This document shows positions 1-64,000 of a stretch of DNA of 64,000 nucleotides, in pieces. This DNA is from Psychroflexus salis. GTDB taxonomy: Bacteria > Bacteroidota > Bacteroidia > Flavobacteriales > Flavobacteriaceae. A program made the translations under genes and the position numbers. The stretch is taken from positions 62,001-126,000 of the forward strand of contig NZ_BMGL01000010.1 of the NCBI RefSeq assembly GCF_014640175.1, read 5' to 3'. The notes beneath the pieces are model-generated. The model was not told the origin of the DNA. It worked only from the letters and a program-made list of their open reading frames with translations, and did no database searches. Within the stretch, counting starts at the first letter, position 1. Every line of letters begins with the position of its first letter.

Positions 1-593
1 TTTTCAAGAGCAATTTCTTGGTTTGTATCTTGTAAGTTGCTCTCGTTTAATTCGGCTAAACTAATGCTATAGTTCGAACCAGAAAAAAGCGAACTAAAAT
101 CGGTGTCTTCCGATAAACGTACTGCATTTACTTTATTAAATAACATTCCACGTTCAACACCAGCATTTGCAGCAGGCGAATTAGGTAGCACGTATCGAAC
201 ATAACCAAAAACATCGTTAGAATTATTTAGTTGAACTAAGCCGAAACGCATACCATTATCTAGGCGTACTCCATTTAATGCATCTTCTAATTTTCTAAAA
301 TCGCTAACAATAATGCTGAAACGATCATTGGTAGTAATTAAATTATCAAAAAGTGCTTCGGGAGTTAAAAATGTTTCTAAATAAGTAGTGTAATCTTCTA
401 CAGTGTTAAAACGATTATCAGCTAAATCTGGAACTTCACTTTTATTCAAATAAAAAATATTCATGGCCTTCCAAATAAAATCATTTAATTCGAGCGCATT
501 AGCAGGCCTAATTGCATCATCTAAATCATCTTGGCAACCAAAGCTTAGCATACTTAGCAAAGCAACCAAAACCATTAGCTTGGTATTTTTCAT
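1..593 (-). CDS. S41-peptidase-like lipoprotein with PDZ domain, N-terminal part only
   Basis: The reading frame opens at an ATG at 593 and runs off the left edge of the window, giving 197 codons. The N-terminus is a lipoprotein signal (hydrophobic stretch, then FGC with Cys20), and the residues after the cysteine are acidic (QDDLDD), which in Flavobacteriia can send lipoproteins to the cell surface. The next part (LNDFIWKAMNIFYLNKSEVPDL and onward) resembles the N-terminal region of Bacteroidota C-terminal-processing (S41) peptidases. A PDZ-like segment follows (GYVRYVLPNSPAANAGVERG). The catalytic Ser/Lys region would lie outside the window, so activity cannot be judged. It diverges from the sigma factor operon that starts at 689. 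Confidence 0.7.
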   Translation of the reverse strand, partial: MKNTKLMVLVALLSMLSFGCQDDLDDAIRPANALELNDFIWKAMNIFYLNKSEVPDLADNRFNTVEDYTTYLETFLTPEALFDNLITTNDRFSIIVSDFRKLEDALNGVRLDNGMRFGLVQLNNSNDVFGYVRYVLPNSPAANAGVERGMLFNKVNAVRLSEDTDFSSLFSGSNYSISLAELNESNLQDTNQEIALE

Positions 594-640
594 ATTTAAT
601 TTTTATTAAAAATACATATCTAAAACAGAATAGAAAAAAA

Positions 641-670
641 TATGTAACAATATTTATAGTAATTCGTTTT
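641..670 (+). promoter_or_regulatory. Candidate ECF-type promoter of the sigma factor operon
   Basis: GTAAC (644-648) is followed by exactly 16 nt and then CGT (665-667), 22 nt before the sigma factor ATG. GTAAC/GAAC with CGT about 16 nt downstream is the usual ECF promoter architecture, so the operon may be autoregulated. The same motif with the same spacing occurs at 12929-12954. No transcript data are available; this is a motif match only. Confidence 0.45.
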
Positions 671-688
671 ATAGGTAAGAGGTTTTAA

Positions 689-1198
689 ATGAATTCGACT
701 CAGTTTATAGAAAATATACAAGCTTTTGAAGCTAAAATGTACCGCTTAGCTAAGTATATTTTAACTTCTGAAGATGCTGCAAAAGATGCTTTACAAGAAG
801 TGTTTATGAAATTGTGGCAACAAAAAAATAAGTTGAATACTGTAGATTACCTTGAAGCTTATGTAATGCGAATTACTAAAAATTATTGTTTTGACCAATT
901 AAAGCTAAAAGAAAACCAAAATTTGAGACTTTTTACTGAAGAAATTGAAAACGAAACAAACGAAGAAAATTATACAGTTGATAATGAAAGAGAAAAGAAA
1001 TTAAAAATTCAACTAATTAAGGCTGCTTTAAATGAATTACCTCCATTACAGGCTTTGGTTATGCAATTGCGTGATTTAGAAAATTATAGTTTTAATGAAA
1101 TTGCAGAGATTTTAACTATAACTGAAGGTGCAGCAAGAGTAAATTTATCAAGAGCAAGAAAAACAGTAATTAAGAAAATTAAAAATAAGAGCTTATGA
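689..1198 (+). CDS. ECF-family RNA polymerase sigma factor
   Basis: This 169-aa protein has the two-domain layout of extracytoplasmic function sigma factors. Sigma region 2 lies at about residues 10-75 (DAAKDALQEVFMKLWQQ). Region 4 lies at about 112-162 with a helix-turn-helix (YSFNEIAEILTITEGAARV, then NLSRARK). It heads a four-gene run. Its stop overlaps the next start by 4 nt (ATGA), so translation is probably coupled. The next gene encodes a small single-span membrane protein, the usual position for an anti-sigma factor, followed by two exported DUF4252-like proteins. An ECF-like promoter lies just upstream, suggesting autoregulation. The inducing signal is unknown. Confidence 0.93.
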   Translation: MNSTQFIENIQAFEAKMYRLAKYILTSEDAAKDALQEVFMKLWQQKNKLNTVDYLEAYVMRITKNYCFDQLKLKENQNLRLFTEEIENETNEENYTVDNEREKKLKIQLIKAALNELPPLQALVMQLRDLENYSFNEIAEILTITEGAARVNLSRARKTVIKKIKNKSL

Positions 1199-1677
1199 AG
1201 CCTAACGACAATATAAAAATTGAAGCTTTAGTAACTCGCTATCTAAAGGCAGAAACAAGCAGAGCAGAAGAGGAGTTGCTTAAAAAAAAGCTATTGTTAC
1301 CAAAATATAAAAATGCCTATCCTGAAATTGCATATTTATTAAACTATGCTTCAGCCATAAAGGCTGAAACTAAAAGTCCTTTTAGTGTTTCAGATTTTGT
1401 GCAAAACATAGAAGCTAAAAAACAAAATAAAAAATCGTTTTCAGATGCTTTTATATCTTTTTACAAATACGCAGCTATATTGATTATTGCTTTAAGTGGA
1501 GTTTATTTCACATCTCAATATCAGAGTAATATACAAAAAAGAGAAATGGCAGAAATGGCTTATTTGCAAACCAAAAAAGCTTTATTAATAATCTCTAATG
1601 AAATGAATATGGCTACAAAAAACCTTTCAAAAATTGAAGATTTTACCCAAGAAACTCAAAAATTTATTAACCCCTAA
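1195..1677 (+). CDS. Single-span membrane protein, putative anti-sigma factor
   Basis: This 160-aa protein has a soluble N-terminal part of about 90 residues, one transmembrane helix (about 91-107) and a roughly 50-residue coiled-coil-like tail that would lie in the periplasm. The layout (cytoplasmic segment, one span, periplasmic tail) and the 4-nt overlap with the sigma factor gene fit an anti-sigma factor. I see no zinc-binding anti-sigma motif (HxxxCxxC), so this is inferred from context. The following gene starts 2 nt after its stop. Confidence 0.6.
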   Translation: MKPNDNIKIEALVTRYLKAETSRAEEELLKKKLLLPKYKNAYPEIAYLLNYASAIKAETKSPFSVSDFVQNIEAKKQNKKSFSDAFISFYKYAAILIIALSGVYFTSQYQSNIQKREMAEMAYLQTKKALLIISNEMNMATKNLSKIEDFTQETQKFINP

Positions 1678-1679
1678 AA

Positions 1680-1733
1680 ATGAAACAAATGAAACAAATG
1701 AACCAAATGAAACAAATGAACCAAATGAAACAA
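1680..1733 (+). repeat. 9-bp tandem repeat spanning the translation start (six units)
   Basis: Six consecutive 9-nt units (ATGAAACAA or ATGAACCAA) begin at 1680, 1689, 1698, 1707, 1716 and 1725. Unit length is a multiple of three, so gain or loss of units would keep the frame but change the number of start codons and the length of the leader before the signal peptide. Confidence 0.85.
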
Positions 1734-2249
1734 TTAATTCAATTATGTAGTCTTGCTATTATACTATTCAGTGCAAGTCTTAATGCACAAGATTTCGAAA
1801 AATACAAAGAAATGAATGGTGTATCATCAGTTAATATCAATAAAAATCTATTTAAATTGATGAGTCAAATGGATTTAGAAATTGAAGATCAAGAAGCACA
1901 AGAAATGCTGGAAATGATTAATCAACTCGAACACATTCAAATATTTACTACATCTGACCCAAAAACTATGGCAATGCTAAATAAAGATGCAGCTAGCTAT
2001 ATGAAAAGTCAAAAACTAGAAGAGTTGATGAACATTAATGGTGAAGATGGAAAAAAAGTAAAGTTTTATTTTAGACCAGGTAAAAATGAAGAAATAGTGA
2101 AGCAACTCTTTATGCACATTAACGATCTAGACGAAAGTTTAGTAATTATGATTGAAGGCAATGTAAACCTATCTCAGATTGGTAAATTAGCAAAAGAATT
2201 TAACCTGCCAGGTTCCAAAGAATTTAACAAACTTGAAAAAAACAACTAA
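1680..2249 (+). CDS. DUF4252-like secreted protein with repeated start region
   Basis: This 189-aa exported protein begins with six 9-nt units, each starting ATG, giving MKQ/MNQ repeats. The last ATG (1725) would give a clean signal peptide (MKQLIQLCSLAIILFSASLNAQ), so any of six in-frame starts could serve. The mature part (FEKYKEMNGVSSVNINKNLF and the IQIFTTSDPK segment) resembles the DUF4252 family, which often sits next to ECF sigma factors in Bacteroidota and has no established function. It lies 2 nt after the putative anti-sigma gene and is followed 1 nt later by a second protein of similar type. Confidence 0.7.
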   Translation: MKQMKQMNQMKQMNQMKQLIQLCSLAIILFSASLNAQDFEKYKEMNGVSSVNINKNLFKLMSQMDLEIEDQEAQEMLEMINQLEHIQIFTTSDPKTMAMLNKDAASYMKSQKLEELMNINGEDGKKVKFYFRPGKNEEIVKQLFMHINDLDESLVIMIEGNVNLSQIGKLAKEFNLPGSKEFNKLEKNN

Positions 2250-2250
2250 T

Positions 2251-2787
2251 ATGATTTCTTTATTTACAAAAATAGCTCTAATGTTTACTATTTTGTTGTT
2301 AGTTTCATGTTATACAGAACCAAGCTTACAGCGTTATTTTGTTGATAGTAGCGAAAATAAGGTTTTTCAAAATATCAGTTTAAGTCCACAAAGTTTTATT
2401 AAAAATGCAGAAAGCTTAAGCGAAGAAAACAGAGCACAATTAGAAAATATCACAAAACTTAATGTGTTAATGTTGAAAAATGATTCAAAAAACGATGTTT
2501 ATGAAACCGAGTTAAATAAACTGAATAAAATTTTAAAGCAAGAGCAATACAAACCGCTTTTAAATGCTGGTGAACCTAGTAAAAGTATGGAAGTACTTTA
2601 TGTTGGAGAAGGAAAACAAATAAAAGAAATCATATTTTTTGGTAACGATAAAAGTACGGGGTTTGTAGTTGCTCGTGTACTTGGCAATGATTTAAGTCCA
2701 GAAAACATTTACAAAATCATGCTTTTAGGCAATCAGCTAGATATGAGCGAACTAAGCAAAATAATAGGAGATTTCACCCAAGGGTAA
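2251..2787 (+). CDS. DUF4252-like lipoprotein
   Basis: I chose the ATG at 2251, 1 nt after the previous stop, because it gives a lipoprotein signal ending LLLVSC with the lipidated Cys at residue 20. An in-frame TTG at 2233 would add six residues and overlap the upstream gene. The 178-aa protein resembles the preceding gene product in overall plan (IFFGNDKSTGFVVARVLGND, MLLGNQLDMSELSKIIGDF) and probably belongs to the same DUF4252-type group. It is the last gene of the sigma factor operon. Function unknown. Confidence 0.65.
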   Translation: MISLFTKIALMFTILLLVSCYTEPSLQRYFVDSSENKVFQNISLSPQSFIKNAESLSEENRAQLENITKLNVLMLKNDSKNDVYETELNKLNKILKQEQYKPLLNAGEPSKSMEVLYVGEGKQIKEIIFFGNDKSTGFVVARVLGNDLSPENIYKIMLLGNQLDMSELSKIIGDFTQG

Positions 2788-2798
2788 ATTTGAATTAC

Positions 2799-3269
2799 TT
2801 ATAAATGTTCTCGTTGTTCTTTATAATCATATTGTAAATCTTCATGAACAGCGTTTATTTTTTTATCGAGCATGAGTAAATTTCGCTCATATAAATTAGA
2901 TAAGCGTTTATCTTTTAATACATTCGGTTTTAGTTTAAGCATTTCTGCTAAAAAATGAAGTAAAAGCTCAATTTCAGTCGATTTGTTTTTAGAAAAACGA
3001 ATGTATTTTTTTGTTTCCTTAAGTAGTTTCCTAACAGATTTTCGCATCCAATAGTAATTTTTATTATTAATTTCTTCAAATTGTTCAGCGATGTGTGTTT
3101 TTATGTGAGCTACAAATTCAGATTCATTTTCAGCATCGAATAATAAATAATGTAATAATTCTTTGTTTTCAACTTTATGCTTAGCTATGCGAAGTATCAT
3201 TTCAATTAATTGATCGCGCGAACTAAATTGTAATTCTTTCTTGATGTTGACAAGTTTAGGAGCTGTCAT
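2799..3269 (-). CDS. Conserved-looking hypothetical protein
   Basis: This 156-aa protein is rich in Lys, Glu and Leu and looks entirely alpha-helical, with no signal peptide or membrane span. I do not recognise a catalytic motif or a named family. It is convergent with the DUF4252 lipoprotein gene (11 nt between stops) and starts at an ATG at 3269. Its composition suggests a cytosolic helical protein. Confidence 0.6.
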   Translation of the reverse strand: MTAPKLVNIKKELQFSSRDQLIEMILRIAKHKVENKELLHYLLFDAENESEFVAHIKTHIAEQFEEINNKNYYWMRKSVRKLLKETKKYIRFSKNKSTEIELLLHFLAEMLKLKPNVLKDKRLSNLYERNLLMLDKKINAVHEDLQYDYKEQREHL

Positions 3270-3477
3270 AAGATTTCATTTTAAACGAAAATACATTAAA
3301 TTATAATTTCCGTATATTATTTTGAAAGCTTATTACAAGCAAATATTAGGCTTGTTAAAAATATACTCGTTTCACTCTATAATTTATATTATGTTAAATA
3401 GTAAAATATAAAATAAAGAAGCTTGGTTTGATTCCCTAACTTCCTATTGTTTATCATAATATCATTCTTCTATTGGC

Positions 3478-4974
3478 TTACCTAAACATTTCGTTTATTT
3501 TAGATCTTAGTTTTCTATTATAATCTTCGAATAGCCAGTCCCTATAATTTTTTGTGTTATTAATAATACATTTTGAATATTGCGAAATGCGGTCTTGTAT
3601 GTCATCTTTTAATTCTCTCGATAAAATTCGGGCATCGAAAACATCTTCAGAATTTTCAACACACATTTGAGCATGTTGATTTACAGATTCTTCTAATACA
3701 AGCTTGGATTTCTCTCCGTTATTTACCGTTTCATCGTAACGCTTTTTTATATCGAAACCAATATTTTCGGTATTTTTGAACAATTCTCGTACTTCATCGG
3801 GCATAACATATCTAAACTGACTTTCAATTTCTTCGTCAGATACCATATTATCTAAAAAGTAATCTGGATTTTTAAAGATTAATTGCCAATCTACATTTGC
3901 ATCCCAAGGACCAAATCTCGCTAAATTGTTTCCAAGATCAATAACATTAAAATAATCTTTGTTATCTAATTTTCTAGATCCCCTTCCAATCATCTGGAAA
4001 TAAAGTGTAAGCGATTTAGTTGCTCTATTTAAAATAATATTTTTAACCGTAGGTTCGTCAAAACCTGTAGTTAAAATACTTACTGATGTTAAAATAGCAT
4101 CCGGTTTTTCATGAAACCATTTTAAAATATCGCTTCTTTCTTTTTTAGAGTGCGTATTATCTAGATGTTTTATTTCGTAACCTGCTTCTTTAAAAGTTTG
4201 GTAAACGTACCACGAAGTATTAATACCATTATTAAAAATAAGCGTCTTCTCCCCTTTGCATCGCTCTTCGTAAGCCTGCATTAGTTTGGTTTGCATATTC
4301 ATGTTGGTATACAAATCTTCTGAAGATTTTACTGTGTAGTCTCCATTTATACCAACTTGTAGTTGACTTAAACCCACATCGTAGGTATACATATTTGCTT
4401 TTGCTAAAAAACCTTGTTCAATTAAAGAAGAAATAGAATCACCTACAATTAGTTTATCGTAATTCCTATTCATAGGTAATTTAATGTTCGAACTTAAGGG
4501 AGTTGCGGTAACACCTAGCACAAAAGAGTCTTCTACATGCTTAAACAGCTTAGTAAACGAATTGTAATGTGCTTCGTCTATAATGGTTAAACCAATATTA
4601 TCTACATTGAGTTTTTCTTCGTTTAATCGATTATTTAAAGTTTCGACCATAGCCACAAAACACATGTAATCGTTCCCGTCGGGTAATTCTTTAACTTTAC
4701 TGTTAATAATTTTGTTGCGCACACCAAATCCCTTGAGCATTTTAGAAGTCTGTTTACACAATTCAATACGATGTGTAAGTACAAGTACTTTTTTTCCTTT
4801 TTTTTCTATATAACGACGTACAATTTCAGAAAAAACAACAGTTTTGCCACCACCAGTTGGTAATTGGTAAAGCAGATTATAGTTGTCTGGATAATTCTCT
4901 ATATAATCAAAAATCTTCTGCAGATCTCGTTCTTGGTAGTTGTATAGCTCCTTCTCTTCAGTTTCTCTAGACAT
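3478..4974 (-). CDS. DEAD/DEAH-box superfamily 2 helicase
   Basis: This 498-aa ATP-dependent helicase shows a Q-motif-like start (YNYQERDLQKIFDYI), Walker A (LPTGGGKT, about residues 38-45), Walker B DEAH (133-136), a SAT-like motif (GVTATPL) and motif VI (QMIGRGSRK, about 330). The two RecA lobes fill the first 370 residues; about 130 helical residues of unknown role follow. It resembles the helicase part of type III restriction/UvrB-like families, but no methylase or nuclease gene lies nearby, so it is more likely a stand-alone housekeeping helicase. The gene stands alone. Confidence 0.9.
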   Translation of the reverse strand: MSRETEEKELYNYQERDLQKIFDYIENYPDNYNLLYQLPTGGGKTVVFSEIVRRYIEKKGKKVLVLTHRIELCKQTSKMLKGFGVRNKIINSKVKELPDGNDYMCFVAMVETLNNRLNEEKLNVDNIGLTIIDEAHYNSFTKLFKHVEDSFVLGVTATPLSSNIKLPMNRNYDKLIVGDSISSLIEQGFLAKANMYTYDVGLSQLQVGINGDYTVKSSEDLYTNMNMQTKLMQAYEERCKGEKTLIFNNGINTSWYVYQTFKEAGYEIKHLDNTHSKKERSDILKWFHEKPDAILTSVSILTTGFDEPTVKNIILNRATKSLTLYFQMIGRGSRKLDNKDYFNVIDLGNNLARFGPWDANVDWQLIFKNPDYFLDNMVSDEEIESQFRYVMPDEVRELFKNTENIGFDIKKRYDETVNNGEKSKLVLEESVNQHAQMCVENSEDVFDARILSRELKDDIQDRISQYSKCIINNTKNYRDWLFEDYNRKLRSKINEMFR

Positions 4975-5111
4975 AAAATGACTGCTTGTTCTAATTTTGA
5001 TTTTGCAAAAATACGTACTTTAAAAGCTATTCTGAAAGCTTTACACATAAATTATAAAGTAAAGTTTTTAAAATAATTGCTTACAATAGACCAAAACCAG
5101 TACTAAAAAAT

Positions 5112-5119
5112 TATTTTTG
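5112..5119 (+). promoter_or_regulatory. Bacteroidota -7 box TATTTTTG upstream of the 5146 gene
   Basis: TATTTTTG matches the TAnnTTTG -7 consensus and lies 26 nt before the likely TTG start at 5146. A second match, TAACTTTG at 5141-5148, overlaps the start codon itself and could not serve this gene. No well-spaced -33 TTG was found for the first box. Confidence 0.35.
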
Positions 5120-5145
5120 TTACCTGATAATTTAAACCGATAACT

Positions 5146-5514
5146 TTGGAAAATAAAAAAGCACTTAAATTAATTAAATTAATTGTTGAAGAATTAAATA
5201 GCAACGGTATTAAAGTTGAAAAACAACTCGAAAATCTGAAGAACTTACGGGCTTTAGCTGTAGAAGAAGAGCTTCCGGTTGTAGCAAAAACACTGCGTTT
5301 AGTTTATGAACATTTAGAAGAATATGAAACTTTTGTAGCTCCTATTCCTCAAGAAGAAATATTTAATGATGAAGGAGAATTAGAAGAGCAAGAAAAAATT
5401 ACAGGCTCAGATAGTTTGGTTTACCTTATGAATTTAATTAAAAACTGTGAGAATAAACTGAATCTTTCCGAAATTAGAGAGTATAACACCTACTTAGAAG
5501 AGTTTTCAATTTAA
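5146..5514 (+). CDS. Hypothetical helical protein upstream of yebC-like gene
   Basis: This 122-aa acidic, helix-rich protein has no signal peptide. It has no ATG near its beginning, and the frame is best read from the TTG at 5146 (MENKKALKLIKLIVEELNS). It ends 6 nt before the YebC-family gene, so the two are probably co-transcribed. I do not recognise the family; the Leu/Glu/Lys content suggests a small helical bundle. Confidence 0.65.
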   Translation: MENKKALKLIKLIVEELNSNGIKVEKQLENLKNLRALAVEEELPVVAKTLRLVYEHLEEYETFVAPIPQEEIFNDEGELEEQEKITGSDSLVYLMNLIKNCENKLNLSEIREYNTYLEEFSI

Positions 5515-5520
5515 TACAAT

Positions 5521-6243
5521 ATGGGAAGAGCATTCGAATTCAGGAAAGCACGTAAAATGAAACGCTGGTCTGCTATGGCTAAAACTTTTACTCGCCTAGG
5601 CAAAGATATTGTTATGGCTGTAAAAGAAGCTGGACCAGATCCAGATACCAATTCTAAGTTGCGTGCGGTTATCCAAAATGCCAAGGCTGTAAACATGCCC
5701 AAAGATAATATAGAACGTGCCATAAAAAGAGCATCAGACAAAAACCTAGGTGATTTTAAAGAAGTATTGTTTGAAGGTTACGCACCACATGGCATAGCCA
5801 TATTAGTTGAAACCGCAACGGATAACAACAACCGAACTGTTGCTAACATTCGTTCGTATTTCAATAAAAGTAATGGAAACTTGGGAACTTCTGGGTCTGT
5901 TGAGTTTATGTTCGACCATGTTTGTAATTTTAAAATACAAGCTCAAGACTCTATTGATGTTGAAGAATTAGAACTAGAACTGATTGATTTTGGTGTTGAA
6001 GAAATATTTTCAGAATCAGAAGAAAATGCCATTGTAATGTACGCTCCATTTGAGTCTTATGGAAATTTACAAAAAGAACTAGAGAATAGAAATTTTGAAA
6101 TAATTTCTTCGGGATTTGAGCGTATTCCACAAACCACAAAAGAACTTAGCGAAGAAGAAAAGGAAGAAGTAAACAAGCTCCTAGAAAAAATTGAAGAAGA
6201 CGATGATGTGCAGAATGTTTATCACAATATGCTAGAAGAATAA
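5521..6243 (+). CDS. YebC/PmpR family protein
   Basis: This 240-aa protein has the hallmark YebC N-terminus (MGRAFEFRKARKMKRWSAMA, then FTRLGKDIVMAVKEAG) and the PKDNIERAIKRAS motif. The acidic two-domain C-terminal part is also typical. The length matches the family (about 235-250 aa). YebC proteins have been described as DNA-binding regulators and, more recently, as factors that help ribosomes through difficult sequences; which role applies here is not visible. A strong intrinsic terminator follows directly. Confidence 0.93.
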   Translation: MGRAFEFRKARKMKRWSAMAKTFTRLGKDIVMAVKEAGPDPDTNSKLRAVIQNAKAVNMPKDNIERAIKRASDKNLGDFKEVLFEGYAPHGIAILVETATDNNNRTVANIRSYFNKSNGNLGTSGSVEFMFDHVCNFKIQAQDSIDVEELELELIDFGVEEIFSESEENAIVMYAPFESYGNLQKELENRNFEIISSGFERIPQTTKELSEEEKEEVNKLLEKIEEDDDVQNVYHNMLEE

Positions 6244-6281
6244 AAAAAAATCCTGAATATTATTCAGGATTTTTTTTTTTA
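6243..6281 (+). terminator. Intrinsic terminator after the yebC-like gene
   Basis: An A-run leads into an inverted repeat (ATCCTGAA ... TTCAGGAT, core 6250-6270) followed by ten or more T residues. It begins right at the stop codon of the YebC-family gene. Confidence 0.85.
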
Positions 6282-6444
6282 CTAATTTGACTATTAAAGT
6301 TATTAATAAATTGAAATTGATTTGTTTCTTAGTTAACAACTCTAATTAATTTACATCCCGTACAAATACAATAGAAAATGTAAACTGGGAAATACAATAA
6401 TTAATGAATGAGCTAAGTAACTGCATTTGATGATTTGATAAGGA

Positions 6445-6930
6445 TTACTTCATCATTTCGTCAAAAATAGATCTCATCAAGCGAGTTTTATCATTTAAAC
6501 TTTCCTCCATAGATATCATGGTTTCGGTTCGATAAACACCGTCAATATCATCTATTTTAAAAATAACTTGCTTTGCGTGTTCAGTATTTCGAGCACGTAC
6601 TTTACAGAATAAATTGAATTTTCCTGTAGTAATATGAGCAACCGTTACATAAGGAATTTCATTAATTCTATTTAAAACAAATTGAGTTTGCGATGTTTTT
6701 TCTAAAAATATACCAACATAAGCTATAAATGAATAGCCTAATTTCTGATAATCTAAGGATAACGAAGATCCAGTTATAATTCCTGCTTCTTCCATTTTTT
6801 TAACACGCACATGTACTGTACCTGCAGAAATAAGTAACTTCTTAGCAATATCAGTAAAAGGTGTTCGTGTGTTGTCGATTAGCATTCCTAGGATTTTGTG
6901 ATCCGTTTCGTCTAATTTAAACTTTGCCAT
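6445..6930 (-). CDS. Lrp/AsnC family transcriptional regulator
   Basis: This 161-aa regulator has an N-terminal winged helix-turn-helix (residues 5-60; DHKILGMLIDNTRTPFTDIA, then LLISAGTVHVRVKKMEEAGI). A C-terminal RAM/AsnC ligand-binding domain follows (about 70-150; VTVAHITTGKFNLFCKVRA). Such proteins form octamers and sense amino acids. It stands alone between the YebC terminator and the carboxypeptidase gene. No ligand can be assigned from sequence. Confidence 0.92.
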   Translation of the reverse strand: MAKFKLDETDHKILGMLIDNTRTPFTDIAKKLLISAGTVHVRVKKMEEAGIITGSSLSLDYQKLGYSFIAYVGIFLEKTSQTQFVLNRINEIPYVTVAHITTGKFNLFCKVRARNTEHAKQVIFKIDDIDGVYRTETMISMEESLNDKTRLMRSIFDEMMK

Positions 6931-6990
6931 TTTAAACTTTTTAAATAATGAATTGACAAAATTAGATATATTTTTTAAAAATACTGCAAC

Positions 6991-8163
6991 TTATTTTGGA
7001 TTTTTAACCATTTTTAATGAAAAAAACTTTGTTTTTGTACGAATATTATGAATTATTGTATTCAATACTGGCAGTTTGTTTACTTTATCTTCATTTATAA
7101 AAACCAATTCATCTTCTACTAAAATAGTTTGATGTGCAAAGTAACTTGTGTTTTCTTCCATTCGTATTAATTTAGGCACAAATATTACATGTTCGTTTTG
7201 CAGGTGTTCTTCATACTGTACAACAAAGTCTAAGCATTTTCCCTTATAACTTACTTCTTTTAAAATCACATCCACAAAAAGCTTCTGGTTTTTAGGAATG
7301 TTCATATATAGTTTATAGGGTATGTTTTTATAACTTTCAGTAGTAAATTGTTTTAGTAATTCTACATAAGCTAAAAAAATAAGTTTTCGAGTTTCTGTGC
7401 GTTGGTAGTCTCCAGGAAAATGACCAGCTTCAAATAAAATAGTTGGTGTACCTAATCCTTGAAAATAATCGCCTGTACAATTGGGGTTAAAAGCATCATC
7501 ATAAGTTCCAATTTGCTTAGGAATAAAGGAGTTTAAGGCATTCTGTAAACCAACAATTAACTGCATACTAGTTTTTCTTGAAGAAGTGATTGAGCGTGTT
7601 TCGTTTACTGCAGGAGCTAAAAATGAAACAATTGCGGGTTCATTTGCATTCCCCGCACTAAAAATACTTCGTTGACCATGCAGGTTTAAACATAAATCAG
7701 GTTTAATTGTGTTGTAAAGTTGATGCAAAGCTTTCATTTCTGGTTGTGTTGCTTGCAAAGCATCGCGATTTAAGTCTACTCCATTTGCATTAACTCTCGT
7801 ATAAGCTTTTGTACCATCTGGATTTAGGGAGAAAACCATGTTAAGCTGAACCTGTTTAGAAATTTCTTTTACAAATTCATGTTCTTTTTCCTGATCCAAA
7901 AAATGCACTAAATCAATAAGCGATTTTGTGGTGGTGGTTTCATTACCATGCATTAAAGACCAAGCCATGATTTTTTTAACACCACTTCCCCATTGTACTG
8001 CATAAATAGGAAGTTGATTTACTGATTTTCCAATTGGGATTAGCTTAAATGCTTCAGGCAAGCTATTCATAAAACTATGGAGCTTATCTAGGGATAAATA
8101 GCGATCTGAAAACACATTGTCTTGGTAAAGATGATGACTAGTATGTAAACTTTTTAAATCCAT
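6991..8163 (-). CDS. M14 family zinc carboxypeptidase-like protein
   Basis: I place the start at the ATG at 8163 (MDLKSLHTSHH), giving 390 aa; the frame stays open 37 codons further upstream, but that part lies in the promoter region. Zinc ligands of M14 peptidases are visible: H and E in MHGNETTTTKSL (about residue 80), then NLHGQRS for the third ligand (about 170), with NPDGTKAYTRVNANGVDLNR between them. The catalytic Glu is probably in ILFEAGHFPGD. There is no signal peptide, so it probably acts in the cytoplasm on peptides or amino-acid conjugates. It diverges from an XRE-type regulator. Confidence 0.85.
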   Translation of the reverse strand: MDLKSLHTSHHLYQDNVFSDRYLSLDKLHSFMNSLPEAFKLIPIGKSVNQLPIYAVQWGSGVKKIMAWSLMHGNETTTTKSLIDLVHFLDQEKEHEFVKEISKQVQLNMVFSLNPDGTKAYTRVNANGVDLNRDALQATQPEMKALHQLYNTIKPDLCLNLHGQRSIFSAGNANEPAIVSFLAPAVNETRSITSSRKTSMQLIVGLQNALNSFIPKQIGTYDDAFNPNCTGDYFQGLGTPTILFEAGHFPGDYQRTETRKLIFLAYVELLKQFTTESYKNIPYKLYMNIPKNQKLFVDVILKEVSYKGKCLDFVVQYEEHLQNEHVIFVPKLIRMEENTSYFAHQTILVEDELVFINEDKVNKLPVLNTIIHNIRTKTKFFSLKMVKNPK

Positions 8164-8464
8164 AAAAATTGAAATGTTCACAAAAGTAAACAAAACATAT
8201 TTTACAAATGTAAACACTTTTAAAAACCCAATTGTATATTTATGTAAACAATATACACATGAATCTGTAAGCACTAATCTATTTGACTTGGAAAACTTCC
8301 TATATGAAAATTTTTTAATGTTAAAGTATTCTATTTTAGTATTATAAAGTTTTTTATATCTAGTATAGATTTAATGCAAAAAGATCTATTTTTAAACATT
8401 AGTTGTAAGTTTCAATAGTCTTGTTTACATTTGTATATATTTGAATCAGGAAAATAGTGTTACA
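8164..8464. promoter_or_regulatory. Divergent control region with four GTAAACA motifs
   Basis: This region separates the carboxypeptidase gene from the XRE-type regulator. TGTAAACA occurs at 8209-8216 and 8243-8250, its reverse complement TGTTTACA at 8422-8429, and a variant AGTAAACA at 8185-8192. On the strand used by the flanking gene the motif is extended to TTTACATTTG or TTTACTTTTG, so it overlaps TAnnTTTG -7 boxes. The copies may be promoter elements, operators, or both. Confidence 0.5.
8403..8433 (+). promoter_or_regulatory. Bacteroidota-type promoter of the XRE regulator
   Basis: TTG (8403-8405) is followed by 20 nt and then TACATTTG (8426-8433), matching the TTG-N(19-21)-TAnnTTTG consensus well. 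The start site would fall near 8438-8441, which favours translation from the ATG at 8465 rather than from the in-frame TTG at 8441. Confidence 0.6.
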
Positions 8465-8917
8465 ATGGTAAACAGTAAAGATTTTGCTAAACGCTTGGAA
8501 AAAGTATTTAGTTATTACGAATTAAATGCATCTTCTTTTGCCGAAAAAATAGATGTGGGTAGGGCTTCTATTTCTCACCTACTCTCTGGAAGAAATAAAC
8601 CGAGTTTAGAATTTGTTTTAAAAGTTGTTAAGGCTTTTCCTGAAGTAGAACTGTATTGGTTGTTAAATGGTAAAGGAAGTTTTCCTGCTAAAAATGAAAC
8701 TAACCAAAAGCAAAGCCATGCTCCAAATCAAGAAGTTTTTAGAGATACCAATAAAACTGTAGACTCCAATTCAGTAACCAATTCAACATCTTTTATGCCT
8801 GCTACGCCCATGCATACTCATAACAAATCAGATTCGGCTATTCGCGAAATTGAACGTATTGTAATTTTTTATAAAGACGGAACTTTTGAAGCTTTTAACC
8901 CAACAAATCATGCGTAA
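8465..8917 (+). CDS. XRE-family helix-turn-helix regulator
   Basis: This 150-aa protein starts at the ATG at 8465 (MVNSKDFAKRLEKVFSYYEL); an upstream in-frame TTG at 8441 lies too close to the promoter. The Cro/CI-type HTH covers residues 5-60 (ASSFAEKIDVGRASISHLLS, then GRNKPSLEFVLKVV), followed by ELYWLLNGKGSFP, which is common to flavobacterial proteins of this kind. The middle is polar and low in complexity. The C-terminus (REIERIVIFYKDGTFEAF) is short and conserved-looking. It diverges from the M14 gene and may bind the shared control region. Confidence 0.88.
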   Translation: MVNSKDFAKRLEKVFSYYELNASSFAEKIDVGRASISHLLSGRNKPSLEFVLKVVKAFPEVELYWLLNGKGSFPAKNETNQKQSHAPNQEVFRDTNKTVDSNSVTNSTSFMPATPMHTHNKSDSAIREIERIVIFYKDGTFEAFNPTNHA

Positions 8918-8950
8918 TATCTTTCTATTTGTCTAATTTTGTAAAAAAAA

Positions 8951-9343
8951 ATGAAACCCTACTTCTACTCTACTTTATTCATCATTTCAAGTTTAAGTAT
9001 GCATTCTTGCTATGCGCCAGAGCAAAATTGTGCTAAATTTCAACAAGGAACTTTTGAGTTTGAAGCGCTGGTTGAAGGTGAATTAAAAAAAACACGTTTT
9101 TTGCGAAATGAAAGTTTTGAAATTGAATATTACGAAGGAAAAACCGATACTGCTCAAATTAGATGGATCAACGATTGTGAATATGTACTTAAGAGCCAAG
9201 ATCCTAAAAACAGACAGGAAGCACAAGCTATGCATTTTAAAATATTAACTACCGAAAACAATCAATACACCTTCGAATATTCTTTAGTTGGTAGCGACAA
9301 CAAACAACAAGGAACTGCTTATAAAGTGGTTAATGATGACTAA
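8951..9343 (+). CDS. Small flavobacterial lipoprotein (family often mislabelled topoisomerase IV)
   Basis: This 130-aa protein has a lipoprotein signal (LSMHSC, Cys20) and a soluble domain with FQQGTFEFEA, EIEYYEGKTDTAQIRWINDC and YTFEYSLVGSDNKQQGTAYK. I recognise the pattern from small Flavobacteriia proteins that databases sometimes call DNA topoisomerase IV; nothing here supports a topoisomerase role. It begins 33 nt after the XRE gene and may be co-transcribed. Function unknown. Confidence 0.75.
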   Translation: MKPYFYSTLFIISSLSMHSCYAPEQNCAKFQQGTFEFEALVEGELKKTRFLRNESFEIEYYEGKTDTAQIRWINDCEYVLKSQDPKNRQEAQAMHFKILTTENNQYTFEYSLVGSDNKQQGTAYKVVNDD

Positions 9344-9355
9344 ACCTCGTAAAAA

Positions 9356-9847
9356 CTAACGAGTTAATCTATCAATTATTTGTTCATGTTCAGGGTATTC
9401 TTCTAAAAGTTGCTTTTTATCAGCTAATTGAAAATCTTTAAAGTCAAATCCAGGAGAAACGGTGCAACCCACCAATGCATAAGCTTTTGTCTGTATCACT
9501 TCTGCTGCAAACCAAGTTTGGGCAGGTACTACAAATTGGGGTAATTCTCCTGCATTCCATGCATTACCTATTTTCTGCATCCTAAAAGTACCGTCGGGAG
9601 ATATAAGGTGTAAATGAATGCAACTTCCTTCATAAAAATGCCATATTTCATCCTGACTCACTTTATGAAATGCAGAATATGCTTCATTAGTAATTAAAAA
9701 GTAAATACAGGTAGAAAAGTTTCTTTTCCCATCTAAATCTTCTACAAATACATTTTTATTACTGCGATAGGTTTCTTTAAAATATCCACCTTCTGGATGT
9801 TTTTGTAATCCTAACTTTTGGATAATGTAATCTGCTTTATTATGCAT
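9356..9847 (-). CDS. Cupin superfamily protein (DUF985-type)
   Basis: This 163-aa protein matches the DUF985/cupin-5 family: LGLQKHPEGGYFKETYRS near the N-terminus, STCIYFLITNEAYSAFHKV, DEIWHFYEGSCIHLHLI with the metal-type histidines, and LVGCTVSPGFDFKDFQLA. The family folds as a single cupin barrel and has no firmly assigned reaction. It overlaps the pseudouridine synthase gene by 8 nt, so the two are probably translated from one mRNA. Confidence 0.87.
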   Translation of the reverse strand: MHNKADYIIQKLGLQKHPEGGYFKETYRSNKNVFVEDLDGKRNFSTCIYFLITNEAYSAFHKVSQDEIWHFYEGSCIHLHLISPDGTFRMQKIGNAWNAGELPQFVVPAQTWFAAEVIQTKAYALVGCTVSPGFDFKDFQLADKKQLLEEYPEHEQIIDRLTR

Positions 9848-10421
9848 AGTTAAACTTATTTACTTGTTGTACTTCACCCGCTTTCATTCCTTCGCAAGTT
9901 TCATTGCCAATTCGGTAGCGTACCAAACGCAATGTAGGAAAACCCACCTTCGCTGTCATTTTTCGAACTTGCCTAAACTTGCCTTCATTTAGCGTAATGC
10001 TAATCCAAGATGTTGGACCGTGCTTTTCGTTACGTATGGATTTAGTACGTTTTGGAAAATCGGGTATGGTTTCTAATTTTTTCGCCTTGCAGCTTAAAGT
10101 TTGATAAGCTTTTCCATGAATATTGATTTCTACACCATTTTTCAATTTATCGATAGCTTCTTCATGAATTAATCCATCTACTTGCACATAATATTCTTTT
10201 TCTACTTTTTTGCTTAAAACTTCGTAACTCAATTTGCCGTCTGTTGTTAATAATAATAAACCTTCCGATGTTTCATCTAGTCTTCCTATAGCCATTGTAG
10301 CTTCAGGAAAATGAAATAATTCACCTAAAAGGTGTTTGTTTTTTCGAGTGTTTTGATTATAAACAAATTGGCTTAAATAGCCATAAGGCTTAAAGAGTTT
10401 AAAGTGGAAATGTGCTTTCAA
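9840..10421 (-). CDS. RluE/RsuA-type pseudouridine synthase
   Basis: This 193-aa protein carries the pseudouridine synthase motif GRLDETSEGLLLLTTDG with catalytic Asp (about residue 49), and KFRQVRKMTAKVGFPTLRLV near the end. It begins directly with the catalytic domain (HFKLFKPYGYLSQF) and lacks an S4 domain, as in RluE, which modifies 23S rRNA; the exact site is not readable from sequence. The start appears to be a TTG at 10421. A TAAATTTG -7 box lies upstream at 10449-10456. Confidence 0.9.
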   Translation of the reverse strand: MKAHFHFKLFKPYGYLSQFVYNQNTRKNKHLLGELFHFPEATMAIGRLDETSEGLLLLTTDGKLSYEVLSKKVEKEYYVQVDGLIHEEAIDKLKNGVEINIHGKAYQTLSCKAKKLETIPDFPKRTKSIRNEKHGPTSWISITLNEGKFRQVRKMTAKVGFPTLRLVRYRIGNETCEGMKAGEVQQVNKFNYA

Positions 10422-10510
10422 AAATTTAAAATTATTTTACTTTTATTACAAATTTAAAAAGATTATAAGGCTTAAATTAGCAAATCTGAATTAATTTGAA
10501 GCATATTAAA

Positions 10511-11146
10511 ATGAGAGAACTGATTGAAGAGAATTACGCTCATATTTTTGAAAAAGATTTAATTACTGAAATTATTGAAGTGGGTACGTTAAAAGATGTA
10601 CCTAAAGGTGCTGAAATGATGCAAATTGGACAATATATAAAGTCTATGCCATTGTTATTAAATGGTGCCATTAAAATACTTCGGGAAGATAACGATGGTT
10701 TTGAATTGTTACTTTATTATATTGAAAAAGGAGAAACCTGTTCCATGACGTTGAATTGTTGCTTAAATCAAAAGCGTAGCGAAATAAAAGCAATAGCCGA
10801 AAAAGACACAGAATTAGTAATGGTGCCTATTCAAAAAATGGAAGAATGGATGGGAAAATACCGATCTTGGAGAAATTTTGTTTTAAATAGTTATAACGAA
10901 AGAATGGATGAGCTCCTAGAAGTTGTAGATGTTATTGCTTTTAAAAAAATGGATGAGCGTTTGTTAGAGTATTTAAAAAACAAACTAAGATACAGCGAAG
11001 ACAAAATAATTAAAAACACACATCAAGAAATTGCCTACGATTTGCATACATCTCGGGTTGTAATTTCTCGTTTATTGAAGACTTTAGAGAAAAATGGAAA
11101 TATTATCTTACACCGCAACTCCATAGAAGTTGTGCACATTAATTAA
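10511..11146 (+). CDS. Crp/Fnr family transcriptional regulator
   Basis: This 211-aa protein (from the ATG at 10511; an in-frame TTG at 10496 would add five residues) has a cyclic-nucleotide-binding fold at about residues 20-120. A Crp-type winged helix follows at about 145-205 (HQEIAYDLHTSRVVISRLLK). Cysteines in TCSMTLNCCLNQ could be a sensing site, but there is no classic Fnr cluster motif. Its stop overlaps the stop of the convergent ketosynthase gene by 3 nt. Ligand unknown. Confidence 0.88.
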   Translation: MRELIEENYAHIFEKDLITEIIEVGTLKDVPKGAEMMQIGQYIKSMPLLLNGAIKILREDNDGFELLLYYIEKGETCSMTLNCCLNQKRSEIKAIAEKDTELVMVPIQKMEEWMGKYRSWRNFVLNSYNERMDELLEVVDVIAFKKMDERLLEYLKNKLRYSEDKIIKNTHQEIAYDLHTSRVVISRLLKTLEKNGNIILHRNSIEVVHIN

Positions 11147-12414
11147 CTTGTATATTTTTTTAAAACTACAGCTGCATTAACATCTCCAAAGCCAAAACTT
11201 GCTTTTAATACATGAGTTATTTCGGTTTTGATACTTTCTTTTGGAAAAACTTCGTGGGGTAAAATTTGAACTATTTCTGGATGAATTTCCTGCAAATTTA
11301 AATTTCCAAAAACGAAATTATATCGAATTTGCAAGATAGAAGCTACCAATTCTATACTTCCCGCAGCTGCTAACGGGTGACCTATCATTCCTTTTAATGA
11401 GTTGATTTTAGGAAATTTATCCTTATGAATTTGAAGTGCTTCATACCAATTTTTTATTTCGAGAGCATCCATTTTCGTACCTGTTAAATGGCCATTTATG
11501 GTATCGATTAGATTTGCATCTACTTTAGCATCAATTAAAGCATCTTTAATGCATTTTTGTACTGACTTTGGATTAGGTGCCGTCATACTTCCGCCTTGGC
11601 GTTGTCCACCAGAATTAATATTTCCTCCAAGAATCTCTGCGTAAATAGTTGCATTTTTTTCTAATGCAGAAGTTAAACTTTCTAACATAATAGCTCCGGC
11701 ACCAGAAGATGGCACAAAACCACTGGCATCTTTGTCTAAAGGTTTAGATGCTTTTTCAGGATTTTCATTAAATTGGTTAGGTAAAATGCGTAAGGCATCG
11801 AAACCACCCCAAACATAAGGACCGCTATCGCTACAACTACCTACAAGTGCACGTTTTGCTTTACCATTTTTAATGCGTTCATAACCCATTAAAAGGGCTT
11901 CGGTTCCTGTTGTACAAGCAGAAGAGTTTGTGGTTACTTGGTTTCCTGCTCCAATTTTCCCACCTAAATATGCTGAAATTCCACTTGCCATAGTTTGTAC
12001 TACACTTGTACTGCCTAAGCGTCTTACCTTGGCCGCATCAATTAAATGAAAAGCTTCATGAAGTTTATCTACTCCTAAGATTCCTGTTCCAAAAATTACA
12101 GCTGTATCATAATCAATGTGGTTTGCTAAACGCTTAAGTTTTGCATCTTCATAAGCTTGTAAACCTGCAATTACTCCATAAATTAATCCAGTAGCTTTTA
12201 ATCCTTTTTGTTCTAATTGTGAAAAATACTGATTCAATAGTTCTTCATCTATATTAGGAATACCTGCAATTTGACAACTAAATTTTAATTTTTCTAGTTT
12301 GGGTATAAAAGCTATACCGCTTCGCATTTCGACTAAAGCTTTATAAAAATTTGCTAAACCAACGGCATTTGGTGCCGCTACTCCCATTCCTGTTACTACT
12401 ACTCTATTCTGCAT
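11143..12414 (-). CDS. Beta-ketoacyl-ACP synthase (FabF-like)
   Basis: This 423-aa ketosynthase has the full Cys-His-His triad: Cys167 in TTNSSACTTGTEAL, His309 in INGHLTGTKMDALE and His346 in LKGMIGHPLAAAGS. It catalyses decarboxylative condensation of malonyl-ACP with an acyl chain. I start it at the ATG at 12414 (MQNRVVVTGMGVAAP), which overlaps the dehydratase gene by 11 nt. It is not beside fabD, fabG or acpP, so it is probably a special-purpose enzyme for a polyene, pigment or lipid, not the housekeeping FabF. Confidence 0.88.
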   Translation of the reverse strand: MQNRVVVTGMGVAAPNAVGLANFYKALVEMRSGIAFIPKLEKLKFSCQIAGIPNIDEELLNQYFSQLEQKGLKATGLIYGVIAGLQAYEDAKLKRLANHIDYDTAVIFGTGILGVDKLHEAFHLIDAAKVRRLGSTSVVQTMASGISAYLGGKIGAGNQVTTNSSACTTGTEALLMGYERIKNGKAKRALVGSCSDSGPYVWGGFDALRILPNQFNENPEKASKPLDKDASGFVPSSGAGAIMLESLTSALEKNATIYAEILGGNINSGGQRQGGSMTAPNPKSVQKCIKDALIDAKVDANLIDTINGHLTGTKMDALEIKNWYEALQIHKDKFPKINSLKGMIGHPLAAAGSIELVASILQIRYNFVFGNLNLQEIHPEIVQILPHEVFPKESIKTEITHVLKASFGFGDVNAAVVLKKYTS

Positions 12415-12853
12415 TGTTATTATTAGTTTTAGTAAGCATTCCTGCAAGGGTTCCTTTAGCTATTAGTTGTTGATTAGCTAAACGTATTTCAATATTTACT
12501 TTCATTTTATTAAACCTAAAGTAAACTAAATTTGCTTTAACCCAAACGGTTTCATTGGGGTAAACTGGTTTAAAAAAATCAATTTGGGTTTCTGTTAAAG
12601 CAATAAAATGCCGATGTATTTGTGTATTAAGGTCTCCTATTAAATACAAACCTAAACAAGCGAGTCCGATTTGAGCAGCACATTCGGTTAAAATTACGCC
12701 TGGAGTTACTGGCTTATCTTTAAAATGTGCTGCATAAAAGCCCAGATTTTCTGAAAAAAAATAACTGCCAAGTATATGTTTTTCAGACACTTCTGAAATT
12801 TTATCGACAAATAAAAAGTCTTTTCCGTAGGGTAATTTCGAAATTAAATCCAT
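12404..12853 (-). CDS. FabZ-like 3-hydroxyacyl-ACP dehydratase
   Basis: This 149-aa hot-dog-fold protein has the FabZ active-site pair His43 and Glu57 in HFKDKPVTPGVILTE, with the expected 14-residue spacing. It begins like FabZ (LPYGKDFLFVDKISEV). It would dehydrate 3-hydroxyacyl-ACP intermediates made with the overlapping ketosynthase gene downstream. The pair suggests a dedicated elongation module that borrows its reductase and carrier protein from elsewhere. Confidence 0.85.
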   Translation of the reverse strand: MDLISKLPYGKDFLFVDKISEVSEKHILGSYFFSENLGFYAAHFKDKPVTPGVILTECAAQIGLACLGLYLIGDLNTQIHRHFIALTETQIDFFKPVYPNETVWVKANLVYFRFNKMKVNIEIRLANQQLIAKGTLAGMLTKTNNNNAE

Positions 12854-12928
12854 AAATTTATATCAATTCAACTAATATTCACTTTTTTAAAGTCTTACAC
12901 AATTAAATAAAAAGCTTTTATCAATTTT

Positions 12929-12954
12929 GTAACAATTTTCTTTTGTTTTCGTCC
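12929..12954 (+). promoter_or_regulatory. Candidate ECF-type promoter for the ABC exporter
   Basis: GTAAC (12929-12933), 16 nt, then CGTCC (12950-12954), about 20 nt before the TTG start of the ABC ATPase gene. The spacing and both boxes match the classic ECF consensus and parallel the promoter at 644-667. Confidence 0.5.
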
Positions 12955-12973
12955 TATTTATAAACAAATTTAA

Positions 12974-13885
12974 TTGGAAACAATCTTATCAATACACCAA
13001 CTCACTAAATTTTATGGTAAAAACAAAGCCGTAGACCAGGTCAGTTTTAAAATTGAAAAAGGCCATGTTTACGGTATTTTAGGACCAAATGGAAGTGGTA
13101 AGTCTACCACTTTAGGCATGATTTTAAATGTAGTAAACCCTAGCAGTGGATCTTTTTCTTGGTTTAATGGAAATTTAAATACACACGATGCTTTAAAGAA
13201 AATTGGAGCTATTATCGAGCATCCCAATTTTTATCCAAACATGTCTGCAATTGAAAATTTAGAACTTGTAACTAAAATTAAGTGCTTAACTCATCCCAAC
13301 TATCAAGAAAAACTCGAACTTGTAGGTTTATGGGATAGAAAAAACGATGCTTTTAAAACCTATTCATTAGGTATGAAACAGCGTTTAGCCATTGCTTCAG
13401 CTCTTTTAAATAATCCCGAAATTTTAATTCTAGATGAACCCACCAACGGTTTAGATCCACAGGGAATTCATCAAATACGTGCAATTATTCAAAAAATAGC
13501 CGCGCAAGGAACTACAATTTTATTGGCTTCACATTTGTTAGATGAAGTTGAAAAAATATGTTCTCATGTAATCATTTTACGCAACGGTAAAATGATTTAC
13601 GATGGTAGTGTTGATGCGATGAATGCCAGCCATGGTTATTTTGAAGTTGCAGCTGAAAACAGTGAAAAGTTAGAAGCATTTGCAAATCAAAATGAAGCAT
13701 TCGAAACGGTAATAAAATTACCTAATAATCTGTATAAGTTAATATTAAACAAACCAATGGAAGCTGATACTTTAAATGAAATGGCTTTTAAAAATGACCT
13801 TGTATTAAGTCACTTGGTTAAACGAAAAGAAAGTTTAGAAGAAAGTTTTTTAAACCTAACCAAAAACGAAGCCCAACATGCGTAG
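12974..13885 (+). CDS. ABC transporter ATP-binding protein
   Basis: This 303-aa ATPase has Walker A (GPNGSGKST, about residue 38), the signature (YSLGMKQRLAIASALL), Walker B (ILILDEPTNGLDPQG) and the switch His (LLASHLLDEVEKI). The C-terminal extension of about 90 residues is typical of drug, bacitracin or antibiotic exporters of the CcmA/BcrA type. The only plausible start is a TTG at 12974 (METILSIHQLTKFYG). It overlaps the permease gene by 8 nt. The substrate is not readable; induction by an ECF sigma factor is suggested by the upstream motif. Confidence 0.92.
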   Translation: METILSIHQLTKFYGKNKAVDQVSFKIEKGHVYGILGPNGSGKSTTLGMILNVVNPSSGSFSWFNGNLNTHDALKKIGAIIEHPNFYPNMSAIENLELVTKIKCLTHPNYQEKLELVGLWDRKNDAFKTYSLGMKQRLAIASALLNNPEILILDEPTNGLDPQGIHQIRAIIQKIAAQGTTILLASHLLDEVEKICSHVIILRNGKMIYDGSVDAMNASHGYFEVAAENSEKLEAFANQNEAFETVIKLPNNLYKLILNKPMEADTLNEMAFKNDLVLSHLVKRKESLEESFLNLTKNEAQHA

Positions 13886-14702
13886 ATTACTCTCAATTGA
13901 ATTGTTTAAACTTAAACAGAGTCGTTCGGCTAAAATACTAAGTATTATTTATTTTGTGCTATTTACATTTACAGCCCTTTTTGCTACTATTAATTTCGAT
14001 TTTGGTAGTATCAATTTTAGAATAGCCGACCAAGGTATTTTCAATTTTCCGTATATCTGGCATTTTAACACCTATATTATTTCCATCATTAAAATACTCT
14101 TGGCTATCGTTATGATTTCGATGATTACTAACGAATATAGTAACCGAACTTTAAAACAAAATTTAATTGATGGCTTAAGTAAAAAGGAATTTATTCTCTC
14201 TAAATTTTATGCAATTGTCTTATTTTCCTTAGCTTCTACTCTGCTTGTTTTTGTTGTTTCTCTCGTTTTAGGACTTATTTTTTCAGACTATACCGAAATT
14301 GGAATTATTTTTTCTGAATTAGAATACATCTTGGCTTATTTTGTAAAATTGGTTAGTTTCTTTTCTTTATGCATGTTCTTAGCCATTTTGGTTCGCAAGT
14401 CGGCTTTTACTTTGGGTTTTGTTTTTCTAATTTATTTAGGTGAATCTATTTTGGGTGGTATTTTGCGTTTTCAAGCTGAAGACTTTTTATTTATAGCAGA
14501 TTATTTTCCTTTAAATTCTATGAGTAACTTAATTGTTGAACCATTTACTAGGTTAGGTATTGTAAAATCGGCAACAGCACAAATTAATCCAGATTTTGTG
14601 AAAGATTATACAATAAGTTTATTCAAACTCATTATTCCTGTAATTTGGACTTTCATTTTTGTTTGGGGAAGTTTAAACCTATTAAAGAAACGAGATTTAT
14701 AA
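13878..14702 (+). CDS. ABC transporter permease (ABC-2 type)
   Basis: This 274-aa protein has about six transmembrane helices (near residues 19-40, 58-85, 110-133, 145-170, 172-195 and 243-266) and a large loop before the fifth or sixth. This fits ABC-2 permeases with a TNEYSNRTLKQNLIDGLSK coupling segment. It follows the ATPase gene with an 8-nt overlap and completes a two-component exporter. The substrate is unknown. Confidence 0.88.
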   Translation: MRRLLSIELFKLKQSRSAKILSIIYFVLFTFTALFATINFDFGSINFRIADQGIFNFPYIWHFNTYIISIIKILLAIVMISMITNEYSNRTLKQNLIDGLSKKEFILSKFYAIVLFSLASTLLVFVVSLVLGLIFSDYTEIGIIFSELEYILAYFVKLVSFFSLCMFLAILVRKSAFTLGFVFLIYLGESILGGILRFQAEDFLFIADYFPLNSMSNLIVEPFTRLGIVKSATAQINPDFVKDYTISLFKLIIPVIWTFIFVWGSLNLLKKRDL

Positions 14703-14763
14703 TTTTTTCGCTTTTAAATACTGTTAAACTTAACAATATCTTCAACAAAGTAAATTGAATTTT

Positions 14764-14771
14764 TACATTTG
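14764..14771 (+). promoter_or_regulatory. -7 box TACATTTG 10 nt before the start of the first T9SS protein
   Basis: TACATTTG fits TAnnTTTG. The TTG start codon follows after a 10-nt gap, so the mRNA leader would be only about 4-7 nt. The two next paralogues have the same arrangement with 9-nt gaps. Confidence 0.45.
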
Positions 14772-14781
14772 TTAAAAAAAG

Positions 14782-17610
14782 TTGAAAAGCTTATTTCTTT
14801 TATTTCTTTTAATTTTTTCTGTCTCTTCTTTCTCTCAAGGCGAAGCAAATAATTGGTATTTTGGTCAATTTGCCGGGGTAACTTTTAATACAAATCCGCC
14901 AAGCTCCTTAAATAATGGACAATTAACTACATTAGAAGGCTGCTCATCGATTTCAGATTCAGCTGGAAATTTAGTTTTCTATACAGATGGTAGAACGGTC
15001 TGGGACAAAGAACATAACATTATGCCCAATGCAGATTATTTTAATGGCACCGGATTAATGGGCGACCCTTCAAGTACTTCTAGCGGATTAATTGTTCCGC
15101 ATCCAACAAATCCAAACTTATATTATATTTTTACGGTAGATGAGCCACATCACAACAATGCGAATGCTTATCCTAATCAAGGTCCAGCTGATATAAATGG
15201 AAACTCTATACCCTTTTACGATGAAGGTTTCCAATTTACTATACCACAAGAAGACGATGGTTATAATCATGGGTTTAATTACAGTTTGGTAGATATGAAT
15301 CTTAGAAACGGTCTTGGCGATGTTATTCCAGACCAAAGAAACTTACATTTAGTAACATATGACGTAAATGATCCAGAAGAAATTAAATACAAATGTGCCG
15401 AAAAAATTACTGCAGTTGTAAACGACAATTGCAATTCAATTTGGGTAATTACACACTTTATCAATCGGTTTTATGCTTTTAGCATCGATGAAAATGGTGT
15501 AGACCCAAATCCAGTAATTACAGAAATTGGACCAACTATTCCTTTAAGTTCGTATCGTCGTGGTGCTCTAGGTTACTTAAAAGCTTCTCCTAATGGTGAA
15601 AAATTAATAGTTGCTAATCTTCAGAATGCCAATTCGGGTCAGAATACTGGAAACATCTATTTATACGATTTTAATAATGCTACTGGAGAACTAGAAAATC
15701 CTCTGCTTTTAAAAGACAATACATTAGCTTATGGGGTTGAATTCTCTCCAAATTCTAAAGTTGCTTATGCGACTTCTACTGGAGATTTACTGCAATGGAA
15801 TATAGAAGCAGACGACATCCTTAGTACCGAATATGTAGTACAAAATACAACAAATCTTGGTATTGCCATTCAATTAGCGCCTAACGGAAAAATATATTTT
15901 CCGCAACAACAAACATCATTATTAAAGGTTATTAATTCTCCCAATAATTTAGGGGAAAGTATGGGACTTTCAGATAGTCTTGATGATGGTGCTATTGATT
16001 TAGGAGAAAATATAGCTAGCATTGGTTTACCACCTTTTATACAATCTATTTTTACCTCCAGAATTGGTCTTTTAGAAGAAGGTGATACAAATCAAATAAA
16101 AACCCAACTAAAGCTTTGTGAAGGCGAAACTTTTGAGTTATCCTATACGCATGAAACTTCTGCAACTTACCAATGGTACGAAAATGGAGAGCCTATTGAA
16201 AATGAAACATCTTCCACTTTAGTAATTCCTTTAAATTTAGATAGTACAGAAAACTTAAATTATACCTTAGATGTTTTTCCAGATGATGGAGAATGTGCAC
16301 TCTCAGGAATTGCCAATGTATTAATTGAACCATTACCCCAAATCCAAAATGCAAGCATTAATAAATGTGTAACAGATATAGACGATTTTTCATCAGAATT
16401 TAATCTCAACGATGCGCAAGAAAATGTATTAACTAACAACTTAAATTCAAATGATTTTATTTTCTCGTATTTTCTAACCGAAGAAGAAGCTTATGTCGAT
16501 GAAAATGCTATTCAAAATGAAACAGAATTTACTTCTTTTAATGATACAACAATATTTGTTCGTGTAGAAAATGAAGTGCCAAATTGCTTCTCTGTTTCTG
16601 AAATCACTCTTCGTGTAACCGATTACACAGAAGGAGAAACCTATGATTTATTGCGTTGTGACGATAATTTAACAGGAATACAAAACTTTGATTTATCTGA
16701 AATTGAAAATAATATGGGTGCTGAAATATCTGGCTATTACGAAAGTATAAATGATGCACTTAACCAAAATAACAGTATTCTAAACTTTCAAACGTATACG
16801 AATGAAGAAAGCTATGCAAATGAAGTTTATTATCGCATCGAAAACAATACCTGTAGTACGATTGGTAAAGTAAATTTAACAGTATTTAATTTACCCATGC
16901 TTTCGGAAAGTTTTAATTACACATATTGTTTAGATAGTTATCCTGAAACCATTGAAATTAAACCAAATATAAATGAAAATGAAGCTGATTTATACAGCTA
17001 CTTTTGGCCACATTCAAACCAAACCACTTACCAAGTAAATATAAATGAAGCTGGAAATTATAGTGTATTAGTAACAGACCTAGATACAGGCTGTGAAGCC
17101 ATTCAACAAATTGAAGTAACTGGGGTTAATCTGGCTAGATTTAGCTTAGTAACACAAGATGCAACCCGTTATGATAATTTTATTGAAGTTGTTATTCACG
17201 ATGATAGTTTAAGTGAGTATGAGTTTGCACTTAATGATCCTTTTGGACCTTTTCAAGATTCACCGCGTTTTGAAAACCTTGAACCTGGTTTTTACACAGT
17301 TTATGTAAAAGAAATAAATGGGTGTGGTATTATTAAAAGAAATGTTGCGCTACTAGGAATAATGCCTTACTTCTCACCTAATAACGACGGAATAAATGAT
17401 TACTGGAAAGTTATTGGCCTAGATAATAATATTAGAGCTAAAATTAGAATATTTGATAGGTATGGGAAATTACTTCATGAGTTTGATGAAGCCAACACAG
17501 GTTGGGATGGCACCTATAATGGTAATTTAATGTTGAATAACGACTATTGGTATGCTATTCACTTAGATGATGGTCGAGTTTTGCGTGGAAACTTTACCTT
17601 GAAACGCTAA
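14782..17610 (+). CDS. T9SS type B sorting domain protein, tandem paralogue 1
   Basis: This 942-aa secreted protein begins at a TTG that gives a textbook signal peptide (MKSLFLLFLLIFSVSSFSQG). An N-terminal domain of about 400 residues carries conserved blocks (NNWYFGQFAGVTFNTNPP, GNLVFYTDGRTVWDKEHN, SSGLIVPHP, ITHFINRFYAF, GVEFSPNSK) and may fold as a beta-propeller. An Ig-like segment follows (YQWYENGEPIENETSS), then repeated beta-sandwich modules. The last 80 residues are the type B sorting domain (FSPNNDGINDYWKV ... WDGTYNGN ... NDYWYAI ... GNFTLKR). It is thus exported by T9SS to the cell surface or medium, probably as an adhesin or structural protein; the true role is unknown. Confidence 0.9.
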   Translation: MKSLFLLFLLIFSVSSFSQGEANNWYFGQFAGVTFNTNPPSSLNNGQLTTLEGCSSISDSAGNLVFYTDGRTVWDKEHNIMPNADYFNGTGLMGDPSSTSSGLIVPHPTNPNLYYIFTVDEPHHNNANAYPNQGPADINGNSIPFYDEGFQFTIPQEDDGYNHGFNYSLVDMNLRNGLGDVIPDQRNLHLVTYDVNDPEEIKYKCAEKITAVVNDNCNSIWVITHFINRFYAFSIDENGVDPNPVITEIGPTIPLSSYRRGALGYLKASPNGEKLIVANLQNANSGQNTGNIYLYDFNNATGELENPLLLKDNTLAYGVEFSPNSKVAYATSTGDLLQWNIEADDILSTEYVVQNTTNLGIAIQLAPNGKIYFPQQQTSLLKVINSPNNLGESMGLSDSLDDGAIDLGENIASIGLPPFIQSIFTSRIGLLEEGDTNQIKTQLKLCEGETFELSYTHETSATYQWYENGEPIENETSSTLVIPLNLDSTENLNYTLDVFPDDGECALSGIANVLIEPLPQIQNASINKCVTDIDDFSSEFNLNDAQENVLTNNLNSNDFIFSYFLTEEEAYVDENAIQNETEFTSFNDTTIFVRVENEVPNCFSVSEITLRVTDYTEGETYDLLRCDDNLTGIQNFDLSEIENNMGAEISGYYESINDALNQNNSILNFQTYTNEESYANEVYYRIENNTCSTIGKVNLTVFNLPMLSESFNYTYCLDSYPETIEIKPNINENEADLYSYFWPHSNQTTYQVNINEAGNYSVLVTDLDTGCEAIQQIEVTGVNLARFSLVTQDATRYDNFIEVVIHDDSLSEYEFALNDPFGPFQDSPRFENLEPGFYTVYVKEINGCGIIKRNVALLGIMPYFSPNNDGINDYWKVIGLDNNIRAKIRIFDRYGKLLHEFDEANTGWDGTYNGNLMLNNDYWYAIHLDDGRVLRGNFTLKR

Positions 17611-17743
17611 ATACTTTAACCAAAAGCCTAATTTTTAAAGTAAGTGTTGTGTAAACTAAAAATTAACCGGTAAAAATCTATGCATATAACCTATAAGCAT
17701 TTGTTAAATTCAAAAATCTACCTACTTATTCATCTACTTAGAT

Positions 17744-17751
17744 TATTTTTG
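17744..17751 (+). promoter_or_regulatory. -7 box TATTTTTG 9 nt before a GTG start
   Basis: TATTTTTG fits TAnnTTTG and lies inside the open frame that extends upstream from 17761, which supports a start downstream of it. The GTG at 17761 follows after exactly 9 nt. Confidence 0.45.
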
Positions 17752-17760
17752 TTGAAAAAG

Positions 17761-20598
17761 GTGAATAAATATATAAGTCTTTTATTGCTTATTATTCCAT
17801 TTTCTTTGCTTGCCCAAGGTGAAGCCAATAATTGGTATTTTGGAAATAAAGCAGGTGTAAGCTTTAATACAAATCCACCACTAGCTTTAACAAATGCTGA
17901 GATAAACACTATTGAAGGTAGCTCATCTATATCAGATACTTCAGGAAATCTATTGTTTTATACAGATGGTAGAACCGTTTGGGATAAAGAACACAATATT
18001 ATGCCTAATGCAGATTATTTTGGTGGAACAGGCTTATTAGGCGATCCTTCTAGTACAATGAGTGCTTTAATTATTCCCCACCCAGGACAACCTAATTTAT
18101 ATTTCATTTTTACCGTAGATGAACCACATAAAGAAAATGCAAATGCTTACCCTAATCAAGGCCCTGGAGATAATAATGGGTTTCCACTTCCATTTTATGA
18201 TCAAAGAGAGAATTTAACAGTTCCTCAAGCTGATGACGGTTTTAATAACGGGTTAAATTATAGTTTGGTAGATATGTCCTTAAGAAATGGCTTGGGAGAT
18301 GTTGTTGCAGATAATAAAAACATTCACTTAAGAACTTACCAAGAAGAAAATTCAGAACATTTAAAGTATAAATGCTCAGAGAAAGTTACAGCCGTAGCTG
18401 GAGCAGATTGTAACACCATTTGGGTTATTACTCATTTTGTTGAACGGTTTTATGCTTTTTTTATAGATGAAAATGGTATTAATGAAGAGCCTGTTGAATC
18501 TAAACATCCACCAGCTATCGGACTTGAATATTATGGGGAAGCAGCATCGGGCATTTTAAAAGCTTCTCCAAATGGTCAAAAATTAGCTATGGCAACCACA
18601 CAAACAATACCACCACTAGCTATATCTGGGTTTGTAAACCTTTACGATTTTGATAATTTAACAGGAGAAGTAAATAATCCTGTTGAAATATTAAATAATA
18701 TGCGGCCTTATGGAATCGAATTTTCTCCAAATTCTCAAAAAGTTTTTGCAACTATTGGTAACGATATTGCTCAATGGGATTTAAGTAGTGGAAACCCTGC
18801 TGGATCTGTGTTTTTATTAAATACTGGAGAAAATCAATCTTCTTTACAATTTGGACCTGATGGAAAAATATACTCTGCAAGTGGTACTAAACTAAACGTA
18901 ATTAATAATCCAAACGCTTATGGCGAAAACATGAATTATTCATCTTCATTTTTAGAAGGAGCAATTGATTTAGAAGGAAATAATGCTAATGTGGGCTTGC
19001 CAAACTTTTTACAGTCCATATTAAATTCTAGAGTAGATATTGTTGATGGAGATGGGATTGGCAATTCAACTGTTCAAAGCACTATTAGTATTTGCGATGG
19101 TGAAACCTATACCTTAGGTTACGAATATCCTGAAGCTGCTAGCTATCAATGGTACGAAAATGGAGAACCTATACTGGGTGAAACAAGTCCGTTTTTAACT
19201 ATAAGTTTACCTGCTAACGAACAAGCTCCGTTTACTACAGCTTATACTTTAGATATTTTTCCTGAATCTGGAGATTGTAAACTTAGTGGTTTGGCAAATA
19301 CCATTTTTGGTGAAGCCCCAGCAATCGAAAATGCTAGCTTGAGTCAATGCGCTTCGGGCTCTTCTTTTTTTAATTTTAATAATGCTAAAGAAGATTTAAT
19401 TGCACCATCAGCATTAGGAGTAGATGACTTTGAATATGCGTATTTCGAAACATCTGAAGACTTACTTAATTATAATTCTATTCAAAACATCACGAATTAT
19501 GAAAACCTAACTAATCCACAAAATATTATCGTAGAAATTACCAGTAAAGAAACTCGGTGTTCGAGTATTGCAGATTTACAATTAAATGTAATTAATAACG
19601 AAATTGAAGAAACTTTAGAAGTTGAATTAACCGAATGTGATACAAACTTAGATGGTTTTCAGGAATTTAACTTAGAATTAGTAGCCGAACAAACAAATTT
19701 AAATCCTACTAACTTTTATTTGAAAATAAAAGATGCGCTCGAAGATCGAAACAGAATAACCAACACTACTGAATTTAGTAATACAGAAGCTTATGCTCAA
19801 ACTATATATTTTAGAGTTTTAGTAAATGGAAGTTGTAATGTTCTAGGAGTTTTAACATTAAGGGTGCAAGATTTACCTTTCACTTTCGAAGATAAAAAAG
19901 TATTCTACTGCATAGAAGATAGCCCAGACCCAATAACAATTTTTCCCAGTGTGCCCGAAAACGAAATTGATAATTATGAATATTTTTGGACTGCAACTAA
20001 CCAAGAAGGTTATGCTATAGAAGTTAATGAAGCAGCAATTTATCAAGTTCAGGTCACGGCAATTGCTTCGGGTTGTGTATCTACTCAAAACATTAGTGTT
20101 GTAAACACAAGTACAGCTAATTTTCAGGTTCAAATTAAGGATGGAAAAGAAAAGGACAATAGCATTGAAGTAATTCTAGACGAAACTTTCAACACTAATA
20201 ATTTTGAATATTCATTAAACAGTCCGACTGATGTTTATCAAGATTTTCCAGTTTTTCGTAATTTAACACCTGGAAATTATGAAGTATATGTAAGAAACAA
20301 ATTAGGATGTGGAATTTCAAAACGAACTGTTCATGTTGTTGGGGCAATGTTGTTTTTCACTCCAAATAACGATGGAATTAATGATGTTTGGAATTTAGTG
20401 GGCTTGCCTAACAATCAAAATGCTGAGATATATATTTTTGATCGATATGGAAAATTACTCATAAAATTTAATGCTAAAAACTTTCCAGGTTGGGATGGTA
20501 CTTATCATGGAAATTTGATGCCAAATAATGATTATTGGTTCAGAGCAAACTTAGATAATGGCAGAATTATAAAAGGAAACTTTACGCTAAAGCGTTAA
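17761..20598 (+). CDS. T9SS type B sorting domain protein, tandem paralogue 2
   Basis: I start this 945-aa protein at the GTG at 17761 because it gives a clean signal peptide (MNKYISLLLLIIPFSLLAQG); the frame is open back to an ATG at 17680, but that segment contains a -7 promoter box. The domain order matches paralogue 1: propeller-like N-terminal domain (NNWYFGNKAGVSFNTNPP, SISDTSGNLLFYTDGRTV), Ig-like module (YQWYENGEPILGETSP), further modules and a C-terminal type B sorting domain (FFTPNNDGINDVWNLVGLPN ... GNFTLKR). It lies 150 nt after paralogue 1 and clearly arose by tandem duplication. Confidence 0.9.
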   Translation: MNKYISLLLLIIPFSLLAQGEANNWYFGNKAGVSFNTNPPLALTNAEINTIEGSSSISDTSGNLLFYTDGRTVWDKEHNIMPNADYFGGTGLLGDPSSTMSALIIPHPGQPNLYFIFTVDEPHKENANAYPNQGPGDNNGFPLPFYDQRENLTVPQADDGFNNGLNYSLVDMSLRNGLGDVVADNKNIHLRTYQEENSEHLKYKCSEKVTAVAGADCNTIWVITHFVERFYAFFIDENGINEEPVESKHPPAIGLEYYGEAASGILKASPNGQKLAMATTQTIPPLAISGFVNLYDFDNLTGEVNNPVEILNNMRPYGIEFSPNSQKVFATIGNDIAQWDLSSGNPAGSVFLLNTGENQSSLQFGPDGKIYSASGTKLNVINNPNAYGENMNYSSSFLEGAIDLEGNNANVGLPNFLQSILNSRVDIVDGDGIGNSTVQSTISICDGETYTLGYEYPEAASYQWYENGEPILGETSPFLTISLPANEQAPFTTAYTLDIFPESGDCKLSGLANTIFGEAPAIENASLSQCASGSSFFNFNNAKEDLIAPSALGVDDFEYAYFETSEDLLNYNSIQNITNYENLTNPQNIIVEITSKETRCSSIADLQLNVINNEIEETLEVELTECDTNLDGFQEFNLELVAEQTNLNPTNFYLKIKDALEDRNRITNTTEFSNTEAYAQTIYFRVLVNGSCNVLGVLTLRVQDLPFTFEDKKVFYCIEDSPDPITIFPSVPENEIDNYEYFWTATNQEGYAIEVNEAAIYQVQVTAIASGCVSTQNISVVNTSTANFQVQIKDGKEKDNSIEVILDETFNTNNFEYSLNSPTDVYQDFPVFRNLTPGNYEVYVRNKLGCGISKRTVHVVGAMLFFTPNNDGINDVWNLVGLPNNQNAEIYIFDRYGKLLIKFNAKNFPGWDGTYHGNLMPNNDYWFRANLDNGRIIKGNFTLKR

Positions 20599-20684
20599 AA
20601 GCAAATTTAGAAGCAGTAAAGCTTAGAGATAGTATTATTATTTGTTAAAATGTCTCGTAAACTTAACTGTATTGTTAATTATAT

Positions 20685-20692
20685 TATTTTTG
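20685..20692 (+). promoter_or_regulatory. -7 box TATTTTTG 9 nt before a TTG start
   Basis: TATTTTTG fits TAnnTTTG and is followed after exactly 9 nt by the TTG start at 20702, the same geometry as for the preceding paralogue at 17744/17761. Confidence 0.45.
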
Positions 20693-20701
20693 AATTAAAA
20701 A

Positions 20702-23581
20702 TTGAAACTTCTCTATTTTATTGTTGTTTGTCTTTTTTTATCTACACAGATTAATGCACAAGGCGAAGCTAATAATTGGTATTTCGGCAGTAATGCTGGT
20801 ATAACATTTAATACCAATCCACCTTCGGCCGTTTTTGATGGTCAGCTAAATACATTAGAAGGCTGTTCATCTATTTCAGATACAGGCGGAAACCTACTCT
20901 TTTATACAGATGGGCGTACAATTTGGGACAAAAACCATGATATTATGCCCAATGCAGATTATTTTGGAGGTACTGGTTTACATGGCGACCCATCAAGCAC
21001 TTCAAGTGGTTTAATTGTGCCACATCCAACAAACACTGATATTTATTTTGTTTTTACGGTAGATGAACCACATCAAGATAATGCAAATGCTTATCCCAAT
21101 CAAGGTCCAGCCGACCAAATCGGAAATCCGATTCCTAATTATGAAGAAGGTGAACAATATACCGTTCCTGAAGAAGACGATGGTTTTAACAACGGATTAA
21201 ATTATAGCATTGTAGATATTAGCCTTAGAAATGGTCTTGGCGATGTTGTACAGGGAGAACGAAACAATCCGCTAATTACCTACGATGAAAATAATTTCAG
21301 CAATCAATCCTATAAATGTGCAGAAAAAATTACTGCTGTAATTGGTGCGGACTGCGAAACCATTTGGTTAATAACACATTTCATTAATAACTTTTATGCT
21401 TTTTTAATTGATGAAGATGGAGTTAATGAAAATCCAGTAATTTCTCAATTAGCCCCTACTATCGGTCTTGCTGGTTACCGAAGAAATGCCTTAGGTTATT
21501 TGAAAGCATCTCCCGATGCCGAAAGATTACTCATGGCGAACACACAAACAGCCAATACAGGCAATGCAAATGGAAATGTTTATTTGTACGATTTCGATAA
21601 TGCTACAGGAATAGTTTCTAACCCATTGCAGTTAATTAACAACATTAGACCTTATGGAGTTGAATTTTCACCTGATTCAAAAAAGGCTTATGCAACTTCA
21701 TCTATCGGTCAAGAAAATGCTTTAATTTATCAATGGGATTTAAATGCAGACGATATTTCTAGTTCTATTTACACCCAACTTACTGCCATGCTTCAAGCAA
21801 CTGCTATACAATTAGGGCCAAACGGTAAAATTTATACACCACAAATTTCAACTGCAAGATTAAACGTTATTAATAATCCAAACGAACTTGGTGAAAACAT
21901 GAATTATTCCAGTTCAACTTTAAACGGTGCAATTGCTTTACAAGGTTTTCCAGCATATTTTGGACTACCACCATTTATTCAATCAATTTTTACATCAAGA
22001 GTTGATATTATTACTGATGTATCCGAATCTAATGATCAGAATTTCATCATTGAAACTGAATTAAATTTGTGCGGAAGCGAAACCTACACTTTAGGATTTG
22101 ATTACGAAGAACCTGCAACTTACCAGTGGTTTGAAAATGGACAAGCTCTAGATGGTGAGACAAGCCCAAATTTAGAAATAAGTTTGTCAGCTACTCTAAT
22201 AGCACCTTACGAAACAGCTTACACTTTAGAAATTTTTCCAGAAAATGGAGAATGTAAATTAAGTGGTATTGCTAATGTTGTTTTTGGCGAAGTTCCTTCG
22301 CTCGATGATGCTACACTAGTACAATGTGTTAACGATTTCGATAACCAAACTGCAGTTTTTAATCTGAATAATGCAAGAGCAGATTTTATTACAAATACCG
22401 ATTTAGCAGTAAATGATTTTGAATATCAGTTTTTTGAAACTGAAGATGATTTTGAAAATGAAACTCCAATTGAAGCAATTTCAAATTATGAAAACACTTC
22501 AAACCCCCAAACTATTATTGCTAAAATAATTAATACCTTTACACGTTGTTCTACTACAGTTAACCTAACTCTAATAGTCGATGATGTAGAAGGCACCGAA
22601 GAAATAGACTTATTTGTTTGCGACGATAATTTAAATGGCATACAAGAATTTAATTTAGAATTAGCTGCTAATGAAACTAGCTTCACACCTACTTCATTTT
22701 ATAGAAGTATAAATGATGCCTTGCAAGATGTAGATAGAATAAATAATACAACCAATTTTATTAATACAGAGCCTTATTTGCAAACCATTTATTTTAGAAC
22801 TTCCGAAGGTGATGGCTGTGGCATTCTTGGTATTCTAGATTTAAGGGTTAATAATTTACCATTTGAATTTGATGACCAGCAAGTTTTTTATTGTGTAGAA
22901 GATAGCCCTAATCCAATTCAGATTGCTCCTAGCGTGCCTGAAAACATAATCAACAATTATGAATATTTTTGGCCAGCCACAAATCAAGAAACTTTTGCAA
23001 TTAATGTGAATGAAACGGGTACTTATCAAGTTTTAGTAACTGAAATTGCAACAGGTTGTTCTTCTCTTCAAAATATAATCGTATCCAATTCTGGTTTACC
23101 ATCTTTCAATGTTTTGGTAGATGATGGCGACGAAGAAGCCAATAGCCTTTTTATTGAAATAAATGAAAATGATAGTCTTGGAGATTACGAATTTGCAATA
23201 GAAGATCCTAGCGGTCCTTACTCCGATAATAGACTTTATGAAGATTTACCTCCCGGTTTTTACGATGTGTTTATTCGCGATAAAAATGGTTGTGGTATTG
23301 CTAAACGAACCGTCGGTTTAATCGGATTAAGACAATTTTTTACGCCCAATAACGATGGAATAAACGACACTTGGAATGTGGCAGGTTTATCAGCAAACCG
23401 TAATGCTATAGTACGTATTTTCGATCGCTTTGGTAAATTACTTATCCAATTTACTGCACAAAATCGCCCTGGTTGGGACGGCACTTACAATGGTAAACTC
23501 ATGCCGAATAATGATTATTGGTATGCGGTAGAGGTAGACGATGGCAGAGTTTTAACAGGTAATTTTACGTTAAAACGCTAA
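20702..23581 (+). CDS. T9SS type B sorting domain protein, tandem paralogue 3
   Basis: This 959-aa protein starts at a TTG that gives MKLLYFIVVCLFLSTQINAQ, a typical signal peptide. It shares all landmarks with paralogues 1 and 2: NNWYFGSNAGITFNTNPP, LEGCSSISDTGGNLLFYTDG, SSGLIVPHPTN, KCAEKITAVIGADCETIW, FIQSIFTSRVDI, the YQWFENGQALDGETSP Ig-like module and the terminal sorting domain (FFTPNNDGINDTWNVAGLSA ... GNFTLKR). Cysteine pairs recur at the same places in all three (for example LFVCDDNLNGIQEFNLELA). Type B domains act without the type A hydrolysis and anchoring route, so the protein may be released or held by a partner. Confidence 0.9.
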   Translation: MKLLYFIVVCLFLSTQINAQGEANNWYFGSNAGITFNTNPPSAVFDGQLNTLEGCSSISDTGGNLLFYTDGRTIWDKNHDIMPNADYFGGTGLHGDPSSTSSGLIVPHPTNTDIYFVFTVDEPHQDNANAYPNQGPADQIGNPIPNYEEGEQYTVPEEDDGFNNGLNYSIVDISLRNGLGDVVQGERNNPLITYDENNFSNQSYKCAEKITAVIGADCETIWLITHFINNFYAFLIDEDGVNENPVISQLAPTIGLAGYRRNALGYLKASPDAERLLMANTQTANTGNANGNVYLYDFDNATGIVSNPLQLINNIRPYGVEFSPDSKKAYATSSIGQENALIYQWDLNADDISSSIYTQLTAMLQATAIQLGPNGKIYTPQISTARLNVINNPNELGENMNYSSSTLNGAIALQGFPAYFGLPPFIQSIFTSRVDIITDVSESNDQNFIIETELNLCGSETYTLGFDYEEPATYQWFENGQALDGETSPNLEISLSATLIAPYETAYTLEIFPENGECKLSGIANVVFGEVPSLDDATLVQCVNDFDNQTAVFNLNNARADFITNTDLAVNDFEYQFFETEDDFENETPIEAISNYENTSNPQTIIAKIINTFTRCSTTVNLTLIVDDVEGTEEIDLFVCDDNLNGIQEFNLELAANETSFTPTSFYRSINDALQDVDRINNTTNFINTEPYLQTIYFRTSEGDGCGILGILDLRVNNLPFEFDDQQVFYCVEDSPNPIQIAPSVPENIINNYEYFWPATNQETFAINVNETGTYQVLVTEIATGCSSLQNIIVSNSGLPSFNVLVDDGDEEANSLFIEINENDSLGDYEFAIEDPSGPYSDNRLYEDLPPGFYDVFIRDKNGCGIAKRTVGLIGLRQFFTPNNDGINDTWNVAGLSANRNAIVRIFDRFGKLLIQFTAQNRPGWDGTYNGKLMPNNDYWYAVEVDDGRVLTGNFTLKR

Positions 23582-23637
23582 TTTTTATCTTCCTTAAACC
23601 ATTTGTTAATACTGCAGTCATTACTAGTATTAGATTG

Positions 23638-23645
23638 TATTTTTG
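23638..23645 (+). promoter_or_regulatory. -7 box TATTTTTG upstream of the fourth T9SS gene
   Basis: TATTTTTG fits TAnnTTTG and lies 22 nt before the TTG start at 23668. A second match (TAGCTTTG, 23663-23670) overlaps the start codon itself and cannot drive this gene from that start. Confidence 0.35.
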
Positions 23646-23667
23646 CCCCTAAAATATTCGTGTAGCT

Positions 23668-26040
23668 TTGAAGCATTTTTTATTTCTATTTTTAGCCTTA
23701 TTCACTTTGTGTAATCATGCTCAATTTATTGAAGCTGATCATACGGCTTTTTCAGACCAATTGCTAATTGAAGAAGTATTATTCGATAACTCCAATTGTG
23801 TTGAAGACATTCAAATCATCAATACTGTTTCTGCTAATTTTCAAGATGGAATGAAAAGCTATGGCTATTTTTCAACTCCTTCTAACTCTACTTTTCCTTT
23901 TGAACAAGGTATTGTTTTAAGCACTGGAAGATTAGACAATACCGAAGGTCCTAATTCTTCTTTAAGCGATGATGATGCAGATAATTGGGGCGAAGATTTA
24001 GATTTAAGAAACGCCTTGAATATTCCTGACAACGAAGTGCTGACTAACGCAACTAGCATTACTTTTACATTTACCCCTAAAGCTAGTCAATTGAGTTTCG
24101 ACTACATTTTTGCTTCAGAAGAGTATCAAGAAAATAATGCTAATACGTGTATTTTTTCAGATGTTTTTGCTTTTTTAATTCGCCCGATGGAAAATGGACA
24201 AGCAATTTCTCCCTATCAAAATATTGCAGTTGTGCCCAATACTAATATTCCTGTAAAAGTAACCACAGTTCGACCTGAAATCCCAAACGGATGCCCAGCT
24301 GAAAATGAAGAGTGGTTTGGACAGTTTAATCAATCTGGTGGTGCGGCAGCTGTTTCTCCAACAAATTTTAATGGACAAACTCAGGTTCTTACAGCTATAG
24401 CTGAAGTTATTCCTAACCAAACCTACGAAGTAAAATTAGTTATTGCAGATGAAGCTAATTACCGATATGATTCGGCTGTTTTTTTAGAAGGCGGAAGCTT
24501 CGAAGTTGGGGTAAATTTAGGTTTAGACCGAACAAACGATAGAGCTATTTGCGAAGGAGATGAAGCTTTATTAGACGTAAGTGAAGATAATCCAACGGCA
24601 GTAAATTGGTTTTTTAATGGAAATTTAATTCAACAAAATCAAGATACTTTAAGTGTTTCTGAAGCAAATTTTGGAGCTGGCACTTATGCTGTTGAAGCTA
24701 CCTTAGCCAATGGCTGCATCGCTACTGATGAAATTGAAGTGGAGTTTCAAAGTAATGCACAACCCGATCCGTTTAGTATTGTTACTTGTGGTGAAGCAAA
24801 CGACTTAGATGTAACTTACAACTTAACCGATATAGAAAATGAAGTCGATGCGCTTCCTAATAATTTTAATATTAAGGATTTTTATTTAACTGAAGCAGAT
24901 GCTATCATTGAAACAAATGCGATTGATAACCCTACTTCTTTTTCACCAAATACTCAAAACTTCGATGTATTTGTTCGTTTAGAAAATATTGGCGGCTGTG
25001 AGCTTATTGTTCCCATTATTCTTCAAAATAACGCATTTGAATTTGATGGTCTTCGCTTCACAGAATGTCCAGACCCTTCTGTAAATGAACTTTCATTCAA
25101 TACAGGTCAAATTCGAAATTCTATTCTTAATTTAATCGGAGAACAAGTAGATCAAGTTGCTATTTTTCCTTCTAGATTTGATGCTCTACAAAATGCTAAT
25201 GAAGTTTTAGCCGATAATTTTTCAATTGATATAGCAAACTTTCCTCAAACTTATTACGCGCGTTTGCAAAATCCTGGCGAATGTCAAGGCTTAGTTCCTA
25301 TAGAATTAAATGTAATTGATAGACCAGAATTCGAAAACACAACTACAAATCTAATTTTATGTAGGCAAGACGAAACATTGACTTTAAACCCAAGATTGAT
25401 TAATGGAAATGAAAATGTGCAATTTGAATGGAATACAGGTGAAACTTCACAAAATATAACGCTTTCAAATGCTGGAACTTATACCTTAACAGCTACAAAA
25501 ACTTCAATAAATGAAGGTGAATCCATTACTTGTAGTAATCAAATTTCATTTACTGTAGAATTGGTAGGTATAGAAAGTATTCAAGTGCAAATCATAGGTA
25601 ATCCAAACCAAACACAAACCGCAATAATTGAAGCTTTTCCTGATGGCGATTATTTGTATTCCTTAAATTCTACAAGTCAATTTCAAGAAAATAATGTATT
25701 CGATATCAATCAAGTAGACAATGTTGTTTATATCCAAGATACAAGTGGATGCGGAATTGTAGCTCGTTCATTTACGGTAATTGATTTGCCCGAGTTTTTT
25801 ACACCAAATAACGACGGAATTAATGATGCATGGCAACCACGTGGAATTCAAAATGAAAATGCAAATCTAAAATCAGTTCAAATATTCGATCGTTTTGGAA
25901 AATTGATGATTAATTTTGGACCTGGTGGAAAATGGGATGGCACTTATAATGGTAAACCCGTTCCGCCCAACGATTATTGGTATAAAGTAAATTTTAGAGA
26001 TGGCCGAGTTTTTACAGGAAACATAACCTTAAAGCGTTAA
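23668..26040 (+). CDS. Choice-of-anchor L domain protein with T9SS type B sorting domain
   Basis: This 790-aa exported protein starts at a TTG giving MKHFLFLFLALFTLCNHAQ. The N-terminal domain (about 50-275) carries the choice-of-anchor L pattern: PFEQGIVLSTGRLDNTEGPN, LSFDYIFASEEYQENNANT, FAFLIRP and YEVKLVIADEANYRYDSAVF. Beta-sandwich modules follow, one with FEWNTGETSQNITLSNAGTY. The final 80 residues are the type B sorting domain (FFTPNNDGINDAWQPRGIQN ... GNITLKR). It differs in its N-terminal half from the three preceding paralogues but shares their tail. UvrB begins 2 nt after its stop. Confidence 0.9.
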   Translation: MKHFLFLFLALFTLCNHAQFIEADHTAFSDQLLIEEVLFDNSNCVEDIQIINTVSANFQDGMKSYGYFSTPSNSTFPFEQGIVLSTGRLDNTEGPNSSLSDDDADNWGEDLDLRNALNIPDNEVLTNATSITFTFTPKASQLSFDYIFASEEYQENNANTCIFSDVFAFLIRPMENGQAISPYQNIAVVPNTNIPVKVTTVRPEIPNGCPAENEEWFGQFNQSGGAAAVSPTNFNGQTQVLTAIAEVIPNQTYEVKLVIADEANYRYDSAVFLEGGSFEVGVNLGLDRTNDRAICEGDEALLDVSEDNPTAVNWFFNGNLIQQNQDTLSVSEANFGAGTYAVEATLANGCIATDEIEVEFQSNAQPDPFSIVTCGEANDLDVTYNLTDIENEVDALPNNFNIKDFYLTEADAIIETNAIDNPTSFSPNTQNFDVFVRLENIGGCELIVPIILQNNAFEFDGLRFTECPDPSVNELSFNTGQIRNSILNLIGEQVDQVAIFPSRFDALQNANEVLADNFSIDIANFPQTYYARLQNPGECQGLVPIELNVIDRPEFENTTTNLILCRQDETLTLNPRLINGNENVQFEWNTGETSQNITLSNAGTYTLTATKTSINEGESITCSNQISFTVELVGIESIQVQIIGNPNQTQTAIIEAFPDGDYLYSLNSTSQFQENNVFDINQVDNVVYIQDTSGCGIVARSFTVIDLPEFFTPNNDGINDAWQPRGIQNENANLKSVQIFDRFGKLMINFGPGGKWDGTYNGKPVPPNDYWYKVNFRDGRVFTGNITLKR

Positions 26041-26042
26041 AC

Positions 26043-28046
26043 ATGAAGTTTGAATTGAAATCTGAATTTAAACCTACTGGCGACCAACCTTCAGCCATCA
26101 AAAAACTAACCGATGGTTTACTTGCTAATGAGACTTACCAAACTTTACTCGGAGTTACAGGTTCGGGTAAAACCTTTACGGTGGCAAATGTGGTACAAGA
26201 AGTGCAAAAACCAACTTTAGTTTTGGCGCATAACAAAACCTTAGCCGCACAATTATATGCAGAATTCAAGGCTTTTTTTCCTGAAAACGCAGTAGAATAT
26301 TTTGTTTCCTACTACGATTATTATCAACCTGAAGCTTATATTCCATCTAGTGGAACCTATATAGAAAAAGATCTTTCTATAAATGAAGAAATAGAAAAAT
26401 TGAGATTAAGCACCACTTCTTCCCTACTCTCTGGCCGTAGAGATGTATTGGTAGTTGCTTCGGTTAGTTGTTTATATGGAATTGGAAATCCAGCTGAATT
26501 TCAAAAAAACGTAATTAATATTGAAGTTGATCAAGAAATTTCAAGAACGCACTTGTTACGAAGATTAGTACAAAGTTTATATTCCCGTACTGAAGCTCAA
26601 TTTAACCACGGAAACTTCAGAATTAAAGGTGATACCTTAGATGTTTTTCCAGGCTATGCTGACCATGCGTACCGCATTCACTTTTTTGGTGATGAAATTG
26701 AAGAAATTGAAGCTTTCGATCCGCAAACTAATGAGATTAGGGCGAAATACGATAAATTAAATATTTATCCAGCCAATATATTTGTAACTTCTCCTGATGT
26801 CTTAAACCAAGCCATCGACCAAATTGCCATAGATTTAGGAAAACAAATAGAGTATTTCAAAGAAATTGGGAAACCACTTGAAGCTAAACGAATTGAAGAA
26901 CGCACAAATTTCGATTTAGAAATGATAAAAGAATTGGGCTATTGCAGCGGAATTGAAAATTATTCGCGCTATTTAGATGGTAGAAAACCAGGTACTCGCC
27001 CATTCTGCTTACTAGATTATTTTCCAGACGATTATTTAATGATTGTAGACGAAAGTCACGTTACGATTTCGCAAGTTGGTGCCATGTTCGGCGGCGATCG
27101 CTCTCGAAAAGAAAATTTGGTAGAATATGGTTTTCGTTTACCAGCTGCAATGGATAACCGACCTTTAAAACTAGAAGAATTTGAAGCACTCCAAAATCAG
27201 GTGATTTATGTAAGTGCAACTCCAGCCGATTATGAGCTTCGAAAAACTGAAGGAGTTTATGTGGAGCAAGTTATTCGTCCTACAGGTTTACTCGATCCTG
27301 TTATTGAAGTAAAACCTAGTCAAAATCAAATAGACGATTTAATTGAAGAGATCGATATTCGTGTAAAAAAAGACCAACGTATTTTAGTAACGACCTTGAC
27401 CAAGCGAATGGCAGAAGAATTAACAAAATACTTATCTCGTATAGACATCAGAACGCGCTATATACATAGTGATATCGACACTTTAGAACGTGTAGAAATC
27501 ATGACTGATTTACGTAAAGGTTTGTTTGATGTTTTAGTTGGTGTTAATTTGTTGCGGGAAGGATTAGATTTACCCGAAGTTTCGTTGGTGGCGATTTTAG
27601 ATGCTGATAAAGAAGGCTTTTTAAGAAGTAACCGAACCTTAACCCAAACCATAGGCCGTGCAGCAAGAAATATTGAAGGAAAAGCAATTTTGTATGCTGA
27701 TAAAATTACGGACAGTATGCAAAAAACCATCGATGAAACGAAATATCGCCGAAACAAACAAATAAGTTATAACAAAGCGAATAACATTACGCCTACAGCC
27801 TTAAATAAATCTATTACAACTACTTTCAATAAAAAACCTGAACCTTATAAAATTGAAACTACACCTAATTTAGCCGCTGCTGAAGAAGCTGCCGAAGATT
27901 ATAACATCAAAGATTTCGATTCACAGATTAGAAAAGTGCGTAAAGCTATGGAAAAAGCAGCGAAAGATTTAGACTTTATGGAAGCAGCTAAATACCGCGA
28001 CCAACTAAAAATGTTAGAAGAAAAGAAGGCGGAATTAGACATTTAA
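26043..28046 (+). CDS. uvrB: Excinuclease ABC subunit B
   Basis: This 667-aa nucleotide excision repair helicase has every landmark of UvrB: Walker A (GVTGSGKTFT, about 39-48), the beta-hairpin region (YDYYQPEAYIP), DESH Walker B (IVDESHVTISQVG), motif V/VI (GVNLLREGLDLPEVSLVAIL, TQTIGRAARN) and a C-terminal UVR domain that contacts UvrC (KAMEKAAKDLDFMEAAKYRD). UvrB receives damaged DNA from UvrA and positions UvrC for incision. The length is normal. It begins 2 nt after the last T9SS gene with no room for its own promoter, so it may depend on upstream transcription or an internal promoter. Confidence 0.97.
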   Translation: MKFELKSEFKPTGDQPSAIKKLTDGLLANETYQTLLGVTGSGKTFTVANVVQEVQKPTLVLAHNKTLAAQLYAEFKAFFPENAVEYFVSYYDYYQPEAYIPSSGTYIEKDLSINEEIEKLRLSTTSSLLSGRRDVLVVASVSCLYGIGNPAEFQKNVINIEVDQEISRTHLLRRLVQSLYSRTEAQFNHGNFRIKGDTLDVFPGYADHAYRIHFFGDEIEEIEAFDPQTNEIRAKYDKLNIYPANIFVTSPDVLNQAIDQIAIDLGKQIEYFKEIGKPLEAKRIEERTNFDLEMIKELGYCSGIENYSRYLDGRKPGTRPFCLLDYFPDDYLMIVDESHVTISQVGAMFGGDRSRKENLVEYGFRLPAAMDNRPLKLEEFEALQNQVIYVSATPADYELRKTEGVYVEQVIRPTGLLDPVIEVKPSQNQIDDLIEEIDIRVKKDQRILVTTLTKRMAEELTKYLSRIDIRTRYIHSDIDTLERVEIMTDLRKGLFDVLVGVNLLREGLDLPEVSLVAILDADKEGFLRSNRTLTQTIGRAARNIEGKAILYADKITDSMQKTIDETKYRRNKQISYNKANNITPTALNKSITTTFNKKPEPYKIETTPNLAAAEEAAEDYNIKDFDSQIRKVRKAMEKAAKDLDFMEAAKYRDQLKMLEEKKAELDI

Positions 28047-28090
28047 GTCATCACTGAGTTTTTTAAATTCAAATGAAAAATTTATTCTAG

Positions 28091-29161
28091 TTATTGCTTA
28101 AGAGATTCTTCTTCAATTTGTAAGCTTACTCGCCTAGCCGAAGCAATTGCTGCATCCATATAACCAGGAAATTTGTCTGAAGTTTCAGTACCTGCAAAAA
28201 ACAATTTATGATTAAAGTAGCCTTTTTTCAATAAAGAATGACCGTTATTATAATGCGGCTGTTGTATAAGCTCTACTTTTCCAACCAAATTATGAGCATT
28301 CCAAATCTGGTCTTCGTAAATACTGAAATTTTCTATTTGTTGACCAAAAAAATCTTTTAAATAGGCTAAAACTGCATCTTTACGTTCATTTTTAGTAAGT
28401 CTTGCAGCATACGGATGTAAAAAACCAGTAAAACCAAAACGATTTTCTTCTTTGTTAGTATGGTCATACATTTCGGTAACTATACCAACATGACTAAAAA
28501 ACATACCAGATTGATTATTAGTTCGCCAAAAGGCTTGATTAAACTCCAACACAAATTTTATCGATCCCGCCATCCAAGTTTGTACTTTGGGTAAAAGTTG
28601 CATTAAATCATCTGCTAAACTTGGCTTAAATTGTATGTTCGAAAAGACCAATTGTGGTGGTATGCAAATTACTAACTGATGCGCTGTAAAAACTTCTTCC
28701 TTTTTAGAAGTGACTTCTACTCCGCTCGAAGTTTCTGTAATAGCTTGCACTTCGGTTTCTAATTTTATATCAACTGTTGTTAATTGTTTAAAAAGAGCAT
28801 CAATAATACGTTCGCTTCCACCAGCAATTCGGTAAGTTGGCGGCTCTTGCTCGGGCACTTCAAATTGTTGTGGTGGTCGATTTGCTTCAGTATGAAATAA
28901 TGAAATCCCTTTTCTGTACTGTGGGTATTTATCTATTCCCATTTCGTTTAACAAACCCAATAAATGCAAATGTTCTTTAGCAAACCAAGTTGCTCCTAAT
29001 TCCATTGGTGTTTGTAATTTACCTACTATGGTTTTAATTCTCCCACCTACGCGATGCGTAGCTTCTAACAACTGTACTTTATAATTTTGTTTTTGCAAGA
29101 AATAAGCTAAACTCAAACCGCTTAAGCCTGCTCCAACAATGATGATTTTTTTTTTATCCAT
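28091..29161 (-). CDS. Flavin amine-oxidase family oxidoreductase
   Basis: This 356-aa protein binds FAD: the N-terminus is a Rossmann fold (KKIIIVGAGLSGLSLAYFLQ), followed by the EATHRVGGRIKT motif that contacts the flavin. The C-terminal LFFAGTETSDKFPGYMDAAI matches the amine-oxidase FAD-binding signature. It is about 100 residues shorter than classical monoamine oxidases and has no signal peptide, so it is cytosolic. The substrate is unknown. It stands between uvrB (convergent) and the feo operon. Confidence 0.87.
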   Translation of the reverse strand: MDKKKIIIVGAGLSGLSLAYFLQKQNYKVQLLEATHRVGGRIKTIVGKLQTPMELGATWFAKEHLHLLGLLNEMGIDKYPQYRKGISLFHTEANRPPQQFEVPEQEPPTYRIAGGSERIIDALFKQLTTVDIKLETEVQAITETSSGVEVTSKKEEVFTAHQLVICIPPQLVFSNIQFKPSLADDLMQLLPKVQTWMAGSIKFVLEFNQAFWRTNNQSGMFFSHVGIVTEMYDHTNKEENRFGFTGFLHPYAARLTKNERKDAVLAYLKDFFGQQIENFSIYEDQIWNAHNLVGKVELIQQPHYNNGHSLLKKGYFNHKLFFAGTETSDKFPGYMDAAIASARRVSLQIEEESLKQ

Positions 29162-29213
29162 AATTTATGAATGAATTTTGAAATAGATGCTAATGATTTG
29201 GAAGTTGTTTAAA

Positions 29214-29339
29214 TCAACAACCACATTCATCTTGTCCACATATTTTAGTATTCTTTTTCTTTTTGAAAAAGAATTTCTTCAACAAAAAACTTATGGCTGC
29301 TAAAAAAGTTATCCAAACTAATACTTCTTGAAATTCCAT
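29214..29339 (-). CDS. FeoB-associated Cys-tailed membrane mini-protein
   Basis: This 41-aa protein starts at the ATG at 29339, 5 nt after the feoB stop. It has one transmembrane helix (EVLVWITFLAAISFLL), a very basic patch (KKFFFKKKKN) and a cysteine-rich tail (ICGQDECGC). Small proteins of this plan are common after feoB in Bacteroidota and are thought to be accessory to FeoB, possibly like FeoC, but a role is not shown. The frame continues upstream, but that part lies inside feoB. Confidence 0.8.
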   Translation of the reverse strand: MEFQEVLVWITFLAAISFLLKKFFFKKKKNTKICGQDECGC

Positions 29340-29344
29340 AGTAA

Positions 29345-31453
29345 TTATTTTAAAAGTTGAAAAGCGATTAAGGAAACTACATACGCAAAAGCACTCATAA
29401 TTACCAGTTGAAGAATGGGCCATTTCCAGGTATTGGTTTCTCGTTTTACTACTGCCAGCGTACTCATACACTGCATAGCAAAAGCATAAAATAACAATAA
29501 ACTAATTCCACTAGCAAAATTGAACAGCTTTCCTCCTATTACAGGATTCACTTCCTTAGACATGCGTTGTTTAATGGTTTCTTCATTTTCGCTACCAACA
29601 CTGTAAATGGTTGCTAAGGTTCCTACAAAAACTTCTCTTGCTGCAAAAGAAGTAATAACAGCAATACCAATTTTCCAGTCGTAGCCTAAAGGCTGAACAA
29701 CTGGCTCAATCGCTTTTCCCATATATCCAATATACGAATACCGCAATTTATGCGAAGCAATTTTGGTATTAACTTCTTCAGCTGATAAAGTTAAATTTTC
29801 AGCAGTAATTTCTTCATTTACGATTTGCTCTGCTTTGCTAAATTTTTCATTCGGTCCATAACTAGCCAAAACCCAAAGTATAATCGAAATGGCTAAAATA
29901 ATTTTTCCCGCCCCAAAAACAAAAGACTTGGTTTTATCTACAACGGTAATAACTACATTTTTAAAAATAGGCAGCTTATAATCTGGCATTTCGATTACAA
30001 AATATGTTTTTTTAGAATTTTTCATAATTAAATGCAGCAACCATGCAGAAAATAAAGCCATACCAAAACCCAGAAAATATAAGAAAAACAATACTAAACC
30101 TTGGTAGTTTAAAAAGCCTAATAAATTTTCGTCAGGAATAACTAATGAAATGATAATTAAGTAAACTGGTAATCTAGCAGAACAGGTAGTAAACGGAATT
30201 ACTAAAATAGTAATGAGTCGTTCTTTCCAATTTTCTATATTTCTTGAAGCCATAACTGCAGGAATTGCACAAGCCGTTCCTGAAACTAATGGAACTATAC
30301 TTTTGCCACTTAATCCAAACTTTTTCATGATGCGGTCGGTTAGAAAAACTACTCTACTCATGTAACCACTTTCTTCAAGTAAGCTGATAAATAAAAATAA
30401 CAAAGCAATTTGTGGAACAAAAATTACAATTCCACCGATACCAGGAATAATACCTTCGGCAATTAATCGGGTAAATTGACCATCCGGCAAATGTTGTTTG
30501 GTTAATTCACTTAAATTAGCAAAACCTAAGTCAATTAAATCCATTGGAAAAGCAGACCAATTGTAAATGGCTTGAAAAATAAGTAGCAAAATGAGTGCAA
30601 AAATAAAATATCCCCAAAATTTATGAATAAGTAATCTATCTAAACTAGCTCTTAATCCTTTGGCTGCATTAATGTCTTTGGTAAGCGTTGCTTTTAAAGA
30701 CTTATTGATAAAGAGATAGCGAGCAATAACTTCTTTTTGTTGTAAATGCTTTAATTCAGATTTACTTTTAGGCGTAAAATCTTGGGTTTTATTTTCAATT
30801 GGGTTTCGGTTAAGATCACCAAAATTTACGTCGTTATTAATAATTAACCATAACTTGTAAATATTTTGATTAGGATAAGCCTTTTCTAAATTTTCAAAAT
30901 AAGCAGAATCGATATGCGTTATTTCGCAACAAGATTCGGTAGAAAGCATTTTATAGTTACTTATTAATTCTTTTAGCTTATCGAAACCTAAGTTTTTGCG
31001 AGCACTAACTAGAGCTATTTTAGTGTTAAGTTTTGCTTCTAAAGCTTCAATATCAATTCGAATTCCCTTTTTCTCCATCCGATCAGCCATATTAATAGCT
31101 AAGATGGTGGGTAAACCTAAATCCTTAATTTGGGTAAAAAGTAACAGATTGCGTTTTAAATTTTCAATATCGCTAACCACAACAACTACGTCTGGGTAAT
31201 CTTTATCATTTTTATTAAGTAGTAGTTTAATGGCTACATCTTCATCTAAAGAAGATGCATTAAGGCTGTACGTGCCTGGTAAATCTAGAATATGTGCTTT
31301 CAACATTCTGGAAAGTTTACAAACACCTTCCTTTTTTTCAACTGTAATTCCTGGGTAATTCCCTACTTTTTGATTTAAACCGGTTAAGCTATTAAATACA
31401 GAAGTTTTACCTGTATTCGGATTGCCAACAAGTGCAACATTAATTTGTCTCAT
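29345..31453 (-). CDS. feoB: Ferrous iron transport protein B
   Basis: This 702-aa protein pairs an N-terminal GTPase domain (G1 GNPNTGKTS, G3 DLPGTYSL, G4 NMADRMEKKG) with about ten membrane helices. Gate motifs of the FeoB permease (PLVSGTACAIPAVMASRNIE, TTCSARLPVYLIIISL) are present. It imports Fe2+ through the inner membrane. I prefer the ATG at 31453 over a GTG one codon upstream. It overlaps feoA by 14 nt and is followed by a Cys-tailed mini-protein, forming a classic feo operon. Confidence 0.97.
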   Translation of the reverse strand: MRQINVALVGNPNTGKTSVFNSLTGLNQKVGNYPGITVEKKEGVCKLSRMLKAHILDLPGTYSLNASSLDEDVAIKLLLNKNDKDYPDVVVVVSDIENLKRNLLLFTQIKDLGLPTILAINMADRMEKKGIRIDIEALEAKLNTKIALVSARKNLGFDKLKELISNYKMLSTESCCEITHIDSAYFENLEKAYPNQNIYKLWLIINNDVNFGDLNRNPIENKTQDFTPKSKSELKHLQQKEVIARYLFINKSLKATLTKDINAAKGLRASLDRLLIHKFWGYFIFALILLLIFQAIYNWSAFPMDLIDLGFANLSELTKQHLPDGQFTRLIAEGIIPGIGGIVIFVPQIALLFLFISLLEESGYMSRVVFLTDRIMKKFGLSGKSIVPLVSGTACAIPAVMASRNIENWKERLITILVIPFTTCSARLPVYLIIISLVIPDENLLGFLNYQGLVLFFLYFLGFGMALFSAWLLHLIMKNSKKTYFVIEMPDYKLPIFKNVVITVVDKTKSFVFGAGKIILAISIILWVLASYGPNEKFSKAEQIVNEEITAENLTLSAEEVNTKIASHKLRYSYIGYMGKAIEPVVQPLGYDWKIGIAVITSFAAREVFVGTLATIYSVGSENEETIKQRMSKEVNPVIGGKLFNFASGISLLLFYAFAMQCMSTLAVVKRETNTWKWPILQLVIMSAFAYVVSLIAFQLLK

Positions 31454-31682
31454 CACTTGTATTTAAGGTAGTTACTAAAATGTCTCTTGCGGTTTCTAAG
31501 CGAATGGCTAAATAGGTTTCATTAATATTTAAATACAAAGGGTCTTTTATTTTATTAATTTTAATTACTTCTACTTCACTTCCTGGCAAACATCCCATTT
31601 CCAATAATTTCAACGGAATTGTTAAAGCTGAAATATCAGTGATAATAGCTTTTTGCCCACTTTTTAAATCCGCAATACTCAT
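31440..31682 (-). CDS. feoA: Ferrous iron transport protein A
   Basis: This 80-aa SH3-fold protein has the FeoA pattern: ADLKSGQKAIITDI at the start, LLEMGCLPGSEVEVIK in the middle and TYLAIRLETARDILV at the end. FeoA proteins modulate FeoB activity in the cytoplasm. It is the first gene of the feo operon and overlaps feoB by 14 nt. The upstream region has a TAGGTTTG -7 box and a 6-bp-arm inverted repeat that may be an iron-responsive operator. Confidence 0.93.
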   Translation of the reverse strand: MSIADLKSGQKAIITDISALTIPLKLLEMGCLPGSEVEVIKINKIKDPLYLNINETYLAIRLETARDILVTTLNTSDETN

Positions 31683-31688
31683 TTGTTT

Positions 31689-31722
31689 TATTTAGATTAA
31701 TATTAAATAGTGCAAACCTAAT
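31689..31722 (-). promoter_or_regulatory. feoA promoter region with inverted repeat
   Basis: On the minus strand a TAGGTTTG box (31715-31722) matches the Bacteroidota -7 element. Just downstream, at 31689-31709, is an inverted repeat with arms TATTTA and TAAATA around a 9-nt centre, overlapping the expected start site. Iron regulators of the Fur or DtxR/MntR type bind inverted repeats in such positions; which one applies is not visible. Confidence 0.4.
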
Positions 31723-31888
31723 AAATTACTTTTTAGCTTCTTATTTTTTAAGTTTATTTTGAATAAAAATCTTGTAAAAATGAACTATAACTGATTTAGA
31801 TTAGTTTTTGGGTTCCTTTTTCTTAAGATGAAAATAATAGAAAATTTTAGCCGTTCAATCTTAAACAAGAAATCATAGTAATAATTGA

Positions 31889-32941
31889 TTACCACTTCAA
31901 TAAAACTCGTTGTGCTGAAAAACCTGGTCCGAAGCTTAACATAATTCCTTTTTCATCCTTTTTGGGTTTTTGCTGAAGAATACGTTCGAGAACAAATAAA
32001 ACGGTTGCGCTACTCATGTTTCCAAATAACTGTAAAACAGCTTTAGTGTCGTTGATGTTTTTTCCTAAATCTGAAAATAAATGCTCCACGGTTTGAATGA
32101 TTTTTTTTCCGCCAGGATGAAATATTAAATGGTCGATTTCTTCAATTTTGGTATTGTATTTAGCTAAAAACGGATGAATTATTTTAGGAAAATGATCGGC
32201 TATGGTTTGTGGAACTTCAATATCTAAAATCATTTTTAAACCTGAGTTCGTCAAATCAAAACCCATCATGTGTGTGGCATCGTAAAAATGATACATGCCT
32301 TCCCCAAGAATACTTGGACCTTGATCTTTTTCATTAGACGATAATAAAACACAAGCCGCTCCATCGCCAAAAATTGCTGCACTTACCATATTGGCCATGC
32401 TCATATCGTTCAATTGAAAAGTAGCAGTTGGTGCTTCAAATGCAACAACAGCAGCACGTTTATTAGGATTGGCTGCTAAAAATTGCTTGGCATAAATAAT
32501 TCCTGAAATTCCAGCTGCACAACCCATTTCGGTTACGGGTAAGCGAATAACATCTTCGCGTAAACCCAATTCATTTATTAAATAAGCATCTAAAGAAGGA
32601 ATCATAATTCCTGTACAGCTTACCGTAATAATATAATCTAAATCGCTTGCTTCCCAATCGGCATCTTTTAATGCTTTTTGAAGCACTTTTTTGCCTAAAG
32701 ACTTGGCTTCGCGCTCATAAATTTTGTTTTTATCTTCAAAAGATGTTGCCGTAAAAACTTCTTCAGGATCCATGATAGAATAGCGTTGGTCTACTCCTGC
32801 TCCTTCAAATAACTTTACTACTTTTCGTCTAAAACGATCATCTTCGTTGGCAAGCCATAATTCTACAAAAGGAATTACTTCGGCTGTAGTTTTGGAGTAT
32901 TCGGGTAATTGACTTACCGCACTTGTTATTTTTACACTCAT
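31889..32941 (-). CDS. Type III polyketide synthase
   Basis: This 350-aa chalcone-synthase-like enzyme has the full catalytic triad: Cys in VTEMGCAAGISG, His in HLIFHPGGKKI and Asn in LFGNMSSATVLFVLE. Such enzymes condense malonyl-CoA with a starter to give pyrones or alkylresorcinols; the acyl starter is not predictable. I place the start at the ATG at 32941 (MSVKITSAVSQLPEYS), which overlaps the methyltransferase stop by 4 nt (ATGA). It is the last gene of a three-gene operon with a methyltransferase and a flavin oxidoreductase. Confidence 0.9.
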   Translation of the reverse strand: MSVKITSAVSQLPEYSKTTAEVIPFVELWLANEDDRFRRKVVKLFEGAGVDQRYSIMDPEEVFTATSFEDKNKIYEREAKSLGKKVLQKALKDADWEASDLDYIITVSCTGIMIPSLDAYLINELGLREDVIRLPVTEMGCAAGISGIIYAKQFLAANPNKRAAVVAFEAPTATFQLNDMSMANMVSAAIFGDGAACVLLSSNEKDQGPSILGEGMYHFYDATHMMGFDLTNSGLKMILDIEVPQTIADHFPKIIHPFLAKYNTKIEEIDHLIFHPGGKKIIQTVEHLFSDLGKNINDTKAVLQLFGNMSSATVLFVLERILQQKPKKDEKGIMLSFGPGFSAQRVLLKW

Positions 32942-33651
32942 TTGTTTTGTATTATCCATTGATATCTAAACGCCCAAAACCATTTTAAACTATGTTTTTT
33001 TATTGAAACTTGTTGGGCATAATTATTAAAATCTTGTTGCTTGAAACCGCGTAAAATTGAAATTAATCCATCATGTTTAGCAATTTTACTTTTAATGAAG
33101 AAAAAACCATAAAGTTTGAAAAGCACATAAGCTAATTTGCTGCGATGCAAATCGTTAATTATAATTCCTATGTTAGCTTGTTGTTGAAGCACTTGCAATA
33201 ATTGAACTAATTTTTCATCTTTAAAGTGATGAAAAGTTAAGGTAGAAATAAATACATCTACATTAAGCGTATGCAACTTCTTAGAAAACACATCCATACA
33301 TTGAAAAGACAAATTAGTAAATTCTTTAGAAGCTTTTTTTGCTATTTGTATACAATCAGGATTCGCATCGATACCTATAAATTGAAGCTTTATAGCTTGT
33401 TTTTCTCCCCATTGAGCTAATTTTCGTAAACTAGCTCCACTTCCACATCCTACATCTACAATGGTAAATGTAGAATGAACAGCAGGTTTAATTATTTTTT
33501 TAATTCCGTTTATACTAACCCGATGTCCACCTAAGGCAGCATTAATTTGATCTATGCTTTTTAAAACTCGCTCTAATTCTTTACCATTAAAATCAAACTC
33601 ATCCATAATTTCAGGAAGTTCGCTTCTTTTTTTAGTAGATATACCTAGCAT
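32938..33651 (-). CDS. Class I SAM-dependent methyltransferase
   Basis: This 237-aa protein has the SAM-binding motif I (TIVDVGCGSGASLRKLAQWG, about residues 63-82), motif II-like FIGIDANPDCIQIAKK and a post-motif VDVFISTLTFHHF. It sits between the oxidoreductase and the type III polyketide synthase, overlapping them by 7 and 4 nt. The operon arrangement suggests that it methylates the polyketide product, but it could modify another metabolite. Confidence 0.87.
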   Translation of the reverse strand: MLGISTKKRSELPEIMDEFDFNGKELERVLKSIDQINAALGGHRVSINGIKKIIKPAVHSTFTIVDVGCGSGASLRKLAQWGEKQAIKLQFIGIDANPDCIQIAKKASKEFTNLSFQCMDVFSKKLHTLNVDVFISTLTFHHFKDEKLVQLLQVLQQQANIGIIINDLHRSKLAYVLFKLYGFFFIKSKIAKHDGLISILRGFKQQDFNNYAQQVSIKKHSLKWFWAFRYQWIIQNK

Positions 33652-34763
33652 ACAATTGGTTTTCCGTGGGTTTGTTGAATCATTTTTTTGACTAAAAATG
33701 GGACTTTTGTACCAATTTCAATACCTATATTAGTCAGTTGATCGTGCATTAGTAATTTTTGAAAAAACCGACCATATCGCATTCGTTTTTGAAAAGTTTG
33801 TTGCCATTTTTGGCTGTAAGTTTCAAATAATAAGGACTTAGATTGATGCTTTTGAAAATCTAAAACTGCTTCTGATGCAATTTTAGCCGAATGAATTGCC
33901 ATTGCCATTCCGTTGCCACATAAAGGGTGAATTAAACCAGCTGCATCACCTAGCATTAATATGTTGTTTTCTACAGCTTGTTTTGCTTCAAATGAAACTT
34001 GCGCGATAGCTAAGTGCTTTTCAAACACTAAGGAAGCTTCATCAAAAAAACGATTTAAGTGTTTGTTTTTTTTAAGTACATTTTCATTAAATTCATCTAT
34101 GTTTTTATATTGTTTAAAGCTTTCGTATTTTGCCAAATAGCAAACATTTACATGATTGGTTTCCGTTAGGGACAAACCGCAATAACCACCATTAAAATTA
34201 TGTAATTCTACTTTATGTTTAGCAAAATTTGGATGCGAATAATGAGCTTTTATACCTACCCAATGCGCTGGTTTAGCGATAAAATTTCTGTTAAAATGTT
34301 GGTCTAAATTAGAGCGCTTGCCAAAACTACCTAAGACTAATTCTGCATTTTGAGTATAATTTTGACTAGTTACTTGGTAGAATGCTTCAGTTTGAAAAAC
34401 ATCTTTTACCTTTTCAAAAATAAATTTTACTCCCAAGCTAAGTGCTTTTTTATACAGTAATTCATCAAAAGTATAGCGAGAAATTCCGAATCCACCTAAG
34501 CTTAAATTTTGTTGTATTTCTTTGCCTGACTGCGATGTAATAAGCAATTCATTAATTTCAGGAACTTGTAAAGCCTTTATATCGATGTGTAAATATTCAA
34601 GATAAGGTATTATTTCATTAGAAACATACTCTCCACAAACTTTATGTCTTGGATATTGATGACGTTCAAACACCAAAACAGTATTGTTTTGTTGCGCCAA
34701 ATGAATAGCAGCCGTTAATCCAGCCAAACCACCACCCATTATAATTACGTCCCATTTTTTCAC
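33645..34763 (-). CDS. FAD-dependent oxidoreductase (geranylgeranyl-reductase/hydroxylase type)
   Basis: This 372-aa flavoprotein starts at the GTG at 34763 (MKKWDVIIMGGGLAGLTAAI); the frame is open to 34802, but that part lies inside a terminator hairpin. Motifs of the group are GGGLAGL for FAD, HKVCGEYVSNE and LMLGDAAGLIHPLCGNGMAM for the second FAD contact. It resembles aromatic hydroxylases and geranylgeranyl-reductase-like enzymes. As first gene of the type III PKS operon it probably hydroxylates or reduces the polyketide. Confidence 0.87.
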   Translation of the reverse strand: MKKWDVIIMGGGLAGLTAAIHLAQQNNTVLVFERHQYPRHKVCGEYVSNEIIPYLEYLHIDIKALQVPEINELLITSQSGKEIQQNLSLGGFGISRYTFDELLYKKALSLGVKFIFEKVKDVFQTEAFYQVTSQNYTQNAELVLGSFGKRSNLDQHFNRNFIAKPAHWVGIKAHYSHPNFAKHKVELHNFNGGYCGLSLTETNHVNVCYLAKYESFKQYKNIDEFNENVLKKNKHLNRFFDEASLVFEKHLAIAQVSFEAKQAVENNILMLGDAAGLIHPLCGNGMAMAIHSAKIASEAVLDFQKHQSKSLLFETYSQKWQQTFQKRMRYGRFFQKLLMHDQLTNIGIEIGTKVPFLVKKMIQQTHGKPIVC

Positions 34764-34775
34764 AGCTGAAAAATA

Positions 34776-34809
34776 AAACAAAAAAATCCCGATGCAGTAC
34801 ATCGGGATT
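34776..34809 (-). terminator. Intrinsic terminator after the OmpA-family gene
   Basis: Read on the minus strand, a 10-bp perfect stem (AATCCCGATG / CATCGGGATT, 34785-34809) with a 5-nt loop is followed by a T-run. It lies 24 nt after the OmpA-family stop and 13 nt before the start of the oxidoreductase gene, which supports the GTG at 34763 as that gene's start. Confidence 0.85.
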
Positions 34810-34833
34810 GAAAAAGTAAATCTTTAACAAAAA

Positions 34834-35529
34834 TTAATTGGCTTGTTCTTTAGCTTCTTGTTTTAATTCTTCATTAGCAACGATTGCTAATTCTACACGG
34901 CGATTTTTCGCTCTTCCTTCTTCGGTTTCATTATCGTGTTTTGGTCGCTCTTCGCCATACCATTCAGTTATTAAACGTTTACTCTCAATTCCGTTTTTAA
35001 TTAAAAAATCGGTAACCGACATGGCTCTTCTTTTCGATAAATCCATATTATACGCATCACTTCCCGAACTATCCGTATGACCTTCAACCACAATATTAGT
35101 TTTAGGGTATTCCTTTAAAATTTCAATAAGTTTTGATAATGACTCTTTAGAATCGGCGTTAATTTGGTCTTTGTTGGTTGCAAAATAAACCCCAGAATTT
35201 TCATCGAAAGTAACAGCGATGCCTTCCCCTACTCGAACTACTTCAGCACCAGGTATTTCATCTTGTATTTTTTTAGCCTGTTCGTCCATTCGGTTACCAA
35301 TATACGCACCCGAAGCACCACCAACCACTGCAGCAACAATAGCGCCTAAAGCTGAGTTTTTTCCATCGCCTAAATTATTGCCTAAAATGCCGCCAATTAC
35401 AGCACCACCAGCCACTCCAATAGCAGTTCCACGTTGTGTACTGTTTGTATTTTTAACTGCTTCGCAAGCTAGGAGACTAAAGCTCAAGCTAACCAGCAGC
35501 AGAATTTTATTAAATCGTGTAAATTTCAT
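34834..35529 (-). CDS. OmpA-family lipoprotein with glycine-zipper domain
   Basis: This 231-aa lipoprotein (signal ending SFSLLAC, Cys21) begins at the ATG at 35529. A glycine-zipper segment follows (GTAIGVAGGAVIGGILGNNL, GAIVAAVVGGASGAYIG). The C-terminal OmpA/Pal domain (about 115-220) carries the peptidoglycan-binding motif VVEGHTDSSGSDAYNMDLSK and RAKNRRVELAI. It would tie the outer membrane to peptidoglycan. The C-terminal tail is Lys/Glu-rich. A terminator follows. Confidence 0.92.
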   Translation of the reverse strand: MKFTRFNKILLLVSLSFSLLACEAVKNTNSTQRGTAIGVAGGAVIGGILGNNLGDGKNSALGAIVAAVVGGASGAYIGNRMDEQAKKIQDEIPGAEVVRVGEGIAVTFDENSGVYFATNKDQINADSKESLSKLIEILKEYPKTNIVVEGHTDSSGSDAYNMDLSKRRAMSVTDFLIKNGIESKRLITEWYGEERPKHDNETEEGRAKNRRVELAIVANEELKQEAKEQAN

Positions 35530-35545
35530 AATCATAAATTTGTAA

Positions 35546-36019
35546 TTAATTTCTTTCAAAGTTAAGACGAACAATCATAGGTTGCGATTGAAATTGAACA
35601 TTTAAATCCCATATCATCAACGATTCAGATATCTTTTTAATTTGTAAGCGCGAACCTTCTTTCATTTTGCTTGCTTTTTCATCTTTTCCCATTTTTAAAA
35701 TAACATTATAGGCATAACTAGTTGATGAGCTTTCTTCTACAGACCAAACCAAATTATGTGCTTGCGTTACGCAGTCTGTATTATAAATGTTGACCGTTCC
35801 CCGATTATTATTTGCAACAAACTTCCAAAGGGAAGATTCAAAACATGCTGCACTTGCTGTTTGAAACAAAGTAACATCAAAAAAACCAGAAGAATCTGGA
35901 TAGGTAACTTCTTTTAAAATCCACTCACCATTAAAGGATTTTTCTGTTTCTTTTATTAGTTTAGATGAGCCGCAACTCAAAAATAAACATGCTGTGAATA
36001 CAAGAAATATTTTATTCAT
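35546..36019 (-). CDS. Lipocalin-like lipoprotein
   Basis: This 157-aa protein starts at the ATG at 36019 (MNKIFLVFTACLFLSCGSS; lipidated Cys16). The body (FNGEWILKEVTYP, SLWKFVANNNRGTVNIYN, LVWSVEES) resembles Bacteroidota lipocalin-like lipoproteins that share the GEW/W motif near the start. Cys pairs (SAACFES and YNTDCVTQ) may form a disulfide. It is 16 nt upstream of the OmpA-family gene and probably co-transcribed. Function unknown. Confidence 0.65.
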   Translation of the reverse strand: MNKIFLVFTACLFLSCGSSKLIKETEKSFNGEWILKEVTYPDSSGFFDVTLFQTASAACFESSLWKFVANNNRGTVNIYNTDCVTQAHNLVWSVEESSSTSYAYNVILKMGKDEKASKMKEGSRLQIKKISESLMIWDLNVQFQSQPMIVRLNFERN

Positions 36020-36169
36020 AAATAGTAGTTTTTGCATATTCAAAATTACAAATTTTACTTCATAGAAGTTCACAATATTTATATAAGTTCTATAGTAATT
36101 AAACTTTGACATTCATCATTGTTTAAAGAAGCTAAAGACATTATATTTGAAAAAAATATAGAATTTATA

Positions 36170-36832
36170 ATGAAAATAAACACATACATAGACCATACAC
36201 TTTTAAAAGCTGATGCAACTTTAGCACAAATACAACAGCTCTGTGAAGAAGCAAAGACATACCAATTTGCTAGTGTTTGTATTCCTTCTTATTTTGTTGC
36301 AGATGCGTATAAAATACTTAGACAAACCAATGTAAAAGTTTGTACGGTGGTTGGTTTTCCACTAGGAAATTCTTCAACCGAAACAAAGGTTAGAGAAGCT
36401 CAAATTGCTATTGAAAATGGAGCCGAAGAAATTGATATGGTTATTAACCAAGCAGCAATAAAATCGAATAAATGGGATGATGTACAAAGTGATATTAGTC
36501 AAGTAAAAGTAGTTACAGGAAACTATATTTTAAAGGTAATATTAGAAACTTGTAATTTAACCGATGAAGAGATAGCTAGAGCTTGTCAGGAAGCAGACCG
36601 AGCGGGTGCTGATTTTGTAAAAACTTCAACTGGTTTTGCTTCAGATGGTGCAACTGTTGAAGCTGTTCAAATTATGAAAGCGAATATTAGCGCCAATGTA
36701 AAAATAAAAGCTTCTGGTGGAATTCGCGATTTAGAAACGGTACAAAAGTATATCGATTTAGGAGTAAGTAGAATTGGTGCATCATCAGGAGTTGCTATTA
36801 TGGAAGGAACAGCATCAAATTCATCGTATTAA
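36170..36832 (+). CDS. deoC: Deoxyribose-phosphate aldolase
   Basis: This 220-aa TIM-barrel aldolase splits 2-deoxyribose-5-phosphate into acetaldehyde and glyceraldehyde-3-phosphate. It starts at the ATG at 36170 (MKINTYIDHTLLKADATLAQ); upstream codons open to a TTG at 36119 are not conserved-looking. The Schiff-base lysine is in DFVKTSTGFA, and a second conserved lysine lies in IKASGGIRD. The length is normal for the short bacterial type. Together with deoD 10 nt downstream it forms a nucleoside salvage operon. Confidence 0.96.
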   Translation: MKINTYIDHTLLKADATLAQIQQLCEEAKTYQFASVCIPSYFVADAYKILRQTNVKVCTVVGFPLGNSSTETKVREAQIAIENGAEEIDMVINQAAIKSNKWDDVQSDISQVKVVTGNYILKVILETCNLTDEEIARACQEADRAGADFVKTSTGFASDGATVEAVQIMKANISANVKIKASGGIRDLETVQKYIDLGVSRIGASSGVAIMEGTASNSSY

Positions 36833-36841
36833 ATATAATTT

Positions 36842-37540
36842 ATGAGTATACACATCAACGCACAAAAAGGCGACATAGCAGAAACTATTTTACTTCCTGG
36901 AGATCCATTACGTGCAAAATGGATAGCAGAAACTTTTTTAGATAATCCAGTTTGCTTTAATGAAGTTCGCGGTATGTTAGGTTTTACTGGTACCTATAAT
37001 GGTAATCGGGTTTCGGTAATGGGAAGTGGAATGGGAATTCCATCTATCAACATCTACGCTCACGAATTAATTACTGAATTTGGAGTAAAAAACTTAATTC
37101 GTGTAGGTAGCGCAGGTTCTATGCAAAAAGAAATTAAAATTCGCGATGTGGTGGTTGCTATGTCGGCTTCAACCAATAGTGGGTTGAATAAAACTCGATT
37201 CTTAGGTGGCGACTTTGCTCCTACGGCTAGTTTTCAACTTTTTAATAAAGCTATAGAAATTGCAAAAACTAAGCAAATTAAACTAAAAGCTGGAAATATA
37301 CTTTCTTCGGATACATTTTATACCGATGATCCTGAAGAATGGAAACATTGGGCTAAATTTGGTGTGCTTTGTGTAGAAATGGAAGCAGCTGGCTTATACA
37401 CAACTTGTGCGAAATACAATGTAAATGCATTGGCTTTACTAACAATTTCTGATAGTTTAGTAACTGGAGAAGTCACCACTTCTGAAGAAAGAGAAACTAC
37501 GTTTAGTGAAATGGTGAAAATTGGTTTAAGCTTAGCTTAA
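36842..37540 (+). CDS. deoD: Purine-nucleoside phosphorylase (DeoD type)
   Basis: This 232-aa hexameric-type phosphorylase has the family pattern: [18 protein letters not shown] at the phosphate site, [30 protein letters not shown] and VEMEAAGLY. The length is normal. It releases purine bases and deoxyribose-1-phosphate, feeding deoC. Its stop codon shares one base with the start of the next gene. Confidence 0.96.
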
Positions 37541-38391
37541 TGCAAAAATCACAAGCTTTTAAGCAACAAATTTGGGAACAATGCATCGGTTTTTTAAAAA
37601 CACCAGATGTGTTGCTAAACAAGCAACTACTTCCCTATCCAAATCTAGAAGTGAAAATCAATCCGGGTGAAAACGTACAAGTATCCTATGAAACTATCCA
37701 AGAACTACAAAAACAGCAGTATTTAGGCAAACGAGTTGAATTATTTTTTAAAGAATGGCTAGAGAAGCAGCAAGAATCTAAATGCTTAGCTTTTAGTTTA
37801 CAAATTATAAAAGATAAGCTTACTCTAGGCGAATTTGATTTTTTATGGAAAAAAGGAAATCATTATTTACACACTGAATTGGTATATAAACAGTATATTT
37901 TTATTCGTAATTTGGGTGAAAATGAACTAGAAAATTGGGTTGGTCCTAACAAAAAGGATTTTTTACATTGGAAATTAAAAAAACTAAAAGAGCGACAATT
38001 TCCTTTGTTGTATCAAGCTTCAACTGAAAAGATTTTAAAAGAAAAATTGAATCTAAAGTCAACAGATTTTCAACAAAACATATGTTTTAAAGCGCAAATG
38101 TTTATTCATTTTAAAGAAGAACAAAATCAATTTATAGGAATTAATTCAGATGCTATTTTAGGTCGATGGTATTATGCACACGAATTTAAGAATCAACTTT
38201 TTAATGCGTATAAATTTATGGTTTTGCCCAAACAAGATTGGCCAGTATTACCGCAAAAAGAAATTTGGTTGCCTTGGGAGACTTTCGATGAAATCCTAAA
38301 AAAAGTAAATCAATCCATACAACAGAAACGCTCGGTAAAATTATGGATGAAAACACCAGCTCAAATCTTTCAATTGTTTGTAATTTGGTAA
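37540..38391 (+). CDS. DUF1853 family protein
   Basis: This 283-aa soluble protein resembles the DUF1853 family: RVELFFKEWLEKQ, GEFDFLWKKGNHYLHTELVY, ENWVGPNKKDFLHWKLKK and FKAQMFIHF are typical. The GEFDFL...HTELVYK segment looks like a PD-(D/E)xK nuclease-like fold (acidic residues, then E and K); this is my inference. It shares 1 nt with the deoD stop, so it is translated with the salvage operon. Function unknown. Confidence 0.75.
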   Translation: MQKSQAFKQQIWEQCIGFLKTPDVLLNKQLLPYPNLEVKINPGENVQVSYETIQELQKQQYLGKRVELFFKEWLEKQQESKCLAFSLQIIKDKLTLGEFDFLWKKGNHYLHTELVYKQYIFIRNLGENELENWVGPNKKDFLHWKLKKLKERQFPLLYQASTEKILKEKLNLKSTDFQQNICFKAQMFIHFKEEQNQFIGINSDAILGRWYYAHEFKNQLFNAYKFMVLPKQDWPVLPQKEIWLPWETFDEILKKVNQSIQQKRSVKLWMKTPAQIFQLFVIW

Positions 38392-38513
38392 GTTATGGAA
38401 GAGTTTCTTGTGGCTATAGTAGTATTAACAACTGATAAAGTAAATGCTAATGCTCCTAAATAAATACATAACAAAGCTGCATTAGCTTTCGGTTTAAGCA
38501 AACTCAGCAACAT
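38370..38513 (-). CDS. Possible small membrane protein (47 aa), weak
   Basis: An ATG at 38513, inside the 3' end of lpxK but in another frame, opens 47 codons (MLLSLLKPKANAALLCIYLG, then ALAFTLSVVN) ending at a TGA at 38370. One membrane span is plausible. It overlaps lpxK by 20 nt and the convergent DUF1853 gene by 22 nt. No homologue comes to mind; it could be chance. Confidence 0.22.
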   Translation of the reverse strand: MLLSLLKPKANAALLCIYLGALAFTLSVVNTTIATRNSSITYQITNN

Positions 38514-39498
38514 AACTTAAAATTGCATGATTAAAATCTTCAGCATGGTCTAAAATTTTCATTTCTATTGGAATATAGAACAATTGGTCTGAAGCTAAGC
38601 TTGTTTTTAAGCGCGTAAAATCTTTTTCAGTCGTTAGAATAATACGTTCTTGACGCATAATATTAATTTCACTTGCACTAAAATTATGATGGTCTTTAAA
38701 TTTTAAGTGTTTTTGTGGCGGATTAATTTCATTTAAAAAATCTACCAAAGGCTTAGGATTAGCTATACCAGTTACTAAGGTATAATTTTGTAATTCACTG
38801 AGCTTAATTTTCGAATTTAAACCCTGAGCTTCTTTTTGATATGCAATGTAGCTAAAAAATACTTTTTGATGTTTTTGTAAATTTAACTGAAGTCTAATTT
38901 GGGTTTGTTCTTTTTCTGATAAACTCGGCGGGCATTTAGTAATAATAATGATGTCAGCTCGCTTCGCACCCGATTTTGGTTCACGTAAATTACCCGCAGG
39001 CAAAACAAAATCGTTTACATATAAGTCATTATAAACACTTAGTAAAATAGTAAACCCAGCTTGCACTTTTCGATGTTGGAAAGCATCGTCTAACAAAATT
39101 ACCTCTGTATTTTTATCTTCCAAGATTTTTTGAATTCCATGAGCACGCAACTCATCCACAGCAACTTCAATTTCTGGAAACTTATTTTTAAACTGCAAGG
39201 GTTCATCGCCTACTTCAACAGCTTCATTTGAAGCATCAAGACTTACAAAGCCTTTTGTTTTTCTTCCATAACCACGACTTAGCGTAGCCACATGGTATTG
39301 GTTTTTCAACAAACGAATAAGATATTCGATTGTAGGCGATTTACCTGAGCCACCCATGCTTAAATTTCCTACACAAATTACTGGAACTGAAAATTGTTTG
39401 GATGAAAAAACACCCCAATCGTAAAACAAATTACGCAAGCTCAAAATTAGTGCATAAAGCCAAGTAAGAGGAAGTAAAAATTTTCTAAGTAATTTCAT
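38494..39498 (-). CDS. lpxK: Tetraacyldisaccharide 4'-kinase
   Basis: This 334-aa kinase phosphorylates the 4' position of the lipid A precursor at the inner membrane. The P-loop is in CVGNLSMGGSGKSPTIEYLI (about 42-61) after an N-terminal membrane helix. Other family motifs are LSRGYGRKTKGFV, VGDEPLQFKNKFPEIEVAV, ILLDDAFQHRKV and LREPKSGAKRADIIIITKCP. I start at the ATG at 39498; a GTG lies two codons upstream. It diverges from the Nif3-family gene. Confidence 0.95.
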   Translation of the reverse strand: MKLLRKFLLPLTWLYALILSLRNLFYDWGVFSSKQFSVPVICVGNLSMGGSGKSPTIEYLIRLLKNQYHVATLSRGYGRKTKGFVSLDASNEAVEVGDEPLQFKNKFPEIEVAVDELRAHGIQKILEDKNTEVILLDDAFQHRKVQAGFTILLSVYNDLYVNDFVLPAGNLREPKSGAKRADIIIITKCPPSLSEKEQTQIRLQLNLQKHQKVFFSYIAYQKEAQGLNSKIKLSELQNYTLVTGIANPKPLVDFLNEINPPQKHLKFKDHHNFSASEINIMRQERIILTTEKDFTRLKTSLASDQLFYIPIEMKILDHAEDFNHAILSYVAEFA

Positions 39499-39544
39499 TA
39501 ACACGAAAGTATAATTTTTATATTTATGAACTCAAAAAAAATAT

Positions 39545-40639
39545 ATGATTCTACAAGAAGTTATAAGCTTTTTAGAAGATTTTGCGCCAACGCATTATGC
39601 TGAAGATTTTGACAATGTAGGTTTGCTCGTTGGAGATACAAATCAAAAGGTTAATGGAATATTAGTTAGTTTAGATTGTTTAGAAGCAACTATTGATGAA
39701 GCAATTCAAAAAAAATGCAACTGTGTAGTTGCCTTCCACCCTATTATATTTAAAGGCTTAAAGAAAATTACTGGCAAAAACTATGTAGAGCGAACATTAA
39801 TTAAAGCCATACAAAATAGCATAGCCATCTATGCCATACATACTGCATTAGACAATCACTACCAAGGGGTAAATTATCAAATGGGTAAACAATTGGGATT
39901 ACAAAATATGGAAATTTTAATACCAAAACAAAAGAGTATTAAAAAACTAACTACCTATGTACCCAAAAAACATGCTCAAAAAGTAAAGGAAGCTTTATTT
40001 AAAGCTGGGGCAGGAAATATTGGAAATTATAGCAACTGTAGTTTTACAGTAGAAGGAAATGGAACTTTTTTGGGTAGTGAAACATCGAATCCACAATATG
40101 GCGAAAAAGGAAAATTACAAATTGAAGCTGAAACTCAAATTAATATTACGTTTGATGCGCATTTAACTTTGCAAGTAATTTCAACTTTAATAAAAAATCA
40201 TCCATATGAAGAAGTTGCCTATGAAGTAGAAACACTAGAAAACACCAATCAACAACGAGGAATTGGTATGAGTGGATATTTAAAAAAACCAATTTCTGAA
40301 AAAGATTTTATTCAACTGCTTAAAAATACATTCGGAACACCTGTAATTAGACATTCAGATTATTTAGGAAAACCTATACATAAAATAGCTGTTTTAGGAG
40401 GAAGTGGTGCATTTGCTATTTCTAAAGCTAAAGCAGTACAAGCAGACGCTTATGTAACAGCAGATTTAAAATACCACGATTTTTACCAAGCCGAAAATAA
40501 GATTTTATTAGCCGATGTCGGTCATTATGAAAGTGAGCAATATACAAAAGCACTTTTACTTGCTTTACTTCAAGAAAAATTCACTAATTTTGCAATCGTT
40601 TTATCAGAAATAAATACCAACCCAATTCAATATAGTTGA
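39545..40639 (+). CDS. Nif3-like dinuclear metal centre protein
   Basis: This 364-aa protein belongs to the Nif3/YqfO family. Metal-binding motifs are VVAFHPIIFKGLK, IYAIHTALDNHYQGVN and, at the C-terminus, LLADVGHYESEQYT. The insert of about 100 residues (130-235) corresponds to the PII-like domain found in the long YqfO form. It may act as a GTP cyclohydrolase-like metalloenzyme, but the physiological role is unsettled. It is followed closely by a coiled-coil protein gene, as is usual in Bacteroidota. Confidence 0.93.
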   Translation: MILQEVISFLEDFAPTHYAEDFDNVGLLVGDTNQKVNGILVSLDCLEATIDEAIQKKCNCVVAFHPIIFKGLKKITGKNYVERTLIKAIQNSIAIYAIHTALDNHYQGVNYQMGKQLGLQNMEILIPKQKSIKKLTTYVPKKHAQKVKEALFKAGAGNIGNYSNCSFTVEGNGTFLGSETSNPQYGEKGKLQIEAETQINITFDAHLTLQVISTLIKNHPYEEVAYEVETLENTNQQRGIGMSGYLKKPISEKDFIQLLKNTFGTPVIRHSDYLGKPIHKIAVLGGSGAFAISKAKAVQADAYVTADLKYHDFYQAENKILLADVGHYESEQYTKALLLALLQEKFTNFAIVLSEINTNPIQYS

Positions 40640-40641
40640 TT

Positions 40642-41421
40642 ATGGCAAAGAAAAAAGAGGTTAGCATAGAGGAAAAGTTAAGAGCTCTGTATAATTTACA
40701 ACTTGTAGATTCTCGCATTGACGAAATTAGAAACATGCGTGGTGAATTGCCTCTAGAAGTAGAAGATTTAGATGCAGAAGTGGAAGGCTTAAGCAAGCGT
40801 GTAGATAAATTAAACACCGAAGTAGAAGAAGCTGAAACTGCAATTAAAGAGAAAAAAATCTTTATTGATGAAGCCAATGCGCGCATTAAAAAATACAAAG
40901 ACCAACAAGATAATGTTCGTAATAACCGCGAATTTGACTCTTTAAGCAAAGAAATTGAGTACCAAGAATTAGAAATTGAATTAGCTGAAAAGCATACTCG
41001 CGAATTTGGTGCTAAAATAGAGCATAAAAATCAGGTTATTGAAGAAACTAAAGCAAAGCTTGAAGAACGTCAGAATCATTTAGAACATAAGAAATCTGAA
41101 CTAGATGGTATTTTAAAAGACACACAAAAAGAAGAAGACGCTTTGTCTAAAAAAGCTGAAACTTTAAAAAAAGATATCGAAGAGCGTTTAGTAAAAGCTT
41201 ACGAGCGCATCCGTAAAAATGTAAAAAATGGCTTAGCGGTAGTAACCATACAACGTGGTGCTGCTGGTGGATCTTTCTTTACCATTCCCCCACAAGTACA
41301 AATGGAAATTGCTTCTCGACGAAAAATTATGACCGACGAACACAGCGGAAGGATTTTAGTTGACCAAGAATTGGCTAAGGAAGAAGAAGATAAAATGCAC
41401 AAATTATTTGCTAATATCTAA
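40642..41421 (+). CDS. Coiled-coil protein of the C4 zinc-ribbon family, cysteines lost
   Basis: This 259-aa protein starts at the ATG at 40642, 2 nt after the Nif3 stop. Residues 10-180 form a long Lys/Glu-rich coiled coil. The C-terminal part (GGSFFTIPPQVQMEIASRRK, then IMTDEHSGRILVDQEL) corresponds to the C4 zinc-ribbon of this family, but none of its four expected cysteines remains, so the domain probably no longer binds zinc. The pairing with Nif3 is conserved in many bacteria. An intrinsic terminator follows. Confidence 0.88.
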   Translation: MAKKKEVSIEEKLRALYNLQLVDSRIDEIRNMRGELPLEVEDLDAEVEGLSKRVDKLNTEVEEAETAIKEKKIFIDEANARIKKYKDQQDNVRNNREFDSLSKEIEYQELEIELAEKHTREFGAKIEHKNQVIEETKAKLEERQNHLEHKKSELDGILKDTQKEEDALSKKAETLKKDIEERLVKAYERIRKNVKNGLAVVTIQRGAAGGSFFTIPPQVQMEIASRRKIMTDEHSGRILVDQELAKEEEDKMHKLFANI

Positions 41422-41442
41422 TTACATTTAACTTATTACATT

Positions 41443-41477
41443 GAAAAAGCCGTTCCTAATGGAAGCGGCTTTTTTAT
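41443..41477 (+). terminator. Intrinsic terminator after the coiled-coil gene
   Basis: An imperfect stem (AAAAGCCGTTCC / GGAAGCGGCTTTT with a one-base bulge and a TAAT loop, 41444-41475) runs into a T-rich tail. It ends the Nif3 transcription unit. Confidence 0.85.
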
Positions 41478-41597
41478 TTTATTAGATAAGCTAAAAATAT
41501 ATACGCTTTTGGTTACAACAAATTGTATACTGAAATACGAAAAAAATTGAATAGAAAAAATCTGTTTGTATTGGTTAAGTATTCATGAATACAGAAA

Positions 41598-41798
41598 TTA
41601 TTCTTCTCCTTCCATTCCTTTTAATATTTTTTCAACTTCTGCTTCAGTTTTGGATAAAATGCCTTTACAAGCTTCAATTAATTTTGAAGCACGTTCTACT
41701 TTTTCTGCTAAATCATCTACAGAAATTTCTTCATTTTCAATCTCGGTAACGATTTGTTCCAACTCTTCTAAAGCCTGATTATATTTCATTTTTTTCAT
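41598..41798 (-). CDS. xseB: Exodeoxyribonuclease VII small subunit
   Basis: This 66-aa helical protein matches XseB: NQALEELEQIVTEIENEEIS followed by VDDLAEKVERASKLIEACKG. It forms the multi-subunit ExoVII complex with XseA and degrades single-stranded DNA. It overlaps xseA by 4 nt (ATGA), so translation is coupled. The tail is acidic (KGMEGEE), as in other family members. The short 14-bp palindrome at 41579-41592 beyond its stop is too AT-rich to call a terminator. Confidence 0.93.
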   Translation of the reverse strand: MKKMKYNQALEELEQIVTEIENEEISVDDLAEKVERASKLIEACKGILSKTEAEVEKILKGMEGEE

Positions 41799-43174
41799 TT
41801 CTGTATGTCTTTAATGGAACTTTTAATTTTTCCTTTACTGGTAAGGTTTTCAATAACATCACCTTTTTTTAAATTATCCAAATCGGTAATTATTTTACCT
41901 TTTTTCAAAATTAGTGAATATCCGCGTTTTAAAACATGTTCTGGCGATAGATACTTTACCCGCTGTTTTTGGTTGGCAAGCAATTGCTGATTTGAATTTA
42001 ATATTTGATGCGATAATAAACTCAGTATTCTTTTTTGATGATTTAGCATTTGACTGGCAGTATGCAAGACAAAAACAGGTTTACGTTTTATACCATTTTG
42101 TATCTGAAATAAATTTTCTCTTGCAGAATTCACAATACGTGGAGAAGCCAATTGGCATTGGGTATTTAACTGCTTGATTTTTTGATATTGGAACCGTACT
42201 AAATTATGAACTTGTTTTTGTAAGTTTATGCTAATACCTTGTAAATACTTGTTTGTATAGATAAATGCATGGGAAACAGTAAGCTCAATTTGTTGTTGAG
42301 CTACTTCTACTCGTAAGGCAAAATCTTTAAACTTATGAATTACATCGTAAGCAAAATCAGTTGGTGTAATGCAATTTTTATGAGCAATCATTTCACAAAC
42401 GGTTTCGTTGGTAGAATGACCAATTCCTGTATAAACCGGCAAGCTCATTTCGGCTAAAGTTTTGGCAACATCGAAGCTGTTGTAACAGTTCATCCCTACT
42501 TCGCCGCCACCACCACGAATTATACAAACCGCATCGAAAGCGGTTTTACGTTGCTCTATAAGTTGCAGTTGTTCTACAAGTTGTTGCTCTGCTTTATCAC
42601 CTTGTAAAAGAGACGGAAAAAGTTGGTAGTGAATTTTAAACTCATTTTTATATTGGTTAATAATATTTAAAAAATCGGCATAACCTTTACTCGTATTGTA
42701 AGAAATGATTGCTAATCTTTTAATCAACAATGGGCTTGCTAAATTTTTATTTCTTAAAAATAAATCTTCTTGCTTTAATTTATATATGCATTTTTCTTTT
42801 TCAACGGCTAATTCGCCAAGAGTAAACTTAGGGTCAATACGCAAAATTTGAAGAGAAAAACCATAGGTTTGGTGATAAGAAACTTTAGCGCGAAACAAAA
42901 TTTGCATTCCGTCTTCTAAAGGAGTTTTAGCAATCTGTAAAAAGTTTTTACTTATTTTTTGGTAATGTGTGGACCAAATAATAGAGCGCATTTGCGCTTT
43001 GATTTTACCATTTTTTCGTTCAACTAAGTCAGGAAAGCAATGTCCTGTTTTTGGATAATAATTTAATTTTGAGATTTCAGCTTTAATCCAAAAACCTGAT
43101 TGGTAATGCTTTTCAATCATATTTTGAAGACTTTTACCAATATCAGAAAGTTGATATACTTTTACATCTGCCAA
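41795..43174 (-). CDS. xseA: Exodeoxyribonuclease VII large subunit
   Basis: This 459-aa nuclease has an N-terminal OB fold (YQLSDIGKSLQNMIE, FWIKAEISKLNYYPKTGHCF) and the catalytic domain (CIIRGGGGEVGMNCYNSFDV, PVYTGIGHSTNETVCEMIAH, TPTDFA). A coiled-coil segment and the terminal LKRGYSLILKKGKIITD complete it. The length is typical. No ATG is available; the frame begins at a TTG at 43174 (MADVKVYQLSD). It is the first gene of the xseA-xseB pair. Confidence 0.95.
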   Translation of the reverse strand: MADVKVYQLSDIGKSLQNMIEKHYQSGFWIKAEISKLNYYPKTGHCFPDLVERKNGKIKAQMRSIIWSTHYQKISKNFLQIAKTPLEDGMQILFRAKVSYHQTYGFSLQILRIDPKFTLGELAVEKEKCIYKLKQEDLFLRNKNLASPLLIKRLAIISYNTSKGYADFLNIINQYKNEFKIHYQLFPSLLQGDKAEQQLVEQLQLIEQRKTAFDAVCIIRGGGGEVGMNCYNSFDVAKTLAEMSLPVYTGIGHSTNETVCEMIAHKNCITPTDFAYDVIHKFKDFALRVEVAQQQIELTVSHAFIYTNKYLQGISINLQKQVHNLVRFQYQKIKQLNTQCQLASPRIVNSARENLFQIQNGIKRKPVFVLHTASQMLNHQKRILSLLSHQILNSNQQLLANQKQRVKYLSPEHVLKRGYSLILKKGKIITDLDNLKKGDVIENLTSKGKIKSSIKDIQK

Positions 43175-43183
43175 ATTAAAATT

Positions 43184-43369
43184 TTACATTCTTCCTTTTA
43201 AAGCATTAAAAACCCAAGCAATAGCAAAAAAGCCAATTCCCACCGAAGCAAAACCCCAGCCTGCTATTTCACTGTACTTTGTAGCGCCAAGAATTATTAA
43301 GCCACAGCCTACAATAATCATGATTAAAGTAGCATACCCTAAAACTGTATTTTTATTCATCATTCCCAT
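43184..43369 (-). CDS. Small two-helix membrane protein (CAL67264-type)
   Basis: This 61-aa protein has two membrane helices (about 11-30 and 36-54) around a short KYSEIAGWGFASVG loop. I recognise it as the small flavobacterial family sometimes named CAL67264. The start could be any of three near-adjacent ATGs (43369, 43363, 43360). Function unknown. Confidence 0.75.
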   Translation of the reverse strand: MGMMNKNTVLGYATLIMIIVGCGLIILGATKYSEIAGWGFASVGIGFFAIAWVFNALKGRM

Positions 43370-43430
43370 GCTTCATTTTTTTGAAAGCGCAAATATAGTA
43401 AATCTTTAGTATTGAAACTTGAACCGAGCC

Positions 43431-44018
43431 TTACTCAGCTACGAGTTCATTAATCAATTTATTTACTCGCTCACTATTCCAATCGGCTGCTCCAGTCTTT
43501 TCTATCCAAACCTGACCTTGCTTATCGATTAAGTAGGTAGTTGGCAATTGATTGCTTTGTAATATTTTTGGTGGATTTTGTAATTCATAATACACTGGTA
43601 AATCTAAGTTTTCTTTAGCCATAAACTCTTGGATGGCCGGTTGTTCATCGCGAGCTATAAAGTAAAAATCGACTTCATTTTTATGATTTGTGTATAATTT
43701 TTGAAGACTTGGCATTTCTGCAACACAAGGTCCACACCAAGAAGCCCAAAAGTTAATAAAAACAACTTTTCCTTTTGAAGAAGAAAAATTTTGAGACAAT
43801 TCATTACTATCAATTAATCTCCAATTATAATTTGTAAGTTGTTTGAGCTCTGTTTCTTCTTCAATTGAAGGAGCAAAAGAAAAAACTCTATTAATAGCTA
43901 CCTGCAAATGAAAACGTGTTGATGGAATTAAGAACAAAACAGCAAAAACAACAAAAAGCATATTGCTCCAGTTTTTCTGAAACCATGATTTTTTAGAATC
44001 TGAATTTTCTTTGTTCAT
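43431..44018 (-). CDS. TlpA-like membrane-anchored thioredoxin-fold protein
   Basis: This 195-aa protein has one N-terminal membrane anchor (about 17-32) and a periplasmic thioredoxin domain with active site WCGPC (FINFWASWCGPCVAEMPSLQ). LPTTYLIDKQGQVWIEKTGA supplies the cis-proline motif. Such proteins reduce disulfides of periplasmic or secreted partners, for example in cytochrome c maturation. It begins 2 nt downstream of the rsmG stop and is probably co-transcribed with it. Confidence 0.9.
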   Translation of the reverse strand: MNKENSDSKKSWFQKNWSNMLFVVFAVLFLIPSTRFHLQVAINRVFSFAPSIEEETELKQLTNYNWRLIDSNELSQNFSSSKGKVVFINFWASWCGPCVAEMPSLQKLYTNHKNEVDFYFIARDEQPAIQEFMAKENLDLPVYYELQNPPKILQSNQLPTTYLIDKQGQVWIEKTGAADWNSERVNKLINELVAE

Positions 44019-44020
44019 TT

Positions 44021-44644
44021 TTATTTTTTTCTTGGTAAATAAACTAGCTTCTTTGTTTCGAAAAAAGATAGATTAAATAGCTCTTCTAAATTAAAAACTT
44101 CAACATTGGTATAAGCTGCTAATTCTTCAGATAAATCTCCACCTTTTAAATACAAAATACCATTTCTTCTTTCATGTCGGTTGGTACTGGATATTTTACC
44201 TTTTACCCAATGTGTAAAAGTTTGCATAGCAGCAACTGCTCTACTAACAATAAATTCAAATTGCGCATCTATATTTTCAACACGGTCGTTAATTGTTGTT
44301 ACGTTTGTAAGTCCTAAGCCTTCCACTACTTCATCTACCACTTTAATTTTTTTTCCAATACTATCGACCAAAGTAAATTTACATTCTGGAAATAAAATGG
44401 CCAAAGGAATTCCTGGAAATCCACCACCTGTACCTACATCTAAAATTTCTGTTTCTGGTAAAAAAGGATTGATTTTCGCAATAGCTAAAGCATGCAATAC
44501 ATGGCGAGTATAAATTTCATCGATGTCTTTACGAGAAACTACATTTATTTTCTGATTCCAATCTTTATATAAATCAGCTATTTTATTGAATTGAAGGGTT
44601 TGATTTTCAGTTAAATCTGGAAAATAGTTTTGTATTTCTTTCAA
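44021..44644 (-). CDS. rsmG: 16S rRNA (guanine-N7)-methyltransferase G
   Basis: This methyltransferase modifies G527 of 16S rRNA. SAM motif I is ILDVGTGGGFPGIPLAILFP, followed by CKFTLVDSIGKKIKVVDEVV and FIVSRAVAAMQTFTHWV. I prefer a TTG start at 44644 (MKEIQNYFPDLTENQTLQF; 207 aa), because family members begin at that point and a TATTTTTG -7 box lies 14 nt upstream at 44659-44666. The frame stays open to an ATG at 44713, which would add 23 unusual residues. Confidence 0.9.
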   Translation of the reverse strand: MKEIQNYFPDLTENQTLQFNKIADLYKDWNQKINVVSRKDIDEIYTRHVLHALAIAKINPFLPETEILDVGTGGGFPGIPLAILFPECKFTLVDSIGKKIKVVDEVVEGLGLTNVTTINDRVENIDAQFEFIVSRAVAAMQTFTHWVKGKISSTNRHERRNGILYLKGGDLSEELAAYTNVEVFNLEELFNLSFFETKKLVYLPRKK

Positions 44645-44658
44645 ATTGATTTTTTTTT

Positions 44659-44666
44659 CAAAAATA
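44659..44666 (-). promoter_or_regulatory. -7 box TATTTTTG upstream of rsmG
   Basis: Read on the minus strand, TATTTTTG fits TAnnTTTG and lies 14 nt before the TTG at 44644. It falls within the upstream open frame and therefore supports the shorter rsmG form. Confidence 0.35.
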
Positions 44667-44728
44667 CGAAAGTCAAATTCTTGGTTAAACTTTATGCATA
44701 AAAAATATGCCATATTCAGTTAATCTAT

Positions 44729-44736
44729 TATTTTTG
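44729..44736 (+). promoter_or_regulatory. -7 box TATTTTTG upstream of the desaturase
   Basis: TATTTTTG fits TAnnTTTG and lies 21 nt before the ATG at 44758. I found no well-spaced -33 TTG. Confidence 0.35.
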
Positions 44737-44757
44737 GGCTTATTGTAATTTTATTTT

Positions 44758-45852
44758 ATGGCAAGCCCTATTCGATTTTCCAGAACCGACTCTAAAGACT
44801 TCATCAGAACCCTAAATAAGCGTGTAAATACTTATTTTAAAGACAATCAAATTTCAAAAACAGGAAATTGGAAACTACATGTAAAAACCGTAGTTATGTT
44901 TTCACTTTTTTTTGTCCCTTATATTCTTATTCTTTTTACTCCTTTTTCGCCGTGGATTAAACTAGGCATGTCTATTTTAATGGGAGTTGGAATGGCTGGC
45001 GTAGGTATGAATATTATGCACGATGGCAATCATGGAAGTTATTCTAAGAAAAAATGGGTGAATAAGCTTATGGGTGGAAGCATTTACATTTTAGCTGGAA
45101 ATGTGTATAATTGGCAAGTTCAGCATAATGTCTTACACCACACATATACCAATGTGCATGGTCATGACGAAGATATTAGCGTTGGACAAATTGTGCGTTT
45201 TACACCTGAAGCTAAATGGAGAAAATTTCATAAATTTCAGCATATTTACTCTTTCTTTTTATATGGATTATTAACTATAAATTGGGCAATTACTACAGAT
45301 TTTAGACAATCAAGAAAATATTTAAAGCAAAAATTATCCTATGGTAAATTACCCAACCCGCTAAAACAATGGAGCACAGTTGCTATTAGTAAAGTGGTTT
45401 ATGTTTTGCTTTGGATTGTCACCCCTATTTTACTAACAGAATTAACCTGGTGGATGGTTATAATTGGTTTTGTAGCAATGCATTTTACCGCCGGTTTAAT
45501 TTTAAGTGTCGTTTTTCAATTAGCGCATGTTACAGAAAATACCATAATGCCAATTCCAGATGAAGAATTAAAGTTTGAGCATGCTTGGATAACGCACCAA
45601 CTATTTACAACTGCTAATTTTTCGGTACATAACAAGTTTGTTAGTTGGTTTACTGGTGGCTTAAATCAACAAGTAGAACACCATATTTTTCCGAATATAA
45701 GCCATATACACTATGGTAAAATCCGAAAAATCGTAAAGCAAACTGCAGAAGAATTTAATCTACCCTACTTTGAGTATAAAAGTACTAGAGCTGCAATAAT
45801 TTCTCACTACCGGTTTTTAAAAGAATTAGGAAATCAACCAAAATTAGCATAA
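44758..45852 (+). CDS. Membrane fatty acid desaturase (front-end type)
   Basis: This 364-aa di-iron desaturase has four membrane helices and the three histidine boxes: HDGNHGSYS, HHTYTNVHGHDED and QVEHHIFPNISHIHYG. The Gln at the start of the third box is a mark of front-end desaturases, which add a double bond between an existing one and the carboxyl end. There is no fused cytochrome b5 domain. It would act on phospholipid or acyl chains at the inner membrane. The aminotransferase gene follows 6 nt later. Confidence 0.9.
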   Translation: MASPIRFSRTDSKDFIRTLNKRVNTYFKDNQISKTGNWKLHVKTVVMFSLFFVPYILILFTPFSPWIKLGMSILMGVGMAGVGMNIMHDGNHGSYSKKKWVNKLMGGSIYILAGNVYNWQVQHNVLHHTYTNVHGHDEDISVGQIVRFTPEAKWRKFHKFQHIYSFFLYGLLTINWAITTDFRQSRKYLKQKLSYGKLPNPLKQWSTVAISKVVYVLLWIVTPILLTELTWWMVIIGFVAMHFTAGLILSVVFQLAHVTENTIMPIPDEELKFEHAWITHQLFTTANFSVHNKFVSWFTGGLNQQVEHHIFPNISHIHYGKIRKIVKQTAEEFNLPYFEYKSTRAAIISHYRFLKELGNQPKLA

Positions 45853-45858
45853 ACAAAC

Positions 45859-47046
45859 ATGAACAATACATTATCTGATAAAGTAAATAGCCTAGAAACT
45901 TCTGCAACCCTTGCTATGGCTGCAAAAGCTAGAGAGCTAAAAAGTCAAGGAAAAGATATCATTGGCTTAAGTTTAGGTGAACCCGATTTTAATACACCCC
46001 AATTTATAAAAGACGCAGCTAAACAAGCTATTGATGAGAATTATCATGCTTACACCCCAGTAGATGGCTATGCAGATTTAAAAAAAAGCATTCAACAAAA
46101 ATTTAAACGAGATAATAATTTAGATTATCAACCATCTCAGATTGTTGTTTCTACAGGTGCAAAACAATCTTTATATAATGTTGCCAATGCCATTTTAAAT
46201 CCTGGAGACGAAGTTGTTTTACCTTGTCCGTATTGGGTTAGTTATCGCGATATTGTGCAATTAACTGGTGCAAAAGCAATAGAAGTTTCTACAAGCTTAG
46301 AAACCGACTTTAAAATGACCGCAGAGCAGCTGGAGCAAGCCATATCTCCCAATACAAAAATGCTTTGGTATAGCTCTCCTTGTAATCCTTCTGGCTCTGT
46401 ATACAGTGAAAAAGAATTACGTGCTTTAGCAGAAGTTTTAAAAAAACATCCACAAATTGTTGTTGTAAGTGATGAAATTTACGAACATATTAATTTCTCT
46501 GAAGAAAAATTTTCTATGGCAGAAATTGATTTTATGAAAGAAAGAACGGTTACCGTTAATGGTGTTTCTAAAGCTTACTCCATGACGGGTTGGCGAATTG
46601 GTTATATTGGCGCACCAGAATATATTGCTAAGGCCTGTACAAAATTACAAGGCCAAGTTACAAGCGGAGCAAACTGTATAGCACAACGTGCAGTTATTGC
46701 TGCTTTAGATGCGCCTATTAGCGAAATTAAATTTATGATTGACAAATTTAAAGAACGAAGAAAATTAGTTCTAGATTTAGTTGAAGACATAAAAGGTTTT
46801 ACATCAAATGTTCCTGAAGGCGCTTTTTATGTTTTTCCTAATGTAAGCGATTTTTTTGGAAAAACTATTGGCAAACATGAAATTAATAATGCATCTGACT
46901 TTAGCTTGTTTTTACTAGAAGTAGCCAATGTGGCTACTGTTACTGGTGAAGCTTTTGGAAATCCAAATTGTATACGTATTTCGTATGCAGCTAGTGAAGT
47001 AGATATTAAAGAAGCCTTTAAACGAATAAAATTAGCTTTAACTTAA
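45859..47046 (+). CDS. Class I/II pyridoxal-phosphate aminotransferase (aspartate type)
   Basis: This 395-aa enzyme has the fold-type I pattern: GLSLGEPDFNTPQFIKDAA, ANAILNPGDEVVLPCPYWVS, YSSPCNPSGSVYSEKEL, VVSDEIYEHINF, the PLP lysine in NGVSKAYSMTGWRIGYIGAP and the substrate Arg in NCIRISYAAS. It is closest to aspartate or prephenate aminotransferases of subgroup I-beta. It probably shares a transcript with the desaturase gene upstream, although the pathways are not obviously related. Confidence 0.93.
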   Translation: MNNTLSDKVNSLETSATLAMAAKARELKSQGKDIIGLSLGEPDFNTPQFIKDAAKQAIDENYHAYTPVDGYADLKKSIQQKFKRDNNLDYQPSQIVVSTGAKQSLYNVANAILNPGDEVVLPCPYWVSYRDIVQLTGAKAIEVSTSLETDFKMTAEQLEQAISPNTKMLWYSSPCNPSGSVYSEKELRALAEVLKKHPQIVVVSDEIYEHINFSEEKFSMAEIDFMKERTVTVNGVSKAYSMTGWRIGYIGAPEYIAKACTKLQGQVTSGANCIAQRAVIAALDAPISEIKFMIDKFKERRKLVLDLVEDIKGFTSNVPEGAFYVFPNVSDFFGKTIGKHEINNASDFSLFLLEVANVATVTGEAFGNPNCIRISYAASEVDIKEAFKRIKLALT

Positions 47047-47093
47047 AAATTTAAACTTCAACAATTTATTTAATAAAGTTGTTCTATATTATT

Positions 47094-47135
47094 AAAAAAC
47101 AGCCTGATAATAAATTTCAAGCTGTTTTTTTTTAA
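47094..47135. terminator. Bidirectional intrinsic terminator
   Basis: AAAAAACAGC (47094-47103) pairs with GCTGTTTTTTT (47121-47131) around a 17-nt loop, with A- and T-runs on both sides. It lies between the convergent aminotransferase and TraB/GumN-family genes and can serve both. Confidence 0.75.
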
Positions 47136-47161
47136 AAGATTAATTTGTAATTAGTTACTGA

Positions 47162-48030
47162 TTATTCAGGCATTACAGCTTCAACTGAATACCCTTTGGT
47201 TCTTAGTAATTGAATCACTCCTTTTTCACCAATTAAATGAAGTGCGCCAAAACCAATAAAACTCGGTTTATCCTGGCACATTTTTTCAATTATAGGTATC
47301 CAATTTTCATTTCGGTTATCGAGAATTTCAAAATTGTAGTTGGACATTAGACTTTTGTCTTTTGCAAAAGACTTTTCTAACTCCTTTAAATTTTCATCTT
47401 CATAGGCTTTTACTAATTCATCGAATTGTCTTTCATATAATTTGTTGGTGTCTTTAGCCATCTTAATTAAGTCTGTAATTTGTTCTTCAATAGGTATAGC
47501 ATCAAAAATTGCCATCTGATCTTCTATCGTTTCTAAACCTATAATAGGAAGTTTTTTTAGCTGGGCTTGATGCAAAAGCAACATATCATAAGCTTGGGGC
47601 AATGAGCAATCAAGCATAGTTGGTACGAGCATGCTTTGTAGTATAAATGGTTTTAAACGTTTCAGCATTTCATAATTTATCGTCTTTATGTTTTCGGATA
47701 AAAAGGAATAAAGTACTTGCTTATCTTCTTCATTAACAAAGTCCATTACAGCTTTTCCATCTTTTATATACATCATTTGCATCATTTTTACTTGCATGCT
47801 TGTATCGGACAAATCAATTTCTAAAGCTAACTGCTTTGTTTTATTTAGAGCATCTAAAACCCTTGGTTTTAGTTTGGTATTGCAGGTGGCGTGTAAGGTT
47901 CCGAACAAGTATGAATGACTGCTAAGCCCATTCCCAGAAATTTTCCATAATAAACTCGATTCTAATTCTAGTGCTTTAAATGTAATTGCACTTAAAAAAA
48001 ACCCAAAAGGATTATAAATTTAATTTTCAT
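47162..48030 (-). pseudogene. TraB/GumN-family gene with a frameshift in a T8 tract
   Basis: The body (LFGTLHATCNTKLKPRVLDA, LKRLKPFILQSMLVPTML, IGLETIEDQMAIFDAIPIEE, FIGFGALHLIGEKGVIQLL) is a TraB/GumN-family domain, probably an outer-membrane or periplasmic metalloenzyme. The intact frame covers 47162-47908 from a TTG and lacks a signal peptide. An ATG at 48030 begins a signal peptide (MKIKFIILLGFF) that meets a stop right after a run of eight T (A8 on the plus strand, 47994-48001). With nine T the frame would continue (LSAITFKALELESSLLWKIS) into the body. It is therefore a disrupted or switchable gene, or a sequencing error. It follows the four-span protein gene by 19 nt. Confidence 0.85.
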
Positions 48031-48049
48031 AATTTTAATCTTAAGATTG

Positions 48050-48655
48050 CTATAAATCTAAATCTTCAAGTTGCTTATAATTTTTATATAATTTTCGAGT
48101 TAAAAATCCATACAATAATTGATAAAATAGCCAAATAATCGCAATAAACAAAAGCATTATTCCGAACATTATACCAATAAATATCCAAATGTTTAAGTTT
48201 TGGAATTCTTGCAAATTGGTAATTACAAAATAATTCATCACCATAAAACTAAGGGCAAAATAAACAATATTAAACCAAACGTAACACTTTACTGTTTTAC
48301 GGGTTGTAAGTATTTTTTTCATTAATCGTTTAGCATCATCTGTAATTTTGATTTTTTGATAGTTGTAAAAGAAAATTGCAATAAAACCAATTATAACAAC
48401 ATAATTAATAATTAATATGAGTTGGTATAAAAGTTCTACACCTGCTTTTTCAAAAATATCGTTATAGCCTTGAAAACTACTAAAAACTTCAAGTCCAATC
48501 CAAAAAGCAAATTCTAATAAGCTTATAAAGAAAATCCATTTTACTAATGAAGATGATTTCTTTTTTAACATAGCGCAAATTTCTTCAGTTTTAAACTGTG
48601 GCAAACTTGCTTCCTGCTTTTTCCAATCTTGTTTTAAAATATCTAATTCTTCCAT
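48050..48655 (-). CDS. Four-span membrane protein in the sigma factor operon
   Basis: This 201-aa protein has a 35-residue soluble N-terminus and four membrane helices (about 38-58, 73-98, 119-142 and 153-184). Its ATG directly abuts the sigma factor stop. Position suggests an anti-sigma factor or signal-sensing partner, but it has neither a zinc anti-sigma motif nor the usual single-span layout, so that role is inferred from context alone. Confidence 0.6.
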   Translation of the reverse strand: MEELDILKQDWKKQEASLPQFKTEEICAMLKKKSSSLVKWIFFISLLEFAFWIGLEVFSSFQGYNDIFEKAGVELLYQLILIINYVVIIGFIAIFFYNYQKIKITDDAKRLMKKILTTRKTVKCYVWFNIVYFALSFMVMNYFVITNLQEFQNLNIWIFIGIMFGIMLLFIAIIWLFYQLLYGFLTRKLYKNYKQLEDLDL

Positions 48656-49153
48656 TTAATCTATGCTTAACAGCTCTTTCAGCTTTTTCTTAACTCGATT
48701 CATCTTCACTCTTGCGTTTACTTCAGATATCCCTAGAGTTTCTGAAATTTCTGTATAATTTTTATCTTCTAGATATAGAAAAACTAATGCTTTATCTATA
48801 TCGTTTAATTCTTTAATGGCCTGATACATTAATTTTAAATTTTGCTCGGTTGTATCGTCGTATTCTTCTGCTTTAATTTTAAAAGCATACTGATCCCATT
48901 CTTGAGTTTTAATACGTCTTTTTTGCTTTCGATATAGTGTTATAGCTGTATTTAATGCAACCCTATACATCCATGTGCTGAATTTAGCATCGCCCCTAAA
49001 TTTGGGGTAAGCTTTCCATAATTGAATGGTGATTTCTTGAAATAAATCTTTGTGTTCAGCTTCACCAGTAGCATAAATTCGGCAAATTTTATGCGCGATG
49101 TTCTGGTTGGCTTCCAGCTTTTTTACAAATTCTTTTTCTATTGCTTTGTTCAC
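48656..49153 (-). CDS. ECF-family RNA polymerase sigma factor
   Basis: This 165-aa sigma factor has region 2 (AEHKDLFQEITIQLWKAYPK, FSTWMYRVALNTAITLYRKQ) and region 4 with HTH (NYTEISETLGISEVNARVKM, then NRVKKKLKELL). The start codon appears to be GTG at 49153. It heads a three-gene operon with a four-span membrane protein and the TraB/GumN-family gene. It is not closely similar to the sigma factor at 689 in region 2 or 4. Confidence 0.93.
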   Translation of the reverse strand: MNKAIEKEFVKKLEANQNIAHKICRIYATGEAEHKDLFQEITIQLWKAYPKFRGDAKFSTWMYRVALNTAITLYRKQKRRIKTQEWDQYAFKIKAEEYDDTTEQNLKLMYQAIKELNDIDKALVFLYLEDKNYTEISETLGISEVNARVKMNRVKKKLKELLSID

Positions 49154-49175
49154 AAAAATAAATTTCGATTAGTTA

Positions 49176-49200
49176 GTCTTGTAAATTAACTAAATGTTAC
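49176..49200 (-). promoter_or_regulatory. Candidate ECF promoter of the second sigma operon
   Basis: On the minus strand GTAAC (49200-49196) is followed by exactly 16 nt and AGAC (49179-49176), about 22 nt before the GTG start. The -35 box and spacing match the other two ECF-like promoters, but the -10 box differs (AGAC rather than CGT), as expected for another sigma factor. Confidence 0.35.
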
Positions 49201-49392
49201 AAACTTCATTTAGCAATTGACTAAAACATTCTATGTAAAAGTCGCAAATTGATAAAAAATTCTAATCTCTTCAATTATATAATAAGAATTCCTAAAAAAT
49301 AACAAAAGTATTTCAATAACAGTATAAAAAGTGGTTTATAGGATACAAAAAAATTATCTTTACCCGTAAATTTATCAACACATATAGTACCT

Positions 49393-50457
49393 ATGAAAAA
49401 ACATAATTTTAGTGCTGGTCCGTGCATTTTACCGCAAGAAGTATTTCAGAAAGCATCTCAGGCGGTTTTAGATTTAGATAATTCTGGTCTATCAATATTG
49501 GAAATTTCACATCGGAGTAAAGCCTTTGTCGAAGTTATGGACAAAGCGCAAAGCTTAGCTTTAGAACACCTAAAACTTCCAAAAGATGAATATCAGGTTC
49601 TATTTTTGCAAGGTGGTGCAAGTATGCAATTTATTATGTCTGCCTTTAATTTAATGCAAACAAAAGCCGCTTATTTAGATACTGGAGCTTGGTCTGCTAA
49701 GGCTGTTAAAGAAGCTAACTTGTTGGGTAAAGTAGATGTTATGGCTTCATCTAAAGATAAAAATTACAATTATATTCCAAAGGATTATGAAATTCCTAAA
49801 GATGTAGATTATTTTCATTGCACGAGTAATAATACCATATTTGGAACACAAATGAAGCATTTTCCAAAAGTTGATGCTCCTGTGGTTTGCGATATGAGTA
49901 GTGATATTTTTTCTAGGGATATTGATTTTTCTTATTTTGATGTAATTTATGCTGGTGCTCAAAAAAACATGGGTCCAGCTGGAGCTACTTTAGTGGCGGT
50001 AAAAAAATCTTGCTTAGGTAAAGTTGACCGTAAAATCCCTTCTATGCTAGACTACCAAGTACATGCTGCTAAGGATAGTATGTTTAATACTCCACCTGTT
50101 TTTTCTGTTTATGTGTCTATGCTAACTCTAGAATGGTTAAAAGCACAAGGAGGTGTAAAAGCTATTGAGAAACAAAACAAAGCTAAAGCCGATGCTATGT
50201 ATGCTGAGATTGATAGGAATCCATTATTTACTGGTTTTGCAGCAAAAGAAGATCGTTCAATGATGAACGCAACCTTTAACCTAACAGACGAAAGTTTAAA
50301 AGATAAATTTAATAATTTACTTGTTGAAGCTGGTGTTAATGGTTTAAATGGTCATCGAAGTGTTGGTGGTTATCGCGCATCGATGTATAACGCACTGCCT
50401 TTAGAAAGTGTTCAGGTTGTGGTTAAAGCCATGCAAGAATTAGAAAAACAAGCTTAA
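49393..50457 (+). CDS. serC: Phosphoserine aminotransferase
   Basis: This 354-aa PLP enzyme converts 3-phosphohydroxypyruvate to phosphoserine. Family marks are NFSAGPCILPQEVFQKASQA at the start, VLFLQGGASMQFIMSAFNLM, SSDIFSRDID, the PLP lysine in VIYAGAQKNMGPAGATLV and GHRSVGGYRASMYNALPLES at the end. The length is normal. A near-consensus -7 box (TATCTTTA, 49355-49362) precedes it. It is first in a serine synthesis operon with the dehydrogenase 26 nt downstream. Confidence 0.96.
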   Translation: MKKHNFSAGPCILPQEVFQKASQAVLDLDNSGLSILEISHRSKAFVEVMDKAQSLALEHLKLPKDEYQVLFLQGGASMQFIMSAFNLMQTKAAYLDTGAWSAKAVKEANLLGKVDVMASSKDKNYNYIPKDYEIPKDVDYFHCTSNNTIFGTQMKHFPKVDAPVVCDMSSDIFSRDIDFSYFDVIYAGAQKNMGPAGATLVAVKKSCLGKVDRKIPSMLDYQVHAAKDSMFNTPPVFSVYVSMLTLEWLKAQGGVKAIEKQNKAKADAMYAEIDRNPLFTGFAAKEDRSMMNATFNLTDESLKDKFNNLLVEAGVNGLNGHRSVGGYRASMYNALPLESVQVVVKAMQELEKQA

Positions 50458-50483
50458 TTACTAAAAATAAAATATTATTTAAA

Positions 50484-51437
50484 ATGAAAATATTAGCCAA
50501 CGACGGGATTTCGCAAAGCGGTGTTGATTTATTAGAAAAAAATGGACACGAAATAATCTTAACTAAAGTAGCCCAAGAACAATTAGAACATTACATAAAT
50601 ACGCATTTAGTAGATGCTATTTTAGTAAGAAGCGCAACGAAAGTAAGAAAAGATTTAATTGAAGCTTGTCCAAGTTTAAAGCTTATTGGCCGTGGTGGCG
50701 TAGGTTTAGACAATATAGATGTAGCTTATGCAAAAAGCAAAGGTTTAAAGGTTATCAATACACCTGCTGCATCTTCTGAAAGTGTTGCAGAATTGGTTCT
50801 AGCACATATGTTAAGCGGAGCGAGACAATTAAATAAATCCAACAGAGAAATGCCTTTAGAAGGCGACTCCAAGTTTAAAGAATTGAAAAAAGCATATGCT
50901 AAAGGAATAGAACTTTCTGGAAAAACTCTAGGCATTATCGGCATTGGAAGGATTGGCCAGACTTTAGCAAAAAAGGCAATTGGCTTGGGAATGAAGGTGG
51001 TAGTTACCGACCAATTTATTGATACAGTAGATGTTGAATTGGACTTTTTTGATGGACAAAAAATTTCGTTTAATTTAAAAAGCATTAGTTTAGATGCTTT
51101 ATTAAAACAAGCTGATTTTGTAAGTTTACATGTTCCAGCTCAAAAAGATTATATTCTTGGTGCTAAAGAGTTTGAAATGATGAAGAATACTGCTGCAATT
51201 GTTAATACGGCTCGTGGTGGCGTAGTAGATGAAAAAGCATTATTAGAAGCTTTAAAAGATAAAAAATTAGGCTTTGCAGCTTTAGATGTTTTTGAAGAAG
51301 AACCAACTCCACCCATAAAGCTTTTAATGTGTCCTGATTTATCTTTGAGTCCTCACATTGGCGGTGCAACCTTAGAAGCACAAGATCGAATTGGTACAGA
51401 GTTGGCCGAACAAATTATTGAATTTGCTAAACATTAA
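50484..51437 (+). CDS. serA: D-3-phosphoglycerate dehydrogenase-like enzyme, short form
   Basis: This 317-aa D-2-hydroxyacid dehydrogenase has the NAD site ([20 protein letters not shown]) and catalytic residues Arg in [18 protein letters not shown], Glu in FEEEPT and His in [12 protein letters not shown]. It lacks the C-terminal ACT or ASB domains of long SerA, so it would not be inhibited by serine through an ACT domain. Its place directly after serC supports a role in serine synthesis over a general hydroxyacid role. Confidence 0.9.
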
Positions 51438-51440
51438 AAA

Positions 51441-52217
51441 ATGAAAACACTATTTGCTTTTTTCTGCCTTTACATATCTTTTAATTTGACATGTTACAGC
51501 CAAATACAACAAGGTGAAGCATCCTATTATAAGGATGTTTTTGAAGGCAGAAAAACTGCAAATGGAGAAATATTTCAACAAAATTTATTAACGGCAGCTC
51601 ATCGGTCGCTTGCTTTTGGATCTATTGTAAAATTAACCAATAGAGCTAACGGAAAATCGGTTGAAGTTCGCATTAACGATCGGGGTCCCTACATTCGTAA
51701 CCGAATTGTTGATGTAACCAAGTCGGTTGCAGTTGAATTAGATTTTATAGATACGGGTGTAGCCGAAGTTGAATTAGAAGTAATTTCTTTTGGAAACTCA
51801 CATCCTACTCCATCTAATCTTCCTTTAGAAGATGAAGAAGATCAAATAGCCCATAATGCAAAGTCTCCAGTTAACAAAATCGAAGATAATATCAGTTTAG
51901 AGCAAAAATTACTATCTCAAATTAACAATGCTTCTGCAACAGAACTCTATTTTAATGTAAGAGCTGAACCGGTAAAACCTGATTTTTATGCTGTGCAAAT
52001 TGCAAGTTTTGCAGATGCTTCAAACGCTTTAAATTTAGGATTAGAACTTGAAAAAGCTTACCAAGAAGAAGTTACTTTACGTTATAAACTATTAAACGGT
52101 AAAGCTTTGTATACATTGGCCTTAGGTCAATTAGCTACTCGATTAGAAACAGAAAAATTGTTAGTAAACATCAAGACTAATTACCAAGGTGCTTTTATTG
52201 TTAACTTAACAAAATAA
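51441..52217 (+). CDS. RlpA-like lytic transglycosylase with SPOR domain
   Basis: This 258-aa exported protein has a signal peptide (residues 1-21) and a double-psi beta-barrel domain (GEASYYKDVFEGRKTANGEI, VRINDRGPYIRNRIVDVTKS) with the conserved Asp/Arg of RlpA. A linker and a C-terminal SPOR domain (about 185-258; FYAVQIASFADASNALNLGL) follow; SPOR domains bind denuded septal glycan. It would cleave peptidoglycan at division sites in the periplasm. It starts 3 nt after the dehydrogenase. Confidence 0.92.
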   Translation: MKTLFAFFCLYISFNLTCYSQIQQGEASYYKDVFEGRKTANGEIFQQNLLTAAHRSLAFGSIVKLTNRANGKSVEVRINDRGPYIRNRIVDVTKSVAVELDFIDTGVAEVELEVISFGNSHPTPSNLPLEDEEDQIAHNAKSPVNKIEDNISLEQKLLSQINNASATELYFNVRAEPVKPDFYAVQIASFADASNALNLGLELEKAYQEEVTLRYKLLNGKALYTLALGQLATRLETEKLLVNIKTNYQGAFIVNLTK

Positions 52218-52221
52218 AAAG

Positions 52222-52656
52222 ATGAGTATAAAAAAAACATCCCCAATTTTTGTTTTCGTAAGCATCCTAATGCTTGCACTGTTTTTATCTAATTGTGCAA
52301 GTACGAAGTCTAAGTCGTCTACATCATCTTCTCAAAATCAGGAAAAAGATACCATTATAATTGAAAACGACAGTTTAAATTACAAACTAGTAATTTTAGA
52401 TTATGGTTTTGAATCCTGGCTAAAATCTAAATCGCAAAGAAATGATTATACCCAGCAGTATCTAGAACAAAAAAATGAAAATTATGTTTTCGAATACAAT
52501 TCTAGAGTGCGCAATTCCAGAGGCTATGACAAAAATTTATACCAATTTAGTATTGAGTACGATCCTGAAACTGATTATGGTTACGATGTAAATTATATGC
52601 TTTACCATTACTTTTTATTTTTCGAAGAAAAATACAACCAAAATTTAAGGCGATAA
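52222..52656 (+). CDS. DUF6146-type lipoprotein
   Basis: This 144-aa lipoprotein (signal ending FLSNC, Cys25) has a Ser/Lys-rich linker and a compact domain with YKLVILDYGFESWLKSKSQR, YVFEYNSRVRNSRGY and GYDVNYMLYHYFLFFEEKY. I associate the pattern with DUF6146. It sits 4 nt after the RlpA gene and 15 nt before the next small gene, so it belongs to the serC operon. Function unknown. Confidence 0.75.
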   Translation: MSIKKTSPIFVFVSILMLALFLSNCASTKSKSSTSSSQNQEKDTIIIENDSLNYKLVILDYGFESWLKSKSQRNDYTQQYLEQKNENYVFEYNSRVRNSRGYDKNLYQFSIEYDPETDYGYDVNYMLYHYFLFFEEKYNQNLRR

Positions 52657-52671
52657 TTGTAGTTTTGCAGC

Positions 52672-52998
52672 ATGAAAAAATTGAAAGAACGCTGGGGAAT
52701 TGATTCCAATTTCCAAATTATAATCATCTTCATTGTTTTTAGTATTACTGGCTCAGCAGCTTTGTTTGTAGGAAAACCTATTTTAGCTTACTTTAACCTT
52801 GCTCGAGAAAACTTTCAGGATAATTTCTTGGGTGGTTTTATGTACTATAGTTTACGAATTCTTATTATTTTTCCTATATACCAAATTCTATTAGTACTAA
52901 TTGGTTTCATTTTTGGCCAATTTAAATTCTTTTGGAATTTTGAAAAAAAGATGCTTTCACGCTTAGGACTAGGTTTTCTTTTCAACAATGAACATTAA
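52672..52998 (+). CDS. DUF6787-type small membrane protein
   Basis: This 108-aa protein has two membrane helices (about 16-36 and 60-80) joined by a segment with NLARENFQDNFLGG and a C-terminal FKFFWNFEKKMLSRLG. It starts MKKLKERWGIDSNFQ, which recalls the DUF6787 family of Bacteroidota. It is the last gene of the serC operon. Function unknown. Confidence 0.7.
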   Translation: MKKLKERWGIDSNFQIIIIFIVFSITGSAALFVGKPILAYFNLARENFQDNFLGGFMYYSLRILIIFPIYQILLVLIGFIFGQFKFFWNFEKKMLSRLGLGFLFNNEH

Positions 52999-53045
52999 AA
53001 TTTACTAAAATTTTAAAAATTGATACTATTCAAATATTATTAATA

Positions 53046-53053
53046 TACTTTTG
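53046..53053 (+). promoter_or_regulatory. -7 box TACTTTTG upstream of the TonB receptor locus
   Basis: TACTTTTG fits TAnnTTTG, lies 17 nt before the TTG start at 53071 and is preceded by a TTG at 53020-53022 (23-nt gap, slightly long). Confidence 0.4.
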
Positions 53054-53070
53054 TAAAACATATTTTTAAT

Positions 53071-53385
53071 TTGAGACTTATTAAATTTCTTTCTTTTATT
53101 TGCGCTTTCCTTGCATTGGTTAACATTACCGACGTGCATGCACTTTCGCATTTAATAGAAGGTGATGATCATACTCAAATTGAAAATTGTGATGTTTGTG
53201 AAGAGTTTGTTGTTAGCTCAACCGAAGATGAAAACACGAATGCCTTAATACCAAACTTTAACTACTCTTCTACACCAAATTTTTCTGAACTTTTTACCGC
53301 TTTCATATCTACAGAAAGCTTTAGTTTGTTACCACAGAAATCGCTGGGTAAATACTTTAATAAACCACCACCACATACAATTTAA
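53071..53385 (+). CDS. Small secreted protein with His/Cys segment
   Basis: This 104-aa protein starts at a TTG (MRLIKFLSFICAFLALVNIT) with a signal peptide ending near HA. The mature N-terminus has a His/Asp/Cys cluster (LSHLIEGDDHTQIENCDVCE), which could bind a metal. The rest is polar and ends KPPPHTI. It precedes the TonB receptor by 46 nt. Short His/Cys proteins are often found before metal-type TonB receptors in Flavobacteriia, so an accessory role is plausible but inferred. Confidence 0.6.
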   Translation: MRLIKFLSFICAFLALVNITDVHALSHLIEGDDHTQIENCDVCEEFVVSSTEDENTNALIPNFNYSSTPNFSELFTAFISTESFSLLPQKSLGKYFNKPPPHTI

Positions 53386-53431
53386 CAATTCTAGTTTCTG
53401 ATTTAGACTTAAGTTAATTTGTATTTTATTT

Positions 53432-55843
53432 ATGAGATTTTTTGTTTGGGTTAGTTTTTTATGGCTAACTACATTTACGCTTCAGGCGCAAGATTGCACT
53501 TTTCAATTATCTGGAAAAGTTATCGATATTCACGATAGCTCTGCCCTGCCCTACGCTATTATTAAAATAGAAGGAAGTACGAAATATGCTGAAGCAGATG
53601 CTAAGGGAAATTACATTTTTAAAAATCTATGTGCAGGAAATTATACATTTGAAATTAGCCATGTTAGTTGCGAAAAACGCAGTGTAAAATTTGAACTAAC
53701 TTCCGATAAGGTATTCAACTTTAAGTTAGAGCATCATATAGATGAATTAAACGAAGTATTACTTACAGGAAAACTGTATCAAAATAAAATTCTTTCTAAT
53801 TCAATTCAAGAGTTAAACCAAAAACAAATAAGCAACTTAAGTAACCTGAGTTTTGGTGAAGCACTAGCTCAAATTAATGGTGTTTCAACTTTAAGTACAG
53901 GTACATCTATCTCCAAACCCATTATACAAGGCATGCACAGTTCAAGAGTATTAATAATTAATAATAATGTTCGAATGCAAGATCAACAATGGGGAGTTGA
54001 CCATGCACCTAATCTCGATATTAATTCGGCTGCTAATATTCAAGTAATTAAAGGTTCAGCAGCTTTACAATATGGTGGAGATGCTGTAGGTGGTGTAATT
54101 GTGAGCACTCCACAAAAAGCTCCTTTAACCGATACCATTTTTGGAAGTACAATAGCTAATATCAATTCAAATGGTCGCGGGGGCAACTTAAGTACTTCTT
54201 TGCTTAAATCGACAAAAAAAGGATGGTATTTTAAAACTCAGGCTAGCTTAAAACGCCATGGTGACCTAGAAGCACCAGATTATGTGTTGTCGAATACAGG
54301 TGTGCAAGAAAACAATATCTCTTTTGGTTTCGGACTAAATAAAATCGATTCTGGTTTCAACGCATATTACAGTTTGTTTTCAACTGAAATAGGAATTTTA
54401 AGAGCTTCACATATTGGAAACCTACGCGATTTAGAAAATTCAATTAACAGCTTAGTTCCTAGTTTTATAGATGGTTTTAATTATCAAATTAATTCCCCAA
54501 AACAACAGGTTAATCATCATTTAGTCAAGTTGGATTATTTCAAAAAGATTAAAAATCTTGGTAAATTAAAAGCGCAATATGCTTTTCAGTTTAATAGAAG
54601 AAAAGAATTTGACGTAAGACGGGGCGAGCGTAGTGAAAAAGCTGCTTTAGATTTAGAATTAACAACCCATCAAGTATTAACTCAATTAGAAGTTAGACAA
54701 TTTGACCGTTTAGCTTTAGATATAGGAGTTGAAACCAGCTTTCAGAATAATTATGCTAATCCTGAAACTGGAGTGCGCCGTTTAATACCCGATTACGATA
54801 TGTTTACGTTAGGAAGTTTTGTTACTTCTACCTATAACTTAAATAAATTAATAACTATTGATGCAGGAATGCGTTACGACTTTACGCATATAGATGCGTT
54901 AAAGTTTTACAGAGTAAGCCGTTGGGAAGAACGAGGTTATGCAATTGATTTTGCTGATATTATCCTTGAAGATTTCGGAACTCAACTGCTCACCAATCCA
55001 GTTTTTAATTTTCATAATTTTTCCAGTAGCCTTGGAGCTTTATTTAAACTAGGAGAAGAAACCGAAATAAGAAGCAATTTTAGTTTGGCCACTCGTAACC
55101 CAAATCCATCAGAACTCTTTAGCGATGGCTTACACCATAGCATTGCTAATATTGAATTAGGTGATTTACGTTTAAAGCAAGAACAATCCTATAAAGTTAA
55201 CTTATCACTTTCTCAAGCTTTTAAAAATTTAAAGTTTGAAATAAACCCCTACTTTAATGCAATCGATAATTTTATGGTTTTAGAACCTAGTGGAATAGAA
55301 ACAACCATTCGAGGAGCTTTTCCTGTTTTTGAATACCGACAAACTCAAGCTCAATTATGGGGAATCGATGCAGAAGCTAGTTACCAATTCAATAAACAAA
55401 CTAGCTTGCAAGGTCAAATAGCCTACATCTATGCAGAAGATGTAAGTTTAAACCAACCTATTATTAATATGCCACCTTTAAATACGCGATTGGAATTGGT
55501 GCACAATCAACCGAATTGGAATAATTTAAGCCTGTCTGTTTCTCACGAATTTTTTGCTAAACAAGAGCGGTTCCCAGATTTAGATTTTTCTACTTTAATA
55601 TTGAATACAGAAACAGGAGAATTAGAGCCTACGCTTATCAATATAAGTGAATCGCCAGCGGCTTTTCAATTATTTCATGTTACTGCGGAAATGCCATTTA
55701 AATTTAATCAAACAGACTTGCGAGTTCGTTTACAAGTTCAAAATATATTCAATACTTCCTATCGGAACTATTTAAATAGGCAACGTTATTATGCAGACGA
55801 GATGGGAAGAAATATTCAATTACAAATTCAATTTAATTATTAA
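53432..55843 (+). CDS. TonB-dependent receptor, ZnuD-like
   Basis: This 803-aa outer-membrane protein has a signal peptide, a carboxypeptidase-like domain (about 27-115; GKVIDIHDSSALPYAIIKIE), a plug (about 125-235; VIKGSAALQYGGDAVGGVIV) and a 22-strand-type barrel ending in aromatic residues (IQLQIQFNY). The plug segment RMQDQQWGVDHAPNLDINSA and the barrel motif RNPNPSELFSDGLHHSIANI resemble zinc-type receptors (ZnuD group). It probably imports a metal or metal complex; the exact cargo is not proven. A small His/Cys protein precedes it and a surface lipoprotein follows. Confidence 0.92.
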   Translation: MRFFVWVSFLWLTTFTLQAQDCTFQLSGKVIDIHDSSALPYAIIKIEGSTKYAEADAKGNYIFKNLCAGNYTFEISHVSCEKRSVKFELTSDKVFNFKLEHHIDELNEVLLTGKLYQNKILSNSIQELNQKQISNLSNLSFGEALAQINGVSTLSTGTSISKPIIQGMHSSRVLIINNNVRMQDQQWGVDHAPNLDINSAANIQVIKGSAALQYGGDAVGGVIVSTPQKAPLTDTIFGSTIANINSNGRGGNLSTSLLKSTKKGWYFKTQASLKRHGDLEAPDYVLSNTGVQENNISFGFGLNKIDSGFNAYYSLFSTEIGILRASHIGNLRDLENSINSLVPSFIDGFNYQINSPKQQVNHHLVKLDYFKKIKNLGKLKAQYAFQFNRRKEFDVRRGERSEKAALDLELTTHQVLTQLEVRQFDRLALDIGVETSFQNNYANPETGVRRLIPDYDMFTLGSFVTSTYNLNKLITIDAGMRYDFTHIDALKFYRVSRWEERGYAIDFADIILEDFGTQLLTNPVFNFHNFSSSLGALFKLGEETEIRSNFSLATRNPNPSELFSDGLHHSIANIELGDLRLKQEQSYKVNLSLSQAFKNLKFEINPYFNAIDNFMVLEPSGIETTIRGAFPVFEYRQTQAQLWGIDAEASYQFNKQTSLQGQIAYIYAEDVSLNQPIINMPPLNTRLELVHNQPNWNNLSLSVSHEFFAKQERFPDLDFSTLILNTETGELEPTLINISESPAAFQLFHVTAEMPFKFNQTDLRVRLQVQNIFNTSYRNYLNRQRYYADEMGRNIQLQIQFNY

Positions 55844-55889
55844 CCCTAAACACTTTTAAAAACAATTATTAACCCTAAATTTTTTACTT

Positions 55890-56450
55890 ATGAAATCATT
55901 AAAAATTACCAGTCTTTTAAGTTTATTATTCATTTTTGCATCCTGCTCAGACGATGATGATGTAAAACTAATTAACGAAGAAGAAGTGATTACAACCCTT
56001 ACCGTTACTTTGGTAGATAATGCTACTAATCAAACCAAAACATTTCAATCTAGAGATTTAGACGGCGATGGGCCAGAAAGTCCAGTAATTACAGCAGACA
56101 ATTTAGAGGCAAATACAACCTACCAAGGCAGTATTTTGTTTTTAAATGAACTAGAAGATCCTGCAGAAAATATTACTTTAGAAGTAGTTGAAGAAGGTGC
56201 AGAACACCAAGTATTTTTTGTAAGCGCAACCAGCTTGCAAACTACCTTTACTTATGAAGATGCTGATGCTAACAACAACCCTATTGGAGTAGATTTTACT
56301 CTAACTACAGGCGAAGCTAGCTCAGGAAACTTATCGATTATTTTAGTACACGATGGAGATAAGTTTGCAGAAGGAGCAGCTGCTGGTGACTCAACTAATG
56401 TAGGTGGAGAAACCGATATTGAAGCTACTTTTCCGATTACTATTCAGTAA
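55890..56450 (+). CDS. Surface lipoprotein of the TonB receptor locus
   Basis: This 186-aa lipoprotein has the lipobox FASC followed by SDDDD, which matches the surface-export signal of Flavobacterium lipoproteins. The body is acidic (TVTLVDNATNQTKTFQSRDL, DGDGPESPVI, SILFLNELEDPAENITLEVV), a pattern I know under the database name type 1 periplasmic binding fold superfamily, although the fold is uncertain. It lies 46 nt after the TonB receptor gene and may serve as its partner. Confidence 0.72.
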   Translation: MKSLKITSLLSLLFIFASCSDDDDVKLINEEEVITTLTVTLVDNATNQTKTFQSRDLDGDGPESPVITADNLEANTTYQGSILFLNELEDPAENITLEVVEEGAEHQVFFVSATSLQTTFTYEDADANNNPIGVDFTLTTGEASSGNLSIILVHDGDKFAEGAAAGDSTNVGGETDIEATFPITIQ

Positions 56451-56475
56451 AACAAGTACTTTTTTATGAATTGAT

Positions 56476-56504
56476 AAGCGATACCTATTGGTGTCGCTTT
56501 TTTT
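56476..56504 (+). terminator. Intrinsic terminator after the surface lipoprotein gene
   Basis: A 10-bp stem with one G-T pair (AAGCGATACC / GGTGTCGCTT, 56476-56499) and a TATT loop runs into a T-run. Confidence 0.85.
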
Positions 56505-56931
56505 GTGAATCAATCATATTTCATGTTAAATTGAATGCCTAAAAGAATTGGACTAAATTCAATTTTAAACAATATTAGATTACTCAATTATTTATTTTCA
56601 ATCTAACCCAGACTAAAAAACTTCAGCATTTTCCGATCTGTATAATTCCACAATACATGCCAAAAAATCCTATTTATAAAAGCAAATTCTATTGATTTAA
56701 TTTTATGTAAGCCATTTTTTATTTTCCATTAAAAAAAATGTGCTTTATGCATATGAATATGTATTTCAAATGATTAACTCAAACAAAGAAAGGTTATCAC
56801 TTCACGAACTGCTTCTTAAATTTTTAAGATTAATCATTTTTTCCTGTTAAATTGGTATTAAAACAAATAATCTAAGTAGGAAAAATTAAGCTGTATATGT
56901 CTTATTGATGTAAAACAAAAACAATATTACT
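56505..56931. other. 427-nt intergenic stretch without recognised gene
   Basis: AT-rich DNA between the terminator and the fasciclin gene. No open frame of useful length, RNA gene or clear promoter was seen. Short A- and T-runs and an ATTTTTAAGATTAATCATTTTT stretch near 56820 are the only notable patterns. The promoter of the fasciclin gene should lie in the last 100 nt. Confidence 0.6.
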
Positions 56932-58758
56932 ATGAAATCAATAAGTAAATTACTTATGCTATGTTTTCTGAGTTTTGGAATTTTTTCCTGCTCAGACGAT
57001 GATGACAATTCTAATTACAACAATCCAGGAAACTTACCCAATTTAGTTGAAGCTGCAGAAACTGCTGGTTTAACCACTTTATTAGATGCAGTTGCAGCTG
57101 TAGATGGTTTAGGAGAAACTTTGTTAAGTCAAGAAGAAATTACTGTATTTGCTCCTACCAACCAAGCTTTCGCTAACGCATTAGCTGCGTATGAAGTTGA
57201 AACATTACCCGAATTAGTTGAAGCAATCGGCGGAGTTGGAAATTTAGAAACAGTTCTTGGTTTTCATGTTGTTCCAGCCGTAGCTTTATCTGCTAATTTA
57301 CAGGCCGAGCAGTCTTTTGTTACTTTAGCAGACCAAGAAATTATTGTACGTAAAAATAACGGAGTAATAACTATAGAAGATGCTTTAGGAAATGAAGCTA
57401 CTGTAGCTAATGCAGATGTTTTAATAGAAAACGGTGTAGTACACGTTATCGATGAAGTATTATTACCTATTTTACCAGAAGCGCCACTTCCCAATTTAGT
57501 TGAAGCTGCTGAAGCTGCAGATTTAAATGTATTGTTACAAGCTATAGGAGCTATCGATGGTTTAGACCAACAATTATTAGATGCTGAAGCGATTACCGTA
57601 TTTGCCCCAACCGATGAAGCTTTTGGAAACTTACTAACAGCTTTAGAAGTAGCAGATTTAAACGAATTAGTACAAACAATTGGATTAGAAAATCTAGAAA
57701 CTGTATTAGGTTTTCATGTTGTTCCTGCAGTAGCTTTTGCAGCAGACTTACCAGAAGGAGCAAGTAATTTCACTACTCTAGCTGGTCAAGAATTAACCGT
57801 AACTAGAACAGGAGATGCAGTTAGCGTTACAGATACCGAAGGCAGTACTTATAATGTAACTATTCCAAACGTAGCCATAGAAAATGGTGTTGTACACGTA
57901 ATTGATGGTGTGGTTTTGCCTGAATTAGCATCAAATCTACCAAATTTAATTGAAGCTGCTCAAGAAGCTGGCTTAACAACCTTATTAGCTGCAATTAGTG
58001 CAGTTGACGGATTGGACCAACAATTATTAGATGCAGAAGCTATTACCGTTTTTGCTCCTACAAATAACGCTTTTGAAAATGCACTAAATGCATTTGAAGT
58101 AGAAAGCTTAGATGAATTAGTGGCTGCCATAGGTGGAGTAGACAATTTAGCAACGGTACTTGGTTTTCATGTAATTCCTGCAGTTGCTTTTGCTGAAGAC
58201 CTGCCCGAAGGATCTACCGAATATAATACACTAGCAGGACAAGATTTAACTGTAACCAGAACTGGTTCAACCGTAGAAGTAACCGATACTACAGGCGCAA
58301 CTTATGCAGTAGTTACGGCTAATGTTGAAATAGAAAATGGTGTTGTGCATGTTATTGATGAAGGCGTTTTATTACCAGCATTAGAAACTTCAGAATCTGT
58401 TGGAATGACTGTAGAAAATGATGGTGCTTCTGCTTACTTTGTTTCGGATATTCAAGGCGATGAAAACGTAACTACTTTAAATGAAAATAACAGTACTTGG
58501 ACTCTAACTATAGGTACACGCTATGTATTAAATGTAACCGGTGCATCAAGCCACCCATTTGCATTAAGAAATGCAGCAGGCGATTTATTAATTGCTCAAA
58601 ATGGAGCTAGTGCAGATTTCCAAAATGACGCTGATGTTGATGTACAAATTGATGGAAATGTAATTAGTTTTACTTTAACACCAGACTTAGCGAATGCAGT
58701 TGATAATTATGTATGTACAGTACACGGAAGCATGTCTGGTAGCATCACAGTAAATTAG
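56932..58758 (+). CDS. Surface lipoprotein with three fasciclin domains and a cupredoxin domain
   Basis: This 608-aa lipoprotein (lipobox IFSC, then SDDDD, a surface-export signal) contains three fasciclin (FAS1) domains at about 36-180, 186-330 and 335-480, each with TVFAPT and GVVHVIDE/G motifs and an LGFHV(V/I)PAVA segment. A cupredoxin-like domain forms the C-terminus (about 490-608): His541 (SSHPFALRN), Cys595, His598 and Met601 (CTVHGSM) give the type 1 copper ligand set with the amicyanin spacing. FAS1 domains mediate adhesion. Repeats 2 and 3 share long identical stretches (LDQQLLDAEAITVFAPT), so duplication is recent. Confidence 0.9.
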   Translation: MKSISKLLMLCFLSFGIFSCSDDDDNSNYNNPGNLPNLVEAAETAGLTTLLDAVAAVDGLGETLLSQEEITVFAPTNQAFANALAAYEVETLPELVEAIGGVGNLETVLGFHVVPAVALSANLQAEQSFVTLADQEIIVRKNNGVITIEDALGNEATVANADVLIENGVVHVIDEVLLPILPEAPLPNLVEAAEAADLNVLLQAIGAIDGLDQQLLDAEAITVFAPTDEAFGNLLTALEVADLNELVQTIGLENLETVLGFHVVPAVAFAADLPEGASNFTTLAGQELTVTRTGDAVSVTDTEGSTYNVTIPNVAIENGVVHVIDGVVLPELASNLPNLIEAAQEAGLTTLLAAISAVDGLDQQLLDAEAITVFAPTNNAFENALNAFEVESLDELVAAIGGVDNLATVLGFHVIPAVAFAEDLPEGSTEYNTLAGQDLTVTRTGSTVEVTDTTGATYAVVTANVEIENGVVHVIDEGVLLPALETSESVGMTVENDGASAYFVSDIQGDENVTTLNENNSTWTLTIGTRYVLNVTGASSHPFALRNAAGDLLIAQNGASADFQNDADVDVQIDGNVISFTLTPDLANAVDNYVCTVHGSMSGSITVN

Positions 58759-58797
58759 GTTTTTGATTGAGTTGTTTTGATGATGTGATGTGATGAT

Positions 58798-58832
58798 GGA
58801 AAAAGCTGCGAAATTCGCAGCTTTTTCTTTTT
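58798..58832 (+). terminator. Intrinsic terminator after the fasciclin gene
   Basis: A perfect inverted repeat (AAAAGCTGCGAA / TTCGCAGCTTTT, 58801-58825) is followed by a T-rich tail. It lies about 40 nt after the stop. Confidence 0.88.
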
Positions 58833-59003
58833 GTAGCAGTAACAGGTAAAATTAAAAGCTTCAAAAATAGTAGTTTATTGTGTTGTGGTAGTTTAAATTG
58901 GGCACTGCAGCTGAACATTTGTATACATAAACTTCCTTTTAGCTTCAACTTTATAATTCTTTTTTCAATTGATTTGCTAAAGTATAGCAATTTTACAAAC
59001 TTC

Positions 59004-59011
59004 TAATTTTG
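59004..59011 (+). promoter_or_regulatory. -7 box TAATTTTG upstream of mnmE
   Basis: TAATTTTG fits TAnnTTTG and lies 12 nt before the mnmE ATG, suggesting a very short leader. No well-spaced -33 TTG was found. Confidence 0.4.
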
Positions 59012-59023
59012 TAATTTTGCAAT

Positions 59024-60436
59024 ATGCTAAATCAAGATACAATTGTAGCCTTAGCTACACCTTCAGGAAGTGGTGCTATCGGAATTATTCGCGTTAGCGG
59101 TAAAGATGCATTGAGCATCTGTAATCTTCTTTTTAAATCTAAAAAAGGGCTTCCTTTACTTCAACAAAAAAGTCATACGCTTCAATTGGGCCATATTGTT
59201 GATGGTGAACGTATTTTAGATGAAGTTTTAATTAGTGTTTTTAAGGGAAATAAATCCTATACAGGTGAACCAACAGTAGAAATTTCCTGCCATGGTAGCG
59301 CTTTTATTCAAAAAGAAATCATTCAGCTTTTAATGCAAAAAGGCTGTCGTGCAGCCAATGCTGGGGAATTTACCTTACGCGCATTCCTAAATGGAAAAAT
59401 GGACTTGAGTCAAGCAGAAGCTGTTGCAGATCTCATTGCAAGTGATAATGCTGCTAGTCACCAATTAGCCATGCAACAAATGCGGGGCGGATTTACTAAC
59501 GAACTTGCTGTTCTAAGAAAAGAGCTCTTAGATTTTGCTTCCTTAATTGAATTGGAACTCGATTTTGCTGAAGAAGATGTTGAGTTTGCCAACAAAGAAG
59601 AATTTCAAAGTTTAGTAACTAAAATTCAAAAAGTGCTGAGTCGATTAATCGATTCTTTTGCGGTTGGTAATGTTTTGAAGAACGGAATTCCTGTAGCCAT
59701 CATAGGTGAACCTAATGTAGGAAAATCGACTTTACTAAATGCCTTACTCAATGAAGATCGGGCTATTGTTAGCGACATCGCCGGAACTACACGCGACACC
59801 ATAGAAGATGAAATTAGTATTGGTGGTATTGGTTTCCGTTTTATCGATACAGCAGGTATACGAGAAACCCAAGATCAAATTGAAGGTTTAGGCATCAAAA
59901 AAACCTTCGAAAAAATTGAACAAGCCCAAGTGGTTATTCAATTATTAAATTCTCCCGATTTATTTGATGAAGGGCAAGCACTAATACAAGAACGCATCAA
60001 CAACATTAAGCTAGAACTCGATAAACTAGCTGCTCAATTTCCAGAGCGTCCTTTTATTTTATTGGCCAATAAGGTAGATGAATTAACAGAACAGCAACAA
60101 GCTTTATTGAAGTCTGCTTTACCCAAAATTCAATTTATTTCTGCTAAACAAAAAATAGGAATTGAAGAATTACAAGCACAATTACTCAATTTTGTAGATA
60201 CAGGCGCTTTACGTAACAACGACGCCATCGTAACCAATTCACGCCACTACTCTGCTCTACTTTTAGCCTTAGAAGAAATCAATAAAGTACAGGAAGGATT
60301 AAATATGGGTTTAAGTTCCGATTTACTCGCCATCGATATCCGACAAGCTTTATTTCATTTTGGGGAAATCACAGGACAAGTCACCAATGATGAATTACTA
60401 GGAAACATTTTCGCTAATTTCTGTATCGGGAAGTAA
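59024..60436 (+). CDS. mnmE: tRNA modification GTPase MnmE
   Basis: This 470-aa GTPase, with MnmG, modifies uridine 34 of several tRNAs. It has the N-terminal folate-binding domain (TIVALATPSGSGAIGIIRVS, PTVEISCHGSAFIQKEIIQL), a helical domain and an inserted G domain: G1 GEPNVGKSTLLNALL, G3 DTAGIRET, G4 NKVDEL. The C-terminal FCIGK supplies the essential cysteine. The length is normal. It appears to form its own transcription unit. Confidence 0.97.
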   Translation: MLNQDTIVALATPSGSGAIGIIRVSGKDALSICNLLFKSKKGLPLLQQKSHTLQLGHIVDGERILDEVLISVFKGNKSYTGEPTVEISCHGSAFIQKEIIQLLMQKGCRAANAGEFTLRAFLNGKMDLSQAEAVADLIASDNAASHQLAMQQMRGGFTNELAVLRKELLDFASLIELELDFAEEDVEFANKEEFQSLVTKIQKVLSRLIDSFAVGNVLKNGIPVAIIGEPNVGKSTLLNALLNEDRAIVSDIAGTTRDTIEDEISIGGIGFRFIDTAGIRETQDQIEGLGIKKTFEKIEQAQVVIQLLNSPDLFDEGQALIQERINNIKLELDKLAAQFPERPFILLANKVDELTEQQQALLKSALPKIQFISAKQKIGIEELQAQLLNFVDTGALRNNDAIVTNSRHYSALLLALEEINKVQEGLNMGLSSDLLAIDIRQALFHFGEITGQVTNDELLGNIFANFCIGK

Positions 60437-60590
60437 GTGAAACAGCAAATCTCCGATTTGCGTAGTTGAACTTATCCCGAACAGAGAGCAAAGCGAACTG
60501 ATTCGGAATCTTATAATTTTAAAAAACAGCCTATACTTTACTGTCACCCCGCACAAGATGCGGGGTCTTACTCCTTTGAAAACCTTTCTT
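60437..60590. repeat. GC-rich inverted-repeat patch after mnmE
   Basis: The patch contains a 7-bp stem (GCAAATC/GATTTGC, 60445-60461) and a 7-bp GC stem (ACCCCGC/GCGGGGT, near 60546-60566). A CCCGAA...TTCGG pair lies between them. It is far richer in G and C than its surroundings and does not end in a T-run, so it is not a plain terminator. It looks like a copy of a small dispersed repeat, but only one copy is in this window. Confidence 0.4.
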
Positions 60591-60704
60591 GTTATTAGTA
60601 TCCTACAAACATCACTAAAAATCTAACTCAATATATTTATCCTATTTAGAATCACTTTATCATTAAATTTATTTGAAATAAACCGTTATGGCTAATGTAT
60701 TCAA

Positions 60705-61619
60705 TTAATAAGCATATAAATCGAAATTCAACATTTGCTTTACATAGTTATAAATTTCAGGAAATTGGCTTTTAAACTCCTGTGGTGTTTCGAAAAAAGA
60801 CTCAATTAGTACAGCAATAAATTCAAAATTATTAGTAAAAGCGTAATTTCTGATGTATTCAGATTTTAAAAGTCGTTCTCTATAGTTTGTGTCGGTTTGC
60901 ATCAACTTTAATATTTTTTTGTAGTAATGCATGAATATAATAGCACTAATAGAATCGTTATTAGGTTTTCGAAAATCAAAATGCATGGCATGTACAATTT
61001 CATGTATACCCAAATTAAAGTTATCATTATTTATATTGTAACCTCCCATAAAATCTTTCCATGAAAAAACAATAGCTTTATACGCAGGATTAAACTCGCC
61101 TTTATGGTTTGCTTTATTAATTTTAGAGCGGAACACATCAGGATAAATTATAAATCTACTCAACGAATTTATCATATAATCTCTGTAGCCAAATGTAAGC
61201 ATAATGGCAGTTGAAGAGATTAATATCTTCATTTTGTCGTTTACATACACGCCAGACCTGCCTTTAAATTGATGTAGCTCCATAAAATTGGCTACACGAT
61301 GTTGAAAATATATTTTTTGTTTGGATTTTAGGTTTCGATAAAAGCTAAATTCGGTTTCTAAAATGTAAAGTTGGTCGGCTGTAAGCTTTTTTTTCTTTAT
61401 GTATAGATGTAAATAAAAGGGTTTTGGTGAAATATGTCTAACCCATAAACTTTCAGAATAACTTATAATTTGATAAAAGAAAATAAACAAAACTAAAACC
61501 ACTAAAAAAGCAGTTATAATTTGAAGAAAAAGCGGACTGACTTTTTCTTCATTAAAAATGAATATGAAAGGGAAATCTAAATGAAAAAGCCTTAACACAT
61601 TATTTATAATTTGGGTCAA
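60705..61619 (-). CDS. MtfA-like (M90) membrane zinc peptidase
   Basis: This 304-aa protein has one N-terminal membrane helix (about 28-50) and a metalloprotease domain. The zinc motif HEIVH is in FNLGIHEIVHAMHFDFRK, and the downstream Glu is in NNFEFIAVLIESFFETPQEF, the pattern of MtfA. SSTAIMLTFGYRDYMINSL and FIIYPDVF also match. MtfA is a cytosolic peptidase that also binds the sugar-transport regulator Mlc; this version is membrane-tethered. The start is uncertain (TTG at 61619 or GTG at 61598). It follows the small protein gene by 10 nt. Confidence 0.85.
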   Translation of the reverse strand: MTQIINNVLRLFHLDFPFIFIFNEEKVSPLFLQIITAFLVVLVLFIFFYQIISYSESLWVRHISPKPFYLHLYIKKKKLTADQLYILETEFSFYRNLKSKQKIYFQHRVANFMELHQFKGRSGVYVNDKMKILISSTAIMLTFGYRDYMINSLSRFIIYPDVFRSKINKANHKGEFNPAYKAIVFSWKDFMGGYNINNDNFNLGIHEIVHAMHFDFRKPNNDSISAIIFMHYYKKILKLMQTDTNYRERLLKSEYIRNYAFTNNFEFIAVLIESFFETPQEFKSQFPEIYNYVKQMLNFDLYAY

Positions 61620-61629
61620 TATACTTCAT

Positions 61630-62193
61630 TTAATAATATAGTCTAAAATTTAAAAATTTGCAGAGCTTATAATGTTTTTGAAACATATTTTCGACAACTT
61701 CTGCAAGATCATCATTTTCATAAAACAAACTAAAAAAAACACGATCTATCGTAAATGCGCTGGATGTATTTTCTGAAGGATAACCATAACCCGAAATCGC
61801 CCTTGCTCCTGTTACATCTAAAAAGTATTGCGACTCTTCATCACTAAGGTCTAAAACTTTTCGATTGGAAAAATGAATAACTTTTCCTTTCATTTTACCT
61901 TCAAAAAGTTCTGCAATTTCTTCTATACTGTAATAATAACCATTAATTAAAAAATTATTGGCTTCACCAGGAATAACAAGGTATATTAATTCATAATCTT
62001 TAAAGTGATGGTCATCGTGCAATAAAAAACTAAGGCTTTCTTCTAATCCTTCAATGGTATCGCAGGTTTTATAAATACTGGCTATATTTTGAGTAAGCGC
62101 AATATCTTCTAAGATTTTAACAACCTCGGTAGTCTTTACTTCATCTACATCTGTAACTGCTTCTAAACAATAAATAAAATTCTCAATTTGCAT
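61630..62193 (-). CDS. Hypothetical protein, possibly DUF6642 or degenerate caspase-like fold
   Basis: This 187-aa acidic cytosolic protein resembles proteins I associate with DUF6642. The layout (YLVIPGEANNFLINGYYYSI, EEIAELFEGKMKGKVIHFSN, then GARAISGYGYPSENTSSAF) recalls caspase/CHAT-like folds, where a His-Gly motif and a catalytic Cys occupy matching positions; here the His is not present and Asn stands in for Cys, so it would be inactive. This is a fold-level inference. It is the first gene of a two-gene unit with the MtfA-like protease. Confidence 0.6.
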   Translation of the reverse strand: MQIENFIYCLEAVTDVDEVKTTEVVKILEDIALTQNIASIYKTCDTIEGLEESLSFLLHDDHHFKDYELIYLVIPGEANNFLINGYYYSIEEIAELFEGKMKGKVIHFSNRKVLDLSDEESQYFLDVTGARAISGYGYPSENTSSAFTIDRVFFSLFYENDDLAEVVENMFQKHYKLCKFLNFRLYY

Positions 62194-62620
62194 ATTAAGG
62201 TTTCATTTAAATATACTGCTAAAGTAAGTGTTTTATTAATGAAGGCAAGAAGTTAATCCTAACTATTAATCATAAATGCGCTACACATTTTTAAAAATTC
62301 TTATAGTTAAGACTGCATAGCTAAAATTCAAATAACTAAATTAAAAGGGTTATTTCGAGACAAAAAATACTAAAGTGTATAAATAAAATTTACAAGCTTA
62401 AATGTCTAAATTAGTATTTTTCACTCGGTTTTTTAGCTGATTTTTATTACCTATTAAGCTATAAATCTTTAACCACCAACTTATTAAATCTTACTTATGA
62501 ATTGAAGAAATTTGCCAAACATCTTTGCATAAAAGTAGTTTATATATATCATACAATTTTTAAATATGAATTAATGAAACATTAATGGAATATTTGCACA
62601 TTCAAAATATAGATATAGTT
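62194..62620. other. 427-nt intergenic stretch without recognised gene
   Basis: AT-rich divergent region between the DUF6642-like gene and the bicarbonate permease. No open frame of useful length and no RNA gene was seen. No good TTG-N20-TAnnTTTG match was found on either strand. Confidence 0.55.
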
Positions 62621-63592
62621 ATGGATATTCAACTACTGTTAGACAATTTAACCAATCCTGCTTTGCTGTTTTTTGGCCTAGGTATTTTTGCTTCTTTAAT
62701 TAAAAGTGATTTAGCAATCCCTAAAAATTCTTCTAAATTTATCTCGCTATATTTAATGTTTTCTATCGGTTTTAAAGGTGGACAAGAGCTTGCACATAGT
62801 GTTTTTGGTAATGAAATAATTTGGGCGTTTATAATTGGTATAATTAGTGCTGCGGTTATACCTATATATACTTTTTGGATAGCTAAAAAACAATTTGGAA
62901 AATACAATGCTGCTGCTATTGCTGCTGCCTATGGGTCGATTAGTGCTGTTACTTTTTTAACTACCGTTTCCTTCTTAGATTTACAAGGCATAGCCTACGA
63001 TGGTTTTATGGTAGCCGTTATGGCATCTATGGAAGCTCCTGCTATTATTATGGGAGTAATACTTCTTGCTATTTTTTCAAAATCTAGCTCTACAAAAGTT
63101 AATTTAGGAGCTACCATAAAACATTCTTTACGAAATGGAAGTGTAATTTTATTAATAGGTAGTTTATTAATTGGTTTTCTAGCTAGCGATGAACAAGCAG
63201 CAGGAATTGAACCCTTTACAACCGATATTTTTAAAGGTTTTCTGGCGGTCTTTTTGTTAGACATGGGTCTCTCGAGCGGTAAACATTTAAAAACTTTTAA
63301 AAGCAACGGCTGGTCTGCATTGATATTCGCAATGCTAATTCCACTATTCAATGGCTCATTAGTGGCTTTGATTGCCCCATACTTTTTAGAAAGTACAGGA
63401 AATTGTTTGTTAATTTCAATTTTAGTGGCTAGTGCATCCTATATTGCTGTACCAGCGGCTATGCGATTATCTGTTCCAGAGGCAAATCCTGGTTTGTACT
63501 TACCCATGGCATTAGCAATTACATTTCCCTTTAATATTACCTTTGGTATTCCTATATACTTAGGCATAATTGAATACTTTAAATTCCTGTAA
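62621..63592 (+). CDS. SbtA-like sodium-dependent bicarbonate permease
   Basis: This 323-aa membrane protein starts at the ATG at 62621 (MDIQLLLDNLTNPALLFFGL); a TTG/ATG extension upstream is not conserved-looking. It has about ten helices and matches the SbtA/DUF897 family (FSIGFKGGQELAHS, FAMLIPLFNGSLVALIAPYF, SASYIAVPAAMRLSVPEANP, FPFNITFGIPIYL). It would import bicarbonate with sodium at the inner membrane. The P-II-like partner SbtB is not next to it. Confidence 0.88.
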   Translation: MDIQLLLDNLTNPALLFFGLGIFASLIKSDLAIPKNSSKFISLYLMFSIGFKGGQELAHSVFGNEIIWAFIIGIISAAVIPIYTFWIAKKQFGKYNAAAIAAAYGSISAVTFLTTVSFLDLQGIAYDGFMVAVMASMEAPAIIMGVILLAIFSKSSSTKVNLGATIKHSLRNGSVILLIGSLLIGFLASDEQAAGIEPFTTDIFKGFLAVFLLDMGLSSGKHLKTFKSNGWSALIFAMLIPLFNGSLVALIAPYFLESTGNCLLISILVASASYIAVPAAMRLSVPEANPGLYLPMALAITFPFNITFGIPIYLGIIEYFKFL

Positions 63593-63653
63593 GTTGATAT
63601 ACATGAAATTGATTATTGCATCAGTTTATTCCTAAAATTCTTAATAAAAGATC

Positions 63654-64000
63654 ATGAAAAATAGTACTTTAATTAAAAATGCCCACATCGTTAATAATCA
63701 TCAAATTATACAAGCTGATCTTGGTATTCAAAATGGTAAAATTTCAGAAATAGGTAACATAAACGAATCTTTATATGAAAATAAAATTGATGCAAAGGGT
63801 AAATATATTTTACCAGGTGTAATTGATGCACAGGTTCATTTTCGCGATCCTGGGCCTACTTATAAGGGAGATTTGTATACTGAAAGCAAAGCAGCTGTAG
63901 CTGGTGGCGTAACTTCATTTATAGACATGCCTAACACTCTCCCTAACGTACTAGATATGCATATTTTGAATGAAAAATATAAAAGAGCTTCGGAAGTAGC
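63654..64000 (+). CDS. pyrC: Dihydroorotase-family amidohydrolase, N-terminal part
   Basis: From the ATG at 63654 the frame runs off the window's right edge (115 codons visible). The start ([32 protein letters not shown]) is typical of cyclic amidohydrolases. The metal motif reads [13 protein letters not shown], where most dihydroorotases have HxHxR; the first His is replaced by Gln here, as I know from other Bacteroidota members. [12 protein letters not shown] supplies the next conserved segment. It is probably dihydroorotase of pyrimidine synthesis, but dihydropyrimidinase or allantoinase cannot be excluded from this part. Confidence 0.8.

Follow-up and report, generated by a model that had tools for sequence, protein, structure and literature searches.

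How would four tandem type B substrates of the T9SS leave the cell when no gene for a PorP/SprF-family carrier lies beside them, and what might they do at its surface? The question is raised by the window, a 64,000-nucleotide stretch of the Psychroflexus salis genome in which four large genes, A to D, occupy positions 14782-26040 of the forward strand. Translation of their open reading frames gave products of 942, 972, 959 and 790 aa; the intergenic gaps are 69, 103 and 86 bp, and uvrB begins 2 bp past D. The features of the array and its borders are as follows.

12974-13885 (+): ABC transporter ATPase, left border of the array; open reading frame, named by eye
13878-14702 (+): ABC permease, left border of the array; open reading frame, named by eye
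14782-17610 (+): gene A, 942 aa, type B T9SS substrate with a predicted propeller head
14836-16062 (+): predicted beta-propeller head of A, 409 aa; model (pLDDT 92.4, pTM 0.92) and PDB matches
16063-17355 (+): stalk of A, predicted Ig-like beta-sandwich domains; model and PDB matches
17356-17607 (+): type B sorting domain (CTD) of A, C-terminus FTLKR; TIGR04131, 113 bits
17680-20598 (+): gene B, 972 aa, paralogue of A; head from 17815, listed start possibly too far upstream
20344-20595 (+): type B CTD of B, C-terminus FTLKR; TIGR04131, 112 bits
20702-23581 (+): gene C, 959 aa, paralogue of A; head at 20759-22000
23324-23578 (+): type B CTD of C, C-terminus FTLKR; TIGR04131, 117 bits
23668-26040 (+): gene D, 790 aa, with a head that differs from those of A-C; homologue of Fjoh_4934
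23821-24501 (+): choice-of-anchor L domain of D, N-terminal; NF038133, 147 bits
25780-26037 (+): type B CTD of D, C-terminus ITLKR; TIGR04131, 104 bits
26043-28046 (+): uvrB, recurrent right border of the array; named by eye

TIGR04131 matched the extreme C-terminus of all four products (E 3e-28 to 1e-32, 98-112 bits in one search and 104-117 bits in a second), scores so far over the cut-off of 35 that they cannot be due to chance, and the preliminary description of this DNA was correct in seeing four large tandem proteins with a common type B sorting domain. It was equally right that the first three are paralogues: A, B and C are 50-57% identical over their whole length, well beyond the first 400 residues, and D shares 30-32% identity with them, most strongly in the CTD. 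By eye, A and C have a hydrophobic start followed by Q-G-E-A-N that may be a Sec signal peptide, D is similar, and the listed start of B lies upstream. A TAnnTTTG motif, as might mark separate promoters, is located 9-22 bp 5′ of the A, C and D starts, with an upstream TTG absent at the distance tested. As regards a possible foreign origin of the array, the GC content of A-D (0.33-0.35) is the same as that of the neighbourhood.

The array occupies a recurrent slot, in which an ABC ATPase/permease pair is followed by one or more type B genes and then by uvrB. Among 80 related loci a permease relative was present in 60, with an array gene at most 400 bp away in 56, and uvrB was present in 38, of which 37 also contained the permease; many of these loci stop short of uvrB. 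A PorP/SprF-like gene was found by tblastn (E up to 1e-8) in none of the 81 head-gene loci, that is, the window and the 80 related loci, over up to 10 kb on each side, many loci being shorter; the queries were 44 carrier-set sequences, including L143, a 676 aa protein that is not a PorP. The absence of an adjacent partner, already pointed out for the window, is therefore not peculiar to the Psychroflexus salis genome, and on the same 81 loci we reject the possibility that the type B genes work as a system of their own with a partner encoded nearby. The further suggestion of a surface system built by duplication holds in part: duplication did generate A, B and C, but A-D are not a self-contained system, since 74 of the 80 related loci show a lone propeller gene, a count in which copies may be missed where loci are cut. 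Set A2 comprised 61 rows picked from the window and the 80 loci, excluding L033 (head gene in two frames), and set A3 comprised 36 of 41 eligible stretches, excluding L047, L049, L051, L059 and L077.

The rest of the genome, to which the preliminary description had pointed for PorP/SprF homologues, contains four such genes. Three are each located directly 3′ of their own type B gene and 5′ of a PorE-like gene (TPR and WD40-like, by eye). The fourth, L017 on contig C4, lies 111 bp past the end of a gene with an FTLKR-class CTD and adjoins murI and ompH, and no PorE-like gene was found beside it in the 2.97 kb examined. More broadly, a CTD gene was positioned 5′ of the carrier in 15 of 30 carrier loci, with flanks of at most 1.5 kb and many stopping at a contig end. 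To place L017 we used genome G261, which we take to be F. johnsoniae: it has exactly 12 TIGR04131 genes, and gene positions in it are linear with the published Fjoh tags (r 0.99998, eight points, two of which are a presumed SprB tag and Fjoh_4750, itself assigned from its position). The G261 gene at 1.946 Mb shares 49% identity with L017; the next match there, a gene taken as SprF, is 26% identical, and SprF in turn finds L017 as its best match in the Psychroflexus salis genome. In a tree that included L143 and gave a long-branch warning, L017 grouped with Fjoh_1677 and 29 other Flavobacteriaceae carriers (97/98), and the remaining three carriers of its own genome fell outside this group. By sequence, then, L017 is the ortholog of Fjoh_1677.

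This orthology matters because Fjoh_1677 serves three F. johnsoniae orphans, Fjoh_1123, Fjoh_1720 and Fjoh_4934, and in pull-downs it is recovered with sfGFP that carries their CTDs, fusions whose secretion it enables (PMC12618676). These orphans appear to share the type B CTD class of A-D, and their carrier is of the same family as L017. The same ABC ATPase/permease pair lies ahead of Fjoh_4934, which carries a choice-of-anchor L head like that of D and is 34% identical to D. However, F. johnsoniae has one type B gene after the ABC pair, with neither uvrB nor anything related to the A-C head in the 19 kb around each orphan gene, whereas Psychroflexus salis has three propeller proteins between the ABC genes and D, and uvrB after D. 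Thus, with the partner absent in 80 related loci and an orphan-type carrier elsewhere in the genome, the missing neighbour is no longer a puzzle.

The sorting domains point to the same carrier. Those of A-D share 39-48% identity with the three F. johnsoniae orphans, thereby straddling the class criterion of >44% CTD identity, and 48-56% identical to the CTD beside L017. Our recomputed identities reproduced the 68% and 43% of PMC12618676, gave 23% for Fjoh_3952 and SprB as compared to 26% published, and gave 44-57% among the F. johnsoniae orphans, published as over 44%. The SprB CTD is 36-39% identical to those of the window, so close below the orphan range that it counts against the orphan-class reading, as does the lack of cross-talk in a pair with 43% identity (PMC12618676), and in the CTD tree SprB grouped with the orphan class, although not strongly supported (89/91). 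We also compared carrier and CTD occurrence across 148 Flavobacteriaceae genomes, one per genus and G000 excluded (carrier ortholog at E up to 1e-50, strong TIGR04131 at E up to 1e-32). Carriers of the Fjoh_1677/L017 type were present in most sampled genera, and a strong CTD was found in 116 of 126 genomes with the carrier and 5 of 22 without it. For genomes at least 90% complete the corresponding values were 102 of 111 and 1 of 13 (Fisher 2e-10, genomes counted as independent), and CTD cut-offs of 1e-29, 1e-31 and 1e-33 gave 9e-8, 3e-9 and 1e-9. The exceptions among nearly complete genomes were G091, with a strong CTD and no carrier ortholog, and nine genomes with the carrier and no strong CTD. 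In aggregate, we infer that A-D are exported through L017, a reading that is well supported by these comparisons.

L017 and Fjoh_1677 both end in C-x-C-P-x-x-N (CNC at 332-334 of 339 residues in L017), and a C-x-C tail is present in all 31 best-scoring carriers (these two and 29 others, L143 not being counted) as well as in SprF. Forty carriers selected from the lower end of the ortholog list (E 1e-53 to 1e-98) comprise 22 with C-x-C, 10 with a single cysteine before proline and eight whose last 30 residues lack such a cysteine; a C-x-C invariant in all orthologs, as the best-scoring carriers had suggested, is thereby ruled out. L017 is alone among the four carriers of this genome in having the C-x-C tail, the rest ending in PR[FY]F. 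In F. johnsoniae a tail C-x(1-2)-C occurs in three of ten carriers, SprF, Fjoh_1677 and the carrier after Fjoh_4750, which are those of substrates reported mobile; Fjoh_3951, the carrier of static Fjoh_3952, has no tail cysteines, and six of the seven cysteine-less carriers end in PR[FY]F. Four tracked substrates underlie this link between C-x-C and mobility. The tail shared by the orphan carrier and SprF appears to be new here: no link between the orphan carrier and twin cysteines was found in the main texts of the papers examined. Of the texts searched, PMC12618676 alone names Fjoh_1677, Fjoh_4934 and Fjoh_4750. It has no 'disulfide', with 'cysteine' seen only in its reference list, and PMC12635249 does not name Fjoh_1677.

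In SprF the tail bonds to Cys343 of GldK in the gliding track (PMC12635249). The SprB/SprF pair resembles A-D and L017 in combining a type B substrate with a PorP/SprF-family carrier ending in C-x-C, and GldK and GldJ are present in both organisms (586 and 862 bits, respectively, in Psychroflexus salis). The two systems differ in that L017 and SprF share only 26% identity, that the F. johnsoniae ortholog of L017 serves several unlinked substrates, and that A-D measure 790-972 aa as compared to about 6500 for the SprB frame. The only cysteines of the Psychroflexus salis GldK are Cys19, in the lipobox, and Cys334, a candidate counterpart of F. johnsoniae Cys343. On balance we lean towards A-D being adhesins that are exported via L017 and tethered to the gliding track. 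Sec would take them across the inner membrane and the T9SS across the outer one, and their orphan-class CTDs would be collected in trans by one shared carrier, L017, whose cysteine tail would hook to GldK of the moving track, so that a propeller (A-C) or choice-of-anchor L (D) head on an Ig-like stalk could make contact.

A-D may instead be exported by L017 and yet remain static, as adhesins or matrix proteins that their carrier keeps in the outer membrane, with the cysteine tail used otherwise, for example in an internal bond. Static type B complexes are known in PG1035/PorP/PorE of P. gingivalis and Fjoh_3952/3951/3950 (PMC9143113, PMC12618676), where a PorP-family barrel holds a type B CTD; unlike A-D and L017, however, Fjoh_3952 has its carrier in its own operon, a PorE-like partner and a cysteine-free carrier tail. 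SprB-HaloTag bearing the Fjoh_1123 CTD was mostly static, with helical movement in 3% of cells (PMC12618676); this proxy is the only tracking test of the orphan class and counts against movement of A-D. The twin cysteines are also absent in 18 of the 40 lower-scoring orthologs, which slightly weakens both the track-tethered reading and the idea of a general track carrier taken up below. Set against a static role are the C-x-C in every best-scoring carrier, the PR[FY]F ends of most cysteine-less F. johnsoniae carriers and of the other three here, and the lack of a PorE-like gene in the stretch examined beside L017, and we regard it as unlikely.

What the heads contribute is suggested by their fold. 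Searches of Pfam and NCBIfam (E up to 1) brought up nothing that covers the A-C head, and we therefore set aside membership in a family named there. The head of A has an 81% identical counterpart in P. planctonicus, and phmmer of A against PDB sequences returned only weak Ig-domain matches (residues 440-524). The preliminary description had been unable to name a family, had guessed at a beta-propeller and had allowed for a known enzyme or adhesin family with a clear role; the confident model agrees with its guess, and no such family emerged by sequence. The closest folds in the PDB include 6-phosphogluconolactonase-like proteins and Bacteroides surface B12-binding lipoproteins. Still, it is quite improbable, although propellers can equally be enzymes, that the head is a lactonase-like enzyme or small-molecule binder and that A-C were amplified for substrate rather than adhesion. 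The same fold searches also recovered WD40 scaffolds, a lectin and an S-layer propeller of YVTN type from an archaeon (Z 22.8, tied), with identities of 9-16% in one of the two lists; no lactonase model was among the Pfam/NCBIfam matches, and a fold in common does not reveal a function. YVTN/lactonase-type propellers (PDB 1l0q, the archaeal S-layer protein, 4qrj, 3fgb and 3scy) share the fold at Z about 22 over 277-302 residues, but the A head is only 11-13% identical to them. The stalk and CTD of A (pLDDT 88.9, pTM 0.56) recovered Ig-repeat proteins in Foldseek against the PDB, the first being the Aureispira grappling hook protein GhpA (9fly, 9flv and others; six chains in the first 15), with animal Ig proteins interspersed. 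The superposition was poor (TM-score by query length 0.30, rmsd 17.6), as expected for flexible Ig repeats. Overall, the build resembles that of surface adhesins. Among the papers searched, none brings together T9SS type B sorting, a beta-propeller and flavobacteria.

Service of A-D by several carriers or PorV, with no single partner, is very improbable: cross-talk is documented between close CTDs and carriers but not at 26% and 43% identity, and type B secretion is cited as PorV-independent (PMC12618676), while the window CTDs share just 19-32% identity with the other eight of F. johnsoniae and 21-28% with the four CTDs of operon type in their own genome.

If A-D are indeed track-tethered adhesins, a broader possibility, which we hold only tentatively, is that Fjoh_1677/L017 acts as a general carrier of adhesins for the gliding track. 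Its C-x-C-P tail would hook unlinked, interchangeable surface proteins to GldK, with the ABC-uvrB slot as one cargo array. In genomes like that of Psychroflexus salis, where the best match of SprF is L017 itself, L017 would be the only track carrier, and short propeller and choice-of-anchor L adhesins would take the place of SprB in gliding or surface transport. In genera whose carrier no longer has the twin cysteines, these proteins would stay static, such that the tail would predict mobile and static type B proteins in any genome. This reading joins two 2025 papers, on the orphan carrier (PMC12618676) and on the role of the twin tail cysteines (PMC12635249), neither of whose texts mentions the other's key fact. 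The propeller head represents a family for which Pfam and NCBIfam have no model, and the recurrent ABC-uvrB slot offers a starting point for locating orphan type B proteins. These are common, and most are annotated by their sorting domain alone; if they pass through one carrier and reach the track by its tail, many unexplained surface proteins would become a class whose mode of action can be tested.

The window covers bases 62001-126000 of its contig (C10) in a genome of 2.87 Mb, and its type B array lies as follows:

14782-26040: A, B, C and D, four ORFs arranged head to tail, of 942, 972, 959 and 790 aa

Profile searches place a type B sorting domain (CTD; TIGR04131), far over the cut-off, at the C-terminus of all four products, as the preliminary description had held for these tandem genes. 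It had also taken the first three as paralogues, and indeed A-C share 50-57% identity with one another over their whole length. D is 30-32% identical to A-C overall, with the CTD as the best-matching part, and carries a choice-of-anchor L head distinct from theirs; uvrB starts 2 bp past its end. TAnnTTTG motifs occur at 14764, 20685 and 23638, with A, C and D starting 10, 9 and 22 bp downstream of them, respectively (background mean on the plus strand of the window, 0.19 per 200 bp); no TTG was found upstream of these motifs at the distance tested.

A PorP-like gene was found in none of the 81 loci searched (the window and 80 related loci), confirming that the array lacks the PorP/SprF-like neighbour expected of type B substrates. 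The search for homologues elsewhere in the genome that had been suggested revealed four PorP/SprF-family genes. Three of these are located downstream of a type B gene whose CTD is of a different class, and precede a gene that is PorE-like by eye. The fourth, L017 on contig C4, lies 111 bp downstream of a type B gene whose CTD belongs to the window's class and adjoins murI and ompH, with no PorE-like gene beside it in the stretch examined. Near-identical CTD DNA is found at three contig ends (C4, C6 and C8), each of which falls within a type B gene, and the C4 copy directly precedes L017. Similarly, in two single-contig relatives (G078 and G118) the CTD adjoining the carrier has equal or nearly equal-scoring copies elsewhere, in frames of 1822-2469 codons. 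A further P. salis type B protein (L008:1-1752, contig C3) has a CTD that ends in ISLIR and is 37-48% identical to those of the window; no PorP-like gene was seen near it in the stretch examined.

A precedent for substrates of this kind exists in F. johnsoniae. According to PMC12618676, the type B proteins of this species that have no carrier gene next to them are Fjoh_1123, Fjoh_1720 and Fjoh_4934, and co-immunoprecipitation together with secretion of sfGFP-CTD fusions assigns all three a common carrier, Fjoh_1677. The genome that we took as F. johnsoniae was recognised by its exactly 12 TIGR04131 genes, by gene positions that run linearly with the published tags, and by CTD identities close to the values given in the same paper; genes were assigned to Fjoh tags by position. 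Its three top TIGR04131 matches coincide with the expected positions of the orphan genes to about 8 kb. L017 has a 49% identical match at the place of Fjoh_1677, as compared to 26% for the next-best. Fjoh_4934 is directly preceded by relatives of the window's ABC ATPase (63% identity) and permease (55%), and is itself a choice-of-anchor L protein like D (34% identical); the window thus contains an expanded form of a locus whose F. johnsoniae member had its CTD tested. A-D are orphan type B substrates, an already known kind of protein.

We sampled 149 Flavobacteriaceae genomes, one per genus, and scored co-occurrence over 148 of them. Some match to L017 was present in 147 of the 149, and a match at E up to 1e-50, taken as an ortholog, in 126 of the 148 other genomes. 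Among those at least 90% complete (n=124), strong TIGR04131 genes were found in 102/111 with the carrier versus 1/13 without it (Fisher 2e-10, a statistic that ignores kinship, with TIGR04131 strength as a proxy for CTD class). Over all 148 the counts were 116/126 and 5/22, four of these five carrier-less genomes being incomplete bins. The exceptions are genome G091 and nine nearly complete genomes that have the carrier and no strong CTD. The cut-offs were chosen after the data were seen; three other CTD cut-offs gave a similar outcome. Taishania pollutisoli has 49 TIGR04131 matches in 3.8 Mb, the best at only 70 bits, and the other 20 genomes searched alongside it have 3-19.

The tail of the carrier bears on what might follow export. 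According to PMC12635249, a C-x-C in the periplasmic tail of SprF bonds to Cys343 of GldK, a component of the moving gliding track, and SprB is still exported yet hardly moves once these cysteines are removed. A tail of the form C-x-C-P-x-[VI]-N is present in L017, Fjoh_1677 and the 29 other top-scoring relatives (31/31). Among 40 lower-scoring orthologs, added to avoid bias from close kin, C-x-C occurs in 22, one cysteine before a proline in 10 and neither in 8. The C-x-C tail is therefore usual, not universal, being present in 53/71 carriers examined; the orthologs with a single or no tail cysteine perhaps belong to genera that lost gliding. Several of the lower-scoring orthologs that have lost both cysteines end in VKGIL or LRPR-like tails. 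No such tail is found in the three other P. salis carriers or in 7/10 F. johnsoniae carriers, and nine of these ten end in PR[FY]F. Three F. johnsoniae carriers have a tail cysteine pair: SprF, Fjoh_1677 and a C-x-x-C carrier whose gene immediately follows the one placed as Fjoh_4750. PMC12618676 describes SprB and Fjoh_4750 as moving and Fjoh_3952 as static, whereas the Fjoh_1123 CTD gave movement in 3% of cells and was static in the rest; the tail of Fjoh_3951, the carrier of Fjoh_3952, is without cysteines. A tail cysteine pair thus fits mobility in 4/4 substrates if the 3% counts, in a comparison of small numbers. PMC9143113 had proposed that mobile type B proteins rely on a carrier by itself and static ones on a carrier together with PorE. 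GldK and GldJ are both present in P. salis, GldK having one cysteine besides that of the lipobox.

The preliminary description had suggested that the shared N-terminal domain of A-C may be a beta-propeller. Indeed, the head is predicted to be one, as judged from a model built from an alignment of 61 heads (mean pLDDT 92.4, pTM 0.92) and its PDB matches. Foldseek ranked Bacteroides lactonase-like propellers first (TM-score by query about 0.5), and in VIA-align 2 the YVTN propeller from an archaeal S-layer protein (Z 22.8, rmsd 3.2, 277 residues) was tied with lactonase-like chains (Z 22.7-22.1). This fold gives no function for the head. The remainder of A is predicted as consecutive Ig-like sandwiches followed by the CTD (pLDDT 88.9, pTM 0.56); the first PDB match of the A stalk and CTD is a fragment of the grappling hook protein of Aureispira, at a low TM-score.

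The slot between the ABC pair and uvrB recurs in relatives. We surveyed 80 loci from other genomes, the best-matching of 97 related ones found, with flanks of up to 10 kb; many loci are truncated by this limit or by contig ends. An ABC permease relative was present in 60/80, with an array gene following within 400 bp in 56, uvrB in 38/80 and both borders in 37. Of the loci with both borders, 21 have a single array gene in between, 11 have two and 3 have three; in the remaining 2 no gene passed the thresholds. Heads are mostly single (one copy in 74 loci, two in 4), with three in P. planctonicus and five in Flavobacteriaceae bacterium RhTr2. P. planctonicus also provides the closest named head match (81%) and has the same gene order, A-B-C-D-uvrB. 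The head tree gives each of A, B and C its own P. planctonicus partner (support 97/87 to 100/100), and the resulting six genes group together (100/99) to the exclusion of the other Psychroflexus included; A-C thus go back to a single triplication in the last ancestor shared by the two organisms. The RhTr2 locus (L093:1410-19661) holds five tandem propeller-headed genes, the last incomplete, as another amplification. In Psychroflexus montanilacus (L033:10001-13300) the head gene lies in two frames of 397 aa and 463 aa, either a disrupted gene or an error in the sequence. Distant head relatives (23-34%) are carried on plasmids of Hymenobacter, Adhaeribacter and Pontibacter (NZ_CP060788, NZ_CP094672, NZ_CP095068, NZ_CP055155 and NZ_CP134697).

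That L017 exports A-D is quite likely and the firm part of this reading; attachment to the gliding track through its cysteine tail is likely for this genome, though less so. Within the literature searched, three things go further than PMC12618676 and PMC12635249: the slot, a propeller family that has no name, and the twin cysteines in the tail of the carrier that serves the orphans. Our best guess for the whole, held with slightly better than even confidence, is that A-D, exported by L017 and tied by its tail to the track, would function as gliding or surface-transport adhesins.
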